From the NCBI GenBank assembly GCA_037101405.1, contig AP017965.1, positions 124,001 to 188,000 on the forward strand: DNA of 64,000 bases. Reading direction: 5' to 3'. The DNA is from Candidatus Megaera polyxenophila. Lineage in GTDB: Bacteria; Pseudomonadota; Alphaproteobacteria; Rickettsiales; Rickettsiaceae. Position numbers and translations under genes: made by a program. This document shows, one piece after another, positions 1 to 64,000 of this stretch; position 1 is the stretch's first letter; each line of letters starts with the position of its first letter. A model generated the notes under the pieces. The model was not told the origin of the DNA. It made no database searches and worked only from the letters and a program-made list of their open reading frames with translations.

Positions 1-10600: not shown

Positions 10601-10654
10601 AACAAAATTGTAAAAAAATTTATAGGATACTTAAATTCTCTTAAAGTTGAATAA
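7625..10654 (+). CDS. NRPS adenylation-thiolation-condensation (A-T-C) protein
   Basis: A 1009-residue protein. The A domain (about 1-495) has TSGSTGKPKA, NGYGPVEST, YCSGDLG, RKDRQVKILGHRID and the A10 Lys in SRGKVD; the substrate-pocket Asp is D192 (WDAFSLELWG). The carrier domain (about 510-585) has LGISS with Ser546 as the likely pantetheine site; the motif is less canonical than the usual GGHS. The condensation domain (about 595-1005) has intact H724-H725-x3-D729-G730. A C-terminal C domain without a following A-T implies it condenses its own carrier-bound donor onto an acceptor on another protein, most simply the A-T protein at 2297. There is no thioesterase or epimerase domain. No clear Shine-Dalgarno sequence is visible. 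Confidence 0.9.
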   Translation: MPLHVKFELNAKLYPNKTAIIFKDQKITYEQLNYAANNLATSLSNEDVRLGDIVPILLDRTPELIVSIIAVLKIGAIYTLVDIHSNEEKIETLINFLAPKLLITKDNIFSYQKNIKKKIFPELNYNNAGNFIPSSNIDGDSAACIFFTSGSTGKPKAVLSSHNATLRLFIDASVLDFSNKTIIPLAAAVPWDAFSLELWGALVNGGTLWVIDDLYLTSNLLYQGILYHNVNTIWLTSSLFNSIVEEDIESFRGLKYVITGGERLSVHHVKTFLSYYQHEIMLINGYGPVESTIFTTTHKIHIEDCNNCNGIPIGSVIPGTEVFILNKNYDICDGDEIGEIGIAGDGLAIEYFNNKELTNQKFKLIEINGQKKRIYCSGDLGFFTNKVLHYYNRKDRQVKILGHRIDLGEVERKIQKIIDEIVSCRLLVRQDGSNISSEIIAFYILRNSKSLDGAYIIKTLNETLETYECPKVINQIEKFPLTSRGKVDDFALLNILSSIEKNSVAKLPNQYINNDFETNIVKIFSSVTGRAFIDKSTNFQELGISSIDIGRICTRLNKLLGLQIPISIMYKYNTILLLSNYLITESNTNNKQTNLNNLRDTQIIYLTKYLMNPSIPIYYCFMTWKITGDLDIEKLQNAINYTHIKNIALRSIYSLEKSLPTTCTSYIDSPQILYLADVSSKKQALLTLKNTLSKGLNPISGIIWKTAIVSLKNTKTKFFGCVVHHIAFDGYSEHLIALSISNEYNAETKIKVNNSKLDTPIIFRNPTIKNFYDTFEDLDSLSKKLNKCVEIKWSNHDLPKNDNSHYYKSFNLDKLLRLHIDKFATKNNTTRFNILLHYWAKTLYELLINKDFCIAVPIRQRNIPTLKKLIGCHINMVYIYFGSNCFDYDDYHNLQYTNSAIRDAMLTQDIPAIQVIQNMQTYGYNTTKMSQILFALQDNPVPKLQLKNLQTDFLRQPYFNIPFDLHAEIWPIDKNSLELIVSYKKIIPEELINKIVKKFIGYLNSLKVE

Positions 10655-10764
10655 AGAAACCACTGAAAATTATTCTGAGGCTAATAGATTATTTTCCATA
10701 AGATAAATTATGTATATAAAATCATTCACTTGTTTCCCATTATCTTAACCAGTCAATACCTAAA

Positions 10765-11037
10765 TTAATCTTCATAAATAACATCACGTTTGGCTATCTT
10801 AACTATTAAAATTATAAGCTTATCTTCCTCTATTTTGCAAATTATCCTGAATTTATCTACTCGGTAACGCCAATATCCTTTTTTATTAGCACTTAACGCT
10901 TTACCAGTAAGTTTAGGATACTCTAAACTTACTATTCTAATATATAAGTACTTCCTTATTAAAGATTGCTGCTGATGACTTAATTTACTTAATGCTTTCT
11001 TTGCAATTTCGTCAAATTTAATTTGCCACTTAGTCAT
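10765..11037 (-). CDS. RelE/ParE-family toxin
   Basis: About 90 residues with the RelE-like layout: an N-terminal helix pair rich in Lys, then the central strand YWRYRVDKFRIICKIE, followed by ILIVKIAKRDVIYED. Family members cut mRNA at the ribosome or inhibit gyrase; which applies here cannot be decided. The ATG at 11037 (MTKWQIKF) overlaps the antitoxin stop by 8 bp, the usual coupling; an upstream ATG at 11058 would overlap more. It is co-transcribed with the antitoxin from the promoter near 11330. It probably acts as a stabilisation module next to the NRPS cluster. Confidence 0.8.
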   Translation of the reverse strand: MTKWQIKFDEIAKKALSKLSHQQQSLIRKYLYIRIVSLEYPKLTGKALSANKKGYWRYRVDKFRIICKIEEDKLIILIVKIAKRDVIYED

Positions 11038-11278
11038 TTTTTTCTTTCCATTCTTCAAACCCTAGCTCTTTCATAACTTCTTCTAAAGAATAAGTAGGAT
11101 TATTTTGTGCTAATATTCTTTCAGCATCATTATAATCTTCTATATCTTCTTGTAGTTCAAGGACATAGTTTTGAATTGCTTTAAGGATGATATGACTTTT
11201 AGACCTCTCAGTTTGTTTAGCAACTTGTGTTAGTGCTGCATTTAAGTCATCAGGTATTCTAGCTGTAATTGTACTCAT
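11030..11278 (-). CDS. Ribbon-helix-helix antitoxin of the RelBE-like pair
   Basis: An 82-residue protein. The N-terminal MSTITARIPDDLNAALTQVA gives the ribbon and first helix of a RHH (CopG/RelB-like) fold, followed by SKSHIILKAIQNYV. The acidic C-terminal half (EDIEDYNDAERIL and onward) would wrap the toxin. It should autoregulate the operon by binding the perfect palindrome that overlaps the -10 box upstream (11309-11323). It is the first gene of the pair and overlaps the toxin start. Confidence 0.82.
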   Translation of the reverse strand: MSTITARIPDDLNAALTQVAKQTERSKSHIILKAIQNYVLELQEDIEDYNDAERILAQNNPTYSLEEVMKELGFEEWKEKND

Positions 11279-11308
11279 AATTAACTTCTTTACTTATGTA
11301 TTTATATC

Positions 11309-11343
11309 TAATACATTGTATTATACTTGTTAAACTATGTCAA
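11309..11343 (-). promoter_or_regulatory. Promoter with overlapping palindromic operator of the toxin-antitoxin pair
   Basis: On the minus strand there is a consensus -35 TTGACA (11343-11338), a 17-bp spacer and a -10 TACAAT (11320-11315). The -10 lies inside the perfect 15-bp palindrome TAATACATTGTATTA (11309-11323). This is the arrangement expected for autorepression by the ribbon-helix-helix antitoxin encoded 30 bp downstream. Confidence 0.65.
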
Positions 11344-11473
11344 AGCATTTTACATAGTTTATTAAAGTAAAAACTCGAATAAAGACTTTTCTAATCCATT
11401 AACATGTTCGTCCATAAAACATTACCTGTTTTAGCATCTATAATCCCAATAACAATAACGATCACTGAATTAT

Positions 11474-11977
11474 GGGTATTATGACAAGTAGAGGCCAAAT
11501 CCGACATTAGGGTGATTATTTGGGTGGTTTTTAGGGATTTAAGCAGGAGTTTATCTTGTGACTTAGTAAGCGCATAATTAGTATTATACGATATATTAGT
11601 GAGGAACTCATCGCATAAAGGATACTTTTATGCTAAATTATCTCTAGAAAAACTAATCGTATAATAAGTTATGGCTAGAATTTAAGAAATTGCTTGGAAC
11701 TTATGATTTTAGAAATTTAGTAGCAAATGAATTCATAAATGTTGAATAATTATTAAGTTTTAGGCTGGCCTCTTGAACGTTAAGTATTATGCGATGGGTT
11801 TTTTAGATTTTAATACCAATATAATATAACAAAAGCCTAGAGATTCAAGCAAAAGTATAGCGTATAATAGTACTTATGCGTATAGAAAACCTTGAAATAA
11901 TTTGGGGGATTAACAGGCAAAAACTCAAGAAAAATGCTGATGCATGTCGGATTTGGCCTCTACTTGTCATAATACCC
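11474..11977. repeat. Foldback/MITE-like element with perfect 34-bp terminal inverted repeats
   Basis: Positions 11474-11507 and 11944-11977 are exact reverse complements over 34 bp, beginning GGGTATTATGACAAG. A second nested inverted pair lies inside (11571-11595 against 11856-11880, 22 of 25 matching), and shorter pairs around CTCATCGCATAA and TTATGCGATGGG. TAT flanks both ends, a possible 3-bp target duplication or chance. No transposase is visible inside; the only frame noticed is 36 codons at 11876-11986 and it runs through the right repeat. This fills the space between the toxin-antitoxin pair and the Sel1 pseudogene. Confidence 0.75.
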
Positions 11978-12507
11978 TATTATTAAGTAATTCAATTTTT
12001 TAATATGTTTGTTAGAAATTTAAAGCCAATTTTTGCGGTTCTACTTTTAGTAGGGGGGGTAGTAATTATTTTTCTTCATACCAAAACTGTATGCAACAAT
12101 GAATATAGTGAGAATGCTAAGAGAAATAAAGAAATAGAAAACTTAGAAGTTTGTGTTAAAGAAAATAATGTTGAAGCTGCCATCTTATTATCTAAACTGT
12201 ATGCAGAAGGTGATAATGTACAAAAAGATTATCAAAAAGCTTCGACATAATAAAAAACTTTGCTGATTCTGGTAATGGGCTTGCCATGATTGAGCTAGCT
12301 CATTTATATTCATCTTACGAAAAAAAATATATAGATTTTGAAGAAGCAGAAAAGTGGTATAAAAAAGCTATTAATAATCAGGATAGTTATTCAGAAAATG
12401 CAAAATTAGGTTTAGCTTACTTTTATTCTTGGAAATACATGAGTAAGGTGGCCCAATTTGTCTAGACTAAAAATCAGAAATTATGAGATATAATTTGCGT
12501 TATAATT

Positions 12508-13350
12508 TTAGCCAATAATTTTTGTTAAATACACCTGTTCTGGAGTTAAATATTCCAAGGATTGGTGCATCCTTTTACTATTATAAAAAGTTATGTAATC
12601 TGTTATAGCATTTTTTACCTCCTTGACAGTATTTAAAATTATCAAATATATTTTTTCTTGTTTTAATGAACGCCAAAATCTTTCAATAAATACATTATCT
12701 AAAGCCCTACCTTTACCGTCCATGCTAATCTTGATTTCACGTTTAACAAGTTCGTGGATGAAATTTTTTGACGTAAATTGAGAACCTTGATCGGTATTAA
12801 AAACCTCAGGTTGACCGTGCTTTTCTAGGGCTTCTTCTAGTGCGTCGATGCAAAAATCACTTTCTAAGCTAATTGAAACCTTCCAGCTCAGAATATAACG
12901 GCTAAACCAATCAATAATGGCTACTAGATATACAAATCCTTGTGCCATTCTAATATAAGTTATATCGGTGCTCCATACCTGATTTGTCTTAGTAATTTCA
13001 ACGCCTTTTAAAAGATAAGGATATACCTTATGAGCTTGGTTGCGCTTGCTTAAATTCATTTTAGGATAAATGGCTTCTATTGCCATTATTCCGTAATAAC
13101 GACTTACCGCTTTGCGACCGATAACAATTCCAAACGGTACAAGATGCCTGGACATTCTTCTGGCCCCGAAATACGGATGCTCTGTGTAGATTTCATCAAT
13201 TACTTTCATTATTTCTAAGTCTCTTGTAGTTATTCCTTTTGCCTTGTAATAATAAGTAGATTTATTAATTAAAAGTAGATCGCATTGCCTAGCAATGCTT
13301 AGATTTCTACAATTATTATCAATCATACTTTTCCTAGTTTCCAAGTCCAA
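12508..13350 (-). CDS. IS3-family transposase OrfB (integrase catalytic subunit)
   Basis: About 280 residues. HTH_21-like N-terminal part (DEIYTEHPYFGARRMSRHL) then an rve core with the DDE residues visible in WSTDITYIR, FNTDQGSQFTS and ERFWRSLKQEK. It is expressed in this family as an OrfAB fusion by -1 frameshifting. A run of nine A residues on the coding strand (complement of 13361-13369) near the end of orfA is the likely slippery site, so the annotated start is nominal. Motifs look intact. Confidence 0.9.
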   Translation of the reverse strand: MDLETRKSMIDNNCRNLSIARQCDLLLINKSTYYYKAKGITTRDLEIMKVIDEIYTEHPYFGARRMSRHLVPFGIVIGRKAVSRYYGIMAIEAIYPKMNLSKRNQAHKVYPYLLKGVEITKTNQVWSTDITYIRMAQGFVYLVAIIDWFSRYILSWKVSISLESDFCIDALEEALEKHGQPEVFNTDQGSQFTSKNFIHELVKREIKISMDGKGRALDNVFIERFWRSLKQEKIYLIILNTVKEVKNAITDYITFYNSKRMHQSLEYLTPEQVYLTKIIG

Positions 13351-13633
13351 ACAATGTAGATTTTTTTTTCAGCCAGTCACGCTCAACGCTTAACTGTCCT
13401 ATTTGTTCATATAATTGTTTTATCAAATCTTGATTGTCTGGATCTTTTGTTGCCGGCTTAACTTGAAAACCACTAACTAAATTTTCTATACCTCTTTTTT
13501 TCCATGCTTGTATTTGAGTTGCATGAACCCCGTACTTACTGCTTATTTGTGCTATTGTCATTTCAGCTTTTATTGCTTCTATAACAATTTTTGTTTTTTC
13601 CGTCGCACTATATTGCTTCGCTTTTTTAGACAT
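13334..13633 (-). CDS. IS3-family transposase OrfA (helix-turn-helix)
   Basis: 99 residues with an HTH_Tnp_1 domain (YSATEKTKIVIEAIKAEMTI, then AQISSKYGVHATQIQAWKK) and a C-terminal coiled/leucine zipper segment. It recognises the IS ends. The frame overlaps orfB by 17 bp and passes through the A9 slippery run in WLKKKS, where a -1 shift would produce the OrfAB transposase. Confidence 0.9.
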   Translation of the reverse strand: MSKKAKQYSATEKTKIVIEAIKAEMTIAQISSKYGVHATQIQAWKKRGIENLVSGFQVKPATKDPDNQDLIKQLYEQIGQLSVERDWLKKKSTLFGLGN

Positions 13634-14537
13634 ATAATTTCCATTCCCTTGTTGTGAAATTATATCTCATTTTGCATTTTTAGCAGTCCAGTTTTTGGGT
13701 ACCATTATAGAGTACTAAAAACATCCAAGACCTTAATTTATATATTGATTGGCTTAATAAACTATCTGATGAAGGAAATACAAAGGCGATGCTTTTATTA
13801 GCGGAAGAATATAAAGAAGGGTATAAATTACCAAAAAATTATAATGAATCGTTAAAATGGGTAAAAAAGGCCGCCGATAAAAACGATATAAAAGCATATA
13901 GAACTATTGGTAATTATTATATAAATGGTTTTTTAGGAGAACCTGATTATCAAGAAGCAAACTATTGGTTTCAGAAAGCCGCTGACAATGGAGATGATAT
14001 TTCTCAACAATTTCTTGAAGAGAATCCAAAACCACTTGGTCTTGAAATCACTAAGGCAACAATTTCAGATTTTAAACAAAAATTTACCCGTTACAAAAAA
14101 AGTAATCTCCCAAATTATTTTAACGGTGGCTATACTTATTTCGTAAATCCAGAGGATATTCCTTATAAGGGCGTTGCGGATGATGTAGTGTTTGTATTTA
14201 GCAAAAACAATATATTAGAAGCAGTATTAATTGTTTTTAATAAAAATCAGTGTATTGAAGTACAGCAACATATCAAAAGCAAGTATACTCCTTTGATTGA
14301 AGGCTCTAATATGTTTAAACAAGCCCTAACTACAATTAAATTAATAGGTCGATATCAGTTTTTTTCTTTATCAAATACCACCCGTTACAATTCAGAAGTT
14401 TGTACACTTACATATCAAAGCAGAGCCTTTGAATACCTAATATATTAAAAGGAGCAACTTTTACGGCAAAAAGCAGAGGAAGAAACTAAACAAAAAAATA
14501 ATCTGCTTTAAACAATACATTAATTCTGTATCTAGAT

Positions 14538-16496
14538 TTATTCAAAACCTATATCAATATCTTTTATATGCTCTTTGTTTTTATTCGATTCCGGTTTTGA
14601 AAGATTATTCTTGGGTTCTACCTGATCCTTAGGTAACCTTTTTTGTTTACTTGTTGATTTTGTTTCTCCTGCCAGAGGTAAATCATCTGATCCCGGTTTT
14701 TTATCTATTGATTTTTCTTCGCAAGCAGTTTCCATAAACCAGACATTTTTATTAGGAACTTCTGCTTTCGGGGTTTGGATTTTCGCTACCCGTACAGATT
14801 TTTCAGGTAGGATTACGTAGCACTCACCGACCCCGAGTTTTCCGAATTCTTCATAAGATACAAGAGGTAATTTGTCCTGTTTTTCATTATAACTAATGCC
14901 ATCTCTGAATTCGTTAGCACCAAAACTGGTATTTTTCTGTTGGCTAATAGTAATTTTAGTTCCACAAAGTTTGCTATATAGCTCTCCCATCCTTGGGTCA
15001 TCGCTGCTAAAAGCGAACTTGGTTTTAAATAAACCAATGAGACTGGAAGCATCGGCGTCGCCGTAATGATGATATAACTGACTGGTGGACTGGATACCGG
15101 CAAGTACGCAACTACCGTATTTTCTTCCTTCCTGCATAAGCTCTGATAAACCCGGTAGTTTACCAAGGCTTGGTAACTCATCTATTACAATCCATATTCT
15201 TTTTTCAGGTGATGTCCTTGTTCTTTTCATTCTTGAGATCAGAATTTCAAGCAATGCAGCATTTAGAGGTAGTGTAAGTTCTCTTGCTGATGGATCGGTA
15301 GAAAGAAATAGCCAGTTTTTACCGCCTTTATTGATACTATTAAGGTAATGCTCAACTGCAAATGAATTACTTTTATTGCCATCCGCTAGGAACTTTAAAG
15401 ACTTAATATTAGCCATTAAAACCGATACTATGGAAGCGGCTGTTTTTGCATTATCTTTAGTAAAGTATTTTGCCGCATCTGTTCCCTGTAACAGATAATA
15501 CATTTCTTTAGCATCGCTTTTTGTTAGGGTCGCATATAAGTCCTTAACTGAAAAACGTTTTTGTTTCTGCAAGGTCTCGGTTACTGCCACAAAAATACTC
15601 TGCGCACTCTGTTCCCAGAAATCACTAGCTGCTCTACTATTTTTCCTACTATTGAAACCAATTAAAACCTCAGCAAATTTTTCAAGGTCTTTCGATTTAT
15701 GTAAATCATACCAGAAATCCCAATTTTTGCTTCGCCCGTCAAAAGGATTAAAGATAATGTCTCCACGATCCGGATCATAGTATTTTGCAATCATCTCTCC
15801 GGTATTGTCAATTATTACTGCCGCCTCTGTCCTTAAGTTCACCTGTGGGAGAAGATTGTGCATTAAATTGGTTTTGCCTGACCCTATTGAACCTGAAACC
15901 AAGAAATTCATTGTTTCCATATCCTTGACTAATGGCATATCACCGATTTTAAGATCGCTTGCGATCTTATCCTTACGGAGGATTTTTGCAACTTCCTTGG
16001 CAGTAAGTACTTTATTAGCTCCTTCTTTTGTTTTCTCAGCTTTTAAATCCTTACCGAATTTACTCCACAGGAAGAAAATCAGAGTAAAAACAAGTTTTGT
16101 AATTACAACTCCCCAGATAAGTACTTTAAATATTAAACTCATACCTTTGCTATTAGCGGTTCTGAAAATCGTCGATTTTATGATTTTTCTAGGGTCTGCG
16201 TTTGTAGCTAGAATCCCTGATCCAGTTTTAGCATCAACCAGAGTAATATGGTTCGGTGTATTACCGATACCTGCACGTACTCCATTGATTATTCCGTCAA
16301 AACTATCAGCAAGCACAGCTTTACGATAAGAGAAAAAACCTTGCCAGTCTAATTCCATAAGCTCCCTCTTATTTATATAGGATGCAAGCAGTACTCCGAG
16401 TAAAAAAGCAATATGTATGGTTCTAGTAAATACTTGCCAGAACATCCTGACTTTATGTAGAAATACTTGCCCGCCGCCAATGAAATTATTAAACAT
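14538..16496 (-). CDS. traD: F-type conjugative coupling protein TraD
   Basis: A 652-residue type IV coupling ATPase. Two N-terminal membrane segments (about 20-40 and 120-145), Walker A SGSIGSGKTN near residue 207, and Walker B IWIVIDELPSLG followed by the conserved QEGRKYGSCVLAGIQS. The C-terminal tail is charged. It sits in the inner membrane and hands the relaxase-DNA complex to the secretion channel. Its ATG overlaps the stop of the PLD gene (TAATG), so the two are coupled. It lies apart from the main tra block, as is common in rickettsial elements. The frame is intact. Confidence 0.93.
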   Translation of the reverse strand: MFNNFIGGGQVFLHKVRMFWQVFTRTIHIAFLLGVLLASYINKRELMELDWQGFFSYRKAVLADSFDGIINGVRAGIGNTPNHITLVDAKTGSGILATNADPRKIIKSTIFRTANSKGMSLIFKVLIWGVVITKLVFTLIFFLWSKFGKDLKAEKTKEGANKVLTAKEVAKILRKDKIASDLKIGDMPLVKDMETMNFLVSGSIGSGKTNLMHNLLPQVNLRTEAAVIIDNTGEMIAKYYDPDRGDIIFNPFDGRSKNWDFWYDLHKSKDLEKFAEVLIGFNSRKNSRAASDFWEQSAQSIFVAVTETLQKQKRFSVKDLYATLTKSDAKEMYYLLQGTDAAKYFTKDNAKTAASIVSVLMANIKSLKFLADGNKSNSFAVEHYLNSINKGGKNWLFLSTDPSARELTLPLNAALLEILISRMKRTRTSPEKRIWIVIDELPSLGKLPGLSELMQEGRKYGSCVLAGIQSTSQLYHHYGDADASSLIGLFKTKFAFSSDDPRMGELYSKLCGTKITISQQKNTSFGANEFRDGISYNEKQDKLPLVSYEEFGKLGVGECYVILPEKSVRVAKIQTPKAEVPNKNVWFMETACEEKSIDKKPGSDDLPLAGETKSTSKQKRLPKDQVEPKNNLSKPESNKNKEHIKDIDIGFE

Positions 16497-17119
16497 TAGC
16501 TTGCTCTTTTTAATCTGCTTATTTCAGAGTGTTCCTTTCTTGCAAACCAGTTCTGTATATACTTCTTGGCTAATTCGCTATTATTTACAATAATAACGTT
16601 TTCGGTATTTCTGATATCTGCAGAGGTAGTAAAGTTAAAACTACCGGTAATGACTTTTTGCTTATCAATAATGATTATTTTGTTATGAGCAATACCTGAA
16701 ACATTGTCTATATCTACCTCAATACCAGCCTCCCTTAAATTCCTCATCTTTGAATGTTTTGCGCCGATATTGCTTTTATCGAGTAATACTCTAACTTTTA
16801 CTCCTCGATTATGAGCTTTAATAAGTGCTTTTACTATTTCTCCCGAAGTAAAACCGTAAGCCTGAACGTATATCGAATCCTGTGCCTTGGATATCTGGGT
16901 AGCTATAACTGTGCGACATCCCGCAGGAGGAGTAAAACATGTACTCACTTCGTCTGCACCTATTAATATAGGGTCTAATTCTCTTTTAACCGGAAGTGTG
17001 CCCTTGTTATCAAAAAACTTCATTATATCTTCGTTGTTGCCGGTATATCCTACGACAACACCAAATAAAAATGATACTGCTACGATTCTAAATAAATTAC
17101 GATATTTTCTTTTTGACAT
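16496..17119 (-). CDS. Exported phospholipase D-superfamily nuclease (Nuc-like)
   Basis: About 207 residues with one PLD catalytic motif, H-N-K-I-I-I-I-D (HxKxxxxD) followed by GSFNFT, as in the single-motif Nuc endonucleases that dimerise. The N-terminal segment LFRIVAVSFLFGVVVGY is a signal or membrane anchor. The ATG at 17119 is chosen because AAGGATAGG precedes it; an earlier ATG at 17146 overlaps the Fic gene. It lies between the Fic gene and traD in one minus-strand operon. Similar proteins accompany conjugation genes in other elements; whether it cuts DNA or lipid is not known. Confidence 0.87.
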   Translation of the reverse strand: MSKRKYRNLFRIVAVSFLFGVVVGYTGNNEDIMKFFDNKGTLPVKRELDPILIGADEVSTCFTPPAGCRTVIATQISKAQDSIYVQAYGFTSGEIVKALIKAHNRGVKVRVLLDKSNIGAKHSKMRNLREAGIEVDIDNVSGIAHNKIIIIDKQKVITGSFNFTTSADIRNTENVIIVNNSELAKKYIQNWFARKEHSEISRLKRAS

Positions 17120-17132
17120 AATCCTATCCTTA

Positions 17133-17714
17133 TTAACTGTCAGCAAAAATTATTAGCTTGGTATAATCACCCATATCCGCACTACGCAGGGCTTTTAAAT
17201 ATTGATCTCTAAAAGCTGAATCTTTAACTAGGTTATTCTTTCCCCAACTAAACCTTGGTTCATCTTTATTTATTAGATAAAGATCGGCAAACAACCTTGA
17301 AAACCTACCGTTACCGTTTGGGAAAGGATGAATAAAAACTAGTCTATGATGCAGGCGCACTGCTATTTCTCTTACTGGGAAAGTAGAGTTATCTTGCCAA
17401 AAAATTACGTCATCCATCAATATCTTAAGTTCTTGCATGATATAAACACTACTTACACCGATATTGGTTTGTTTTTGTCTAAATTTCCCGGCCCAAGTCC
17501 ATGTATCGCAGAACATTCTATTATGAAGCTTTTTGACGTATTCAATAGAAAGCAGGTTTTTTATTTTTCGGTTTTTAGTCCATATTTCGGCTCTGGCAAT
17601 ATTATATTGCTCCCATTCGTCAAGTTGATGCTGTCTTGTCAGATGTTTGGGAATTAAATTGTGAACCTCATCAGGTGAAAGAGGAGTAGCACCTTTTGTA
17701 TAAGTAAACTGCAT
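17133..17714 (-). CDS. Fic-domain protein (mobile mystery protein B type)
   Basis: 193 residues with the complete Fic core HPFPNGNGR, whose His starts the AMP-transfer reaction. No inhibitory (S/T)xxxE(G/N) helix is obvious. The family known as mobile mystery protein B always travels with a helix-turn-helix partner, here encoded immediately upstream with an end-to-start overlap at 17714. Likely activity is nucleotidylation of a target protein, in a toxin-antitoxin-like pair (inference). It is followed by the PLD and traD genes. Confidence 0.87.
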   Translation of the reverse strand: MQFTYTKGATPLSPDEVHNLIPKHLTRQHQLDEWEQYNIARAEIWTKNRKIKNLLSIEYVKKLHNRMFCDTWTWAGKFRQKQTNIGVSSVYIMQELKILMDDVIFWQDNSTFPVREIAVRLHHRLVFIHPFPNGNGRFSRLFADLYLINKDEPRFSWGKNNLVKDSAFRDQYLKALRSADMGDYTKLIIFADS

Positions 17715-18169
17715 TATTTGTCCCAGATATGTTTTATATTGTTTTTTAGCAATTCCTCTCTTAAAAAGTGGATCTGTTCTTTCATCGATTCTATCGATAT
17801 TTTTTGATCTTCTAACGCCATATGGTGCGAAGTTTGCTGAAGCTGGGTTTTAGCTTTCTCTGCTGCAGTTTTTTCAATAAACTCTATCATTCCGTCATTT
17901 GGCACGATTGCATAAACTAGTCTGCAATTCATTGCCTGCGCAACTTTTTCTAAAGTAGCAAGAGTAGTTCTACCTTCAATTTCATCAGATTCTATCCTGA
18001 TAATTCTTTCGCTGCTTACATTACAGCGTTTTCCAACTTGTCTGGTGTTCATACCTAAAGTTTCCCTTATGGTTTTAACCCAGCCAATCTCAGGACGGCT
18101 TAACTTTGAAAGCCCTTTTAACTGGTTTTCTATCTGTTTAGCCCGCATCTTCCTTAATGACCAATCCAT
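17714..18169 (-). CDS. Helix-turn-helix regulator (mobile mystery protein A type)
   Basis: 151 residues. The centre carries an XRE-type HTH (TIRETLGMNTRQVGKRCNVS then ERIIRIESDEIEGRTTLATL) and the C-terminal part is a charged helix. It matches the partner protein that precedes mobile mystery protein B in many mobile elements. It probably represses its own operon and neutralises the Fic partner (inference). Candidate operator repeats lie just upstream (18191-18243). Confidence 0.85.
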   Translation of the reverse strand: MDWSLRKMRAKQIENQLKGLSKLSRPEIGWVKTIRETLGMNTRQVGKRCNVSSERIIRIESDEIEGRTTLATLEKVAQAMNCRLVYAIVPNDGMIEFIEKTAAEKAKTQLQQTSHHMALEDQKISIESMKEQIHFLREELLKNNIKHIWDK

Positions 18170-18190
18170 GATATTTAACTTATTATTTGT

Positions 18191-18243
18191 TACTAATATA
18201 TATGTTAGTATAACATAATTTATTTATAATGTATATATTAGTA
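18191..18243. promoter_or_regulatory. Candidate operator of the Fic/HTH operon
   Basis: The near-palindrome TACTAATATATATGTTAGTA (18191-18210) lies 22 bp upstream of the HTH gene. A second partial copy, GTATATATTAGTA, starts at 18231. Paired copies just upstream of an XRE-type regulator are typical autorepression sites. Confidence 0.4.
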
Positions 18244-18271
18244 TTATTAAACAACAAATCTTATTTTTACC

Positions 18272-18607
18272 TTAACATCCTATAAGCAAATATAATTTGC
18301 TTAATATCTGTTCTATACTTTTTTCATCCAGCTTATCTATTTTACGTGCATTTCTAGCTTCCCAATCTAAAGAACGAACTTGATCGCATAAAACAGCACC
18401 TTGGATTGACTTTAGATTTATTTTGAATTCAAAAGGATAACCTTTTACTTTACTGGTGATAGGAAGAAAAATAGCCAGATTAGTTTTAGCGTTATAGTTT
18501 TTTGGTGAAATAACAAGAGCAGGTCGAGTTTTACATATTTCATTACCTTGGTTAGGGTTAAAGTTTAACCAGACAATATCGCCTCTACTCGGGATATACT
18601 TTACCAT
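18272..18607 (-). CDS. mazF: MazF-family endoribonuclease toxin
   Basis: 111 residues of the PemK/MazF fold. The start GDIVWLNFNPNQGNEICKTRPALVIS contains the conserved loop and Arg-Pro-Ala strand, and PITSKVKGYPFEF plus QVRSLDWEARNA carry the family's active-site region. It cuts mRNA at specific short sites. The start overlaps the antitoxin stop by 7 bp. Confidence 0.9.
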   Translation of the reverse strand: MVKYIPSRGDIVWLNFNPNQGNEICKTRPALVISPKNYNAKTNLAIFLPITSKVKGYPFEFKINLKSIQGAVLCDQVRSLDWEARNARKIDKLDEKSIEQILSKLYLLIGC

Positions 18608-18837
18608 GCTTCATTACCTTGTTTATCTTCTTCTATAAATTGTTCTTTATGAATATTTGCTTGATTAATGTTTTGTACTAGCCTATCTAGTTCCGAGTAA
18701 TTATTTTTGATTACAATAGCATTCTCGTTGACTGTAACCTCAACTTCTGTACCGGATACTAGATGTAACGAGTTTGCAATTTTTCTAGGAATTCTTACTC
18801 CTAGGCTATTACCCCATTTTTGTACTTTTATTGTCAT
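18601..18837 (-). CDS. mazE: MazE-family antitoxin
   Basis: 78 residues with the AbrB/MazE swapped-hairpin signature at the start (IKVQKWGNSLGVRIPRKIA), followed by an acidic, flexible tail that would block MazF. It overlaps mazF, forming a two-gene operon. The region upstream (18838-18900) is almost pure A/T, with palindromic TATAC motifs that could be its operator. Confidence 0.9.
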   Translation of the reverse strand: MTIKVQKWGNSLGVRIPRKIANSLHLVSGTEVEVTVNENAIVIKNNYSELDRLVQNINQANIHKEQFIEEDKQGNEAW

Positions 18838-18910
18838 AAAAACCTCTTATATATTTGTTTATACAAGTATATACTATATATCATACATTTTCTACTTTAA
18901 AATAAAGGAT

Positions 18911-19531
18911 TTATTTAATTAATTGGCTATTTCCTAGCCATGCTATAACTACCTTTCGTGAATACCGCCTGTGATTATCGGGATTTGCAGAATGATAATG
19001 TCTAATGGCTTTATGCCAAGTCTTGTGCTGTTTAAATAATGATGTCAGCAATTTAGCTGCGTATTCAATGTTAGTAGCAGGATTAATCATTTCATCGATA
19101 TTCTTGAAATTATCCTTGTGCCAGCGGTAATTAATTTGTGCAATTCCTACGTCAATATTGGTAATCCCAGAATTTATGGCATGCCTAATTGTTTTTGCGG
19201 CTTCCTCTTGGTTACTAGCTATTACTGTTTTACCTGCAATATTGACTGCATATGGGTTAAAATCTGATTCAACACCCGCAATCGCACTAAGTAAGCCTTT
19301 AGGTATCCGATTCTTTTGCTCTACTGCACCGATATATTTTTTAAGCCAATAACCTTTAGAAGGCGGAGTGTTAGAAGAAGTTGTATCTGTTGCGTATGCG
19401 CCTGTATTGCTTAAAATAAATATGGATAGGAATAGGATAGTTCCTGTTATTATTTTCTTTATATCCAGCACTTTTTTAATCAGTTTGTGGGCTTTTTTTA
19501 TTGTTCTAGACAATATCTTGGTTTTAGTCAT
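18911..19531 (-). CDS. Lytic transglycosylase (VirB1-like, SLT domain)
   Basis: 206 residues. An N-terminal signal/anchor segment (GTILFLSIFILSNTGAYA) is followed by an SLT domain with the catalytic Glu in SAIAGVESDFNPYAVN, then GIAQINYRWH and NIEYAAKLL. It should open peptidoglycan locally to let the conjugation machine assemble. The ATG overlaps the ParE-like toxin stop by 8 bp, so it appears to be the third gene of the toxin-antitoxin operon. Confidence 0.9.
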   Translation of the reverse strand: MTKTKILSRTIKKAHKLIKKVLDIKKIITGTILFLSIFILSNTGAYATDTTSSNTPPSKGYWLKKYIGAVEQKNRIPKGLLSAIAGVESDFNPYAVNIAGKTVIASNQEEAAKTIRHAINSGITNIDVGIAQINYRWHKDNFKNIDEMINPATNIEYAAKLLTSLFKQHKTWHKAIRHYHSANPDNHRRYSRKVVIAWLGNSQLIK

Positions 19532-19811
19532 TTAATTCCTTTGAATGCTTGATGAAAATTACGTATACTGCCTGCTTGTATACTCTGTACCTTAAGCTAT
19601 ATCCAGCAGCAAATGGTATGAACAAATCATAGTAACCTTCCAACATCTCTACTGGTTTCCCTGCTAAAGGAAACATTGCTAGTTTTTGGGTATACTGATT
19701 TATCTGCGTTGCGGCATTATTAGCTGCATTAGGGCTAATATTTTTTAGAAAATCACGCACCCGTTGTAAGTCTCTTACGGCAGACTTTGACCAGAATATG
19801 GTATATTTCAT
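19524..19811 (-). CDS. ParE/RelE-family toxin
   Basis: 95 residues with a ParE-like pattern: WSKSAVRDLQRVRDFLKNIS at the start, then LPLAGKPVEM-like turn (FPLAGKPVEMLEGYYDLFIP) and the C-terminal strand YVIFIKHSKE. It starts 4 bp inside the end of the antitoxin gene and ends inside the start of the transglycosylase gene. The target (gyrase or mRNA) is not evident. Confidence 0.82.
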   Translation of the reverse strand: MKYTIFWSKSAVRDLQRVRDFLKNISPNAANNAATQINQYTQKLAMFPLAGKPVEMLEGYYDLFIPFAAGYSLRYRVYKQAVYVIFIKHSKELND

Positions 19812-20086
19812 ATTTTAATATCTTCTTCGTTGTCAGTTCCCCAACTATCAAGCCATTTAGAGACTTTTTCATGATCTACAACTTCCCCTTGTTCAACTTC
19901 TTTCCATCTTTTTAAGGTCTCTTGGCGTAACTGCTCGTTTCTATCTTCCTGTTCAACGTAAGCAGTAATAGCTCTATTCATTATCCAATGAGGTGATCTA
20001 TCCTTAATTTTGCTTAAGTGCATCAGTTTTTCCTTTATTTCAGGTTTTAGCTTTACACTAAGAGTTTTTTGATTATCAGCTTTCAT
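19808..20086 (-). CDS. Ribbon-helix-helix antitoxin (ParD/CopG-like)
   Basis: 92 residues. The N-terminal LSVKLKPEIKEKLMHLSKIK and SPHWIMNRAITAYVEQE fit a RHH fold, and the acidic C-terminal stretch would bind the toxin. It is first in a three-gene string antitoxin-toxin-transglycosylase. It likely represses its own transcription. Confidence 0.82.
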   Translation of the reverse strand: MKADNQKTLSVKLKPEIKEKLMHLSKIKDRSPHWIMNRAITAYVEQEDRNEQLRQETLKRWKEVEQGEVVDHEKVSKWLDSWGTDNEEDIKI

Positions 20087-20244
20087 AATAATTCCCTGAT
20101 GTTGTTAAAAAGTTACATATAGTAACACTATATAACACTAAAGATAAAAAGCAAGAATTTACCGCTGTTATTTCTTTGGACAAAAGTCTGATTCCTGATA
20201 CAATAATAACTGATATATTAAACTCGTAGTTGGAGATAACAGAC

Positions 20245-20952
20245 ATGCAGGATTTTACCAAACCTTTTAGCATAGATACGAAACCTAAACAGGTGAAAGC
20301 TGAAGCTATCGAGCCTAAGGTAGATATGGCAGCTCCTAATTTAACTAAACAGCCCCAAAAAACCTTTTGGGACTCACGCATGAATAAGTCTAATTTCTGG
20401 AATCTCATGTTTGGTATTGGAATGGTTCTAGGAGGGTTTATAACTCTCAAATTTGGAAAAGCATATCCTACTCTCGGCTTCATTTGTGCTTGGACAACCC
20501 TAATTGGAGTACCCCTAGCAGTAAGGTACTTTTCCAAGGTAACCTTTACTGACGGGAAGTTCCTGACCATAGAAGGAAGGGAACTTGATATTCCAAAACA
20601 GCTACCTAATGGTTTTTTGCTTATAGTCACTACAATCGGCACTGTTATTCTAATTGGAGCAATATCTGATAAGTTCCCTAAACCGCATCTTCCAGTTGTG
20701 AACTTTATTTTTTTATCAATATTTCTAATATCATTATTTTTCATTCCTGTTTTATTTTTTATATTAAAAAACTGTCCTATTTCCATATTGTTTAACTATC
20801 AGTTCCTTAAACAACAAAATGCACGGGCCTCTAATTCTTCCTGCTATTCGGGATCTGAGTATAAGAGCTCTTTTACTGATGATGATTACCGTAGAAGTAG
20901 TCCTACCCAGTCTTATAGACCGGGTAATATCTACCATAGCAGCAGATACTAA
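20245..20952 (+). CDS. Four-helix membrane protein of unknown function
   Basis: About 235 residues, with hydrophobic segments near residues 52-70, 78-95, 128-148 and 160-185 and a Ser/Tyr-rich soluble tail. The ATG at 20245 is preceded by TTGGAG nine bases upstream; an in-frame TTG at 20230 is the only earlier start. It is convergent with the traG remnant, overlapping it by 4 bp. I do not recognise a family; its location inside the tra region suggests an element-specific accessory protein. Confidence 0.6.
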   Translation: MQDFTKPFSIDTKPKQVKAEAIEPKVDMAAPNLTKQPQKTFWDSRMNKSNFWNLMFGIGMVLGGFITLKFGKAYPTLGFICAWTTLIGVPLAVRYFSKVTFTDGKFLTIEGRELDIPKQLPNGFLLIVTTIGTVILIGAISDKFPKPHLPVVNFIFLSIFLISLFFIPVLFFILKNCPISILFNYQFLKQQNARASNSSCYSGSEYKSSFTDDDYRRSSPTQSYRPGNIYHSSRY

Positions 20953-22215
20953 TCAACTTTCTGGCCTTCATTTCTTTTTAGTTTTCGTTCCTCATCCATT
21001 TTAACGAGCTTCTGATGTTGCTCGCTCGTCTTAAGTCTAGTAATCTTTAAACGTGGATCAAATGATTGTACACGACCGCTACCCTTATCTATATCATGTG
21101 GTGCTGGCTCTTCGCCCGTATACTGTTTGTACCTTGGTAGAATATCATCAAGGTCATTCGAAGCTGTGGACTCGCTTTTGCCGGAATTAGCTAAAGGGAT
21201 CATTTCCTCTCTGTGGCGTCCAACGCCGTGTACATTACCCCATAAAGTTCCTATATCTCCCCTTCCCATCCTATCCTTTTCATTTTGCTCAATGACTTGC
21301 TGCATCTGGTCATAGCGCATTTGAGTAGCATCTCTGGTACTGTCGTACTTGTTATTAACCTTGTTATTCAAGTGATCAAAGCGGTTCTTGTTAATCTCAC
21401 CCGTTGCCTCAACATCCTTTTTGATATAATCGGCATTAAAGCCTTTTGCTGCAGCTTCCTGTTCTACCGCTGCGCCGACATTACTATCAACATTACCTTT
21501 ATATTGCTTATGCTTATCATCCAGTTTTTGGTGGACATTATCTGGACTTAAGGCACGCTTACCGGCTTCAACTTCAGCAAGTAGTTGATTTACACCCGGC
21601 TCGGATAATTCCCTGAATATTTTTCTAACTTCCGGTGTCATATTCTCTACGTCTTTTCTTGCATCCATTACCGATTTACCGGATTTCTTCGCATGAGCTT
21701 CCGTAACGTCCTGGTACAGCTCCTTGTTAATTACCCCGCCTCTGCTTCTATTAAGCTCAATTGCCCGCTGATAAGTATCGATCTTGTCATACCTGTCCGC
21801 AAGCTGCTTCTCGGCTCTCTGCGTTTCCTCGTATGATTCATGCAACCCTTTGCTCTGATCCTGACTTACACCGTGTTCCTTTGTCCATGAATCATTGTTC
21901 AACGCTCTAGTGATATTATTGTAAGTTTGATCCGTGCTCTTTTCTTTACTAACCCCTGAAGTATTGTTATTAATTTGCTCACTAGCATTGCTAGCACTGA
22001 CATTACCGTCTACCGATACGCTACCGCCTATTATACCCGCATCAAATCCGGCTTTAGCATGAGTACCGAGTACCATTTCTGCTTTCTGATGCCATGTGTT
22101 ATTACCGCTTTGTTCATATCTACCTATTTCATTTAATACTTCTTTAATTGCCTTACCCTCTTCGGTAGAAGTATCAATATTATACCCTGAGGTTGAGCCG
22201 GTCTTCTTGGCAATA
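20949..22215 (-). pseudogene. traG: TraG, 3' part only (N-terminus removed at IS)
   Basis: About 422 residues of the hydrophilic C-terminal region of an F-type TraG: GSVSVDGNVSASNASEQ, SWTKEHGVSQDQSKG, and long charged helices. The membrane-spanning N-terminal half is absent; upstream sequence switches directly into an IS3-family element at 22216. An ATG supplied by the IS end could start translation at 22250, but without the N-terminal half the protein cannot do pilus assembly or mating-pair stabilisation. Confidence 0.8.
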
Positions 22216-23538
22216 TATAGTGGACTGAAGAAGTCAGACAGTAAAATCAATAGTTTTGTTTCGCAAAAGATATAAAATTAAAAGAAACATAATTTAAATA
22301 TATGACAAAAAAGCATATTAAAAATTTCAGTGCAGAATATAAAACTAAAGTAGTGTTGGAATTACTAGAATCGGAGGTAACTATATCTCAATTATCAAAG
22401 AAATATGAAATTACTCCAAAGACTATTCAAAATTGGAAGAAGCATTTTTTAAGTAATGCATCAATGGCTTTTGAGCCGGCAAAAGTAGTCAGTGAGTACA
22501 AAACAGAAATTGAGGAGTTAAAATCTCAAAATGATGAATTAGCAAAAGCTCTGGGGAAGGCTACAATAGAGAGGGACTGGGCGTTGGGAAAGCTAAACGG
22601 CTTGGATATAGCAAATAAACGAGATCTTGTCGATTCCAAGCTGAAAGAATTATCAATGGCAAGACAATGCGAATTATTGAAGATAAATAGATCTATGCTT
22701 TATTATCAGCCCCAAATAATGAGCTTATACAACAAAAAGATTATGGATAGAATAGATGAAATATATACAGATAATCCAGAGTATGGTTATCGTTTTATTT
22801 ATAAATCTTTATTAGAGGAAGGATTAAATATTGGTAGAGATCGTACTCTCAAATACATGGGTATTATGGGTATAGAGGCTATTTATCCAAAGAAAAAGAA
22901 ATCTATCTCTATGCAGAATAAAGATCATAAGATATATCCATATCTCCTTGAGCCTTATTGGCAAATATATAACGGTAGTCGGTCTGTATACGTACCAAGA
23001 TCAAATGAAGTATGGAGCGGGGATATAACATACATTAGAACCCCGATAGGCTTTATGTATATGGCAGCAATTATAGATTGGCACAGTAAAGCTATATTGA
23101 GTTATAAACTGTCAAATTCAATGGATGCAAGCCTTGTAACGAGTATTTTAGAAGACGCTCTTAGTAAGTACCCACCTCCGCTGATATTCAATAGTGATCA
23201 AGGTAGTCAGTATACCGGCTCAGAACATATAAAAATACTCGAGAAATACGGTATACAAATCTCTATGAACGGTAAAGGCAGAAGCATCGATAACATTGTT
23301 ATGGAGAGATTTTTTAAGACTCTAAAATATAATTGTATATTTATAAATGAATTTAACAATATCTCAGAACTTAGGGAGGGGATTAACATATATGTAGATA
23401 AATATAATAATAGAAGATTTCATTCTAGTATTGGTTATAAAAAACCTATGGATGTTTATCTCAATGCATTACAAAATGCAGCATGATAATAGGAAACAAA
23501 ATCTACAAAAATTTGTCTTGATTTTTCAGTCCACTATA
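22216..23538 (+). mobile_element. IS3-family element, copy A (1323 bp)
   Basis: The boundaries come from comparison with the identical-looking copy at 36972-38294. The ends are TATAGTGGACTGAAGAAG at the left and the complement of TATAGTGGACTGAAAAATC at the right. The flanks (traG on one side, a traN-like gene on the other) show no matching target duplication, which suggests recombination between two copies rather than simple insertion. Confidence 0.9.
22302..23486 (+). CDS. IS3-family transposase, single-frame OrfAB
   Basis: 394 residues in one frame: an N-terminal HTH (FSAEYKTKVVLELLESEVTI, SQLSKKYEITPKTIQNWKKH), a coiled coil, an HTH_21-like part, then the rve core with DDE residues in WSGDITYIRT, FNSDQGSQYTG and ERFFKTLKYN. 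No frameshift is needed, unlike the IS3 element at 12446. All catalytic residues are present. Confidence 0.93.
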   Translation: MTKKHIKNFSAEYKTKVVLELLESEVTISQLSKKYEITPKTIQNWKKHFLSNASMAFEPAKVVSEYKTEIEELKSQNDELAKALGKATIERDWALGKLNGLDIANKRDLVDSKLKELSMARQCELLKINRSMLYYQPQIMSLYNKKIMDRIDEIYTDNPEYGYRFIYKSLLEEGLNIGRDRTLKYMGIMGIEAIYPKKKKSISMQNKDHKIYPYLLEPYWQIYNGSRSVYVPRSNEVWSGDITYIRTPIGFMYMAAIIDWHSKAILSYKLSNSMDASLVTSILEDALSKYPPPLIFNSDQGSQYTGSEHIKILEKYGIQISMNGKGRSIDNIVMERFFKTLKYNCIFINEFNNISELREGINIYVDKYNNRRFHSSIGYKKPMDVYLNALQNAA

Positions 23539-24174
23539 CTCTTTACCCCAGCCTTTAGGGTTCTGACTGCAGCAATTCGTATAACTGGTTGCTTTCTTTG
23601 AACAATGCTGACCGCTTCCTTGGAAAAGGCTAAAATTACCACCCTTGTCAGGTTTCATTTTGCTAATAGCGTAAAGTCTTGATATCGAATCCATCATCTC
23701 GCCGTTGGTGGTATAGCTCTTATCAACGCAATTGCCGTCAATACATGGAATATCGGTACAAACCAGCTGATCCGGCCCTGCTTTTTCCTTTAACCCTGTT
23801 CTAACCTCTGGACCGGTTATAGTTATTTGCTCTTTGCGTTTACATGAGAACTCTCTTTGCTGATTAACACACGATCCTTGGCTATCGGTAAGAAGGCAAC
23901 TCCCATTTGTTACAAAATAGCAATGGCTATAAACCCGGCAGTTATTCTTACTTGGATAATCGCAGGTTTTGGTATAAGACCATTGCCAGCAATCCCTATA
24001 TACGTCAAAGCCGTCTATATTGCGTGTCCCGCCGCCGCTTACGCAAACCTTAGCGGTATCACTACAAGGATGACTTGAGATGAATCTTTTGCCTGCTACT
24101 GCTACCTCGAAGCCGGAAAGCATTAAGATTATCCAACATGTAAAAATTATTAGAAAGGAGCTTATCTTTTTCAT
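23539..24174 (-). pseudogene. traN: TraN-like cysteine-rich mating-pair protein, 3' end lost at IS
   Basis: A signal peptide (MKKISSFLIIFTCWIILML) is followed by about 190 residues with more than 20 Cys, including TNCCSQNPKGWGKEY, similar to the conserved C-terminal region of TraN. The start at 24174 overlaps the upstream stop (ATGA). The last ten codons of the open frame (to 23503) come from the IS end. TraN proteins sit in the outer membrane and contact the recipient. The loss of the C-terminus probably destroys function. Confidence 0.72.
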
Positions 24175-25247
24175 TGGAGTATACATGTCTCGCTCCAATC
24201 TTCTGACCACTGCTCACATACAGGATAACCGTCCCTATATTGGTAATTTACCGTATAACTTCTCCATCCATAATCTTTATGACCGAGCCTCCTACCACCG
24301 TAATACCAACCGTCTACCGAAAACAGACCGCCACTCCACCATGAACTCATCTCGGTGCTGATATTATCAAGAGTGCTCCCGGGGTGTTTAGTAACTAGAA
24401 ACTCTCTCATCAGTGCAACATGATAGGAATTAGGCGGGATATTACGAGGAGCGCTGAAGAAACCACCAATGGTTCGTGGGCCTACTGAGAGTTTGTATTC
24501 AAAACAGCTTCTTCCAGTATGATCTACCCAGAATACGGTTTTTCCTGAGCGAAATAACTCGCTACCTGAGATAACTATCTGACGGCTTTGCCACGGCCTA
24601 AACCGTATACCCCTCTTAGCACAGCGAAGAGTCAGAGCATCATGGCAGTTATATTTGTTTCGTGGCTCTTCACACATTGTTTGGTCATAAATAGTTTCCT
24701 TGATTTGTTCTTCCTTAAGCGCAATATGATGCTCCGGCTCTATTTCCTTATTTCCTTTTACGGTATAGCAGTCCACTCCAAGACGCTCCTTTAAGGAAAG
24801 AAGTATGGACTCCAGCAAATCCTTACTACCTTCCGCTATCTTTTCGGCATCCTTGCGGTGAGCTACCATAAGGGGGTTGCTTTCATCAACGTAAATCTCT
24901 TCAAGCAGATTTTCCTTTAATAATTTTGTTCTCCCTCTATCATTTAGCTCATCGGCTCTTATGGTGCTAAGCTCTGCTGTATTTTCATCAATTTCTTTTC
25001 TACTGCTACCTGCAATGAATTCTACGCCATGATCCCCGCCTGATCTTAACTTCTCTATTGCCTCCCTTTCCTCTTCCTGTACCTGACTCTTAAATGCTTC
25101 AACATCTCCTACGGATTTCCTGAACAGATCGGTCTGGACGTTTACATTGGTCTTGCTAGTTGGGTCTTTATAGCTACTTGCTATTACCTTGCTGCTTGCA
25201 GAAAAACAAAAGATACAAAAAAATGTTAGCCTCAGAATTCCAATCAT
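24171..25247 (-). CDS. Exported protein of the tra operon, possibly the N-terminal part of a split TraN
   Basis: 358 residues with a signal peptide (LRLTFFCIFCFSASSKVIAS), a charged helical stretch (about 40-170), then a Cys- and Trp-containing C-terminal region (CHDALTLRCAKRGI, FWVDHTGRSCFEYKL, SSWWSGGLFSVDGWYYGGRR). It lies between trbC and the TraN-like gene, overlapping each by 4 bp, so it belongs to the transfer operon. F-type TraN is about 600 residues; this gene plus the next add up to that size, but the next has its own signal peptide, so two proteins are more likely here. Confidence 0.6.
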   Translation of the reverse strand: MIGILRLTFFCIFCFSASSKVIASSYKDPTSKTNVNVQTDLFRKSVGDVEAFKSQVQEEEREAIEKLRSGGDHGVEFIAGSSRKEIDENTAELSTIRADELNDRGRTKLLKENLLEEIYVDESNPLMVAHRKDAEKIAEGSKDLLESILLSLKERLGVDCYTVKGNKEIEPEHHIALKEEQIKETIYDQTMCEEPRNKYNCHDALTLRCAKRGIRFRPWQSRQIVISGSELFRSGKTVFWVDHTGRSCFEYKLSVGPRTIGGFFSAPRNIPPNSYHVALMREFLVTKHPGSTLDNISTEMSSWWSGGLFSVDGWYYGGRRLGHKDYGWRSYTVNYQYRDGYPVCEQWSEDWSETCILQ

Positions 25248-25888
25248 TGCGCTCCCTCCAGAATTTCTCTTGCTATCTCCGCTAGATCCCCTTTTTCCGC
25301 CATTAGTTTTAATGCCCCGCTAATTCCGATATTGCCAACCACCCGATCAAAAACTTCCTCTACCCCTTCCTGCCAGAATTGCCTGTCTGCTTTACTTAAT
25401 ACAAAAGTCGGAACGCTTTTAACGGAAAAGCGATTAAACGCTTCATCATCAAGCTGAATCTGTATTTCATCGTTGTTATCATTCATTAGTGCTACAATTC
25501 TGCTTAACTCCTGCCATGACCCTTTAGGTAGGCCTTTAAAAACCAGTATGGCGTTATATCTTCCCGCTGCCTTTACATAAGACTTGAGTAGTTCTTCGCT
25601 CATACTGGAACTTACAAACACTCTTAAAGTTGCTTTTTCATCAGGCAACTTATACACCTCCGTCTCATCCTGCTTGCGAGCAGTATCAATACTCCGCCGG
25701 TACTCAAGGTATTTCTCCTTTATCCCTTCCATCACCGAATTAAGTGATTTCGTAGCCAGATTCATAACCCATTCCCGGTCTTGGTTACTAATTTCCGTAT
25801 AACGGCTCGCAAAAACAGGTTTTGCCGTAAAAAATATCAGCGCCAAAATTATCGCCTTTAAAGTAAACAGCAGTTCGTTTTTCGCCAT
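25244..25888 (-). CDS. trbC: F-type conjugal pilus protein TrbC
   Basis: About 214 residues. A signal peptide is followed by a helical linker and a thioredoxin-like TrbC domain: LRVFVSSSMSEELLKSYVKA, then FNRFSVKSVPTFVLS. This periplasmic protein is needed for pilus assembly, working with TraW. The ATG at 25888 is preceded by GGGGG; it overlaps traU by 31 bp. The frame is intact. Confidence 0.88.
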   Translation of the reverse strand: MAKNELLFTLKAIILALIFFTAKPVFASRYTEISNQDREWVMNLATKSLNSVMEGIKEKYLEYRRSIDTARKQDETEVYKLPDEKATLRVFVSSSMSEELLKSYVKAAGRYNAILVFKGLPKGSWQELSRIVALMNDNNDEIQIQLDDEAFNRFSVKSVPTFVLSKADRQFWQEGVEEVFDRVVGNIGISGALKLMAEKGDLAEIAREILEGAQ

Positions 25889-26967
25889 AATAGATACCCC
25901 CAATCTTGTCCGTCATACGGATATTCCTTGCCCGCTTGATAAAGCATGTCAGATAGCCCAAGAGGCCAACAACCTATACCCTCAGATGTGGTTTTTGGAT
26001 GAACCATCTGCAGCTTGTATTGGCTTTTCTTCAGCTTTAAAATTCTTGGTTTTCGACATAATGGGCCGTTAATCTTCCCATTAGAAGTCGACGTCTCACG
26101 AGCAAGACCAATCCTATGTAACTTGTTTAGAATCCGCATTGTAAGCAAACTACTGTTTCCTACCCCGCCAATATGGTCGGCATTTGCTCCGCTTAAAGGA
26201 TACATATTGCCCCAGCAACCGGCACACCAGAACATATTATCGTCAGGCAAATTAAAAGTTGCTGCTGCGCAATCCAGGCTACAAGCAGCCTGAGCTATCG
26301 GATTACCGAATAAAATAGCCTCGGGATTGAGCAAACTCTGCATTTTGGGATCGTTCCACGTAATATCAAACTCACTCATATACGCTACATCAAAAGTTGA
26401 TTGTTCAAGACACCCAAAATCAGTGATCAGTTCTAGCCAGTAAATCAAAGGATAAACGTAATAATGAACATGATGGAAACTAAAATGACCACGCCGGCCA
26501 GCAGCACTATTACGGCGTTCGTAACTGCTGATCTTGCGCATGTCACTGCCTATACTCACCCCCCCTAAATTTACCATGCAATAAGGTGTTCTTGTTATGT
26601 CAACCAGACGCACCGGCTCCCAGAAACCGATCGACAACCCGGGAACTGGTATCGGTGGAGTGCCCTTACTACATATACAAATAGGATTTTTAGGATTTTT
26701 GGTATCACGCTTTTTTGGTGTTCCCCCCTTGCCGATATGCATACCACCAATTGAAATTGGCATCAGGCAACTCCAGCAAATATCAGTTATCGGATTGACA
26801 AAATGACCTTTGCACGTTACGCTTGCATTGCTTAAAAAAGGTAAAAAAATAGCCGTTATTAAAATTGCTATATACTTTTTTTGTAGTACCAGGTCTTTAA
26901 GATGATTCGCTATCCGCCAAGACTGCCTCATCTTAAAGACCGATTCCTTTCGGTCTCCGATCACCAT
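25858..26967 (-). CDS. traU: Conjugal transfer protein TraU, with a palindromic-element N-terminus
   Basis: 369 residues. The mature part begins CKGHFVNPITDICWSCLMPI, the hallmark of TraU, and contains many Cys (CSLDCAAATFNLP, MFWCAGCWGN). It acts in the periplasm for DNA transfer and mating-pair stability. The region before the signal segment (IAILITAIFLPFLSNAS) is encoded by a short palindromic repeat (26882-26941) that also occurs upstream of the pilin gene. ATG at 26931 (MRQSWRIA) or 26967 may be used; either way the repeat is translated ahead of the signal peptide, unless a non-ATG start is used. Confidence 0.9.
   Translation of the reverse strand: MVIGDRKESVFKMRQSWRIANHLKDLVLQKKYIAILITAIFLPFLSNASVTCKGHFVNPITDICWSCLMPISIGGMHIGKGGTPKKRDTKNPKNPICICSKGTPPIPVPGLSIGFWEPVRLVDITRTPYCMVNLGGVSIGSDMRKISSYERRNSAAGRRGHFSFHHVHYYVYPLIYWLELITDFGCLEQSTFDVAYMSEFDITWNDPKMQSLLNPEAILFGNPIAQAACSLDCAAATFNLPDDNMFWCAGCWGNMYPLSGANADHIGGVGNSSLLTMRILNKLHRIGLARETSTSNGKINGPLCRKPRILKLKKSQYKLQMVHPKTTSEGIGCWPLGLSDMLYQAGKEYPYDGQDWGYLLWRKTNCCLL
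26882..26941 (-). repeat. Rickettsia palindromic-element-like insertion in traU
   Basis: Positions 26892-26904 and 26929-26941 are perfect 13-bp inverted arms (GGTCTTTAAGATG). The stretch 26882-26926 matches 35207-35251 at 43 of 45 positions. On the coding strand it reads in frame as QSWRIANHLKDLVLQK. In-frame palindromic insertions into genes are a known property of Rickettsia. Confidence 0.75.
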
Positions 26968-27038
26968 AACCCTCTATAACTTCTTATTTCTTTTTGCCCT
27001 TAAATTAATAATTCAACACACATACCGCTTAGTAATTT

Positions 27039-27488
27039 CTAGTCTCTACTAACAATCTGAACAAGCTGCTTAGCAAGCAAAAGAAACCCAAATATACTAA
27101 GAGGTTTTAAAATTAAAAATCCAAACCACCATAAAATGCCAAAGTTTTTTAGCATAACCACTGTCAATAACGAAATAATATAAGTGATGATTCCAATGTT
27201 TATTATTATTGGTTTAATGACCTTCAGGGATTTTTCTTCCTTTAATAGAAAACCTATAATTAACGCCGTTAAACTAAAGAATTTGATATATTCCTGCAAG
27301 CAGATCGTCATATCAAAATTATTATTAGCAGAATAAGGAAATAACCCACCGGTAAAAATCCATATCACTATCGTTGCCAGTACCAGACTCCAGTTATACT
27401 GCGTATTAAAACTTACACCAAGCCCCTTGCAAATAACCGCTTCTAAATCATTGCCTGCTTTTACGTTCTTTTCCTGCTGTGTATACAT
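27039..27488 (-). CDS. Four-helix membrane protein of unknown function in the tra operon
   Basis: 149 residues with about four hydrophobic segments (38-52, 68-85, 92-115, 120-142) and a soluble N-terminus (MYTQQEKNVKAGNDLEAVIC). It lies between traW and traU on the same strand with gaps on both sides, so it may be an insertion into the operon. No family recognised. Confidence 0.6.
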   Translation of the reverse strand: MYTQQEKNVKAGNDLEAVICKGLGVSFNTQYNWSLVLATIVIWIFTGGLFPYSANNNFDMTICLQEYIKFFSLTALIIGFLLKEEKSLKVIKPIIINIGIITYIISLLTVVMLKNFGILWWFGFLILKPLSIFGFLLLAKQLVQIVSRD

Positions 27489-27647
27489 ATAAAACCTCTT
27501 TTTTATTACCCTGTTATTTTATAATAACCCCGTATCACTTATCCTAACTATTTCGTACATCCAGCTCTCTAATTATTTTATCGGTTAATCTTTCTGCTAC
27601 TAAATCAACTTTCGTTACCTTAAAATCTGTTTAATCCAAACTTTGGT

Positions 27648-28295
27648 TCAATTATTATTCTCATCTAAAGCAAATTCTTCAATCCGGAGCATCTTACCAT
27701 CTTGCTTGGCTAGCGCAGGGCTTCCCTTAATACCAAATCTGGTAGTTAGCTCCCCTGCTTGATCAAAGTATACTTCAGTGCCAAGCTCTTCCTGTAAATC
27801 AAATACGCTACCACCAACTAAAACAACCTTATTCTCCGGCTTGTTCTCCTCATTACTACTACCGGATACCAACTGCTGTTTTAACCACTCAACTTGCTTC
27901 TCCTCCCTTCCATCAATAAAAAAAACCTTGCGTTCTAAATCCATATAATCCAAAGGATTTACCGCCTTACCGGCTTTGTGGAGTACCTTACCGCACGGCA
28001 GGACAACATCCTCCTTAAGAGTATAAGTCGGATCATGCCAAAACTCCCTATTCTCGGTAGCAGGTTTGATTCCTGCTACTGCTATAGGATTCTGCACCCT
28101 TCTTATCGCAATGTTTTTCATTTTCTCATTTTCTGCTTCCCAATTTACCTCTTTTAATTTCCGCAGCATCATTTCTACAAAACCTTCTTCCTCAACTACA
28201 AAACTTGTTCCAACCTTACCGAAATCAAAACCCAGTGCCGTAGTCGTAGAACAAATCATTACTATCCATATACTTATAACCAGATTCTTCATCAC
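27648..28295 (-). CDS. traW: F-type conjugal pilus protein TraW
   Basis: 215 residues with a signal peptide (VISIWIVMICSTTTALGFDF). The sequence has the TraW features: a mid-protein Thr-Leu-x-Glu-Asp-Val segment (TYTLKEDVVLPCGKVLHKAG), VNPLDYMDL, VFFIDGREEKQVEWLK and, near the end, FGIKGSPALAKQDG. It is periplasmic and works with TrbC in pilus assembly. It follows the TrbI-like gene by about 40 bp. Confidence 0.88.
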   Translation of the reverse strand: MMKNLVISIWIVMICSTTTALGFDFGKVGTSFVVEEEGFVEMMLRKLKEVNWEAENEKMKNIAIRRVQNPIAVAGIKPATENREFWHDPTYTLKEDVVLPCGKVLHKAGKAVNPLDYMDLERKVFFIDGREEKQVEWLKQQLVSGSSNEENKPENKVVLVGGSVFDLQEELGTEVYFDQAGELTTRFGIKGSPALAKQDGKMLRIEEFALDENNN

Positions 28296-28336
28296 ACCTC
28301 ATGCTTGCTTTTCTACCTCTATCAATTCGTTAATTC

Positions 28337-28738
28337 TTAATCTTCCTTTTCTGCACTTAAAACTTTTACTAGCTCTTTGTGAATAATGTCCGATATTCCG
28401 CTGCCATTACGGGCATAACCTTTTTTATTACTTACGATTAAAACCTTAGTACTTTTATCTGCAAAGCTCCCTGCTATCTGCTCCATCTTTTTTATAGCAA
28501 GTTCCGGTTTGCCGAAAAATATGCTTCCTGCTGCCCTTGAGTTTTCCATCCCATGATTTTCGGAGAGATTTTTAATACGCTCTTCCTCTAAAACAACAAG
28601 TGCTTCTTCAGAAACGAAAAGCACCCGTACCGATCCCGCTAGATTTCCAAAAAACAAACAACCGAGCCAACCGCTTAAAAAACCGATAATGACCAATAAG
28701 ATTGCAATATAAGCGAGTTTCATATTTAGACTCATCAT
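28337..28738 (-). CDS. TrbI-like inner-membrane protein of the tra operon
   Basis: 133 residues: one N-terminal membrane segment (LAYIAILLVIIGFLSGWLGC) and a periplasmic domain containing VRVLFVSEEALVVLEEERI and STKVLIVSNKKGYA. In F plasmids the gene between traC and traW is trbI, of similar size and topology, involved in pilus retraction. The assignment rests on position and shape more than on motif. Confidence 0.6.
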   Translation of the reverse strand: MMSLNMKLAYIAILLVIIGFLSGWLGCLFFGNLAGSVRVLFVSEEALVVLEEERIKNLSENHGMENSRAAGSIFFGKPELAIKKMEQIAGSFADKSTKVLIVSNKKGYARNGSGISDIIHKELVKVLSAEKED

Positions 28739-28740
28739 AA

Positions 28741-31467
28741 TTATTCCTTTTCTACGTACCTAAAATCTTCAGATAATGCGCCGTATTTCTTTGATAATTG
28801 CAAAATAGCCTCATGCTTGCTTTTACCTGACTTCTCCTCATTCATTAAAAAGCTAAAATCATCCTTTTCCGTAGAATATAAAGCAGTACTATAAGGATCG
28901 GTGACAAGCCTTCCTACCACCTTCGCACCATTAGTATCGATTAATATCTCAGAAAAGCGGTTAGCAGAGCATTTACGAACAGAGCGGATTAAATCCAAGT
29001 AAGGCAGGTATCCCTCTTCCTTAGCAAAGGTAGTTATCCCCTCTTCTTTTTGTTGTAAAATTAATTTCCACGTAGACGACTCAAGTATTGCCCTTTGTGA
29101 TGAGCCTTTACTAAAACTCGATAAATCTTGCGTACATACAACTAGACTACCTCCGTATTTTCTAACAGTCCTAGCAAATCGCTCTAGAAACGAAGCCGCA
29201 AAATCCATAATCAGCCAAGCCTCATCAACTACTAACATAAAATAACGACTCCGATCACCACATAAAAACTGCATCGTAATCTGCATCAGTATTATTTGTA
29301 ATACCACCGCTAAAAGAGGCTCATCGTCCTTGATTTCTTCAAGTTCAAAAAGTGTTAGCAGTTCTTTAAAACTGGCCTCTTTACCGGATTTAAAATAACG
29401 ACCGTGAATACCCTGCTCTGTATACGGATACAGACTATCGGACATAGCTGACGCTCCTTCAACGGGATTCCCTCGGTGATCCTTTAATTCTTCAAATACC
29501 TTAGCTAATTTTGTAATATCAAGTTCAGTACCATACTCTGTTATCCCTTCAGCTATTGCTCTCTCGATCACCGCTTCGCCTCTAACATCACCGCTTAAAC
29601 CACACATTGAAGCAACCATTGCTTTTGCATAAATCATACTGTCCTTGGTTACAAAATGGGTTTTACCGCTTATCTTTTTATCCTTGATTTCTAAAACCTC
29701 GATTCCTTCCTTCTCTTTTTCCAAATTACTTGCAGCTGATTTACCGACTGCTAAGGCTTCTATCTTTTCTTGCGGCAGACCGGTGATTTCAGCTACTTTT
29801 TTAAGATCGACCCCTTGCGTAAGCAATGATAATGCCTTGGTATATACCGCTCCGCTACTGCTTAAACCGGCAAACGGATTTAATGATAATTTACTGCCCC
29901 GATCAAAACGCAGCATCTCTCCTCCTAAAAGTTCACAGATATTCTTGTAACTTGCTCCAATATCCATGACAAATACCGCTACCCCTTGTGCAAGGCAACT
30001 CGTCACAAGATCCTCTAAAGTAAAGGTCTTTCCACTTCCAGAAGGTGCTATGACTACTACATTGTAATTACCGCCGCCGCCAATCCTGTAAAACGGATTA
30101 AAATTAAATAATTGACCCCGCCTGCCCATAAGTAATACTCCTGATTGTGGTACACCACGCCATTCTCCTTGCAAAGGTAATTTAGCTACTATCTCTCCGC
30201 TTAGGGCATTTCTGGTCAATTTGAAAAATGATAGTGATTTCCAATAAGTAGAACCGCTCATCGGCATTGTACTTAATAAACTCAGTAGCTGCAGATTATT
30301 ATTAATCCCCAGTTTCCAGTCATTGGCATTCCAAAGACTTTTTAAAGATTCCTCGGCAATGTCAATATTATCCTGTGGGCTTGTAATCATTACTAGCATC
30401 GATTCGCTTAAAAACCGCTCACCTTTTTTATGAATATCTAGTACCTCTCTCCATTCTCTTGCTTCTTCTCTAGCACTAATATCGTGACGTGTATAATCTC
30501 GCTCCGCTGCATGAATGGATCTCATTCCTTGAGTCGTTAAACGAGATGTTCCACTGCTACCTAAAGAACTTGCCAGACTATAGCTAATTACAAACCTTGC
30601 CGGTATTACCCTATCACCTGACCCGAGCAACGCTACCATTTCACTCAGAGAAAAACTCTCCGGTAACTCTCTTGGTGAAAAAATCCTCGTCTGAAGATTT
30701 GTAGCCTCATGTATAACGGATTCAGGCTTAATAACCGTCCCCTCAAACTTCTTGCAAATCTGATCGGATAAATTGTTGTATTTACTATACCGGCCTTTTG
30801 AGGCACTTCTTCCAAAATCCGGTTGCAGTAACTCCCTACCGATGACAATTAAATCCTCTGCTTTCATCAGTCTTGGAGAAAGCTTTTCCGTATTTAACTT
30901 GTTCTCAAGCTTTCTTTTAAAAGAAGTCATTAGATCAATCGATTTCCCCGACCTGATTCCTAAAGACCTTGAACAGGCAACAAACGTCCGAAAATTCCTT
31001 GCCAGTCTTCCATCTCTGCTACTTGCAAAATCCTTGGCGCAATTTTCAATAAAACGCCGGCGGGATTTAGTTATATGGGCTAGTATTTCCCCGCCGTATT
31101 TTCGCCCCTGCTCCCATGTATCTAGGATATCGCTAATATCAGTGCCGGCAATAATTAGAAACTGCAAGTAAATATCTTCCGGTAATTCGTCATTGAAAAA
31201 TAACGTCAGATTCTTCTCAAGGCCCTCATTAGATCCAACTAACGGATTAATCTCATACCAGAAACCAATACTATCGTTATTGTTAAAAAATAATCCTTGC
31301 TCTTCATCAAAATAATCATAAACAAGAAAATCAGATAGCGGCACTGCTCCCCCCATTACCTGCGCAGTATGCTCTCCAAATGCATCCATTGGATCAGATT
31401 TACGCTCCCCCTCTACCCCAAGTCCGCAATAATTGGCTAAATCCTTTAAACTATCCGTAATCTTCAT
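28741..31467 (-). CDS. traC: Type IV secretion ATPase TraC (VirB4 family)
   Basis: 908 residues. The N-terminal half is the TraC/VirB4 N-domain; the C-terminal half is an ATPase with Walker A APSGSGKTFTLEDL and Walker B YFMLVVDEAWLIMDF, then CTQDLSSFS. It energises pilus assembly at the inner membrane. The ATG overlaps the traV stop (ATGA). The frame is intact with family-like length. Confidence 0.95.
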   Translation of the reverse strand: MKITDSLKDLANYCGLGVEGERKSDPMDAFGEHTAQVMGGAVPLSDFLVYDYFDEEQGLFFNNNDSIGFWYEINPLVGSNEGLEKNLTLFFNDELPEDIYLQFLIIAGTDISDILDTWEQGRKYGGEILAHITKSRRRFIENCAKDFASSRDGRLARNFRTFVACSRSLGIRSGKSIDLMTSFKRKLENKLNTEKLSPRLMKAEDLIVIGRELLQPDFGRSASKGRYSKYNNLSDQICKKFEGTVIKPESVIHEATNLQTRIFSPRELPESFSLSEMVALLGSGDRVIPARFVISYSLASSLGSSGTSRLTTQGMRSIHAAERDYTRHDISAREEAREWREVLDIHKKGERFLSESMLVMITSPQDNIDIAEESLKSLWNANDWKLGINNNLQLLSLLSTMPMSGSTYWKSLSFFKLTRNALSGEIVAKLPLQGEWRGVPQSGVLLMGRRGQLFNFNPFYRIGGGGNYNVVVIAPSGSGKTFTLEDLVTSCLAQGVAVFVMDIGASYKNICELLGGEMLRFDRGSKLSLNPFAGLSSSGAVYTKALSLLTQGVDLKKVAEITGLPQEKIEALAVGKSAASNLEKEKEGIEVLEIKDKKISGKTHFVTKDSMIYAKAMVASMCGLSGDVRGEAVIERAIAEGITEYGTELDITKLAKVFEELKDHRGNPVEGASAMSDSLYPYTEQGIHGRYFKSGKEASFKELLTLFELEEIKDDEPLLAVVLQIILMQITMQFLCGDRSRYFMLVVDEAWLIMDFAASFLERFARTVRKYGGSLVVCTQDLSSFSKGSSQRAILESSTWKLILQQKEEGITTFAKEEGYLPYLDLIRSVRKCSANRFSEILIDTNGAKVVGRLVTDPYSTALYSTEKDDFSFLMNEEKSGKSKHEAILQLSKKYGALSEDFRYVEKE

Positions 31468-31826
31468 CCTTGAACCTCTATAGTTTCAAGTTTAATTTCT
31501 GGGGTAGCAAGTGCCGGTAATTCATCCGCCTTACCGATTTCTGCAGTTTCTCCCTTTTTACATCTACTACCTCGGCAGGTTTCCTCCCTTTCCTTGGTAT
31601 AACGCTCAATCTCACCGCTGGCAATTAACCTGTCTACCTTATCCATCGGCATACAGTTTGCTCCCTTGCTATCTCCGCACGCAAAAGACGTACCGTAACC
31701 GCTACTGCACCCGCTAAGTAGTAACAAAGTCGCAAAGCACATACAGAATCTAACTGCAATATTATTTAGAACGTAACCTGCTAATCTCTTATTTCCAACC
31801 GTCATCGCTAGCCTCCTCCTGCTCAT
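31464..31826 (-). CDS. traV: Outer-membrane lipoprotein TraV
   Basis: 120 residues. A lipobox LLLSGCSSGY near residue 40 marks a lipoprotein, followed by FACGDSKGANCMPMDKVDRL, a typical TraV start of the mature part. It forms the outer-membrane core with TraB and TraK. The start overlaps the end of traB; a later Met (MTVGNK, 31805) would shorten the pre-sequence and is plausible. The mature part is short compared with F TraV. Confidence 0.85.
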   Translation of the reverse strand: MSRRRLAMTVGNKRLAGYVLNNIAVRFCMCFATLLLLSGCSSGYGTSFACGDSKGANCMPMDKVDRLIASGEIERYTKEREETCRGSRCKKGETAEIGKADELPALATPEIKLETIEVQG

Positions 31827-33138
31827 TTGCTTTAAGTACCTCCTTTTGCCTATGCTGCTCTACTCTCTTGTTTCCTTTATCCGTCAATCTTTTTGCCTTG
31901 ATCTTACGATGCGTATTTACCTGACCGATAAAAAAGCCTTTTATTATCTGAGGGTTTACCCGCACGCCTCCCGGAATAGTCAATACCGGTGACATGCTTT
32001 CAGCTTGCCGGAGGTAATAATCGGCTATCTTTTCTCCTGCATTACTTGCTCCGCTCAGCAGTCCCCCGGTTGCCATATCCTTAAAACCTTTGCTCTTAGT
32101 TGACACTAATCCGCCGCTTGTAATATTTATCCCCTCCTGCCCCTTGGCACTACCGGCTAACCCACTAATTAACCCACCGATCGCAGCATTCTTTATATGT
32201 TTTGCTCCCGTCGATACTACCGTTCCCTTAATTCCGTTAAATCCATCAGGTCCGTGTACATCTCCGGCTATTTCACTGGTGATATACATGCCGTCCTCTT
32301 CACACACCATTTTCTCCAAACGGATAAATGCTCTCTCACTCGATAAATCGCCATAAGCACTTCCTATTATTCGGCATTTACTAATATCAAGCCCGTTTTG
32401 CTTTGCCAAATTTCCCCGACCCTTTAACTGGATATTTACCGGGGTTGAGTTCTCGTCTGCTGCGCCAAGGGCCGTTGATACTACAATTCCGCCAAGCAGA
32501 TATCCGGTAAAATACGTTCCTTCCGGTACATAATCAGCCGCAGACTTCGGCATGTCAAACTCAGTGTCATTATCAAAACCTTGCATCTCTATTGCCGTAG
32601 CTTTATGCAGAGGCTCAGCATTTAAACGCTCCTCCTCTCTAGCTGCTACCCCTCTTAGCATCCTGTTTGCCTCATCCATCTCTGCTTTAGCCATTTTTAA
32701 TTGCTCCTTTAAACTCTCCACCTGCAAGCGACTTTCCTCTATGAACTTATTCTTTGTCTCCTCTACCGAAGCTTCAGCTTGCACTATTCGCTTGTTTAGT
32801 TCATCGGTTTTGGCCTTTAATGCCTCCTCGTGATGATTCCGCCACATCTTATCAGGATCAAGTGCCTTGTCCGCAAGCTCTACTTTTAGAGTTTGAGGGG
32901 CTACCACGGGTTTTTCCACTATCGTTTTTTCCTGCACATAATTGATTAAAAACCCTAAAATGATCACTACGACAATTAGCAAACCGATAAATAATCTGAT
33001 TTGCTTAATACGTGTTAAATTATTCCTCTCTCGATCACCGCCGAGACTCAAACTTTCGGTATTAACTACTTTCTTTAACTTATCGTCATCCAAGCGGGAT
33101 GATGATTTCATTAACTGTAATATCTTCTTAAACATCAT
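31789..33138 (-). CDS. traB: Conjugal transfer scaffold protein TraB (VirB10 family)
   Basis: About 449 residues: a cytoplasmic N-terminus, one membrane segment (LFIGLLIVVVIILGFLINYV), a long coiled coil (about 75-170), then a TrbI/VirB10 domain (GTYFTGYLLGGIVVSTALG, RIIGSAYGDLSSERAFIRL). It bridges inner and outer membrane in the secretion channel. ATG 33138 or 33135 (MMFKK) overlaps the end of traK; an earlier ATG at 33180 overlaps more and is less likely. Confidence 0.9.
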   Translation of the reverse strand: MMFKKILQLMKSSSRLDDDKLKKVVNTESLSLGGDRERNNLTRIKQIRLFIGLLIVVVIILGFLINYVQEKTIVEKPVVAPQTLKVELADKALDPDKMWRNHHEEALKAKTDELNKRIVQAEASVEETKNKFIEESRLQVESLKEQLKMAKAEMDEANRMLRGVAAREEERLNAEPLHKATAIEMQGFDNDTEFDMPKSAADYVPEGTYFTGYLLGGIVVSTALGAADENSTPVNIQLKGRGNLAKQNGLDISKCRIIGSAYGDLSSERAFIRLEKMVCEEDGMYITSEIAGDVHGPDGFNGIKGTVVSTGAKHIKNAAIGGLISGLAGSAKGQEGINITSGGLVSTKSKGFKDMATGGLLSGASNAGEKIADYYLRQAESMSPVLTIPGGVRVNPQIIKGFFIGQVNTHRKIKAKRLTDKGNKRVEQHRQKEVLKANEQEEASDDGWK

Positions 33139-33889
33139 TCCCTTCCGTGTAATCATATACCACAAATACCCTAGGCTCATCTCCGGCTGAGCCGGAGTTC
33201 CTCATCCCGATAGCTACAGTATCCTTGAAAATCCCCTTGAAAGTCTCTAACGTAACCTGCTCCGTTATATTCTGATTATTTCTATGCGACTTCTTCACCT
33301 TATAAGTAAAACCTGCTCCGGCTAATTTCCCGTAACGATAGGAAACCACTTGCGTTAGGGTAAGATCAGGATGACCCGCTACTTCTACCTTTCTATCTTT
33401 CTTTTGCACAAAATATTTTCCTCGCTCATTTGCCGCCATCTTTTCAATCATCTCTTTAATCTCGCAGTTCTTTACGTCTCTTTTTCTGCTTTCATCGCTT
33501 ACGTCAATATTGATTAGCTGAGGTCGCAGTAAATCCAGAACATGTAACCTTAAATCAATCGCTTTTCCCGCCCCAAGTAATAATGTCAGGTCAATAGTAC
33601 CGGATGCAGGAATGCTTGAAGTTAAAAACAGATCACAGTTATTATCAGCAACTACAGCTTCATATTTACTAGTATCGCCAATGATCTTAGTGATCCTTGC
33701 CTTCTCAAAATGGATGCGATTAATGCCCCCACTAGCAATATTTATATCAGTATGAGATAGATAGCTGATTCTTAAACCCCCTCTATCTTCGACCGCAGAC
33801 TGCAGCTCTTTCGCAAAACTATCTACGCCTAAACCGGCTACAATAAAAACCCCAAGAATCAGGAAAATCCTAGTTTTGCTCATGGTCAT
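33128..33889 (-). CDS. traK: Outer-membrane secretin-like protein TraK
   Basis: 253 residues with a signal peptide (IFLILGVFIVAGLGVDSFA) and the TraK domain: INIASGGINRIHFEKARITK at its start, and NNCDLFLTSSIPASGTIDLT. It joins TraV and TraB in the channel. It overlaps traE by 20 bp; ATG 33883 is an alternative start. Frame intact. Confidence 0.88.
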   Translation of the reverse strand: MTMSKTRIFLILGVFIVAGLGVDSFAKELQSAVEDRGGLRISYLSHTDINIASGGINRIHFEKARITKIIGDTSKYEAVVADNNCDLFLTSSIPASGTIDLTLLLGAGKAIDLRLHVLDLLRPQLINIDVSDESRKRDVKNCEIKEMIEKMAANERGKYFVQKKDRKVEVAGHPDLTLTQVVSYRYGKLAGAGFTYKVKKSHRNNQNITEQVTLETFKGIFKDTVAIGMRNSGSAGDEPRVFVVYDYTEGNDV

Positions 33890-34460
33890 ATAATTCCTCT
33901 TCTTCTTTGCTTAACTTGACAAACTCCTTCAACAATAACTTCCCCGCCCTCCATTCAAAACTAAGACCGTAAACAGCCGGTATATTCTGCACGCCACGCT
34001 CACCGAACCGGCTGTTTAATTGACCGATAGCTTTAACTGTCAGCTCTTTCTGATTAACCTCAAAGCTTTTAACTGCAAAATGAGTACTTAATGAAAATCG
34101 TTTGTACTTCTCCTTGCTGGCAGCAAAATATTCGTTAATCAATCTCATATATTTTGCATCACTTTGTGATACGTGGTTCATCAGCAGCTCTTTTTTCCAG
34201 TCAATGGAATCAGAGGTCAGATCAAGTAGTAACGGCATGTACATTGCTGACGTTTCTTCTAAATAACTAATTGACACCCCCTTATCTGATGTCCAGACTT
34301 CCTGATTCAAACCCGGAGCTAAAATCACCTTTGCCTCGGTTGTAATTAGCTTAAGACTAAGAGCTGCAACCGAAAATACGCTTACTATCACCAGCAGCAG
34401 CAGAAAATTCCGTTGCCTTGCTACCTGATCTATATTCTTAACCATTACCTGCTTTTCCAT
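33870..34460 (-). CDS. traE: Conjugal transfer protein TraE
   Basis: 196 residues, family-typical. One N-terminal membrane helix (FLLLLVIVSVFSVAALSL) and a periplasmic VirB8-like domain with SISYLEETSAMYMPLLLDLT and MRLINEYFAASKEKYKRFSL. It is part of the inner-membrane complex that builds the pilus. It lies 49 bp after traL. Confidence 0.9.
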   Translation of the reverse strand: MEKQVMVKNIDQVARQRNFLLLLVIVSVFSVAALSLKLITTEAKVILAPGLNQEVWTSDKGVSISYLEETSAMYMPLLLDLTSDSIDWKKELLMNHVSQSDAKYMRLINEYFAASKEKYKRFSLSTHFAVKSFEVNQKELTVKAIGQLNSRFGERGVQNIPAVYGLSFEWRAGKLLLKEFVKLSKEEEELYDHEQN

Positions 34461-34509
34461 ATAACCAAATCCCGTTTTAATCAGATTTCCTATTACCGGC
34501 GAAAAACCA

Positions 34510-34794
34510 TTACATCAAACTGCGCAAATAAGAAGGAGGGGTGTTCTTATCAATAAAAATTTTCTCAAACGGAAAATACCAATAGAGCTTGCGCTGTATT
34601 TGTCCTAAAAACCATTGCCTTGATAACCATCGCCCAATCATGAAACCAATGACCCCTGCCCCTATGCCCCACATCAGACCTTTACTCAAGGCCCCTAGTA
34701 CAAGCAAGATGCCACCACCAATTAAAGAACCGACCGAGAAATTAAATATTTTTAATTCCTGATTCAGACATTTGGTAAATACTCTTCTTACCAT
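34510..34794 (-). CDS. traL: Pilus assembly protein TraL
   Basis: 94 residues, the usual size. One or two glycine-rich membrane segments (SLIGGGILLVLGALSKGLMW and GIGAGVIGFMIG) followed by a C-terminal YWYFPFEKIFIDKNTPPSY, which resembles the conserved YW..P end of TraL. It is an inner-membrane component and follows the pilin gene by 6 bp. Confidence 0.88.
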   Translation of the reverse strand: MVRRVFTKCLNQELKIFNFSVGSLIGGGILLVLGALSKGLMWGIGAGVIGFMIGRWLSRQWFLGQIQRKLYWYFPFEKIFIDKNTPPSYLRSLM

Positions 34795-34800
34795 CTTCCT

Positions 34801-35175
34801 TTATCCAAGCATTCCAATTAATCCTAGTATTACAACCCCGGCAGCTCCACATCCAAGACCGGCCCTGATTGCTCTTTGTCTTGGGTCACCTTCTCCAACT
34901 AGTGCTGCAGCTGTTCCACTTAGTAATACCCCTTTCCCCCAGTGGGCCTGAACCCCATCAAGTAAAGGTTTTGTTCCGGCAGTAACGCCTTTGTCTATAT
35001 CAAACGCAGCGAGTACTAGTTCAGGGTAAAGAGCAAAAGTTGCAGATAATATCCCAGCCCCAATAATCCAAGGTTTTAGCCAGGAATTTAATTTAGGTTT
35101 TTGTATTGGGTCGTTTGTATTTACTATTAAATCTTTAGAAGTATTTTTTGATTTTGAAATTTGCTTGTTTTGCAT
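34801..35175 (-). CDS. traA: TraA-like propilin
   Basis: About 124 residues. A long basic leader is followed by a hydrophobic segment ending PELVLAAFDID, a plausible leader-peptidase site (LAA-F), then a mature part with a second glycine/alanine-rich membrane segment (GAAGVVILGLIGML). This is the F-type pilin layout, and the gene sits directly before traL. The ATG at 35175 is preceded by CGGAGA; an in-frame ATG at 35256 would add a repeat-encoded stretch (MEQSWRIANHLKELVLQK). Confidence 0.78.
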   Translation of the reverse strand: MQNKQISKSKNTSKDLIVNTNDPIQKPKLNSWLKPWIIGAGILSATFALYPELVLAAFDIDKGVTAGTKPLLDGVQAHWGKGVLLSGTAAALVGEGDPRQRAIRAGLGCGAAGVVILGLIGMLG

Positions 35176-35206
35176 GTTTAATTCTCCGTTATTAAAATTA
35201 ATTTTC

Positions 35207-35251
35207 TGTAGTACCAACTCTTTAAGATGATTCGCTATCCGCCAAGACTGC
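35207..35251 (-). repeat. Second copy of the palindromic-element-like repeat, upstream of traA
   Basis: This 45-bp stretch matches 26882-26926 with two differences. The right palindrome arm is not conserved, so it is a partial copy. On the coding strand it reads QSWRIANHLKELVLQK, in frame with the pilin gene, and could extend it if ATG 35256 is used. Confidence 0.7.
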
Positions 35252-35358
35252 TCCATCCCGTTAATTCTCTTTTAATCGCTCATTTTCATTTTTCTCCTTT
35301 TGTTAATTTGTTTATCAAAAAATCTTTTACAATTTGACTTACTTTAGGCCACCTGTTC

Positions 35359-35721
35359 CTACAACAAGGATTTAACAAGAAGATTAATTGCGTCCTGATG
35401 TTCCCTATTACCAATACGCCTGAAGTTCCTTGCTACTTCAATGCAAAGGCGTTGGTTTTCAAGTATAGTTGGACTGTTATCACCTGCTTCAAAACCTTCG
35501 TAAAAATATGGTATCTCCTGCTCCAAAGCTTTAGCAATTAGCAGTAGTCTTGAAGCAGTCACTCGATTAGCTCCGGTTTCGTATTTTTGCAGCTGCTGGT
35601 GAGTAACGCCAATCACTTGCGATAATTGTTCACGAGATAATCCTTTTTCCAATCTTAAAGAATAGATTTTATGACCAATAAATTTATCTATTTGCTCTAA
35701 ATAAGTATTTTTTCTTCCCAT
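35359..35721 (-). CDS. XRE-family transcriptional regulator
   Basis: 120 residues. An N-terminal HTH_3 domain (GHKIYSLRLEKGLSREQLSQ, VIGVTHQQLQKYETGANRVT) and a helical C-terminus, a shape common in Rickettsiales and other alphaproteobacteria. It lies just upstream of the pilin gene on the same strand and is the best candidate for control of the tra operon. It is preceded by GGAGAAAC before the ATG, a good ribosome site. Confidence 0.88.
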   Translation of the reverse strand: MGRKNTYLEQIDKFIGHKIYSLRLEKGLSREQLSQVIGVTHQQLQKYETGANRVTASRLLLIAKALEQEIPYFYEGFEAGDNSPTILENQRLCIEVARNFRRIGNREHQDAINLLVKSLL

Positions 35722-35807
35722 TATTGTTTCTCCGTTTATTCCTTACTTTTGTTAAATCGTTCCTCTAACTGCCGTGCATCACCATTTCACTTGTTTAGGA
35801 TTTACTC

Positions 35808-36002
35808 CTATGTGGTATTATTTCCCTGCAGGTTTTGTTCAGTTATCTTCCTTTTAAGGAAACGCAATCCATCTATTGTCATTGGCAATGAAGCTAACAC
35901 GACCAAGACGATGATCCATTTTGAATCACTTTTGAGCAACTCTTCCAGTTTATTTAGAATGCGACTAAGTAATCCTTTAACTTCCTCCTGTTTGTTTTCC
36001 AT
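35808..36002 (-). CDS. Small single-helix membrane protein, unknown
   Basis: 64 residues: an amphipathic charged start (MENKQEEVKGLLSRILNKLE), a membrane helix (WIIVLVVLASLPMTIDGL), and a basic tail. It lies between the autotransporter remnant and the XRE gene on the same strand. No strong ribosome site and no family recognised; it may be real because its composition is protein-like. Confidence 0.4.
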   Translation of the reverse strand: MENKQEEVKGLLSRILNKLEELLKSDSKWIIVLVVLASLPMTIDGLRFLKRKITEQNLQGNNTT

Positions 36003-36020
36003 AGTTGTTTACCCGTGTGA

Positions 36021-36971
36021 TTAAATGTTTATCCGCAGCTTTCCATAAAAACTGTTCCCTAAATAACGCTTGTAGCCTGTCCTCTCATAACCGACACTTG
36101 CCTCAAACCTTGAAAAGGAAATACCCATACTTGCTCCAAGTCTGTATGAATCCTTCGGCATGGATATCCTATAATCAGAAAGAGACAGGCCGCCATTATT
36201 GCTTATCTTTAGTTTGTTTGATTTAGAGGAAAAGGCAGCTTCATAAGATGCTCTGATTTCCGGAATTAATTGATACTCTCCAGCTTGAAAAACCCCTATT
36301 AGAGCAATTCCTCCTGTAATTGCAGGTCTGCGGATAGCAAGCTTTTCGATTTTTAAATTTCCCTGATTCTTGCCCTTGAATCTTACGGTCTCATAGGAAA
36401 CGCCAAAGTTTGGTACTAGAAAGAGTTTACCTATAGGGTAATAATAATCAGCTGCTAGCGATCCCCCAAGTAAACCGCCTTTTAACCTGAATCTACTATT
36501 TCCATTAATTAAGGACTGATAATTCATTTTAGCGTCAACCTGCCCAAGCCTGAATTCACCACTGAGCACCAACCTTTCACTCATGTTAATACTTCCGTAA
36601 AGGCTACCTATGAGTGATCTGATATCACCGCTAAACTTGTTAACGGTATTATTGCTGATATTACTTACTACAGTTTCAGGAGTAGATTTTGGCGTAAGTT
36701 TTGTCCGGTTATGATTTAGAGCAATACCAATGATGGTATCATCATCTATCTTGCCGTCAAAACCGATAGATCCTCCCCTACATTTCTGCTTTATCGCAAG
36801 CGAATTCTGAGGTTTGAATATGCCGCTTCCATAGCTTCCTCGAGTCCACAGGCCATAATCTGATTCCCCATCTCCGCCGGATACACCCATATTGCCGGTA
36901 TCAATCAAATACAGATGTGTAAGTCTGTCCATTATGCTACCTGCAACATTTGCCATATCAGAAAAGGCAAC
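36021..36971 (-). pseudogene. Autotransporter beta-domain (Sca-like), passenger removed at IS
   Basis: About 316 residues of an outer-membrane autotransporter barrel: DYGLWTRGSYGSGIFKPQ at its start, alternating strands, GGSLAADYYYPIGKLFLVPN, and the C-terminal end YGKLRINI. The frame is open back to the IS3-family element at 36972, where the passenger and signal peptide are lost. An internal ATG at 36956 cannot provide export. Rickettsial Sca proteins are surface antigens and adhesins; this piece should be inactive. Confidence 0.8.
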
Positions 36972-38294
36972 TATAGTGGACTGAAGAAGTCAGACAGTAA
37001 AATCAATAGTTTTGTTTCGCAAAAGATATAAAATTAAAAGAAACATAATTTAAATATATGACAAAAAAGCATATTAAAAATTTCAGTGCAGAATATAAAA
37101 CTAAAGTAGTGTTGGAATTACTAGAATCGGAGGTAACTATATCTCAATTATCAAAGAAATATGAAATTACTCCAAAGACTATTCAAAATTGGAAGAAGCA
37201 TTTTTTAAGTAATGCATCAATGGCTTTTGAGCCGGCAAAAGTAGTCAGTGAGTACAAAACAGAAATTGAGGAGTTAAAATCTCAAAATGATGAATTAGCA
37301 AAAGCTCTGGGGAAGGCTACAATAGAGAGGGACTGGGCGTTGGGAAAGCTAAACGGCTTGGATATAGCAAATAAACGAGATCTTGTCGATTCCAAGCTGA
37401 AAGAATTATCAATGGCAAGACAATGCGAATTATTGAAGATAAATAGATCTATGCTTTATTATCAGCCCCAAATAATGAGCTTATACAACAAAAAGATTAT
37501 GGATAGAATAGATGAAATATATACAGATAATCCAGAGTATGGTTATCGTTTTATTTATAAATCTTTATTAGAGGAAGGATTAAATATTGGTAGAGATCGT
37601 ACTCTCAAATACATGGGTATTATGGGTATAGAGGCTATTTATCCAAAGAAAAAGAAATCTATCTCTATGCAGAATAAAGATCATAAGATATATCCATATC
37701 TCCTTGAGCCTTATTGGCAAATATATAACGGTAGTCGGTCTGTATACGTACCAAGATCAAATGAAGTATGGAGCGGGGATATAACATACATTAGAACCCC
37801 GATAGGCTTTATGTATATGGCAGCAATTATAGATTGGCACAGTAAAGCTATATTGAGTTATAAACTGTCAAATTCAATGGATGCAAGCCTTGTAACGAGT
37901 ATTTTAGAAGACGCTCTTAGTAAGTACCCACCTCCGCTGATATTCAATAGTGATCAAGGTAGTCAGTATACCGGCTCAGAACATATAAAAATACTCGAGA
38001 AATACGGTATACAAATCTCTATGAACGGTAAAGGCAGAAGCATCGATAACATTGTTATGGAGAGATTTTTTAAGACTCTAAAATATAATTGTATATTTAT
38101 AAATGAATTTAACAATATCTCAGAACTTAGGGAGGGGATTAACATATATGTAGATAAATATAATAATAGAAGATTTCATTCTAGTATTGGTTATAAAAAA
38201 CCTATGGATGTTTATCTCAATGCATTACAAAATGCAGCATGATAATAGGAAACAAAATCTACAAAAATTTGTCTTGATTTTTCAGTCCACTATA
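36972..38294 (+). mobile_element. IS3-family element, copy B (1323 bp)
   Basis: It has the same length and ends as copy A at 22216-23538. Its left flank is the autotransporter remnant. Its right end abuts directly an internal point of another copy of the same element (copy C). No target duplication is visible. Confidence 0.92.
37058..38242 (+). CDS. IS3-family transposase, single-frame OrfAB (copy B)
   Basis: The 394-residue translation is identical to that of copy A, with HTH, coiled coil and intact DDE core. The lack of any amino-acid change points to recent spread within the replicon. Confidence 0.93.
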   Translation: MTKKHIKNFSAEYKTKVVLELLESEVTISQLSKKYEITPKTIQNWKKHFLSNASMAFEPAKVVSEYKTEIEELKSQNDELAKALGKATIERDWALGKLNGLDIANKRDLVDSKLKELSMARQCELLKINRSMLYYQPQIMSLYNKKIMDRIDEIYTDNPEYGYRFIYKSLLEEGLNIGRDRTLKYMGIMGIEAIYPKKKKSISMQNKDHKIYPYLLEPYWQIYNGSRSVYVPRSNEVWSGDITYIRTPIGFMYMAAIIDWHSKAILSYKLSNSMDASLVTSILEDALSKYPPPLIFNSDQGSQYTGSEHIKILEKYGIQISMNGKGRSIDNIVMERFFKTLKYNCIFINEFNNISELREGINIYVDKYNNRRFHSSIGYKKPMDVYLNALQNAA

Positions 38295-39329
38295 CAGAAA
38301 TTGAGGAGTTAAAATCTCAAAATGATGAATTAGCAAAAGCTCTGGGGAAGGCTACAATAGAGAGGGACTGGGCGTTGGGAAAGCTAAACGGCTTGGATAT
38401 AGCAAATAAACGAGATCTTGTCGATTCCAAGCTGAAAGAATTATCAATGGCAAGACAATGCGAATTATTGAAGATAAATAGATCTATGCTTTATTATCAG
38501 CCCCAAATAATGAGCTTATACAACAAAAAGATTATGGATAGAATAGATGAAATATATACAGATAATCCAGAGTATGGTTATCGTTTTATTTATAAATCTT
38601 TATTAGAGGAAGGATTAAATATTGGTAGAGATCGTACTCTCAAATACATGGGTATTATGGGTATAGAGGCTATTTATCCAAAGAAAAAGAAATCTATCTC
38701 TATGCAGAATAAAGATCATAAGATATATCCATATCTCCTTGAGCCTTATTGGCAAATATATAACGGTAGTCGGTCTGTATACGTACCAAGATCAAATGAA
38801 GTATGGAGCGGGGATATAACATACATTAGAACCCCGATAGGCTTTATGTATATGGCAGCAATTATAGATTGGCACAGTAAAGCTATATTGAGTTATAAAC
38901 TGTCAAATTCAATGGATGCAAGCCTTGTAACGAGTATTTTAGAAGACGCTCTTAGTAAGTACCCACCTCCGCTGATATTCAATAGTGATCAAGGTAGTCA
39001 GTATACCGGCTCAGAACATATAAAAATACTCGAGAAATACGGTATACAAATCTCTATGAACGGTAAAGGCAGAAGCATCGATAACATTGTTATGGAGAGA
39101 TTTTTTAAGACTCTAAAATATAATTGTATATTTATAAATGAATTTAACAATATCTCAGAACTTAGGGAGGGGATTAACATATATGTAGATAAATATAATA
39201 ATAGAAGATTTCATTCTAGTATTGGTTATAAAAAACCTATGGATGTTTATCTCAATGCATTACAAAATGCAGCATGATAATAGGAAACAAAATCTACAAA
39301 AATTTGTCTTGATTTTTCAGTCCACTATA
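38295..39329 (+). mobile_element. IS3-family element, 5'-truncated copy C (1035 bp)
   Basis: This segment matches copy B from 37260 to its right end at 38294, so the first 288 bp of the element are missing. It is joined head-to-tail to copy B with no spacer. Its right flank is the truncated Rep-like gene. Confidence 0.9.
38375..39277 (+). pseudogene. Truncated IS3-family transposase (copy C)
   Basis: The last 300 residues of the 394-residue transposase, identical to the other copies. The N-terminal HTH is missing, so it cannot bind IS ends normally; translation from an internal ATG could give a DDE-only protein. Confidence 0.88.
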
Positions 39330-39476
39330 TCGATACCAGGCAACAATATCACCAAGAATGGTTATTGCCACCAGATCAGGGTTTCCATCTTCAAGGCAAA
39401 ACTGTTTGTACCATTTATGAATAATGACATCACCAGGTTTAAAAAACTTACCGCAAGTATCAAAAAGAGAATTCAT
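39330..39476 (-). pseudogene. Rep-like winged-helix protein, N-terminal fragment cut by IS
   Basis: 49 native residues starting at 39476 after a strong ribosome site (GGAGGGACG). The segment IIHKWYKQFCLEDGNPDLVA followed by ITILGDIVAWYR matches TPHDWYKKFTNSRGRPDLSL and ISVLAEIVYWYR of the Rep protein at 47765. The rest is lost at the IS; the terminal ten codons (to 39294) come from IS sequence. The start overlaps the stop of the upstream paralog (ATGA). Confidence 0.7.
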
Positions 39477-39919
39477 AACGTCCCTCCTTTATCATCAGAT
39501 AAAGCATCAATATTTGCGATATTAAGTTTTAAGGTAAGCTCTTTGGAAAATTTACTCTCTGGAATGGCTAAGGTAGGATAAAACAAACGGGTAACCAGAC
39601 CCAGATTCTGCAAGCGAAAGGACGCTCTTTGCAAGGTAGGTCTTCGAATACAGCATTTATTCCAAAAATACGTAAAGCAGTCTCGAAGTTCAAAATCAGA
39701 GTTACTATCTCCCATTCTTTGGGATAAGGATAACAGCTCAGCAAGAATATGGATTCCTACTAAATCAGGCCTACCGCTAGGCAATAAAACCTTTTTATAA
39801 CACCAATGTGGGATAAAAAGCGAATCTCTTCGGATAATTCTAGGCCTTGACACATATATATTATTGTGCAGGCAGCACTTTTCTGCTATGTTCATATTAC
39901 CATATTGTTTAGTTAACAA
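39473..39919 (-). CDS. Rep-like small protein, paralog of the plasmid replication protein N-terminus
   Basis: Up to 148 residues. IPHWCYKKVLLPSGRPDLVG, followed by IHILAELLSLSQR, corresponds to the Rep N-terminal motif (HDWYKKF...GRPDL...LAEIVYWY). The later RASFRLQNLGLVTRLFYP corresponds to the winged-helix part KLRRIFVKLEQMGICTREF. It lacks the C-terminal DnaA_N-like domain. Start could be 39919 or 39895 (MNIAEK). It may be a regulator derived from rep, or a decaying second replicon. Confidence 0.55.
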   Translation of the reverse strand: MLTKQYGNMNIAEKCCLHNNIYVSRPRIIRRDSLFIPHWCYKKVLLPSGRPDLVGIHILAELLSLSQRMGDSNSDFELRDCFTYFWNKCCIRRPTLQRASFRLQNLGLVTRLFYPTLAIPESKFSKELTLKLNIANIDALSDDKGGTL

Positions 39920-39964
39920 TTTAGTGTTACCCCAATGCTTGGCATCAGGGTTTGGTATTATAAC

Positions 39965-40007
39965 CAGTAACTATCTTGTAAGTTTGGCGACTAGGAGATA
40001 GTTACTG
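39965..40007. other. Perfect 12-bp inverted repeat in an AT-rich gap
   Basis: CAGTAACTATCT (39965-39976) and its exact reverse complement (39996-40007) are separated by 19 bases. GTTTGG occurs three times around it. It has no T-tract, so it is not a clear terminator. It lies upstream of the Rep-like gene and could be a control site or an origin-like element. The remaining gap to 40214 shows nothing else. Confidence 0.45.
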
Positions 40008-40214
40008 AAGTTTGGTTTGTGAGCTTGCTTTACAAAATCAAAAATTACCTTTAAAGCTATTTATTTATGTAACAATAATTAATAGATTTTTCTCCGTCAA
40101 TAATTATTTTATCTTATAGGATAAGATATATTATATTTTTTGATTACAAGATAAAACATAAGCAATCTATTTAATGCAATATCATTATGTACATGTAAGT
40201 AAGTCAAAGGGATA

Positions 40215-41643
40215 GGAGTTATTGTCAAATGTTGTGTATGAAAAAAATTAGGCAACATATTTTTTCTCATTTAAGTTATCGTTACTAATTTCACTTACAT
40301 GAATTCCATCTATAAATTTTTCCATATTAATAACTTGGGCAATGCGGTTTTTACCTCGTAAAGGTTTCCACCTTTTTTCTGCTTCAAGGAATAATTTATA
40401 GGTAGCAGCAATAATAGTATTTCTCGAAAAACAATTCCTAGATTTTCTAGTTCTATGCTTAACCGTAGCAAAGGTAGATTCAATAGGATTAGTTGTCCGC
40501 AAATGTATCCAGTGCTCCCCTGGAAAATCGTAAAAAGCTAATAACTCTTTTTCATTTTTCAATAAGCATTCTGTAGCCTTAGGATATTTAGCAGAATAAG
40601 CCAAGATAAATTTTTTCCAACTGGATTCAGCTTCTTCTCTAGAACTAGCCATATAAATATTATGTATCATTTGCTTGGCTTTAGCTTGCTGAGATTTTGG
40701 TAACTTATTCAAAATATTAGAAGTCTTATGTACCCAACAGCGCTGATGTACCGTAGTAGGATATTCTTCTGTCAGAGCTCCCCAAAAACCAAGTGCTCCA
40801 TCTCCAACAGCTAAGGCAGGAGAGTGTATCAGACCTCTGCTTTTTATGTCGAGTAATAATCCTTGCCAGCTTTCCTTGCTTTCTCTAAAACCATCATCTA
40901 TAGCGACCAATTCCTTTTTTCCGTATTCATCAACACCAATTATTACCAAAATACAGTTCTTCTCCGATTCCATTCTTGCCTGTAAATAAATACCATCAAC
41001 CCAGAAGTAGACATATTTCTTCTTTGTTAAATCTCGTCTTTGCCATAACAAATATTGATCATACCACTCAGATTTTAGCCTGGATATTACATTAGGTGAT
41101 AAGTTCTTTGGCTTGCTACCCAATATAGGTTCAAAGCTATCAGCAAAATCTGTAGTAGATATTCCCTTTAAATAAAGTAGCGGTAATAGAACATCTATAG
41201 TAACCGTACGCCTCATGTATTGCGGAATCAGATTAGAAGAGAATTTTATATCCTCTTTACCTCTATCTCTTACCCGTGGTACTTTTACTGCTACCTCTCC
41301 TATACCGGTTTGTATGTTGCGCTCAGGTAAGTAGCCATTGCGGACGACTTGTTTACTCCCATTAGTAAGTAACTTATCTTGGTAGGATGATATAAAATTT
41401 TGTACCTCTTCCTCTATAGCTAGTTGCAACATTTTTTGAGCTGACTCCCTTAAAAACTCACTTAATACATCTGTTACTAAATTTTGTGTTGGATTTTTAT
41501 AATCAATTATATTACTCTTTCTCATGGTGTATTCCTTATTTTATTGTTAATAGGATTTGCAAATTACAATAATAATATTAATTTGCGAATACGCCACCTA
41601 ATCTTCTATCTCACCTCCATACACAACTTTCCATCATAACTCC
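40215..41643 (-). mobile_element. IS256-family element, copy 1 (1429 bp)
   Basis: The ends are imperfect inverted repeats beginning GGAGTTAT and ending TTGTGTATG (20 of 25 matching after the first G). It is flanked by a perfect 8-bp target duplication, AAGGGATA (40207-40214 and 41644-41651), which is the usual size for this family. The second copy at 55935 is in the opposite orientation. Confidence 0.92.
40248..41525 (-). CDS. IS256-family transposase
   Basis: 425 residues of the transposase-mutator family: YLPERNIQTGIGEVAVKVPR near the start, catalytic Asp in VYFWVDGIYLQARMES and LAVGDGALGFWGAL, the CxxH-like RCWVHKTSNIL, and the C-terminal Glu region TTNPIESTFATVKHRT. It should be active. 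Identical in translation to the copy at 56052. Confidence 0.95.
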   Translation of the reverse strand: MRKSNIIDYKNPTQNLVTDVLSEFLRESAQKMLQLAIEEEVQNFISSYQDKLLTNGSKQVVRNGYLPERNIQTGIGEVAVKVPRVRDRGKEDIKFSSNLIPQYMRRTVTIDVLLPLLYLKGISTTDFADSFEPILGSKPKNLSPNVISRLKSEWYDQYLLWQRRDLTKKKYVYFWVDGIYLQARMESEKNCILVIIGVDEYGKKELVAIDDGFRESKESWQGLLLDIKSRGLIHSPALAVGDGALGFWGALTEEYPTTVHQRCWVHKTSNILNKLPKSQQAKAKQMIHNIYMASSREEAESSWKKFILAYSAKYPKATECLLKNEKELLAFYDFPGEHWIHLRTTNPIESTFATVKHRTRKSRNCFSRNTIIAATYKLFLEAEKRWKPLRGKNRIAQVINMEKFIDGIHVSEISNDNLNEKKYVA

Positions 41644-41661
41644 AAGGGATAGAGTAGTGTA

Positions 41662-42108
41662 ATGGATAATTTAAAAAGAAAAATTATAGAATATATACAA
41701 GAATATAATATTGCGACTTCTGCATTTGAAAAAAAAGCTGGCGTCGGTAATGCAGTTGTTAATAGAATTTTAGATGATACAGTTAAAAATCCCGGTATCG
41801 AAACAATATTAAAAATAGCCGATGTACTCAATTGTTCTCTAGATGAACTATTTAATAGAAATCAATCTTTTAAAAAACATATTCTAAATATTGATACTGA
41901 ACTACCATACAATAATGAACTATTCAGGTCTATATGCCTTTATACTGTTCATTTCATAGAGTTATACCGCATTAATCACCTTACTCTTCAGCAAGTAGGA
42001 TTAGTTATAGAAGAAATATATAAACATTGTTTAGATAGAAAATTAAGCTTAATCGATACTAAGTTTGCAGACTGGTTCCTAAAAGATCATCTTTTAAATC
42101 GTTGTTAG
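41662..42108 (+). CDS. XRE-family HTH regulator
   Basis: 148 residues. HTH domain in the first 70 residues (FEKKAGVGNAVVNRILDDTV, IETILKIADVLNCSLDELFN) and an all-helical C-terminal domain. The IS256 copy inserted 18 bp upstream of its start, which must have replaced its native promoter region. It converges on the STAND gene, overlapping its end by 4 bp. Confidence 0.82.
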   Translation: MDNLKRKIIEYIQEYNIATSAFEKKAGVGNAVVNRILDDTVKNPGIETILKIADVLNCSLDELFNRNQSFKKHILNIDTELPYNNELFRSICLYTVHFIELYRINHLTLQQVGLVIEEIYKHCLDRKLSLIDTKFADWFLKDHLLNRC

Positions 42109-44378
42109 TTATTCTTTAGAAAGCTTTGATACATGGCTTTTGTTCTAAAATGATCAACCCCAAAAATATTCTCGTGTTTACTTAAGTATTCCTTATATAT
42201 TCCTATATTATTATCCATTAATGCTGAGTTAGCTATTTTAAAATACAGATCGCTGATATGGTCAAGTAACATATTTTGCCCATAACAATTATGGTATATA
42301 TTCTCTGCTATCTTATATGCTTGCAGTGCTTCTGCTATTTTATTCTGTCTACGATAAATATCACCTTCTACAATTAAAGCAGCAGCTAAATCATAATCAG
42401 AAGAATCTGATATATTATCTTTTTTTCTTTCTGGTAAAGCTAGAAAGATTTTTTTGGCTAAACTTATATGCTCTTCTGCTTTTTTGATTTTATCTACATT
42501 TAACTCAGCTAATGCAAGCCAAGTCAGGATACGTGCTTGCATTTCATGCGGCTCATCAAAATAACTTTTTGATCTCTTATAAAGTTCTTTAGCTAGTATA
42601 TAAGCAGATTCATAATCTCCTAGTTTAATTAAAATCTCTACTTTTAGTATATGACCAAGTATAGTAAATTGATCTTGCGGTAAGTTTTCTTGGGATTTAA
42701 CTAATTTATTTGCATTTTCTAATGCTAGATTATACTCTCCTTCTGCAAGGAAAATCCTTGCGTAAGAATACCATAATAATCCTTTGTAAAATATATCCTG
42801 ATCTTTTTTAATGAATTCTTCAACTTTCTTTATACTAAGTTTTGCATCATTTATAGCTCCTTTACGGATTCTGCTTTGTGTCAATTGTGAGTATATAGCA
42901 CATTTTAAATCTGCAAAACCATTAACATTTCTTACTGTTTCAGCAGCTTTTTCATAATCATACTCCGCATTTTTTATATCTCTTGCACTATAAGTTTTAT
43001 ATAATCCTACATTCACTAAATACCATGCATAAGCCACTTTTTGATTATTACTCATGTCATGATATTTAATTTCACCTCTGGTCTCCTTATCGATTAGCCA
43101 TTCAACAAATTTTTTGCATTTATCATAATCCCTCTTCGTAAGGTAGAAGAACATAAGATTCTTTCTAAGTTCTAAAATGTCATAAAAATTCACGGCATTT
43201 TTTTCTGCGTTTTCTAGCATTATTTCTAAATTGCTTTGCAGAGTAGGGTCTTTATGAAACAAAGATAAATAATCTGTAATCTTTTCAGGAAATCCTTGAT
43301 TAATTGTTTTGACTATATCTTGCATACTATCTCTGATAACCTTATTACTAGCACTTTCCAGAACAGTCTTCTTTATAAAATCATGTACTTCAAAAATTTG
43401 ATTTTCCTTATAAGTACCTTTATCCTCTATTAAAGCAAACTTACTTAAATCATGCAATATATCTATAACTTTAGAACTATCACTACCAGATAAATTAATT
43501 AATAGCTGCTTTGAAAAATCATGGTTATTAATTAATGCTACCTTAAGTAAAAGATTATTAGCAGCACTACTTAGATTATCAAATATCGTTCCTAGCTGTT
43601 CTTTAGTCCTTTTTACTTCATCAGTTACAGCAAGTATTTTTTTATATTCCTCAATACTTAAATATCGATTATTTTGTAAGAATAAAGTTCCTCGAATTAT
43701 AAGAATTGGATAATCCAAAAAAATTTCCGATAATTTTTCTACATCTCTTAATTTATAATTAGGTAGCAGTTTTTCAATAAGTCCTAGTGCCTCTATTCTT
43801 TTAAGATTCTTTATCGGTATTATATTAGGTAATCCAGTAGTCTCCTGAGAACAAACAACTATGTGACCATTATGACTATCTTCTAGAAATCTAAGTACCT
43901 TATTATTTTCATTAGTTCTTAAATTATCAAATACTAGGATCCACCCTGTTTCATGCCTGAGATAATTCATTACGCTCTCAGAGATATGTTGTATGTCTTC
44001 AGAAATAATACAGGTCGAGCTTTTATTACAAATTTTTAAGTTGATCTGTTTGGCTAAGTTTAAAAACTGATAACTAAAATCAAGATTACAATCAAAAAAC
44101 CATATGATTTTATAATTATCTAAATTTTTTGATAAATATTGCCTGATTATCTGTGTTTTACCTATCCCGGTGAATCCAGTTAAAGATACTACTGAACCAA
44201 TATTACTTAAATTACGCTCTATACTTTTTAGCTCTTCATTTCTACCAGAAAAATACGGAACAGGTAAAGTTGAATTACTTACCTTAACTGAAGACATAGC
44301 TTTATTAGCAGTCAGAAGAACTAACAAAAATACGAATATTAAGTTTTTCCTTTTGTTAAATGAGGTGTTATATCCCAT
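42105..44378 (-). CDS. STAND/NB-ARC-type NTPase with TPR repeats and an apparent signal peptide
   Basis: 757 residues. The N-terminus (KNLIFVFLLVLLTANKAMSS) reads as a signal peptide or anchor. A NB-ARC-like NTPase follows, with Walker A TGFTGIGKTQ (about 67-76), a Walker B WILVFDNL and IVVCSQET as a sensor-like strand. The second half (about 380-740) is TPR-like helices. STAND proteins are signalling switches, usually cytoplasmic, so an export signal is odd. The start overlaps the upstream sensor gene by 40 bp, suggesting one operon. The ligand and output are unknown. Confidence 0.75.
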   Translation of the reverse strand: MGYNTSFNKRKNLIFVFLLVLLTANKAMSSVKVSNSTLPVPYFSGRNEELKSIERNLSNIGSVVSLTGFTGIGKTQIIRQYLSKNLDNYKIIWFFDCNLDFSYQFLNLAKQINLKICNKSSTCIISEDIQHISESVMNYLRHETGWILVFDNLRTNENNKVLRFLEDSHNGHIVVCSQETTGLPNIIPIKNLKRIEALGLIEKLLPNYKLRDVEKLSEIFLDYPILIIRGTLFLQNNRYLSIEEYKKILAVTDEVKRTKEQLGTIFDNLSSAANNLLLKVALINNHDFSKQLLINLSGSDSSKVIDILHDLSKFALIEDKGTYKENQIFEVHDFIKKTVLESASNKVIRDSMQDIVKTINQGFPEKITDYLSLFHKDPTLQSNLEIMLENAEKNAVNFYDILELRKNLMFFYLTKRDYDKCKKFVEWLIDKETRGEIKYHDMSNNQKVAYAWYLVNVGLYKTYSARDIKNAEYDYEKAAETVRNVNGFADLKCAIYSQLTQSRIRKGAINDAKLSIKKVEEFIKKDQDIFYKGLLWYSYARIFLAEGEYNLALENANKLVKSQENLPQDQFTILGHILKVEILIKLGDYESAYILAKELYKRSKSYFDEPHEMQARILTWLALAELNVDKIKKAEEHISLAKKIFLALPERKKDNISDSSDYDLAAALIVEGDIYRRQNKIAEALQAYKIAENIYHNCYGQNMLLDHISDLYFKIANSALMDNNIGIYKEYLSKHENIFGVDHFRTKAMYQSFLKNN

Positions 44379-45748
44379 ACATTACTATCATTATAGAATT
44401 TTTCTTTTTTTAAGCTTTTAATTAACTTTAATTTATTACCAACTCTTTTACCCTGAATATATTCATAACTAAAGCCATTGTCTTCAAACAATTTTATTGT
44501 ATCTTTTATTGACAGTAACCATTGATTATTTGTCTTGGAATAATGCTGCAAACTATAATTTTCAAATTGCTCTCTTGAAAGATTAAAACCTGAACCTGTC
44601 ATTTTTATTTTAAATTGTTCTTTATCTTGCTTAACTTTTATCTTTAAGTGAGACCCTTTAGGTAATATAGATAAAAGATTCCAGGTTAGACTAAAGATTA
44701 ACTGACGTAAAATTTCTTCACCTATATCTATATTAAGACGTTCTGCTTCCATCACCTCATTTTCCACTCTTATAGATATACCTTTAATTTCAGAATCAAG
44801 TGCAAAATATTCAATACATTCTGTCAGTAATTGCTTGATATTTACTGTAAGCGTTTCGTTTAAATTGTTTGTCGTGTTTATGATATTAATAGTGTCTCTC
44901 TTTAACTTATTCTTTATCATTTTTATCAACCTATTATCTATCTCCTGTTTATGCTGTCTTAGTAACTCAAGTTTTTTATAAGTTACCAATTGTTCTTTTA
45001 AAACTTGAGTCTCCTGCATTAATTTTAATGAATAATTATAGAAAAATTTTTTAACTCCTAAAAACAGAAACAATACAAATAGATTTATGAAAAAAAATAC
45101 AGTAATAAAAAGTAAAGCACCATTAGTAAAGATTTGCCTTATTTGCTTTTCTAAATAAGAATTTTCTATATACATTTTTACTGAAACTTCAAAATTCCCA
45201 ATAGTGTGATAATCACTCTGCACTGACGAAATGGCAGCATGGCGGTTGTTTTCTATAATATTTAAATTATTAATCATTACAGAATATATTAAAAAATTAG
45301 GCAGAAAGTTATCCAAAAAGCTCCTTGCTTCTACCATACTAATACTAATACAAAAACCATGACAAAGTGACAATATCATACCATTTTGTTTATCAAGCAG
45401 TATTTGATAAGATTTACTATTATGTTTAGCCATGATTTTCTTGGGATTAGTTATAGATATGATTTTTAGTATAGAAAGTTGAAAATTCATTTTGTTTGCT
45501 ATATTCTGGTAATCAGCAATTAATTGTTGATTACCAGATTCATAGTTACTTTCAACAATTTCTAATAGATAGTGAAGTTTATTAAGATCATTAATCACAT
45601 AACAGAATTTTTTCTTGGCTTGGGAAAATACATTTTCATAATCTTTGCTGTTTTGAGTATTCCAATAAAATATAAAAATCCCAGTACATAAAACAGAAAC
45701 CAATAAGGAGATACTACAGGATATAATTATGACTTTTCTTTGCAACAT
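44339..45748 (-). CDS. Membrane sensor protein with degenerate histidine-kinase-like ATPase domain
   Basis: 469 residues. Two membrane helices (about 5-28 and 210-235) enclose a periplasmic sensor domain; a coiled coil (about 240-290) and a region resembling a HATPase domain follow (EEILRQLIFSLTWNLLSILP, resembling an N-box, then QFKIKMTGSGFNLS). I see no H-box with a phospho-acceptor His and no clear G boxes, so kinase activity is doubtful. It may pass a signal by contact to the STAND protein encoded downstream (inference). Confidence 0.6.
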   Translation of the reverse strand: MLQRKVIIISCSISLLVSVLCTGIFIFYWNTQNSKDYENVFSQAKKKFCYVINDLNKLHYLLEIVESNYESGNQQLIADYQNIANKMNFQLSILKIISITNPKKIMAKHNSKSYQILLDKQNGMILSLCHGFCISISMVEARSFLDNFLPNFLIYSVMINNLNIIENNRHAAISSVQSDYHTIGNFEVSVKMYIENSYLEKQIRQIFTNGALLFITVFFFINLFVLFLFLGVKKFFYNYSLKLMQETQVLKEQLVTYKKLELLRQHKQEIDNRLIKMIKNKLKRDTINIINTTNNLNETLTVNIKQLLTECIEYFALDSEIKGISIRVENEVMEAERLNIDIGEEILRQLIFSLTWNLLSILPKGSHLKIKVKQDKEQFKIKMTGSGFNLSREQFENYSLQHYSKTNNQWLLSIKDTIKLFEDNGFSYEYIQGKRVGNKLKLIKSLKKEKFYNDSNVWDITPHLTKGKT

Positions 45749-46379
45749 TCAACTTATCCAAAAAAGCAAGCAATAATTAAGAATAAGTGACTAACGAACA
45801 TTATAATTGGCTACGACGAATGTTAAAATTACCCATTTTAACCCGTTGTTGAATGAATCTGTACAATTTATATAAAATACCACTCCTTTACCCAAATTTT
45901 AAGCGGTATATTCCAATGGTTGTATAGTAAAAACTGCAAACATATTAAATATTTTACATTCTCACTTTTATTTGGTTTTTTGTCGTCATTATTTATTTGA
46001 TATTATCAAATCTTAACAATTAACGTCTCAAAATTTATCACTTTTCCAATTCCCTCAACAAGGGATCGTAAATCTTTAACTTTTTTAAGATATTAAAACG
46101 TTACTTCTTCAAGGATTTATTTACCTTGGAGGAGACACAGATGCCTCATTTATCTATCTTTATAGCAGGATTGGTTATTTAAACCCGACCAATGCTTTAT
46201 CTACACTTTCAATAAACTGTTTTATTATACCAGCAAATAACATCATAACCAACTCTCTACTATCGTTTTGCCCTTATTTTTAGCATTTCTACAAGGAATA
46301 AGAACAATAATTGAGGTAGTATGGAAGATTTGGTATTGCTCTAAATTTAACAATTATTACCATTATTGAATTTTTATAG
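45749..46379. other. Non-coding gap with no supported gene
   Basis: About 630 bp, very A/T-rich, upstream of the sensor gene. A good ribosome site (TTGGAGGAG at 46126) precedes ATG at 46141, but the frame stops after 13 codons (MPHLSIFIAGLVI), suggesting a remnant. Any promoter of the minus-strand sensor/STAND operon should lie in the first 100 bases; I could not fix one. Confidence 0.4.
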
Positions 46380-46663
46380 AACAATCCTGAACAGAAATTT
46401 ATAGCTAGAGAAATAGCCGAATGGATATATGCACATTATCCGGATCGCTGCTGGCAAAAACAACAAAAATCAAAAGCAACGGCAATTCCCTTAGATAATG
46501 ATCAAGTCCTGTTCAACAAATAGTTGGAGAAATCGGATCAAAGAGATCGACTTTACAAAAAAAATATCCCAAAATAAAAATCATGGAAGGAAGACCAAGA
46601 AAATATTACTTCACGAAATCAACCGATAGTGCAGAAATAGATAAATCAGGATCATACTATTAA
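46380..46663 (+). pseudogene. Small DNA-binding-like protein, frameshifted remnant
   Basis: The frame reads PEQKFIAREIAEWIYAHYPD and RCWQKQQKSKATAIPLDNDQ, then shifts and continues VQQIVGEIGSKRSTLQKKYP and IKIMEGRPRKYYFTKS to a stop at 46663. The joined reading resembles a winged-helix or HTH protein (IAREIAEWI, then GRPRKYYF as a wing). No intact start was found. The parent gene is unknown. Confidence 0.5.
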
Positions 46664-46692
46664 TTTCATCATTTTTTTTTGGGATATTACAA

Positions 46693-46950
46693 TTATAAAT
46701 AGCGTTTTATTTCTTCAAGTTGCCCCAGTACGTTTTGTGAATTAAACAGTAAATGTTCCTTCTGTGGAACTTGTCGTTCCAAAAATGACACTACTAAAAC
46801 ACAAAATTCTCTTGGCACTACCACAAATTCATTATCAGTTTTTGATTTTAACCACATTGATAAACTATGGGTAGAAATATCATTACTCATACCCCAGAGA
46901 AGTTTGGATATTTCTTCTCGTGAAATAAAACGGTCTTTTATTGCAGTCAT
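46693..46950 (-). CDS. Small hypothetical protein
   Basis: 85 residues, soluble, with a possible HTH-like stretch (FISREEISKLLWGMSNDIST, HSLSMWLKS). It starts 2 bp after the preceding gene's end, suggesting a two-gene unit. No family recognised. Confidence 0.5.
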   Translation of the reverse strand: MTAIKDRFISREEISKLLWGMSNDISTHSLSMWLKSKTDNEFVVVPREFCVLVVSFLERQVPQKEHLLFNSQNVLGQLEEIKRYL

Positions 46951-46952
46951 TT

Positions 46953-47114
46953 TTATACCTCCACTTCTCTTAGAGAGAAATAAAGATATAACATATTGGT
47001 AATACTTATTTTCTCGAATGATTTGATATTATTTAATATGAAATTGATATTGGTATAATTTTTTGCCCCAAAGATTGTATCTTTACTTAAGGCGGAATTG
47101 TTGCTACTATACAT
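46953..47114 (-). CDS. Small hypothetical protein
   Basis: 53 residues starting MYSSNNSALSKDTIFGAKNY. The ATG at 47114 is preceded by CAGGAGAAT, a clear ribosome site; a longer reading from 47282 would pass through the terminator hairpin at 47204 and is unlikely. Followed closely by the gene ending at 46693. Function unknown. Confidence 0.45.
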   Translation of the reverse strand: MYSSNNSALSKDTIFGAKNYTNINFILNNIKSFEKISITNMLYLYFSLREVEV

Positions 47115-47203
47115 ATAATTCTCCTGCAAAGGTTGAGTTAATGAACTATTGAGAATATATAGACGTGTCAAAGTATAAGTATTCTCAGTCACAAGACATA
47201 AAA

Positions 47204-47235
47204 ACGTTTGAAGCTCCAACTTCAGGCGTTTTTTT
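47204..47235. terminator. Bidirectional rho-independent terminator
   Basis: A 10-bp stem ACGTTTGAAG / CTTCAGGCGT (two G-T pairs) with a 6-base loop (47214-47219). T-run at 47229-47235 and A-run at 47200-47204, so it can act in both directions. On the minus strand it separates the winged-helix gene at 47301 from the small gene at 46953. Confidence 0.7.
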
Positions 47236-47300
47236 ATGCCTTGCTTATAGATTAGTATATATGAGAATTTAAAAACTGTCAATATTTTGTATTGATATTT

Positions 47301-47606
47301 TTAATTTATTTTCTGGGCTTCGTAATGTTTTTGTATTTCTTCAAATTTATTTCTTTTTAATTTAAAAGTATTAAAAACATTCCTTGAATCTTTTACCTCT
47401 TCTATTAATTCGTGTTTTATAAAAGTTTCTAAAGCTTTATAAACAACTGGTCTTGAAACTTTAGATAACTTACTCAATTTTAGAATACTTACAATTGCAA
47501 CATCATCAACCGAAATTAGTAACAGAGTTTTCAATACTTTGCGATGGCTTGGAGTAAACGCTTCATAAGCACTTATGGCTTCAATTAATAATTCTTTATC
47601 CTTCAT
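47301..47606 (-). CDS. Winged-helix transcriptional regulator (MarR/TrmB-like)
   Basis: 101 residues with a winged-helix pattern: VAIVSILKLSKLSKVSRPVV then YKALETFIKHELIEEVKDSR, followed by a wing and a charged tail. It lies just downstream of rep on the same strand. It may control rep or par expression (inference from position). Confidence 0.65.
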   Translation of the reverse strand: MKDKELLIEAISAYEAFTPSHRKVLKTLLLISVDDVAIVSILKLSKLSKVSRPVVYKALETFIKHELIEEVKDSRNVFNTFKLKRNKFEEIQKHYEAQKIN

Positions 47607-47764
47607 AGAAATTTACAAGAATTTTTTTTTACAATTGGTTTACTTATAATAAATAAACTTTTTTATTACAACTTCAACAAAAATCTTGATTGATCTTATA
47701 ATTTCAATGGGTTAATCTGTTGCTCTTTTCCACTTTAAGCTTTTTAAACATAAAAAATCTACAC

Positions 47765-49276
47765 TTAGCAAAAATAAACCTTAAACTGCTCTTTATTGAC
47801 TAGCCTCTCTATAGCGTGGAAATAATTAGTTTCTATCCAATCTTTAGAAAAACTAGTTGCAGCTTTGAGTTTAATCTCTCTCCGTTCTTCATTAATATTT
47901 GTTGTAAGCTTTGAAAACCAATTACGGTCAGTTGCTTCACCATAAATCTCTATTAATTTTTCCCTCACCCTACCCCACATTCCTACCGGTAATGGTGATT
48001 TTTTTGTTTTATTCTGATCAATCGGCGTTATAGTCGCTTTTGCCGGCATAATTATCTGAAGTTCATGAATATAAACAGATTCGCCATCCGTAATATGATC
48101 TTGTCGATAAATGGATCGTATTTCTTGAAGAATTTGCCCTTTTTCCGCAGCAGTTATTTCTACATGAATTGATAAATAAAGGTAAAACGTACTTTCTCTA
48201 ATATCTGCGGCCTTACATGCCTGAAGCAAATCATAAGCTGTTTTAGGCGCAAGGCGGGATGCTAACCTCTTCTTAAGTAGCCCTTGTGGCAAAGTTTGGC
48301 AGCTTTCTTCTATTTTACTTAAGTATTTTTCCCTTTCTTTATTTTCTATTTCCTCAAGGTTTAAGTTATTTCTGATTTTAAAACTATTATTATTGATTTT
48401 TACCGCATCCCTCTTTTCGTAATTCAGGGCTTTGGCCATATAGTTCATGAAAGCCTTCCTACTTTTGAAGAAGCGATCTGTCAGGCGTTTTGACATATCA
48501 AGCAATATTTCATTCATGCTATTTAATGAAAATTCTCTTCCTGATAATGATTGTAATTTATAACAATCATCTTTGTTTAATGGGTAAAAGTCTTTTAATT
48601 CTTTAATTTCATTACGATTAAACCGAATAACCTTTTTTATCGGATTTTCTTCTCCAAAAGAATTTTTATAAAAATTAGATTCGCTTGCAATAGATCTATT
48701 TTTAAATATATTATTCTTATTCTGATCATCTATTATATGATCTCCTCTAAAATGAGGAGATCTCCCCTCTTTTTTAGGCACAGAAAAATCAGGTTTGACG
48801 GGATTGTTGATAGTTTTTAGCTCGGTAAATTTTTTATTATCTGCATAAGAACTTAAAAACTGAGGACTTAAGTGAATGAATAGCCTGTTGTTATAAGTCT
48901 GGCCTCTTAACTTAACATTGCGGAATTCTCTGGTACAAATACCCATTTGTTCTAGTTTGACAAAAATTCTCCGAAGTTTTTCCCGATTAAACCCGAATTT
49001 TTTCTCGAAATGTTCATAAGAAGTTTGCCAGGCATCCCCAAGAAACTTATTTACATAAGTAATATCACCTGTTTGGTTATCTTTTACCTTTTTGGGACGA
49101 TACCAATAAACAATTTCCGCAAGAACAGAAATTAAGGAAAGATCAGGCCTGCCACGACTGTTGGTAAATTTCTTGTACCAATCATGAGGCGTAATGTTCC
49201 CAGTTAATATAGGGTGATGAATAATTTTGTATTGCTTGTGTGCAACATTAGTAGCGAAAGTAGATTTACGTCCCAT
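47765..49276 (-). CDS. Plasmid replication initiation protein with C-terminal DnaA_N-like domain
   Basis: 503 residues. The N-terminal part (about 25-160) is a winged-helix Rep-like region (TPHDWYKKFTNSRGRPDLSL, then EKLRRIFVKLEQMGICTREF). A linker rich in Lys/Asn follows. The C-terminal 80 residues (WGRVREKLIEIYGEATDRNW, LKAATSFSKDWIETNYF) resemble domain I of DnaA, which contacts DnaB. Known Rickettsia plasmids carry such DnaA-like initiators. The gene lies beside parA on the same strand. Its presence is the main reason to call this a plasmid or plasmid-derived region. Confidence 0.82.
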   Translation of the reverse strand: MGRKSTFATNVAHKQYKIIHHPILTGNITPHDWYKKFTNSRGRPDLSLISVLAEIVYWYRPKKVKDNQTGDITYVNKFLGDAWQTSYEHFEKKFGFNREKLRRIFVKLEQMGICTREFRNVKLRGQTYNNRLFIHLSPQFLSSYADNKKFTELKTINNPVKPDFSVPKKEGRSPHFRGDHIIDDQNKNNIFKNRSIASESNFYKNSFGEENPIKKVIRFNRNEIKELKDFYPLNKDDCYKLQSLSGREFSLNSMNEILLDMSKRLTDRFFKSRKAFMNYMAKALNYEKRDAVKINNNSFKIRNNLNLEEIENKEREKYLSKIEESCQTLPQGLLKKRLASRLAPKTAYDLLQACKAADIRESTFYLYLSIHVEITAAEKGQILQEIRSIYRQDHITDGESVYIHELQIIMPAKATITPIDQNKTKKSPLPVGMWGRVREKLIEIYGEATDRNWFSKLTTNINEERREIKLKAATSFSKDWIETNYFHAIERLVNKEQFKVYFC

Positions 49277-49439
49277 AATTACTCCTTATTTACGGAGTAA
49301 AACCTTGACTTTTAATCTCATTATGCCTATTATGAATAGTACTTATTTCTATTATTAGATAATGCTTGCAGGCTTATTTAATTTATAATAGGAAACATGG
49401 GGTTAAGCTTTTCTAGGTTTAACTCCTTTTTTATTATTT

Positions 49440-49607
49440 TTACTTGTTTTTCTTTATCATTGCTATTTTTTCCATAATTGCACTTGTAATCCAACTTGAG
49501 CGATCCTGTTTTGTTTCTTCTCTATAAGTATCTAATTCAATCAATAACCTTTCTGGGATGTTAATTGATATTTTAGTTTTTCCATCTGGGATGTTTGTTT
49601 TAGCCAT
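49440..49607 (-). CDS. Small ribbon-helix-helix DNA-binding protein
   Basis: 55 residues. ISINIPERLLIELDTYREET and DRSSWITSAIMEKIA form the ribbon and two helices of a CopG/Arc-type fold. The gene lies between rep and the partition genes, a typical place for a copy-control repressor (inference). The ATG at 49607 follows a weak AGATAGCAACTT leader. Short but convincing. Confidence 0.75.
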   Translation of the reverse strand: MAKTNIPDGKTKISINIPERLLIELDTYREETKQDRSSWITSAIMEKIAMIKKNK

Positions 49608-49797
49608 AAGTTGCTATCTCTTTATACTTTACCGTTGATATGTACGCTAAAACACCGTATTGTTTAATACATATAGTAAATATAATACGAAATCAATACG
49701 TATTATTTAAAAACAACAATAAATATTATTTTTTTATCTAAATTGTATTATTTTTGTTTTATTAAAGTAATATATATTAAAAAAAAGAAATATAAGT

Positions 49798-49826
49798 GTA
49801 TTACGTAAGTAATACATCTGTAATAC
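49798..49826. repeat. Iteron array 1 (GTAWTAC motifs, 11-bp phase)
   Basis: Three 7-bp motifs start at 49798 (GTATTAC), 49809 and 49820 (both GTAATAC), so each is 11 bp from the next and on the same helix face. The array lies downstream of the partition operon, upstream of the small RHH gene. The core AGTAATACATCTGTA recurs at 52036. Confidence 0.7.
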
Positions 49827-49872
49827 ATAAGTGATTAAAAAAAACCCTTTTATTCCAAAGAGAAAAGCTGTT

Positions 49873-50190
49873 TTATGAGGAACTTTTTATATAAGGCAAA
49901 AGTTTTTTAAGGTTATTGTCCATATTATCTGAGATATAATTTATTATACCCCTTATAACCTGAGAATCAGAATAACTCATTCTTTCATCACTATTATTAA
50001 TTTTTGTTGTAATAGTTGATAAACTTATAAAATCAGCTTCTCTTAGTCTAAACGATTTAGTTTTAAACAAAGAAGATTTATTAGGCGATTTGATAAAACC
50101 AGTTTTTTCTATATTACTACCTTCTGTAATTTGTGTAAGTGTCTTAGAAAGTTTTGATTCTGATAGCGAATTTAATTTCTTATTAAGCAT
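49873..50190 (-). CDS. Small partition partner (ParB/RHH-like centromere-binding candidate)
   Basis: About 105 residues starting [13 protein letters not shown] flexible basic N-terminus is followed by [20 protein letters not shown] and [18 protein letters not shown], which could be a RHH-like fold. It overlaps parA by 8 bp and ends the operon, the usual position of the DNA-binding partner of a ParA ATPase. An earlier ATG at 50232 overlaps more. The motif is not diagnostic; the call rests on size, position and nearby phased repeats. Confidence 0.6.
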
Positions 50191-50953
50191 AATGGATAAC
50201 CTCTTCTGTAAGGAGGTTAAAGTCTTGAGCACCTTTTGAAGAAGGGTTGAATACTTGTATAGGTAAGCTTGTTATCTGAGCCTGATTAATTGCTTCATTT
50301 TTCCTGATTGTCGTTGTAAATGTGTTGTCACTGAGCGATTTTAATTGTTCATGGATGTATCTGTTTGTTTGAGTATTTCTTTGTTCATATAAATTTTTTA
50401 AAACAAAAAAATTATATGTTTGACCTTCTTTTATTTCTTTGATTGCCCCAAGTAAGTCAGCCATTCCGTCTAGCGAATATTTACCAAAACTAGTAGGAAC
50501 AATAATGGAAGTAGCGCAATATATAGCATTAATAGCTAATATCCCTAGGGTTGGTGGGCAATCAAGAATTATATAATCAAAATCATTTATAATTCTGTCA
50601 ATATGATTTTTAAGAATTTTTTCTCTATAAAGAGCTCCGCTGATTTGCTCTATCACGGTTGCTAGTTTTATATTAGAAGGTATAATATTTAGTGTATCAA
50701 TAGTTTGTTCTTGAACTATTGCTGGTAACATTATGTCTCTTAAGTTAAGTTTTTTATTTGTAAAAGCGGCAGAGATAGTTTTATCTGCGGGTATTGTAGG
50801 ACAATAAATACAACTTGAGTGACATTGGGGATCTAAGTCAATAAGAAGAACTTTTTTCTTTTTTAAATGAAGGCCATAAGCAAGGTTTACAGAAATTGTT
50901 GATTTTCCTACCCCGCCTTTTTGGTTTATTATAGCAAGAATTTTACAGCTCAT
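50183..50953 (-). CDS. parA: ParA-family partition ATPase
   Basis: 256 residues. Deviant Walker A KGGVGKST at residues 12-19, the A-prime motif DLDPQCHSS, and Walker [10 protein letters not shown]. There is no N-terminal HTH, so it is the short type in which the small partner usually does the repressing. It moves plasmid copies apart on the nucleoid. Phased GTAWTAC motifs lie immediately upstream (50985-51002). Confidence 0.93.
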
Positions 50954-50984
50954 AATTTACGTTTGATTTTTTTGTGTTACATTT

Positions 50985-51145
50985 GTATTACTTTGGTAAT
51001 GCTAATGTATTATATTAAATACTTTTTTTTACGCAAAGACTATTTTAATTTTAAATAAAAAACAAATCAAAAACAAAATAAATAAGTTAGTTAAGTAATA
51101 CGAACGTATTACTTAACTAGTACAAATATACTACTGTAGTAATAC
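50985..51145. repeat. Iteron array 2 upstream of parA, with a 32-bp palindrome
   Basis: GTATTAC at 50985 and GTAATGC at 50996 are 11 bp apart. Further upstream GTAATAC at 51095, GTATTAC at 51106, degenerate units at 51117 and 51128, and GTAATAC at 51139 keep an exact 11-bp phase. Units 51095 and 51106 lie in a perfect palindrome with 15-bp arms (TAGTTAAGTAATACG, 51088-51102 and 51105-51119) and a 2-base centre. This suits a centromere or operator bound by a RHH protein. Confidence 0.72.
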
Positions 51146-51233
51146 TTTTTGATGTTTATAATTCAAGGGCTTATCAAAAAAAATATAAAATTTTTATATT
51201 TTACATTAGTTAAAGGTTGATCTTACAACCTTC

Positions 51234-51593
51234 TTAGACATTATATGGGATCTTAATATCAGCTCCTAATCCTTGAAAATCTTTGGTATTTCTAGTTATT
51301 AATAAGCTATCTGTGTATTTTGCAGTAGCCCAGATTATAGCATCTGGGATTTTTATTTTATTTTCCTTTCTTATATTAACTGCAATTTCAGCAATTTTGT
51401 CATTAAGAGGAATTATATTAAAACCATTCAAAAACTCCTTTATTATTTCTTCATTATCGGTTACCCCAACTAGTATTTCCATTTTTGTAATTATACTGAT
51501 TTGAGGGGAATGATACTGCTCGATTTCTTTTTTGGCTAACAGATTACCAATTAAATAATCTATCAATATATTAGTATCAAATACAGCTTTCAT
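51234..51593 (-). CDS. vapC: VapC-family PIN-domain ribonuclease toxin
   Basis: About 119 residues. Acidic residues of the PIN active site are visible: AVFDTNILIDYLIG at the start, KMEILVG, IPDAIIWATAKY and LLITRNTKDF. These coordinate metal for RNA cleavage, usually of tRNA or rRNA. ATG 51593 overlaps the antitoxin stop (ATGA). Confidence 0.9.
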   Translation of the reverse strand: MKAVFDTNILIDYLIGNLLAKKEIEQYHSPQISIITKMEILVGVTDNEEIIKEFLNGFNIIPLNDKIAEIAVNIRKENKIKIPDAIIWATAKYTDSLLITRNTKDFQGLGADIKIPYNV

Positions 51594-51817
51594 GAGTCCC
51601 ACTCATTCCTTAATTTTTGCTGATAGTCCAAACTGTCCAATTTTTTCCTTTTCCAAACCCCAAATGCTAATTCATAACTTTTTTTACTATTACTGTAGCT
51701 ATTTATGTATTTTGTTAGAGCTTCCCTTATAAGACTTGCTCTTGATACATTTTTCTTTTTTGATACCTGATCTAGAATTTTTACTTGTGAATCAGGTATG
51801 TCAACAATAGTTCTCAT
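51590..51817 (-). CDS. vapB: Ribbon-helix-helix antitoxin of VapBC
   Basis: About 75 residues starting MRTIVDIPDSQVKILDQVSK, with VSRASLIREALTKYI as the helices of a RHH fold, and a C-terminal tail ending FGVWKRKKLDSLDY. The ATG at 51817 is preferred over 51844 since it gives the canonical ribbon start. It is the first gene of the pair. Confidence 0.85.
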   Translation of the reverse strand: MRTIVDIPDSQVKILDQVSKKKNVSRASLIREALTKYINSYSNSKKSYELAFGVWKRKKLDSLDYQQKLRNEWDS

Positions 51818-52214
51818 ATTAATACCTATTATACTTGTTATCATTATCTGATATAATATAATATAATCTTAATTCTTTCAAGAAAAACCTACTTATTTCA
51901 CCGGTCATTCTTCCCATTGCTTTATATATCTTAACTAACGCCAGTTTCGCATTAGAACATACATGAACACTAGTCTTTTCCTAGGATATCATTACTATAG
52001 GTAGGGAAATATAATATTTTATTTAGTAATACTTAAGTAATACATCTGTATTTCTTAAGTATTACAGATGTATTATAATATTTTTTATTCTAAGTTCTGA
52101 TTTTGATATAGAAAATGTGGGTTCAGATTGTTATAGAATCATTTCCTCAAGTGGAGGCATTCTTGCACGCTTTTTAACAGTAGGTAATTCCTAATGTTCG
52201 TTAGTCATTAGTCA
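51818..52214. other. Gap between VapBC and the symporter-kinase gene
   Basis: No gene is visible. The main content is the iteron array at 52026-52076. A direct repeat of GTCATTA (three times, 52201-52221) lies at the end of the symporter-kinase gene. The promoter of vapBC is expected near 51845-51880 but no clear boxes were fixed. Confidence 0.45.
52026..52076. repeat. Iteron array 3 (five units, 11-bp phase)
   Basis: Units start at 52026 (GTAATAC), 52037 (GTAATAC), 52048 (GTATTTC), 52059 (GTATTAC) and 52070 (GTATTAT), exactly 11 bp apart. It is the most regular array in the window and shares AGTAATACATCTGTA with array 1. The region lies outside the par operon, beyond VapBC. Confidence 0.75.
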
Positions 52215-55010
52215 TTAGTCATTAATTGTCAAAGTAAATGCAACAGTAACTCCTTTGTCTTGGTTCTGTTTAGCCCATATCTGACCGTTATGTGCTTCAA
52301 TAACTTTTTTAGATAAGGCAAGCCCTATACCTCTTCCACCTGCAGGAGTTTTAGTATTTGAACTAACGGTAAATGGTTCAAAAACTTCAAATAGTTCATC
52401 TTTTGGAATGCCTATTCCTTCATCTTTTACACTAAAAACAATAGTGTGGTTTTGCTCCGGTTTCAGCTCAATTGTAATTGTTCCCTGCTTACAGTATTGA
52501 ATAGCATTTACTATGATATTATCGATAGTACGTGAAATGTAGTACTGATCACATAAAGCGGTTAATTCATTATCTATTTGTAAGTTAAACCATAAGTCTT
52601 CTTGATCTTTATCCTGAATATACAGTTTTTTACATAGTTCTAACCTTTTATAAACTAAATCAGATAAGTTTACTTGAGACTTATTTAACTGGTAGTTAAT
52701 ATTATTAAGTTTTGATAAATCAATAAGATTATTTACTAAACTGGTTAATCTTTCGGAACTATCAGCAATATCTTTGGTTGCATTACGCCTTTGTTCTTCA
52801 TTAAATTTATCGTAGTTAGCCCATAAAACCTGTCCGAGACTAGTAATACCGGTAATTGGGGTGCGTGTTTCATGTTCCAGGTTTCGTAAAAGCTCATTTT
52901 TAATTTCGTATAGCTTAGTTAGTTCTTTCTTCTGGTCTATTACTTTATGTTCTAAATAATTTGATTTTTGTTCAATTTCTTCTTCATAAGCTTGTTTTGG
53001 TCTAAAAAAGATAACAATAGCAGTACCAGCTAGTAAAAAGGTATAGATAATAAGTGAAGTAGAAGCCATATTAATAACAATATTATCTATACCTGTATAG
53101 TATTGATAAGCTTTTATACTTGAATAAATACCTACTATCATCATAGTAAGTAATAATTTCCATCGAGTTAATATTGCAGCTACTATTAGGTTGACAATAA
53201 ATACTACAAACTGCAAATGGCTAAAGTTGCTTAACATTAGAAAAAAGCTACTACAAAAAATCAATAGGAAAAAGATACTTATACTCCAAGCTATTTGTGC
53301 AATATTATCTTTTTTTATAGTTGATGGCCAAATAGGATAAGTCGTAAAACACACAGATAATACAAGCATAATCTCATAAAATGGTAATATTGTATCTTTG
53401 TTTTGGCCATCGATAACGTTAGATATGGAGTACATAGTAGAGATAGTAGAAATGGTAGAAAAGATACCAAAACTAGTATAAGTTAAATCCCTTTTAGGTG
53501 AATTATTCTTACAAAAAACCATTAAATCAAATTCTGTAATAGCTTTTATAAGTTGATGAAATTTATGTTTAGCTATAGTTCCGTTACTACAAGACAATTG
53601 GTTATTTTTTTTATTAATCCATCCTCCATTTTGCTTTAATAGATAATGGCTTCCCATAAAGAATATTAAATTAACAATTGTTCCAGGTAGAATACTATCA
53701 ACCCCAGTAGTATCCATAAAATATATTCGCCATACTATAACACTTACAAAGCCTGCTCCCATACCTATTAAAACTGATTTTGTCGTACTACGAAAACCTA
53801 AGATAGCCAATATAAGAGGTACATCAATTATTGGGATATAGAAACTTTGGGTCATAAATACCAGCGGTAACAAATCATAATCAAGTAATGCTAAATATAT
53901 GGAAATTACCCCAAGTAATACCGAAATAATTTTGGACAAGACTAATTCACTTTTAAATTTTATATTTAGTGGATAACAAAAATCGTGAGTTAATAGAACT
54001 GATGAAGCATTTATATTAGAATCAGCTGTAGACATACACATGGCTACTACACCTACCATTATAAAACTTTTAAGTCCTGTATGAGCGTAGTTATTTGTTA
54101 TGTATTGTACTAAGTCTTTAGGATTAAGATTAGGGTCGATATTGAATAGAAGAAATGCAATCCATGCCATTCCAATTAAAATTAACATTAGTAATATAGC
54201 TGAAATACTAAAAGCTTTTTTAACCTGAGAGACACTACGTCCTATGGCCACTCTCTGGAACATAGTTGGGTTCAAATCTGGTATGGAAAAAAGCAGAAAC
54301 AATAATAATACCGACCAAAATTTAGGATTCGAAAGACCTAAGAACTCTTCATAATTAAATAGAGGGTGTTGAACAGCAGTTACTAGATTAAAGGTAGGAA
54401 GACTGCTTAAGTCGTTCCATATAACGATACCCAAAACAGGTATTAATACGCCAAAAGTAAAGAATTGTATCACATCTGTAAAAGTAACTGATCTAATTCC
54501 TCCAACGCTAGAGTATAATATCACTACAGATGCAGCTAAAAAAATTGGATAGTTTCCAGATAATCCTAAAAAATCATTTAAAATATAACCGAAAACTTTA
54601 AACTGTACTGCTATGAAACCTGCGGAAGCAATAGCTCCTCCTATAGCTGATATAAGTCTTACGTGTTTCCCATATAAATCTCCCATTGCTGAAGCTACAG
54701 AAATGCTCCCTAGAAATTCACTCATTTTTGGAACAAAAACATACGCATTTAGGAATAAGCACACTACCATCCCCAAACAACCAATAGTGTAATGTAATCC
54801 GGTGGTGTAAACCTCAGCTATCGTTATAAAAAGATAATCCCCGCCAATCCACGTAGCAACTATTGTAGAAACTAAAGCCCCAGTAGAAAAATTTCTGTTT
54901 CCTAAAGAGTAATCCTTTATGTTTTTTACTCCTCTTCCATAGTAAAGGCCTACTACAAGATTAAGGGTTAAAAACACAATAAAGACTACTGTATCAATAT
55001 TAAATTGCAT
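52215..55010 (-). CDS. Sodium/solute symporter fused to a sensor histidine kinase
   Basis: 931 residues. The first about 480 form an SSF-type (SLC5-like) transporter: SLGNRNFSTGALVSTIVATW, VGGIRSVTFTDVIQFFTFGV, and about 12 hydrophobic helices. A second group of helices (about 515-670) and a coiled coil follow. Then comes the kinase: H-box LEHETRTPI with His713, N-box DNIIVNAIQY, VKDEGIGIP and GGRGIGLALSKKVI. CbrA-type proteins share this fusion; they link transport or substrate presence to phosphorelay. No response regulator is encoded nearby. Confidence 0.9.
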   Translation of the reverse strand: MQFNIDTVVFIVFLTLNLVVGLYYGRGVKNIKDYSLGNRNFSTGALVSTIVATWIGGDYLFITIAEVYTTGLHYTIGCLGMVVCLFLNAYVFVPKMSEFLGSISVASAMGDLYGKHVRLISAIGGAIASAGFIAVQFKVFGYILNDFLGLSGNYPIFLAASVVILYSSVGGIRSVTFTDVIQFFTFGVLIPVLGIVIWNDLSSLPTFNLVTAVQHPLFNYEEFLGLSNPKFWSVLLLFLLFSIPDLNPTMFQRVAIGRSVSQVKKAFSISAILLMLILIGMAWIAFLLFNIDPNLNPKDLVQYITNNYAHTGLKSFIMVGVVAMCMSTADSNINASSVLLTHDFCYPLNIKFKSELVLSKIISVLLGVISIYLALLDYDLLPLVFMTQSFYIPIIDVPLILAILGFRSTTKSVLIGMGAGFVSVIVWRIYFMDTTGVDSILPGTIVNLIFFMGSHYLLKQNGGWINKKNNQLSCSNGTIAKHKFHQLIKAITEFDLMVFCKNNSPKRDLTYTSFGIFSTISTISTMYSISNVIDGQNKDTILPFYEIMLVLSVCFTTYPIWPSTIKKDNIAQIAWSISIFFLLIFCSSFFLMLSNFSHLQFVVFIVNLIVAAILTRWKLLLTMMIVGIYSSIKAYQYYTGIDNIVINMASTSLIIYTFLLAGTAIVIFFRPKQAYEEEIEQKSNYLEHKVIDQKKELTKLYEIKNELLRNLEHETRTPITGITSLGQVLWANYDKFNEEQRRNATKDIADSSERLTSLVNNLIDLSKLNNINYQLNKSQVNLSDLVYKRLELCKKLYIQDKDQEDLWFNLQIDNELTALCDQYYISRTIDNIIVNAIQYCKQGTITIELKPEQNHTIVFSVKDEGIGIPKDELFEVFEPFTVSSNTKTPAGGRGIGLALSKKVIEAHNGQIWAKQNQDKGVTVAFTLTIND

Positions 55011-55332
55011 GATTTAACTCCAACATTGTTCTAGTTAAATTATTAGTTAAAATAAGATAATTAGAAATGACAAATTTATATTTTAATATTAACTGGGATT
55101 TTTTATGAAAATGAATTATCCCCAAAACTTATATACATTAAAACCTTTGCTCTAACCTATAATCTTTGAGAATAGATTGACATTTGTCAACGTATAAGTT
55201 GAACTTTAGTAACAGACTTTTGGTTTTTTAATCTTATATAGGAGTTGATATGATGCTTATTAAGAAATTAACCCTATCAACAAAAGAAATAAAGGTAAAC
55301 TAAAAATATATATAATTTTTTTACCTGGGAGC
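55011..55332. other. Gap upstream of the symporter-kinase gene
   Basis: Contains the perfect palindrome TTGACATTTGTCAA (55177-55190), which carries a -35-like TTGACA on each strand, and a short reading frame of 16 codons from 55252. A stretch at 55192-55222 (ATAAGTTGAACT then AACAG) has a related copy at 57471-57500 on the far side of the IS256 copy. No supported gene. Confidence 0.4.
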
Positions 55333-55540
55333 TTAGTCTGAATATTTGACGGACTGGAACACTTTTAATTTATTGTTACTATTTTTGTTACGCTGTAGCG
55401 TTGGTATAGATTGTACTAAAAAATAGACAGGAACTTGGTCATTCCCTATTTCTAAAAATTTTATCTGATATCTCTTGCCTATCCCTAAACATACTTTTTG
55501 AAATACTTGATTGACCGATCCAGCAAACACCGCTCAGCGA
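55333..55540 (-). pseudogene. IS200-type (Y1 HUH) transposase remnant
   Basis: The fragment GKRYQIKFLEIGNDQVPVYF and LVQSIPTL closely follows the core of TnpA of IS200/IS605 elements, where the equivalent is FLEIG-x-D-x-DHVHFLVQS. The HxH pair appears replaced (DQVPVYF), and both ends of the gene are missing. It is a dead remnant. Confidence 0.5.
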
Positions 55541-55934
55541 TATTTCGCTGGAAATGCCATCTGATATAGTAAAACAGTAACATTGTGGCTTTTGTGTATA
55601 TATTTGATCATTCTTCCATTTTATGTCATAAGCAGTTGAGAATATAATCAAAAAGAGTTTAAAATAAATCCATACACTTGTGTTTTTGATGTGGCCTTAC
55701 CAAAAACAAGTATATATAAATTACTTTGATAAAATTCCTTACAATTAGTCTCCTCTAAGTGATTTAACCTAGAGGAGTAGCTAAAATATATATGCAAAAA
55801 ATTAATAATTAAATAAGAATAATATTAACTTTACAACTCTTTCTTAAAATACTAAATTTAAACCTCCTTAATAAAAATAAACTAATTAATTTGTAATGCA
55901 GGAAGAATTTGTTAATGTAATACTTGAGATATTA
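55541..55934. other. Non-coding gap before IS256 copy 2
   Basis: A/T-rich, no supported gene. An inverted repeat CTCCTCTAAGTGATTTAACC then TAGAGGAG (55751-55783) could form a weak hairpin. Nothing else seen. Confidence 0.3.
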
Positions 55935-57361
55935 GAGTTATGATGGAAAGTTGTGTATGGAGGTGAGATAGAAGATTAGGTGGCGTATTCGCAAATTAAT
56001 ATTATTATTGTAATTTGCAAATCCTATTAACAATAAAATAAGGAATACACCATGAGAAAGAGTAATATAATTGATTATAAAAATCCAACACAAAATTTAG
56101 TAACAGATGTATTAAGTGAGTTTTTAAGGGAGTCAGCTCAAAAAATGTTGCAACTAGCTATAGAGGAAGAGGTACAAAATTTTATATCATCCTACCAAGA
56201 TAAGTTACTTACTAATGGGAGTAAACAAGTCGTCCGCAATGGCTACTTACCTGAGCGCAACATACAAACCGGTATAGGAGAGGTAGCAGTAAAAGTACCA
56301 CGGGTAAGAGATAGAGGTAAAGAGGATATAAAATTCTCTTCTAATCTGATTCCGCAATACATGAGGCGTACGGTTACTATAGATGTTCTATTACCGCTAC
56401 TTTATTTAAAGGGAATATCTACTACAGATTTTGCTGATAGCTTTGAACCTATATTGGGTAGCAAGCCAAAGAACTTATCACCTAATGTAATATCCAGGCT
56501 AAAATCTGAGTGGTATGATCAATATTTGTTATGGCAAAGACGAGATTTAACAAAGAAGAAATATGTCTACTTCTGGGTTGATGGTATTTATTTACAGGCA
56601 AGAATGGAATCGGAGAAGAACTGTATTTTGGTAATAATTGGTGTTGATGAATACGGAAAAAAGGAATTGGTCGCTATAGATGATGGTTTTAGAGAAAGCA
56701 AGGAAAGCTGGCAAGGATTATTACTCGACATAAAAAGCAGAGGTCTGATACACTCTCCTGCCTTAGCTGTTGGAGATGGAGCACTTGGTTTTTGGGGAGC
56801 TCTGACAGAAGAATATCCTACTACGGTACATCAGCGCTGTTGGGTACATAAGACTTCTAATATTTTGAATAAGTTACCAAAATCTCAGCAAGCTAAAGCC
56901 AAGCAAATGATACATAATATTTATATGGCTAGTTCTAGAGAAGAAGCTGAATCCAGTTGGAAAAAATTTATCTTGGCTTATTCTGCTAAATATCCTAAGG
57001 CTACAGAATGCTTATTGAAAAATGAAAAAGAGTTATTAGCTTTTTACGATTTTCCAGGGGAGCACTGGATACATTTGCGGACAACTAATCCTATTGAATC
57101 TACCTTTGCTACGGTTAAGCATAGAACTAGAAAATCTAGGAATTGTTTTTCGAGAAATACTATTATTGCTGCTACCTATAAATTATTCCTTGAAGCAGAA
57201 AAAAGGTGGAAACCTTTACGAGGTAAAAACCGCATTGCCCAAGTTATTAATATGGAAAAATTTATAGATGGAATTCATGTAAGTGAAATTAGTAACGATA
57301 ACTTAAATGAGAAAAAATATGTTGCCTAATTTTTTTCATACACAACATTTGACAATAACTC
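55935..57361 (+). mobile_element. IS256-family element, copy 2 (inverted relative to copy 1)
   Basis: Same ends as copy 1 apart from the outermost base, and about the same length. No 8-bp target duplication is visible: left flank GATATTA, right flank AGGGAAAT. This suggests that one end was exchanged by recombination. With copy 1 it bounds a segment of about 14 kb carrying rep and par. Confidence 0.88.
56052..57329 (+). CDS. IS256-family transposase (copy 2)
   Basis: 425 residues, translation identical to the copy at 40248-41525, with all catalytic residues. The identity supports recent duplication and a good substrate for homologous recombination. Confidence 0.95.
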   Translation: MRKSNIIDYKNPTQNLVTDVLSEFLRESAQKMLQLAIEEEVQNFISSYQDKLLTNGSKQVVRNGYLPERNIQTGIGEVAVKVPRVRDRGKEDIKFSSNLIPQYMRRTVTIDVLLPLLYLKGISTTDFADSFEPILGSKPKNLSPNVISRLKSEWYDQYLLWQRRDLTKKKYVYFWVDGIYLQARMESEKNCILVIIGVDEYGKKELVAIDDGFRESKESWQGLLLDIKSRGLIHSPALAVGDGALGFWGALTEEYPTTVHQRCWVHKTSNILNKLPKSQQAKAKQMIHNIYMASSREEAESSWKKFILAYSAKYPKATECLLKNEKELLAFYDFPGEHWIHLRTTNPIESTFATVKHRTRKSRNCFSRNTIIAATYKLFLEAEKRWKPLRGKNRIAQVINMEKFIDGIHVSEISNDNLNEKKYVA

Positions 57362-57591
57362 AGGGAAATCCAAAAGGGGGGAAATGGCAAATATCTTGAT
57401 AAAAGTATTTGCATCTTAAAACTTAAATTCATAAATGTATTCCATAATTAGGCACTGCACATTATATATTATAAGTTGAACTCTAACAACAGTTTTTCAT
57501 GAATTACCCAACGCCTTAAAGAGCGTTTGGCTTCTTGCTTAATAATATCATAACTAATGAAGAAAAATAACAGAGAACTATACAGCATAAC

Positions 57592-58446
57592 CTAAAAATA
57601 TTTATTTACTTCATCTTTTATCTTCTGTCTAGTCAATTTGATTTTTGGTGAATCTCCTAATTTTAGCCACAAAATAGCATGCTCGGATAAACCTGCAGAA
57701 TTCAATTCTTTATTCACGATATTAGTGATTTCTTTTTCAATTTGTTCTTTTTGATTAGAAAAATTGCCTAAACTAAGTGTTTGACCTAATTGATTAAGAG
57801 AGTTTTGTATATTAGGTTGGACTACTTTTTTTACAAGTGTTTCTAAGTCTGATTTGTGAGTTATTAGCAATTCCAAAGCTTTATCTTTTGTTAAAGTAAT
57901 ATCAAAAATTAGATCGATGTAAAAAAAATATTCGGATTGCTGTTGACTATTTAGTAAGGTATCCTTATCTGGTCTAATACTTAATTTCCAATTATAAGTT
58001 TCCTTTTGAGGAAAAGTATATAAGTTACGTAGTAAATTTTTTGATAACGGAAGAAAGTGATCTCCAGCAGATAATTCCTTGATTTCATTGTGATTGTCTG
58101 GATTTCCTACAAAGGTGATTTCTTCTGGTTTTACAGTATAATAACCGGTATTGACGATAGAAACTATGTACCAAGTGGTAATTCCGCACATAACTAGTAA
58201 TAATAAAAGATTTTGGATTATAATTGTTATACGATCTTTGCTGATTAGTAGCTCTATAAACCCTATAAATAGAATAATAGTCAAAAATATTAATACCATT
58301 GATAATATTATTAATAGAGGGGTTGGAAGAAATGAAAAAATAGAAAGTACAAAAACCAGCAACAATATACCACCTAGGGTTTCTGTGTATGATAGTGGTT
58401 CTTGAGGTTTTTTGATGTTCTTTGTTTGAGTATTTATGGCTTTCAT
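57592..58446 (-). CDS. Membrane protein with SPFH-like domain
   Basis: 284 residues. Three hydrophobic segments at about 25-45, 45-70 and 75-100, then a soluble domain that resembles a divergent SPFH/prohibitin fold (NTGYYTVKPEEITFVG, YFFYIDLIFDITLTKDKA, VKKVVQPNIQNSLNQLG). It is the third gene of a three-gene operon that begins with a clearer SPFH protein. The domain call is by pattern and order of strands. Function unknown; possibly the second subunit of a membrane ring. Confidence 0.55.
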   Translation of the reverse strand: MKAINTQTKNIKKPQEPLSYTETLGGILLLVFVLSIFSFLPTPLLIILSMVLIFLTIILFIGFIELLISKDRITIIIQNLLLLLVMCGITTWYIVSIVNTGYYTVKPEEITFVGNPDNHNEIKELSAGDHFLPLSKNLLRNLYTFPQKETYNWKLSIRPDKDTLLNSQQQSEYFFYIDLIFDITLTKDKALELLITHKSDLETLVKKVVQPNIQNSLNQLGQTLSLGNFSNQKEQIEKEITNIVNKELNSAGLSEHAILWLKLGDSPKIKLTRQKIKDEVNKYF

Positions 58447-58463
58447 AATATTACCTATTTGGA

Positions 58464-59231
58464 TTAATTGATTAATTGCGGACGCAAATCAAGAGGGTAA
58501 AGTATAAATGCAGTTATCAGGTCACTGATGTTGGTTAGATTTCTCTTATTTTTGCGGCACTTAAAATCACAGTAGTATTTAGTGTAGTATGATGAATTGA
58601 ATTCCTGATCTTTAGTTCTTAGTTCTAGCTCTGCTAGTTTAAGCGAATTGGTCGGATTTGTATTTGGTTCAAATTTTTTAATAAAATTTTTTGTTCTGTT
58701 ATCTATTTCATCAGCAAAAAAGGAAATAGAACAGGGCATCTTTTCATTTTTTAAATCGTATTTCATTTTTACTTTTTCAACAAATGAGTTAAAAAATCTG
58801 GGGGTAGGGGTAGCCATTTCCATAATCAAAGGTTCTCCTACAATTGCTGCTAGTTCTTTGTTAGGAACAATCTTAATATTCAAATTAATGTTTCCATTTT
58901 CAGTAATTATTTTTAAAGGGAACTCAGTATTTTGAGTAGAATTAGGATGAAAGAATATTATGGATTCATGGTTATTAGGTTCTGTCCTGTACTCTTTAAA
59001 TATTAAACTGGATGGATTTATACTTTCAATGTGGCGAATTTTACCTGATGAGCAGAGTTTGACATAACTTAGGTCATTATCTCCTATTTCAACGTTTACA
59101 ATTCGGTTTTTTGGGGCATCTTCTAGAGAGCGTGCCAGATTTTGCGGTATTGTATGAGGAATCAAGTATGTAAGGCATAATACAATACAAATCGTAATAT
59201 AAGCAGAAATCAGACCTAGTATAATGTTCAT
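58464..59231 (-). CDS. Single-helix membrane protein of unknown function in the SPFH operon
   Basis: About 255 residues starting MNIILGLISAYITICIVLCL, one membrane helix followed by a large soluble part with two or three Cys near the C-terminus (YYCDFKCRKN). The ATG at 59231 is preceded by CAGGAAAC; an earlier ATG at 59300 overlaps the gene before it. It lies between two SPFH-like genes. No family recognised. Confidence 0.6.
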   Translation of the reverse strand: MNIILGLISAYITICIVLCLTYLIPHTIPQNLARSLEDAPKNRIVNVEIGDNDLSYVKLCSSGKIRHIESINPSSLIFKEYRTEPNNHESIIFFHPNSTQNTEFPLKIITENGNINLNIKIVPNKELAAIVGEPLIMEMATPTPRFFNSFVEKVKMKYDLKNEKMPCSISFFADEIDNRTKNFIKKFEPNTNPTNSLKLAELELRTKDQEFNSSYYTKYYCDFKCRKNKRNLTNISDLITAFILYPLDLRPQLIN

Positions 59232-59283
59232 ATAAGTTTCCTGTTTTTTTATATAATTAAAAGGTTGAGCGAGGGTTAAGAAA

Positions 59284-60261
59284 TTACCTTTTCTGATCAA
59301 TTTGATCTAAATTTAAAATAAAGTTTTTACCATCAGTAACTTTAGGTAAAACACCATCCCATCTTTCAAGGAATTTAAGTTTTATTAACTCAGGAGTAAG
59401 AGATTTAGCGAGTTTTTCGTTAGCTTCTGCCTCTGCTTGAGCAGCTATAAGTCTGCTTTTAGCTAATCCTTCACTTGTTGCTATCTGCTTTTTTGCTTCG
59501 GCTTCCGCTTCCCTTAACTCGTTTTCTCTTTGTTCTGCTCTCTGTATAGCTTCAATTTTTCTATTTAAAGCTTCTGTGACAATAGATGGAACATCAAAAT
59601 TGCCAATAATATAAACTTTATGTAAATTAAAACCTATCGGCTTTAATTCCTCATGAAGGATATTTTTGACCTTATAAAAAAATTCTTCCTTTTTCTCCCC
59701 GTATAAATCTTCTACCCTCATCTTTGAGGCAACTATATTAATAGCATCCCTTACATTATTTTTTATGAATGTATCTGTGATTTCTTGTATTCCTAGCCTA
59801 TACTTAGCAAAAAGAATAGGTATTTTCTCCGGTTCTAATGAAAAAGTAATACCTATGTTACTTGATACTTGTAGCCCTTCCTGCGTTTGGAATTTAATAT
59901 CTTCCCAAGTATGGTTCTGATCAAAAGTAGGAAATTTATACACCTCTTTCCAAGGTGCAATAAAATTAACACCTACTTTTAATGATTTTTCTTCTACGCC
60001 TTTGTTTTCTCCAAGTAAATTAACTACTATTCCTATTTGTCCGGGATTAATTCTGTATACTGTAAATAAAACAATAAGAACCAAAAAAATTGCACTTAGT
60101 AAAATAGTTAATTGTGTCTTAATACTTAAACTGTCTATAAAATTTATCATTGTTCCTTCTGTTTTATTTATTTTATAATTTGCATCCTTGTGGGTCTGAG
60201 CTTTATTTTGCTCATCTTTTCTATGGATTTTTACTTCTTTCGTCTCTGAATCTTTTTTCAT
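59284..60261 (-). CDS. SPFH/prohibitin-family membrane protein (HflK/prohibitin-like)
   Basis: 325 residues. A hydrophilic N-terminus, one membrane helix (QLTILLSAIFLVLIVLFTVY), then the SPFH domain (NPGQIGIVVNLLGENKGVEE, LQVSSNIGITFSLEPEKIPI, LHKVYIIGNFDVPSIVTEAL), then the long Ala/Glu-rich coiled coil (RAEQRENELREAEAEAKKQI). Such proteins form large membrane rings and control proteases or lipid domains. It opens a three-gene minus-strand operon. ATG 60150 (MINFIDSL) is a possible alternative start, with GAAGGA before it. The partner FtsH-like protease is not in the window. Confidence 0.88.
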   Translation of the reverse strand: MKKDSETKEVKIHRKDEQNKAQTHKDANYKINKTEGTMINFIDSLSIKTQLTILLSAIFLVLIVLFTVYRINPGQIGIVVNLLGENKGVEEKSLKVGVNFIAPWKEVYKFPTFDQNHTWEDIKFQTQEGLQVSSNIGITFSLEPEKIPILFAKYRLGIQEITDTFIKNNVRDAINIVASKMRVEDLYGEKKEEFFYKVKNILHEELKPIGFNLHKVYIIGNFDVPSIVTEALNRKIEAIQRAEQRENELREAEAEAKKQIATSEGLAKSRLIAAQAEAEANEKLAKSLTPELIKLKFLERWDGVLPKVTDGKNFILNLDQIDQKR

Positions 60262-60481
60262 ATAAATACTCTATTTATTTTTATATTATATATATAATAT
60301 ACACTAAACTTAGTATAACATCAATATATATTATATATAACGTCAATATATAATATATATAATTATCTATTATATTCTATAATTATTTATATAGTCTTAG
60401 AATAAGATATATATATTTAATATTTACACTGATAAAAAATAGTTTATTATTAATAAGTATAAATAATTAAAATTTAAGGTT

Positions 60482-60640
60482 ATGGCTAATCTAAAAAATA
60501 CGTTGATCTCGTTAGATGAAGACTTATTACAGAAAATCGCAGAAGAAGCAGCAGAGAATAAAAGGACTAAGAAAGCTCAAGCAGAGTACATAATTGAACA
60601 ATATTATAAGAACAAGGAAGGTAAGGGAAAAGAAAGTTAA
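60482..60640 (+). CDS. Small ribbon-helix-helix-like protein (orphan antitoxin-like)
   Basis: 52 residues: MANLKNTLISLDEDLLQKIA then EEAAENKRTKKAQAEYIIEQ and a Lys-rich tail. The pattern suits a short RHH regulator or an antitoxin. AAGG lies just before the ATG. There is no toxin gene beside it; the IS21 element starts 42 bp downstream and may have removed one. Confidence 0.55.
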   Translation: MANLKNTLISLDEDLLQKIAEEAAENKRTKKAQAEYIIEQYYKNKEGKGKES

Positions 60641-60738
60641 ATATGACTTATTCATTTGATTTAATATGTTTATGCTATTTTTGTTGTGCGCCAGGTATAC
60701 TAGTCCACCCCTGCGCCAGATGAGAAGTCCACTATATA

Positions 60739-61509
60739 CTAACTTTTTTGTATCATATTGTCATCCTCCATTTTAAATTTTGGCGTAAAGTTTTTTCGGT
60801 AAGAATCACCCTCTAATACTACTCTATACGAATTATTAACTATTCTATCCAAAGCAGCGTTAGCCATAACAGGATCAAAAAATATTTCCGCCCATGTTTC
60901 AATTTTCCTATTTGTGGTAATGATCAGACTAGCATTTATATGCACGGCCGCTATTAAATCATATAAATCAGATGATTGTTCCGCTGATAAGGTTTTTAGG
61001 CCAAAATCATCTAAGATCAATAAATCAACTTTTGTATAACGCTTAAAAATAGCGTCATAAGTAAAATCAGCTCTAGAACGGTAAAATTCGTTAAGCAACT
61101 CGTTGCTCCTTATAAACTTTACCTTTTTATTACGTTGGCAAGCCAACATTCCAAGAGCTTGAGATAAGTGCGTTTTACCGGTACCTACCGGTCCCATAAT
61201 AATTACGTGATTCTTTTCCTTAATAAATTTTGCTGTCATTAAATCATTAATTGCATGTCTAATTTTCAGTGAATAACGTTTTAAATCAAAGCCTTCAAAT
61301 GTTTTTGTTTCTTCAAATTTTGCTTGGGTAACTCTTCTCTGTAGAGAGCTTTGGTTTCTATTATCCAACTCGTCCTGGAATAACATTAAAAGTAATTCTT
61401 CGTATGACATTGTTGCATCCCTTGCTTGTCTTAATCTACTCTCCAAGCTATCGGATATACCTAATAACCTTAGTTGCTGTACTAAATTATCAAGTTGCAA
61501 GTTATGCAT
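60739..61509 (-). CDS. istB: IS21 helper ATPase IstB
   Basis: About 256 residues, AAA+ ATPase of the DnaC/IstB family: Walker A GPVGTGKTHLSQ and Walker B DLLILDDFG, then NRKIETWAEIFFDPVMANAA. It directs target choice of IstA. ATG 61509 overlaps the istA stop by 8 bp; an earlier in-frame ATG at 61560 is less likely. Confidence 0.93.
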   Translation of the reverse strand: MHNLQLDNLVQQLRLLGISDSLESRLRQARDATMSYEELLLMLFQDELDNRNQSSLQRRVTQAKFEETKTFEGFDLKRYSLKIRHAINDLMTAKFIKEKNHVIIMGPVGTGKTHLSQALGMLACQRNKKVKFIRSNELLNEFYRSRADFTYDAIFKRYTKVDLLILDDFGLKTLSAEQSSDLYDLIAAVHINASLIITTNRKIETWAEIFFDPVMANAALDRIVNNSYRVVLEGDSYRKNFTPKFKMEDDNMIQKS

Positions 61510-63046
61510 AATTGACCTCCATATCAGAACTATATTCTTTAGGATCTCTAATATAAGCATTAGCCGTAATATTCTTTACTTTACCGCCTTCAATATTAGG
61601 AATAGAGTACTGATCCAGTTTATTTTTTAAAATATTGGATATAGCCTCATAAGTATAATTATCATAAGACACAGCTCGCAAACATGCAGCTTCTAGTCTG
61701 TCATTACCGTATGTCTGGGATAATCTTAAAATACCTTGAACTTTACGTACAGATATTCTACCGCCTGATGCAAGAATTCTACTTATTACCTGGTGTGTAG
61801 AATTACCTATATCTTTAGCACAACTTAAACATTTCTCTGGGTTATTCTCTAAATAATATAAAGCAGATTTTGGGTAATCTTTTTCGTCGGTAATCCATTG
61901 ACCTTTATTATAATTCCTCGGATGGGTTTTTATGATTTGATGTTTATAGTAAGCCGTAACAGCCTTTATCCCCACTCGAACACTAACTTCTTCTCCTATA
62001 TATTTTGTCGGTACCGAATAAAAATTACCTTTGACTACAAAATGGTGATCTTTTTGTACCCTGCATCTAGTCCAAATCGGCATATCAAAAATACCTGAAG
62101 GTATAGGAAGTAAACATTCCTTTTCTTCCAATAAAAATGTATCAATTGGCTTCGATCCTGTTGTAGTACATACTCTATGTGATATTTCATTTTTACACCA
62201 CTTGATAGCTTCAATATTCGCCTCTATAATATTGCTATATGATTTACCGGCTATAAGTTGCTCTCTAACTATCCTAATAGAGCGTTCCACTTTGCCTTTA
62301 TGCTCCGGCTTAAAAACTTTAGTCGGGTCTATTGTAAAACCATAAAACCTTGATAATTCTGAATAAGTCTCATTTAAAGTAGGGTCATAAATATCAGGTT
62401 TAATGACCCCGGCTTTTAAATTATCCAATATTACCCTACTCGGTACACCACCAAAAAAGTTGAAAGCATTTACATGGAGCTGAGCCCAACTAACCTGGTC
62501 CTGTGAAAAAGCAAACTCTACGTAACGATAACGACTATGGGACAGCGTCATTACAAAAGCATAAAGTTTTCTATTTTTACCATTAACATCCTGCATCTTG
62601 CCAATATAACCAAAATCTACCTGAGCTTCTTGACCTGGTTCAGTCTTTATATGAATAGTATTCTTGGGTAGCTTAGGAAAAGCTTTTTGAATATATCGGT
62701 TAATACTCCGATTACTTACTTTGACGCCTTCTGCTAATAGTAAACGCCGAATTTGGGTGTGGGTTATACTTCTTTGTTTTAGCCAGTTCCCTATTGCCTC
62801 ATTATATTCTGCAAGAATTATCATTGCAGATGCTCTATGTATAGGTTCGTTCTTATATAATTTTTCTTCAACCTTGATCGCTATCCTGTTTAATTCAGAG
62901 TCACTAGCTAAAATACTGAGATTTTCTTGTTTTGCTAACTCAATATATTTTCTTATTGTATCCCTGGATAGATCAAATGATCTAGCTATCTGTCTTTGGC
63001 TATTACCTTTGATGTGCTGGTACAGCACTTCTCTAATTGTTGACAT
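61502..63046 (-). CDS. istA: IS21 transposase IstA
   Basis: About 514 residues. N-terminal HTH (QRQIARSFDLSRDTIRKYIE), a second HTH-like region, and the rve core: PGQEAQVDFGYIGKMQ, GGVPSRVILDNLKAGV and EHKGKVERSIRIVREQ carry the D-D-E residues. The ATG at 63046 is favoured, since GAGGAA lies seven bases upstream; 63061 is an alternative. Confidence 0.93.
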   Translation of the reverse strand: MSTIREVLYQHIKGNSQRQIARSFDLSRDTIRKYIELAKQENLSILASDSELNRIAIKVEEKLYKNEPIHRASAMIILAEYNEAIGNWLKQRSITHTQIRRLLLAEGVKVSNRSINRYIQKAFPKLPKNTIHIKTEPGQEAQVDFGYIGKMQDVNGKNRKLYAFVMTLSHSRYRYVEFAFSQDQVSWAQLHVNAFNFFGGVPSRVILDNLKAGVIKPDIYDPTLNETYSELSRFYGFTIDPTKVFKPEHKGKVERSIRIVREQLIAGKSYSNIIEANIEAIKWCKNEISHRVCTTTGSKPIDTFLLEEKECLLPIPSGIFDMPIWTRCRVQKDHHFVVKGNFYSVPTKYIGEEVSVRVGIKAVTAYYKHQIIKTHPRNYNKGQWITDEKDYPKSALYYLENNPEKCLSCAKDIGNSTHQVISRILASGGRISVRKVQGILRLSQTYGNDRLEAACLRAVSYDNYTYEAISNILKNKLDQYSIPNIEGGKVKNITANAYIRDPKEYSSDMEVNYA

Positions 63047-63216
63047 ACTATATTTCCTCATTCAATTTAATTTAAACTCTAATTTAATTAACAATAAGTT
63101 ATTAAATTAGCATTGTTTTCTTCTTTTGAAAGTGGACTTCTCACCTGGCGCAGGGGTGGACTAGTATGCTTGGCGCAGTTCCTTTTTTAGTGGCCTAAAA
63201 TACCTGGCGCACAACA

Positions 63217-63554
63217 GTATCATAATGCAGCAGGTTTACCATTCCTATACCAGGAATAACATCATGTACAGCGCCAGAATATTGATAATGCACAAGCTCG
63301 ATCTTTTTGCTATATTGCTTCGATATCAAAGTATCATCACCTACCAATAAACAAGGAGAGTCCTGATCAATATATTTCGATACCTCTTTATAAATCTCAC
63401 TAGGGCGGAAATTCTGGCTATTTAACCACCGACTTGCACTATCATGGGATAGCTTAACAGGACTTACTTCCGATAAAGCTTTGCCGCTATATCTTATGCT
63501 ACTTGCTTGTAAAAATGATTTGTATAAGTCCTTGTTACACTTTGATTTTCCCAT
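63217..63554 (-). pseudogene. DDE transposase (IS4/IS701-like), C-terminus removed by IS21
   Basis: The first 113 residues of a transposase. The segment SPCLLVGDDTLISKQYSKKI followed by VHYQYSGAVHDVIPGIGMVN resembles the first catalytic Asp region of IS4-group/IS701 transposases (DDT...QYSG). It is interrupted at the IS21 right end; no other part was found on the far side of IS21. Confidence 0.65.
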
Positions 63555-63699
63555 TCCTTACTAAAAATATTTTTTCTCTAATTTAACATATTTTCTCCCA
63601 AGTGCGAAACTCCTGTATCTTAAATGTTAATTAATAGTTGCGATGCAATAAAAAATTATTTAAGATTCTAAAAAAGCACCTAATTATAAGCATCCGGCA

Positions 63700-63809
63700 A
63701 TGAAGAAACCAGCAATAGTTAGCTTAAGTTCAGCACAGCGACAAGAAGTTGTAAATACCCTAGATGAGATACTAAAAGAAAATAATTATCGTTACAAAGA
63801 TTTAGTATA
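63700..63809 (+). pseudogene. N-terminal fragment of an unknown protein, cut by IS3 copy
   Basis: 36 codons (MKKPAIVSLSSAQRQEVVNT then LDEILKENNYRYKDLV) whose stop codon is completed by the IS3 end at 63810. The start resembles the helix-turn-helix beginning of transposase-like proteins but is too short to name. The rest should lie beyond the window. Confidence 0.4.
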
Positions 63810-64000
63810 AGGTGGCCCAATTTGTCTAGACTAAAAATCAGAAATTATGAGATATAATTTGCGTTATAATTTTAGCCAATAATTTTTGTTAAATACACCT
63901 GTTCTGGAGTTAAATATTCCAAGGATTGGTGCATCCTTTTACTATTATAAAAAGTTATGTAATCTGTTATAGCATTTTTTACCTCCTTGACAGTATTTAA
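63810..64000 (-). mobile_element. IS3-family element, second copy (cut by window edge)
   Basis: From 63810 the sequence repeats 12446-12636 without a difference that I could see. Only the left 191 bp are inside the window. Confidence 0.88.
63872..64000 (-). CDS. IS3-family transposase OrfB, C-terminal part (partial)
   Basis: The last 42 residues of OrfB, ending SLEYLTPEQVYLTKIIG as in the copy at 12508. The remainder lies beyond the right window edge. Confidence 0.85.
   Translation of the reverse strand, partial: LNTVKEVKNAITDYITFYNSKRMHQSLEYLTPEQVYLTKIIG

Follow-up and report, generated by a model that had tools for sequence, protein, structure and literature searches.

Type Ib partition systems include those of pTAR, TP228 (ParFGH), pB171 (par2), pSM19035 (delta-omega) and pMF1. 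The parS site of pTAR has 7-bp repeats about one turn apart. In this class a ParA of 192–308 aa that lacks an N-terminal DNA-binding domain is paired with a centromere-binding protein of 46–131 aa; repeats are found at the par promoter, and the centromere-binding protein is also an autorepressor (PMC3235114). RHH binders normally work with a ParA-type ATPase in these systems (PMC3235114, PMC5016525). Several parS blocks at separate promoters, also present twice on the plasmid, make pSM19035 a close architectural parallel to the Candidatus Megaera locus described here (PMC5016525), whereas TP228 parH, with degenerate tetramer boxes and AT-rich spacers (PMC7308502), and pMF1, with AGATGTCT-like units (PMC3235114), differ from it. 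The type II ParMRC system of R1 resembles the proposed Megaera system in its 11-bp repeats and its RHH-type binder, which needs two or more repeats to bind, but its motor is the actin-like ParM (PMC9426499).

Rickettsial plasmids have been described with a parA and, in the available text of these accounts, without a recognised parB of the Megaera kind or a centromere (PMC9004397, PMC1800911). The parA genes of R. felis pRF are given there as 'possible cytokinesis regulatory protein', and the 'parB' of this plasmid is a nuclease-like gene located elsewhere (PMC1800911). For the operon of R. monacensis pRM no parB-like gene was found, and the binder and the centromere were left open (PMC9004397). 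The GTAWTAC boxes that are the subject of this study are not described in the parts of the pRF and pRM accounts available to us (PMC1800911, PMC9004397).

With a ParA of 256 aa, a candidate centromere-binding protein of 105 aa and a repeated site at and near the par promoter, the Megaera locus agrees with type Ib in protein size, domain content and position of the site. It is set apart from the known members by its own box sequence and 11-bp step, and by a ParB that matches no named family. A preliminary description of this DNA had regarded the ParA-type ATPase as an oddity beside an RHH-type binder; such surprise is unnecessary, since this combination is the normal type Ib pattern (PMC3235114, PMC5016525). 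Two other classes were considered and rejected. The ATPase belongs to the ParA/Soj family and is not the actin-like ATPase of type II ParMRC, and the long ParA with an N-terminal DNA-binding domain and the long ParB of type Ia ParABS are absent (256 and 105 aa, respectively).

Replicon and genes of the par region

The stretch of DNA analysed, hereafter the window, is 64,000 nucleotides long and comprises bases 124001–188000 of a 201,158-base contig from a genome of 1.99 Mb. Its par region is 99.6–99.8% identical to that of two circular Candidatus Megaera/Megaira plasmids, pMegNEIS296 (84 kb) and p1_M_poly_crypto (173 kb), and we therefore take the replicon to be of the plasmid type. Judged by its sequence, the par locus is a Rickettsiaceae plasmid locus of Ca. 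Megaera, so that the earlier attribution to Rickettsia has to be corrected: the organism is not Rickettsia proper. The A+T content at the locus is ∼70%. The genes follow one another on the − strand in the order vapB, vapC, parA, parB, 55-aa RHH gene, rep:

51590..51844, − strand: vapB, VapB-type RHH antitoxin of 84 aa; a neighbour, separate module
51234..51602, − strand: vapC, PIN-domain toxin; a neighbour, separate module
50183..50953, − strand: parA, 256-aa ParA/Soj-type ATPase with a deviant Walker A and without an N-terminal DNA-binding domain
49873..50190, − strand: parB candidate, predicted centromere-binding protein of 105 aa; the gene shares 8 bp with the 3′ end of parA
49440..49607, − strand: 55-aa RHH gene between parAB and rep, conserved in Rickettsiaceae relatives
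47765..49276, − strand: rep, DnaA_N-domain protein (PF11638, 3.6e-11), probable plasmid replication initiator

Residues 3–177 of ParA match AAA_31 (2.9e-46), and Soj/ParA structures were also matched. The 105-aa ParB candidate has an N-terminal tail with a conserved SKL and a C-terminal strand-helix-helix region (SFRLR...). With this protein, Pfam and NCBIfam gave no match to an RHH model and the PDB none to an RHH chain of known structure; the Pfam and PDB profile searches brought up chance matches only. An AlphaFold model built from the one sequence was weak (mean pLDDT 45). An RHH fold is nevertheless likely, given the predicted order of strand, helix and helix and the conserved FRL strand motif. 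The N-terminal tail of type Ib binders carries an arginine finger. Lys13-Leu14 is invariant in the tail of the Rickettsiaceae ParB, which is without a clear Arg; the tails of gamma-proteobacterial relatives are of the LNRR type. The gene is kept directly after parA in all relatives and is present in 11 of the 344 Rickettsiales genomes searched.

The 55-aa protein gave weak matches to HicB-like antitoxins and to RHH proteins, and its single-sequence AlphaFold model, also weak, has the order strand-helix-helix. It is probably a regulator, and we do not favour it as the protein that binds the boxes. A conserved element, AATAATATT/AATATTATT, is found upstream of its gene in all eight loci (window 49608–49790 and the corresponding stretch of seven relatives), in 14 copies versus 1.3 expected from shuffles (at most 6); in two of the genomes, G016 and G036, the copies are spaced about 23 bp apart. 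The element could be the operator of the 55-aa protein or a set of origin repeats.

The contig has two copies of a 15.4-kb block that contains rep, parAB and adjoining genes. The copies are inverted relative to each other, essentially 100% identical (window 41973–57363 and contig about 51955–67346), and bordered by one and the same type of element, with a 425-aa transposase. Either a recent IS-mediated duplication produced the second copy, in which case one replicon would carry two identical centromeres, or the duplication is an artefact of assembly. Several other genes of the window were recorded. A 931-aa protein (52215–55010), annotated differently on related plasmids, has a sodium:solute symporter-like membrane domain fused to a histidine kinase. 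A 757-aa protein (42105–44378) combines TPR repeats with an ATPase region that is NB-ARC/STAND-like; its FxSxx_TPR match is below the cut-off. Translations of 2297–10654 point to NRPS-like adenylation/condensation genes together with a thioesterase, an aminotransferase and a thymidine-phosphorylase-like gene. An Rfam search of the window gave no match.

Arrangement and frequency of the boxes

The box GTAWTAC (GTAATAC or GTATTAC) is palindromic, and four short runs of it surround parAB in strict 11-bp register:

49798..49826: array 1, three perfect boxes (49798, 49809, 49820), 46 bp past the parB stop
50974..51013: array 2a, boxes at 50974, 50985, 50996 and 51007 with 1, 0, 1 and 1 mismatches, 21–60 bp upstream of parA
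51095..51145: array 2b, boxes at 51095, 51106, 51117, 51128 and 51139 with 0, 0, 2, 2 and 0 mismatches (two degenerate)
52026..52076: array 3, boxes at 52026, 52037, 52048, 52059 and 52070 with 0, 0, 1, 0 and 1 mismatches, between vapB and the histidine-kinase gene and about 1.1 kb upstream of parA
51088–51119: exact 15+15 inverted repeat with a 2-nt centre, TAGTTAAGTAATACG-AA-CGTATTACTTAACTA

The preliminary description had listed three arrays with a 7-bp motif at exact 11-bp steps. The steps are confirmed, for instance in the three perfect boxes of array 1 and the five units of array 3. Its second array does lie directly upstream of parA, but consists of two runs, 2a and 2b, that share one register (50985 to 51095 is 110 bp, or 10 × 11). 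The perfect palindrome noted there is indeed exact; it is centred on two boxes of array 2b and gives a terminator-like hairpin score on the − strand. The turn of B-DNA is 10.5 bp. A step of 11 bp is slightly longer, so that each box is rotated by roughly 17 degrees relative to the one before it; the earlier notion of helical phasing on one face thus holds in the sense that the boxes are near one face of the DNA in short runs, but they are not strictly on one face.

Array 2a overlaps a TATAAT at 51009–51014 that we take as the −10 element of parA, and direct reading of the sequence places a TTGCGT 16 bp upstream of it. A consensus promoter scan found no excess, and the parA promoter (TTGCGT/TATAAT) was not among its calls.

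The window contains 25 copies of GTAWTAC, where 9.6 would be expected. Its density is 4.3 per kb within 49780–52090 compared with 0.24 per kb elsewhere; a similar density of the motif at random elsewhere, which the preliminary description had named as the outcome that would speak against a centromere, was not found. With up to two mismatches allowed, the window contains 14 pairs of boxes at 11 bp, 13 of them at the par locus, while shuffles contain 1.3. The scan for enrichment that had been proposed gave a clear result when extended to the whole genome and to exact pairs with gaps of 0–30 bases: the 11-bp step, an 18-bp match, is found only at the par locus and its identical duplicate, and all remaining exact pairs have other spacings. 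From the shuffled box density, ∼0.04 exact 11-bp pairs would be expected in the entire genome.

Conservation of the boxes and the protein that they follow

Among the ParA matches in 85 Rickettsiaceae genomes, a clearly separate subfamily of 59–80% identity stands out. This species apart, it is found in eight genomes, and the remaining matches are near 30–39%; another search with ParA returned general Soj/ParA relatives only (28–38% identity). The eight diverged Rickettsiaceae loci contain the same boxes at the same 11-bp step while their flanking DNA differs, and GTAWTAC-like boxes are located upstream of parA in most relatives and after parB in several. When at most one mismatch per box was allowed, boxes were separated by 11 bp in 52 pairs, by 22 bp in 28, by 33 bp in 17 and by 44 bp in 8, versus 0–6 pairs at other spacings, and shuffles gave 0.35 pairs at the 11-bp spacing. 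The comparison with related plasmids suggested earlier thus establishes that the boxes are kept in other Rickettsiaceae. In G016, the most diverged member of the family, no run was detected at the scoring used; 11-bp units can be read by eye. Of the 10 genomes with the ParA subfamily, 7 contain an exact pair, compared with 5 of the 75 that lack it (Fisher p = 1.6e-5). Three of these five genomes were inspected; two of the pairs fall within an unrelated gene or overlap a gene end, and the third belongs to an intergenic inverted repeat of 40 bp. In a genome of another Rickettsiales family, with a remote ParB (E 2e-9), the boxes take the form RTAWTAY, and three runs of them at the 11-bp step flank parAB; no such runs occur in shuffles or at steps of 9, 10, 12 or 13.

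Two contigs, 62,829 and 39,263 bp long, each have a relative of the par locus at base 1852. The available part of the R. felis report gives 39,263 bp as the size of pRF-delta (PMC1800911), so that the two contigs are probably pRF and pRF-delta, and R. felis pRF probably carries a par cassette of this kind.

Distant alpha- and gamma-proteobacterial plasmids that encode a ParA and a small ParB retain the core of two boxes, TAC-N4-GTA, next to parA and in many cases also downstream of parB. On Skermanella pSM-4 (ParA 47%) the rep gene is different and ParD/ParE take the place of the 55-aa gene, while the 102-aa ParB aligns over its full length to the Rickettsiaceae ParB profile (hhalign E 1e-5). 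CTAC-N4-GTAG is present in nine copies within 22 kb of this plasmid. Eight of the copies form pairs spaced 23 bp apart around par, and there are no sites with a spacer of 3, 5 or 6. We also examined 13 gamma-proteobacterial plasmids sampled by ParA similarity alone (35–40%). A match of 11–12 out of 12 positions to GTANTAC-N4-GTANTAC is present within 200 bp upstream of parA in 12 of the 13, at a distance of 38–95 bp in 10 of these, and seven plasmids have a 12/12 match downstream. Summed over the gamma plasmids, scores for the 4-bp spacer are well above those for 2, 3, 5 or 6; the Vibrio J383 plasmid scores best with a 5-bp, not a 4-bp, spacer. The gamma ParB of about 100 aa has a C-terminal pattern in common with the Rickettsiaceae ParB (hhalign E 3.8e-5, 65 columns). 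Hosts of GTATTAC-N4-GTAATAC or close variants are Vibrio, Photobacterium, Shewanella, Moritella, Enterobacter and Citrobacter, and this gamma-proteobacterial site may have been described in earlier literature. The two-box site was not found on the Bacteroidota plasmid sampled.

Across these plasmids the boxes go with ParA and the 105-aa ParB; they do not follow Rep, VapB or the 55-aa RHH protein. Three small RHH candidates for the binder had been put forward. Among them the comparative evidence favours the 105-aa protein. The 84-aa candidate is a VapB-type antitoxin encoded next to VapC, and it can be ruled out as an obligatory partner: another Megaera plasmid, CP113872.1, has a 93% identical vapBC with no boxes nearby. 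The 55-aa candidate is absent from Skermanella, where boxes flank parAB; within the Rickettsiaceae it is inseparable from ParB, since the two genes occur in the same genomes.

Proposed role of the boxes

We believe that the boxes serve a type Ib ParABS partition system as its centromere (parS) and operator, and we give this reading, which is drawn from sequence comparison, a probability of roughly 0.86. It is in line with the earlier proposal of a centromere around the partition operon served by a small RHH-type binder, which the comparative evidence supports. In the mechanism that we infer, every palindromic GTA-W-TAC box would be occupied by one dimer of the 105-aa ParB, with the RHH-like C-terminal region of the protein making the contact, and dimers 11 bp, or about one helical turn, apart would line up side by side to form a short protein-DNA filament on each run. 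The minimal site would be two boxes with TAC-N4-GTA at the centre. As array 2a covers the TATAAT, a filament formed there would block the parA promoter and should repress parAB. Arrays 1, 2b and 3 would be further loading sites that mark the plasmid, all runs together making up the partition complex. By likeness to type Ib systems (PMC5016525, PMC7308502), the flexible N-terminal tail of ParB would contact nucleoid-bound ParA-ATP and stimulate its hydrolysis, and the plasmid would thereby move along the nucleoid.

It is improbable that the boxes are only an operator for autoregulation of parAB with no role as a centromere, even though array 2a overlaps the presumed parA promoter and gamma plasmids often have a two-box site immediately before parA. 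Arrays 1 and 3 are away from that promoter, and sites after parB recur in the Rickettsiaceae, in the other Rickettsiales family, in Skermanella and in several gamma plasmids. The operator and centromere readings overlap, because one type Ib protein is both the centromere binder and the repressor (PMC5016525, PMC7308502).

Marginally less probable still is that the boxes are a centromere bound by the 55-aa RHH protein instead of the 105-aa protein. The 55-aa protein is RHH-like and its gene is found in the same Rickettsiaceae genomes as the boxes, but the boxes of Skermanella pSM-4 stand beside parA and the 102-aa ParB with ParD/ParE in place of the 55-aa gene, gamma plasmids carry a gene for a ParB-like protein of ∼100 aa after parA, and the 55-aa gene has an upstream element of its own.

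We consider it very unlikely that the boxes are replication-origin iterons for the DnaA_N-domain Rep. The rep gene lies about 0.5 kb past array 1, and in several relatives genes like it come next; however, the repeats do not track Rep, the core site stays next to parAB where the rep gene is a different one, as in Skermanella and the gamma plasmids, and one run is on the parA promoter with another 1.1 kb away on the far side of parA. Chance periodicity in DNA of ∼70% A+T, or terminator hairpins such as the score of the 15+15 inverted repeat might suggest, is refuted almost beyond doubt by the genome-wide count of 11-bp pairs, the shuffles, the local density and the conservation of the boxes in differing flanks.

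Beyond the role of the boxes as the centromere and operator of this locus, we propose tentatively, and at somewhat less than even odds, that a single unnamed type Ib ParB family reads TAC-N4-GTA on alpha- and gamma-proteobacterial plasmids and that the Rickettsiales extended the two-box site into continuous 11-bp arrays. TAC-N4-GTA could then be a general partition and incompatibility code of this plasmid class that lacks database annotation.

Type Ib is a known class of partition system; the binder and site of the Megaera-type family were not previously recognised on rickettsial plasmids in the available text of the literature searched. A specific candidate protein and site, common to Megaera and other Rickettsiaceae plasmids, can now be named. 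The rule of a TAC-N4-GTA site beside parA, often also after parB, may be used for finding partition sites and predicting incompatibility, and should be useful for the many proteobacterial plasmids whose ParB is annotated 'hypothetical protein'. For Ca. Megaera itself, the boxes are very probably the plasmid centromere by which the plasmid of this symbiont is shared out at cell division.
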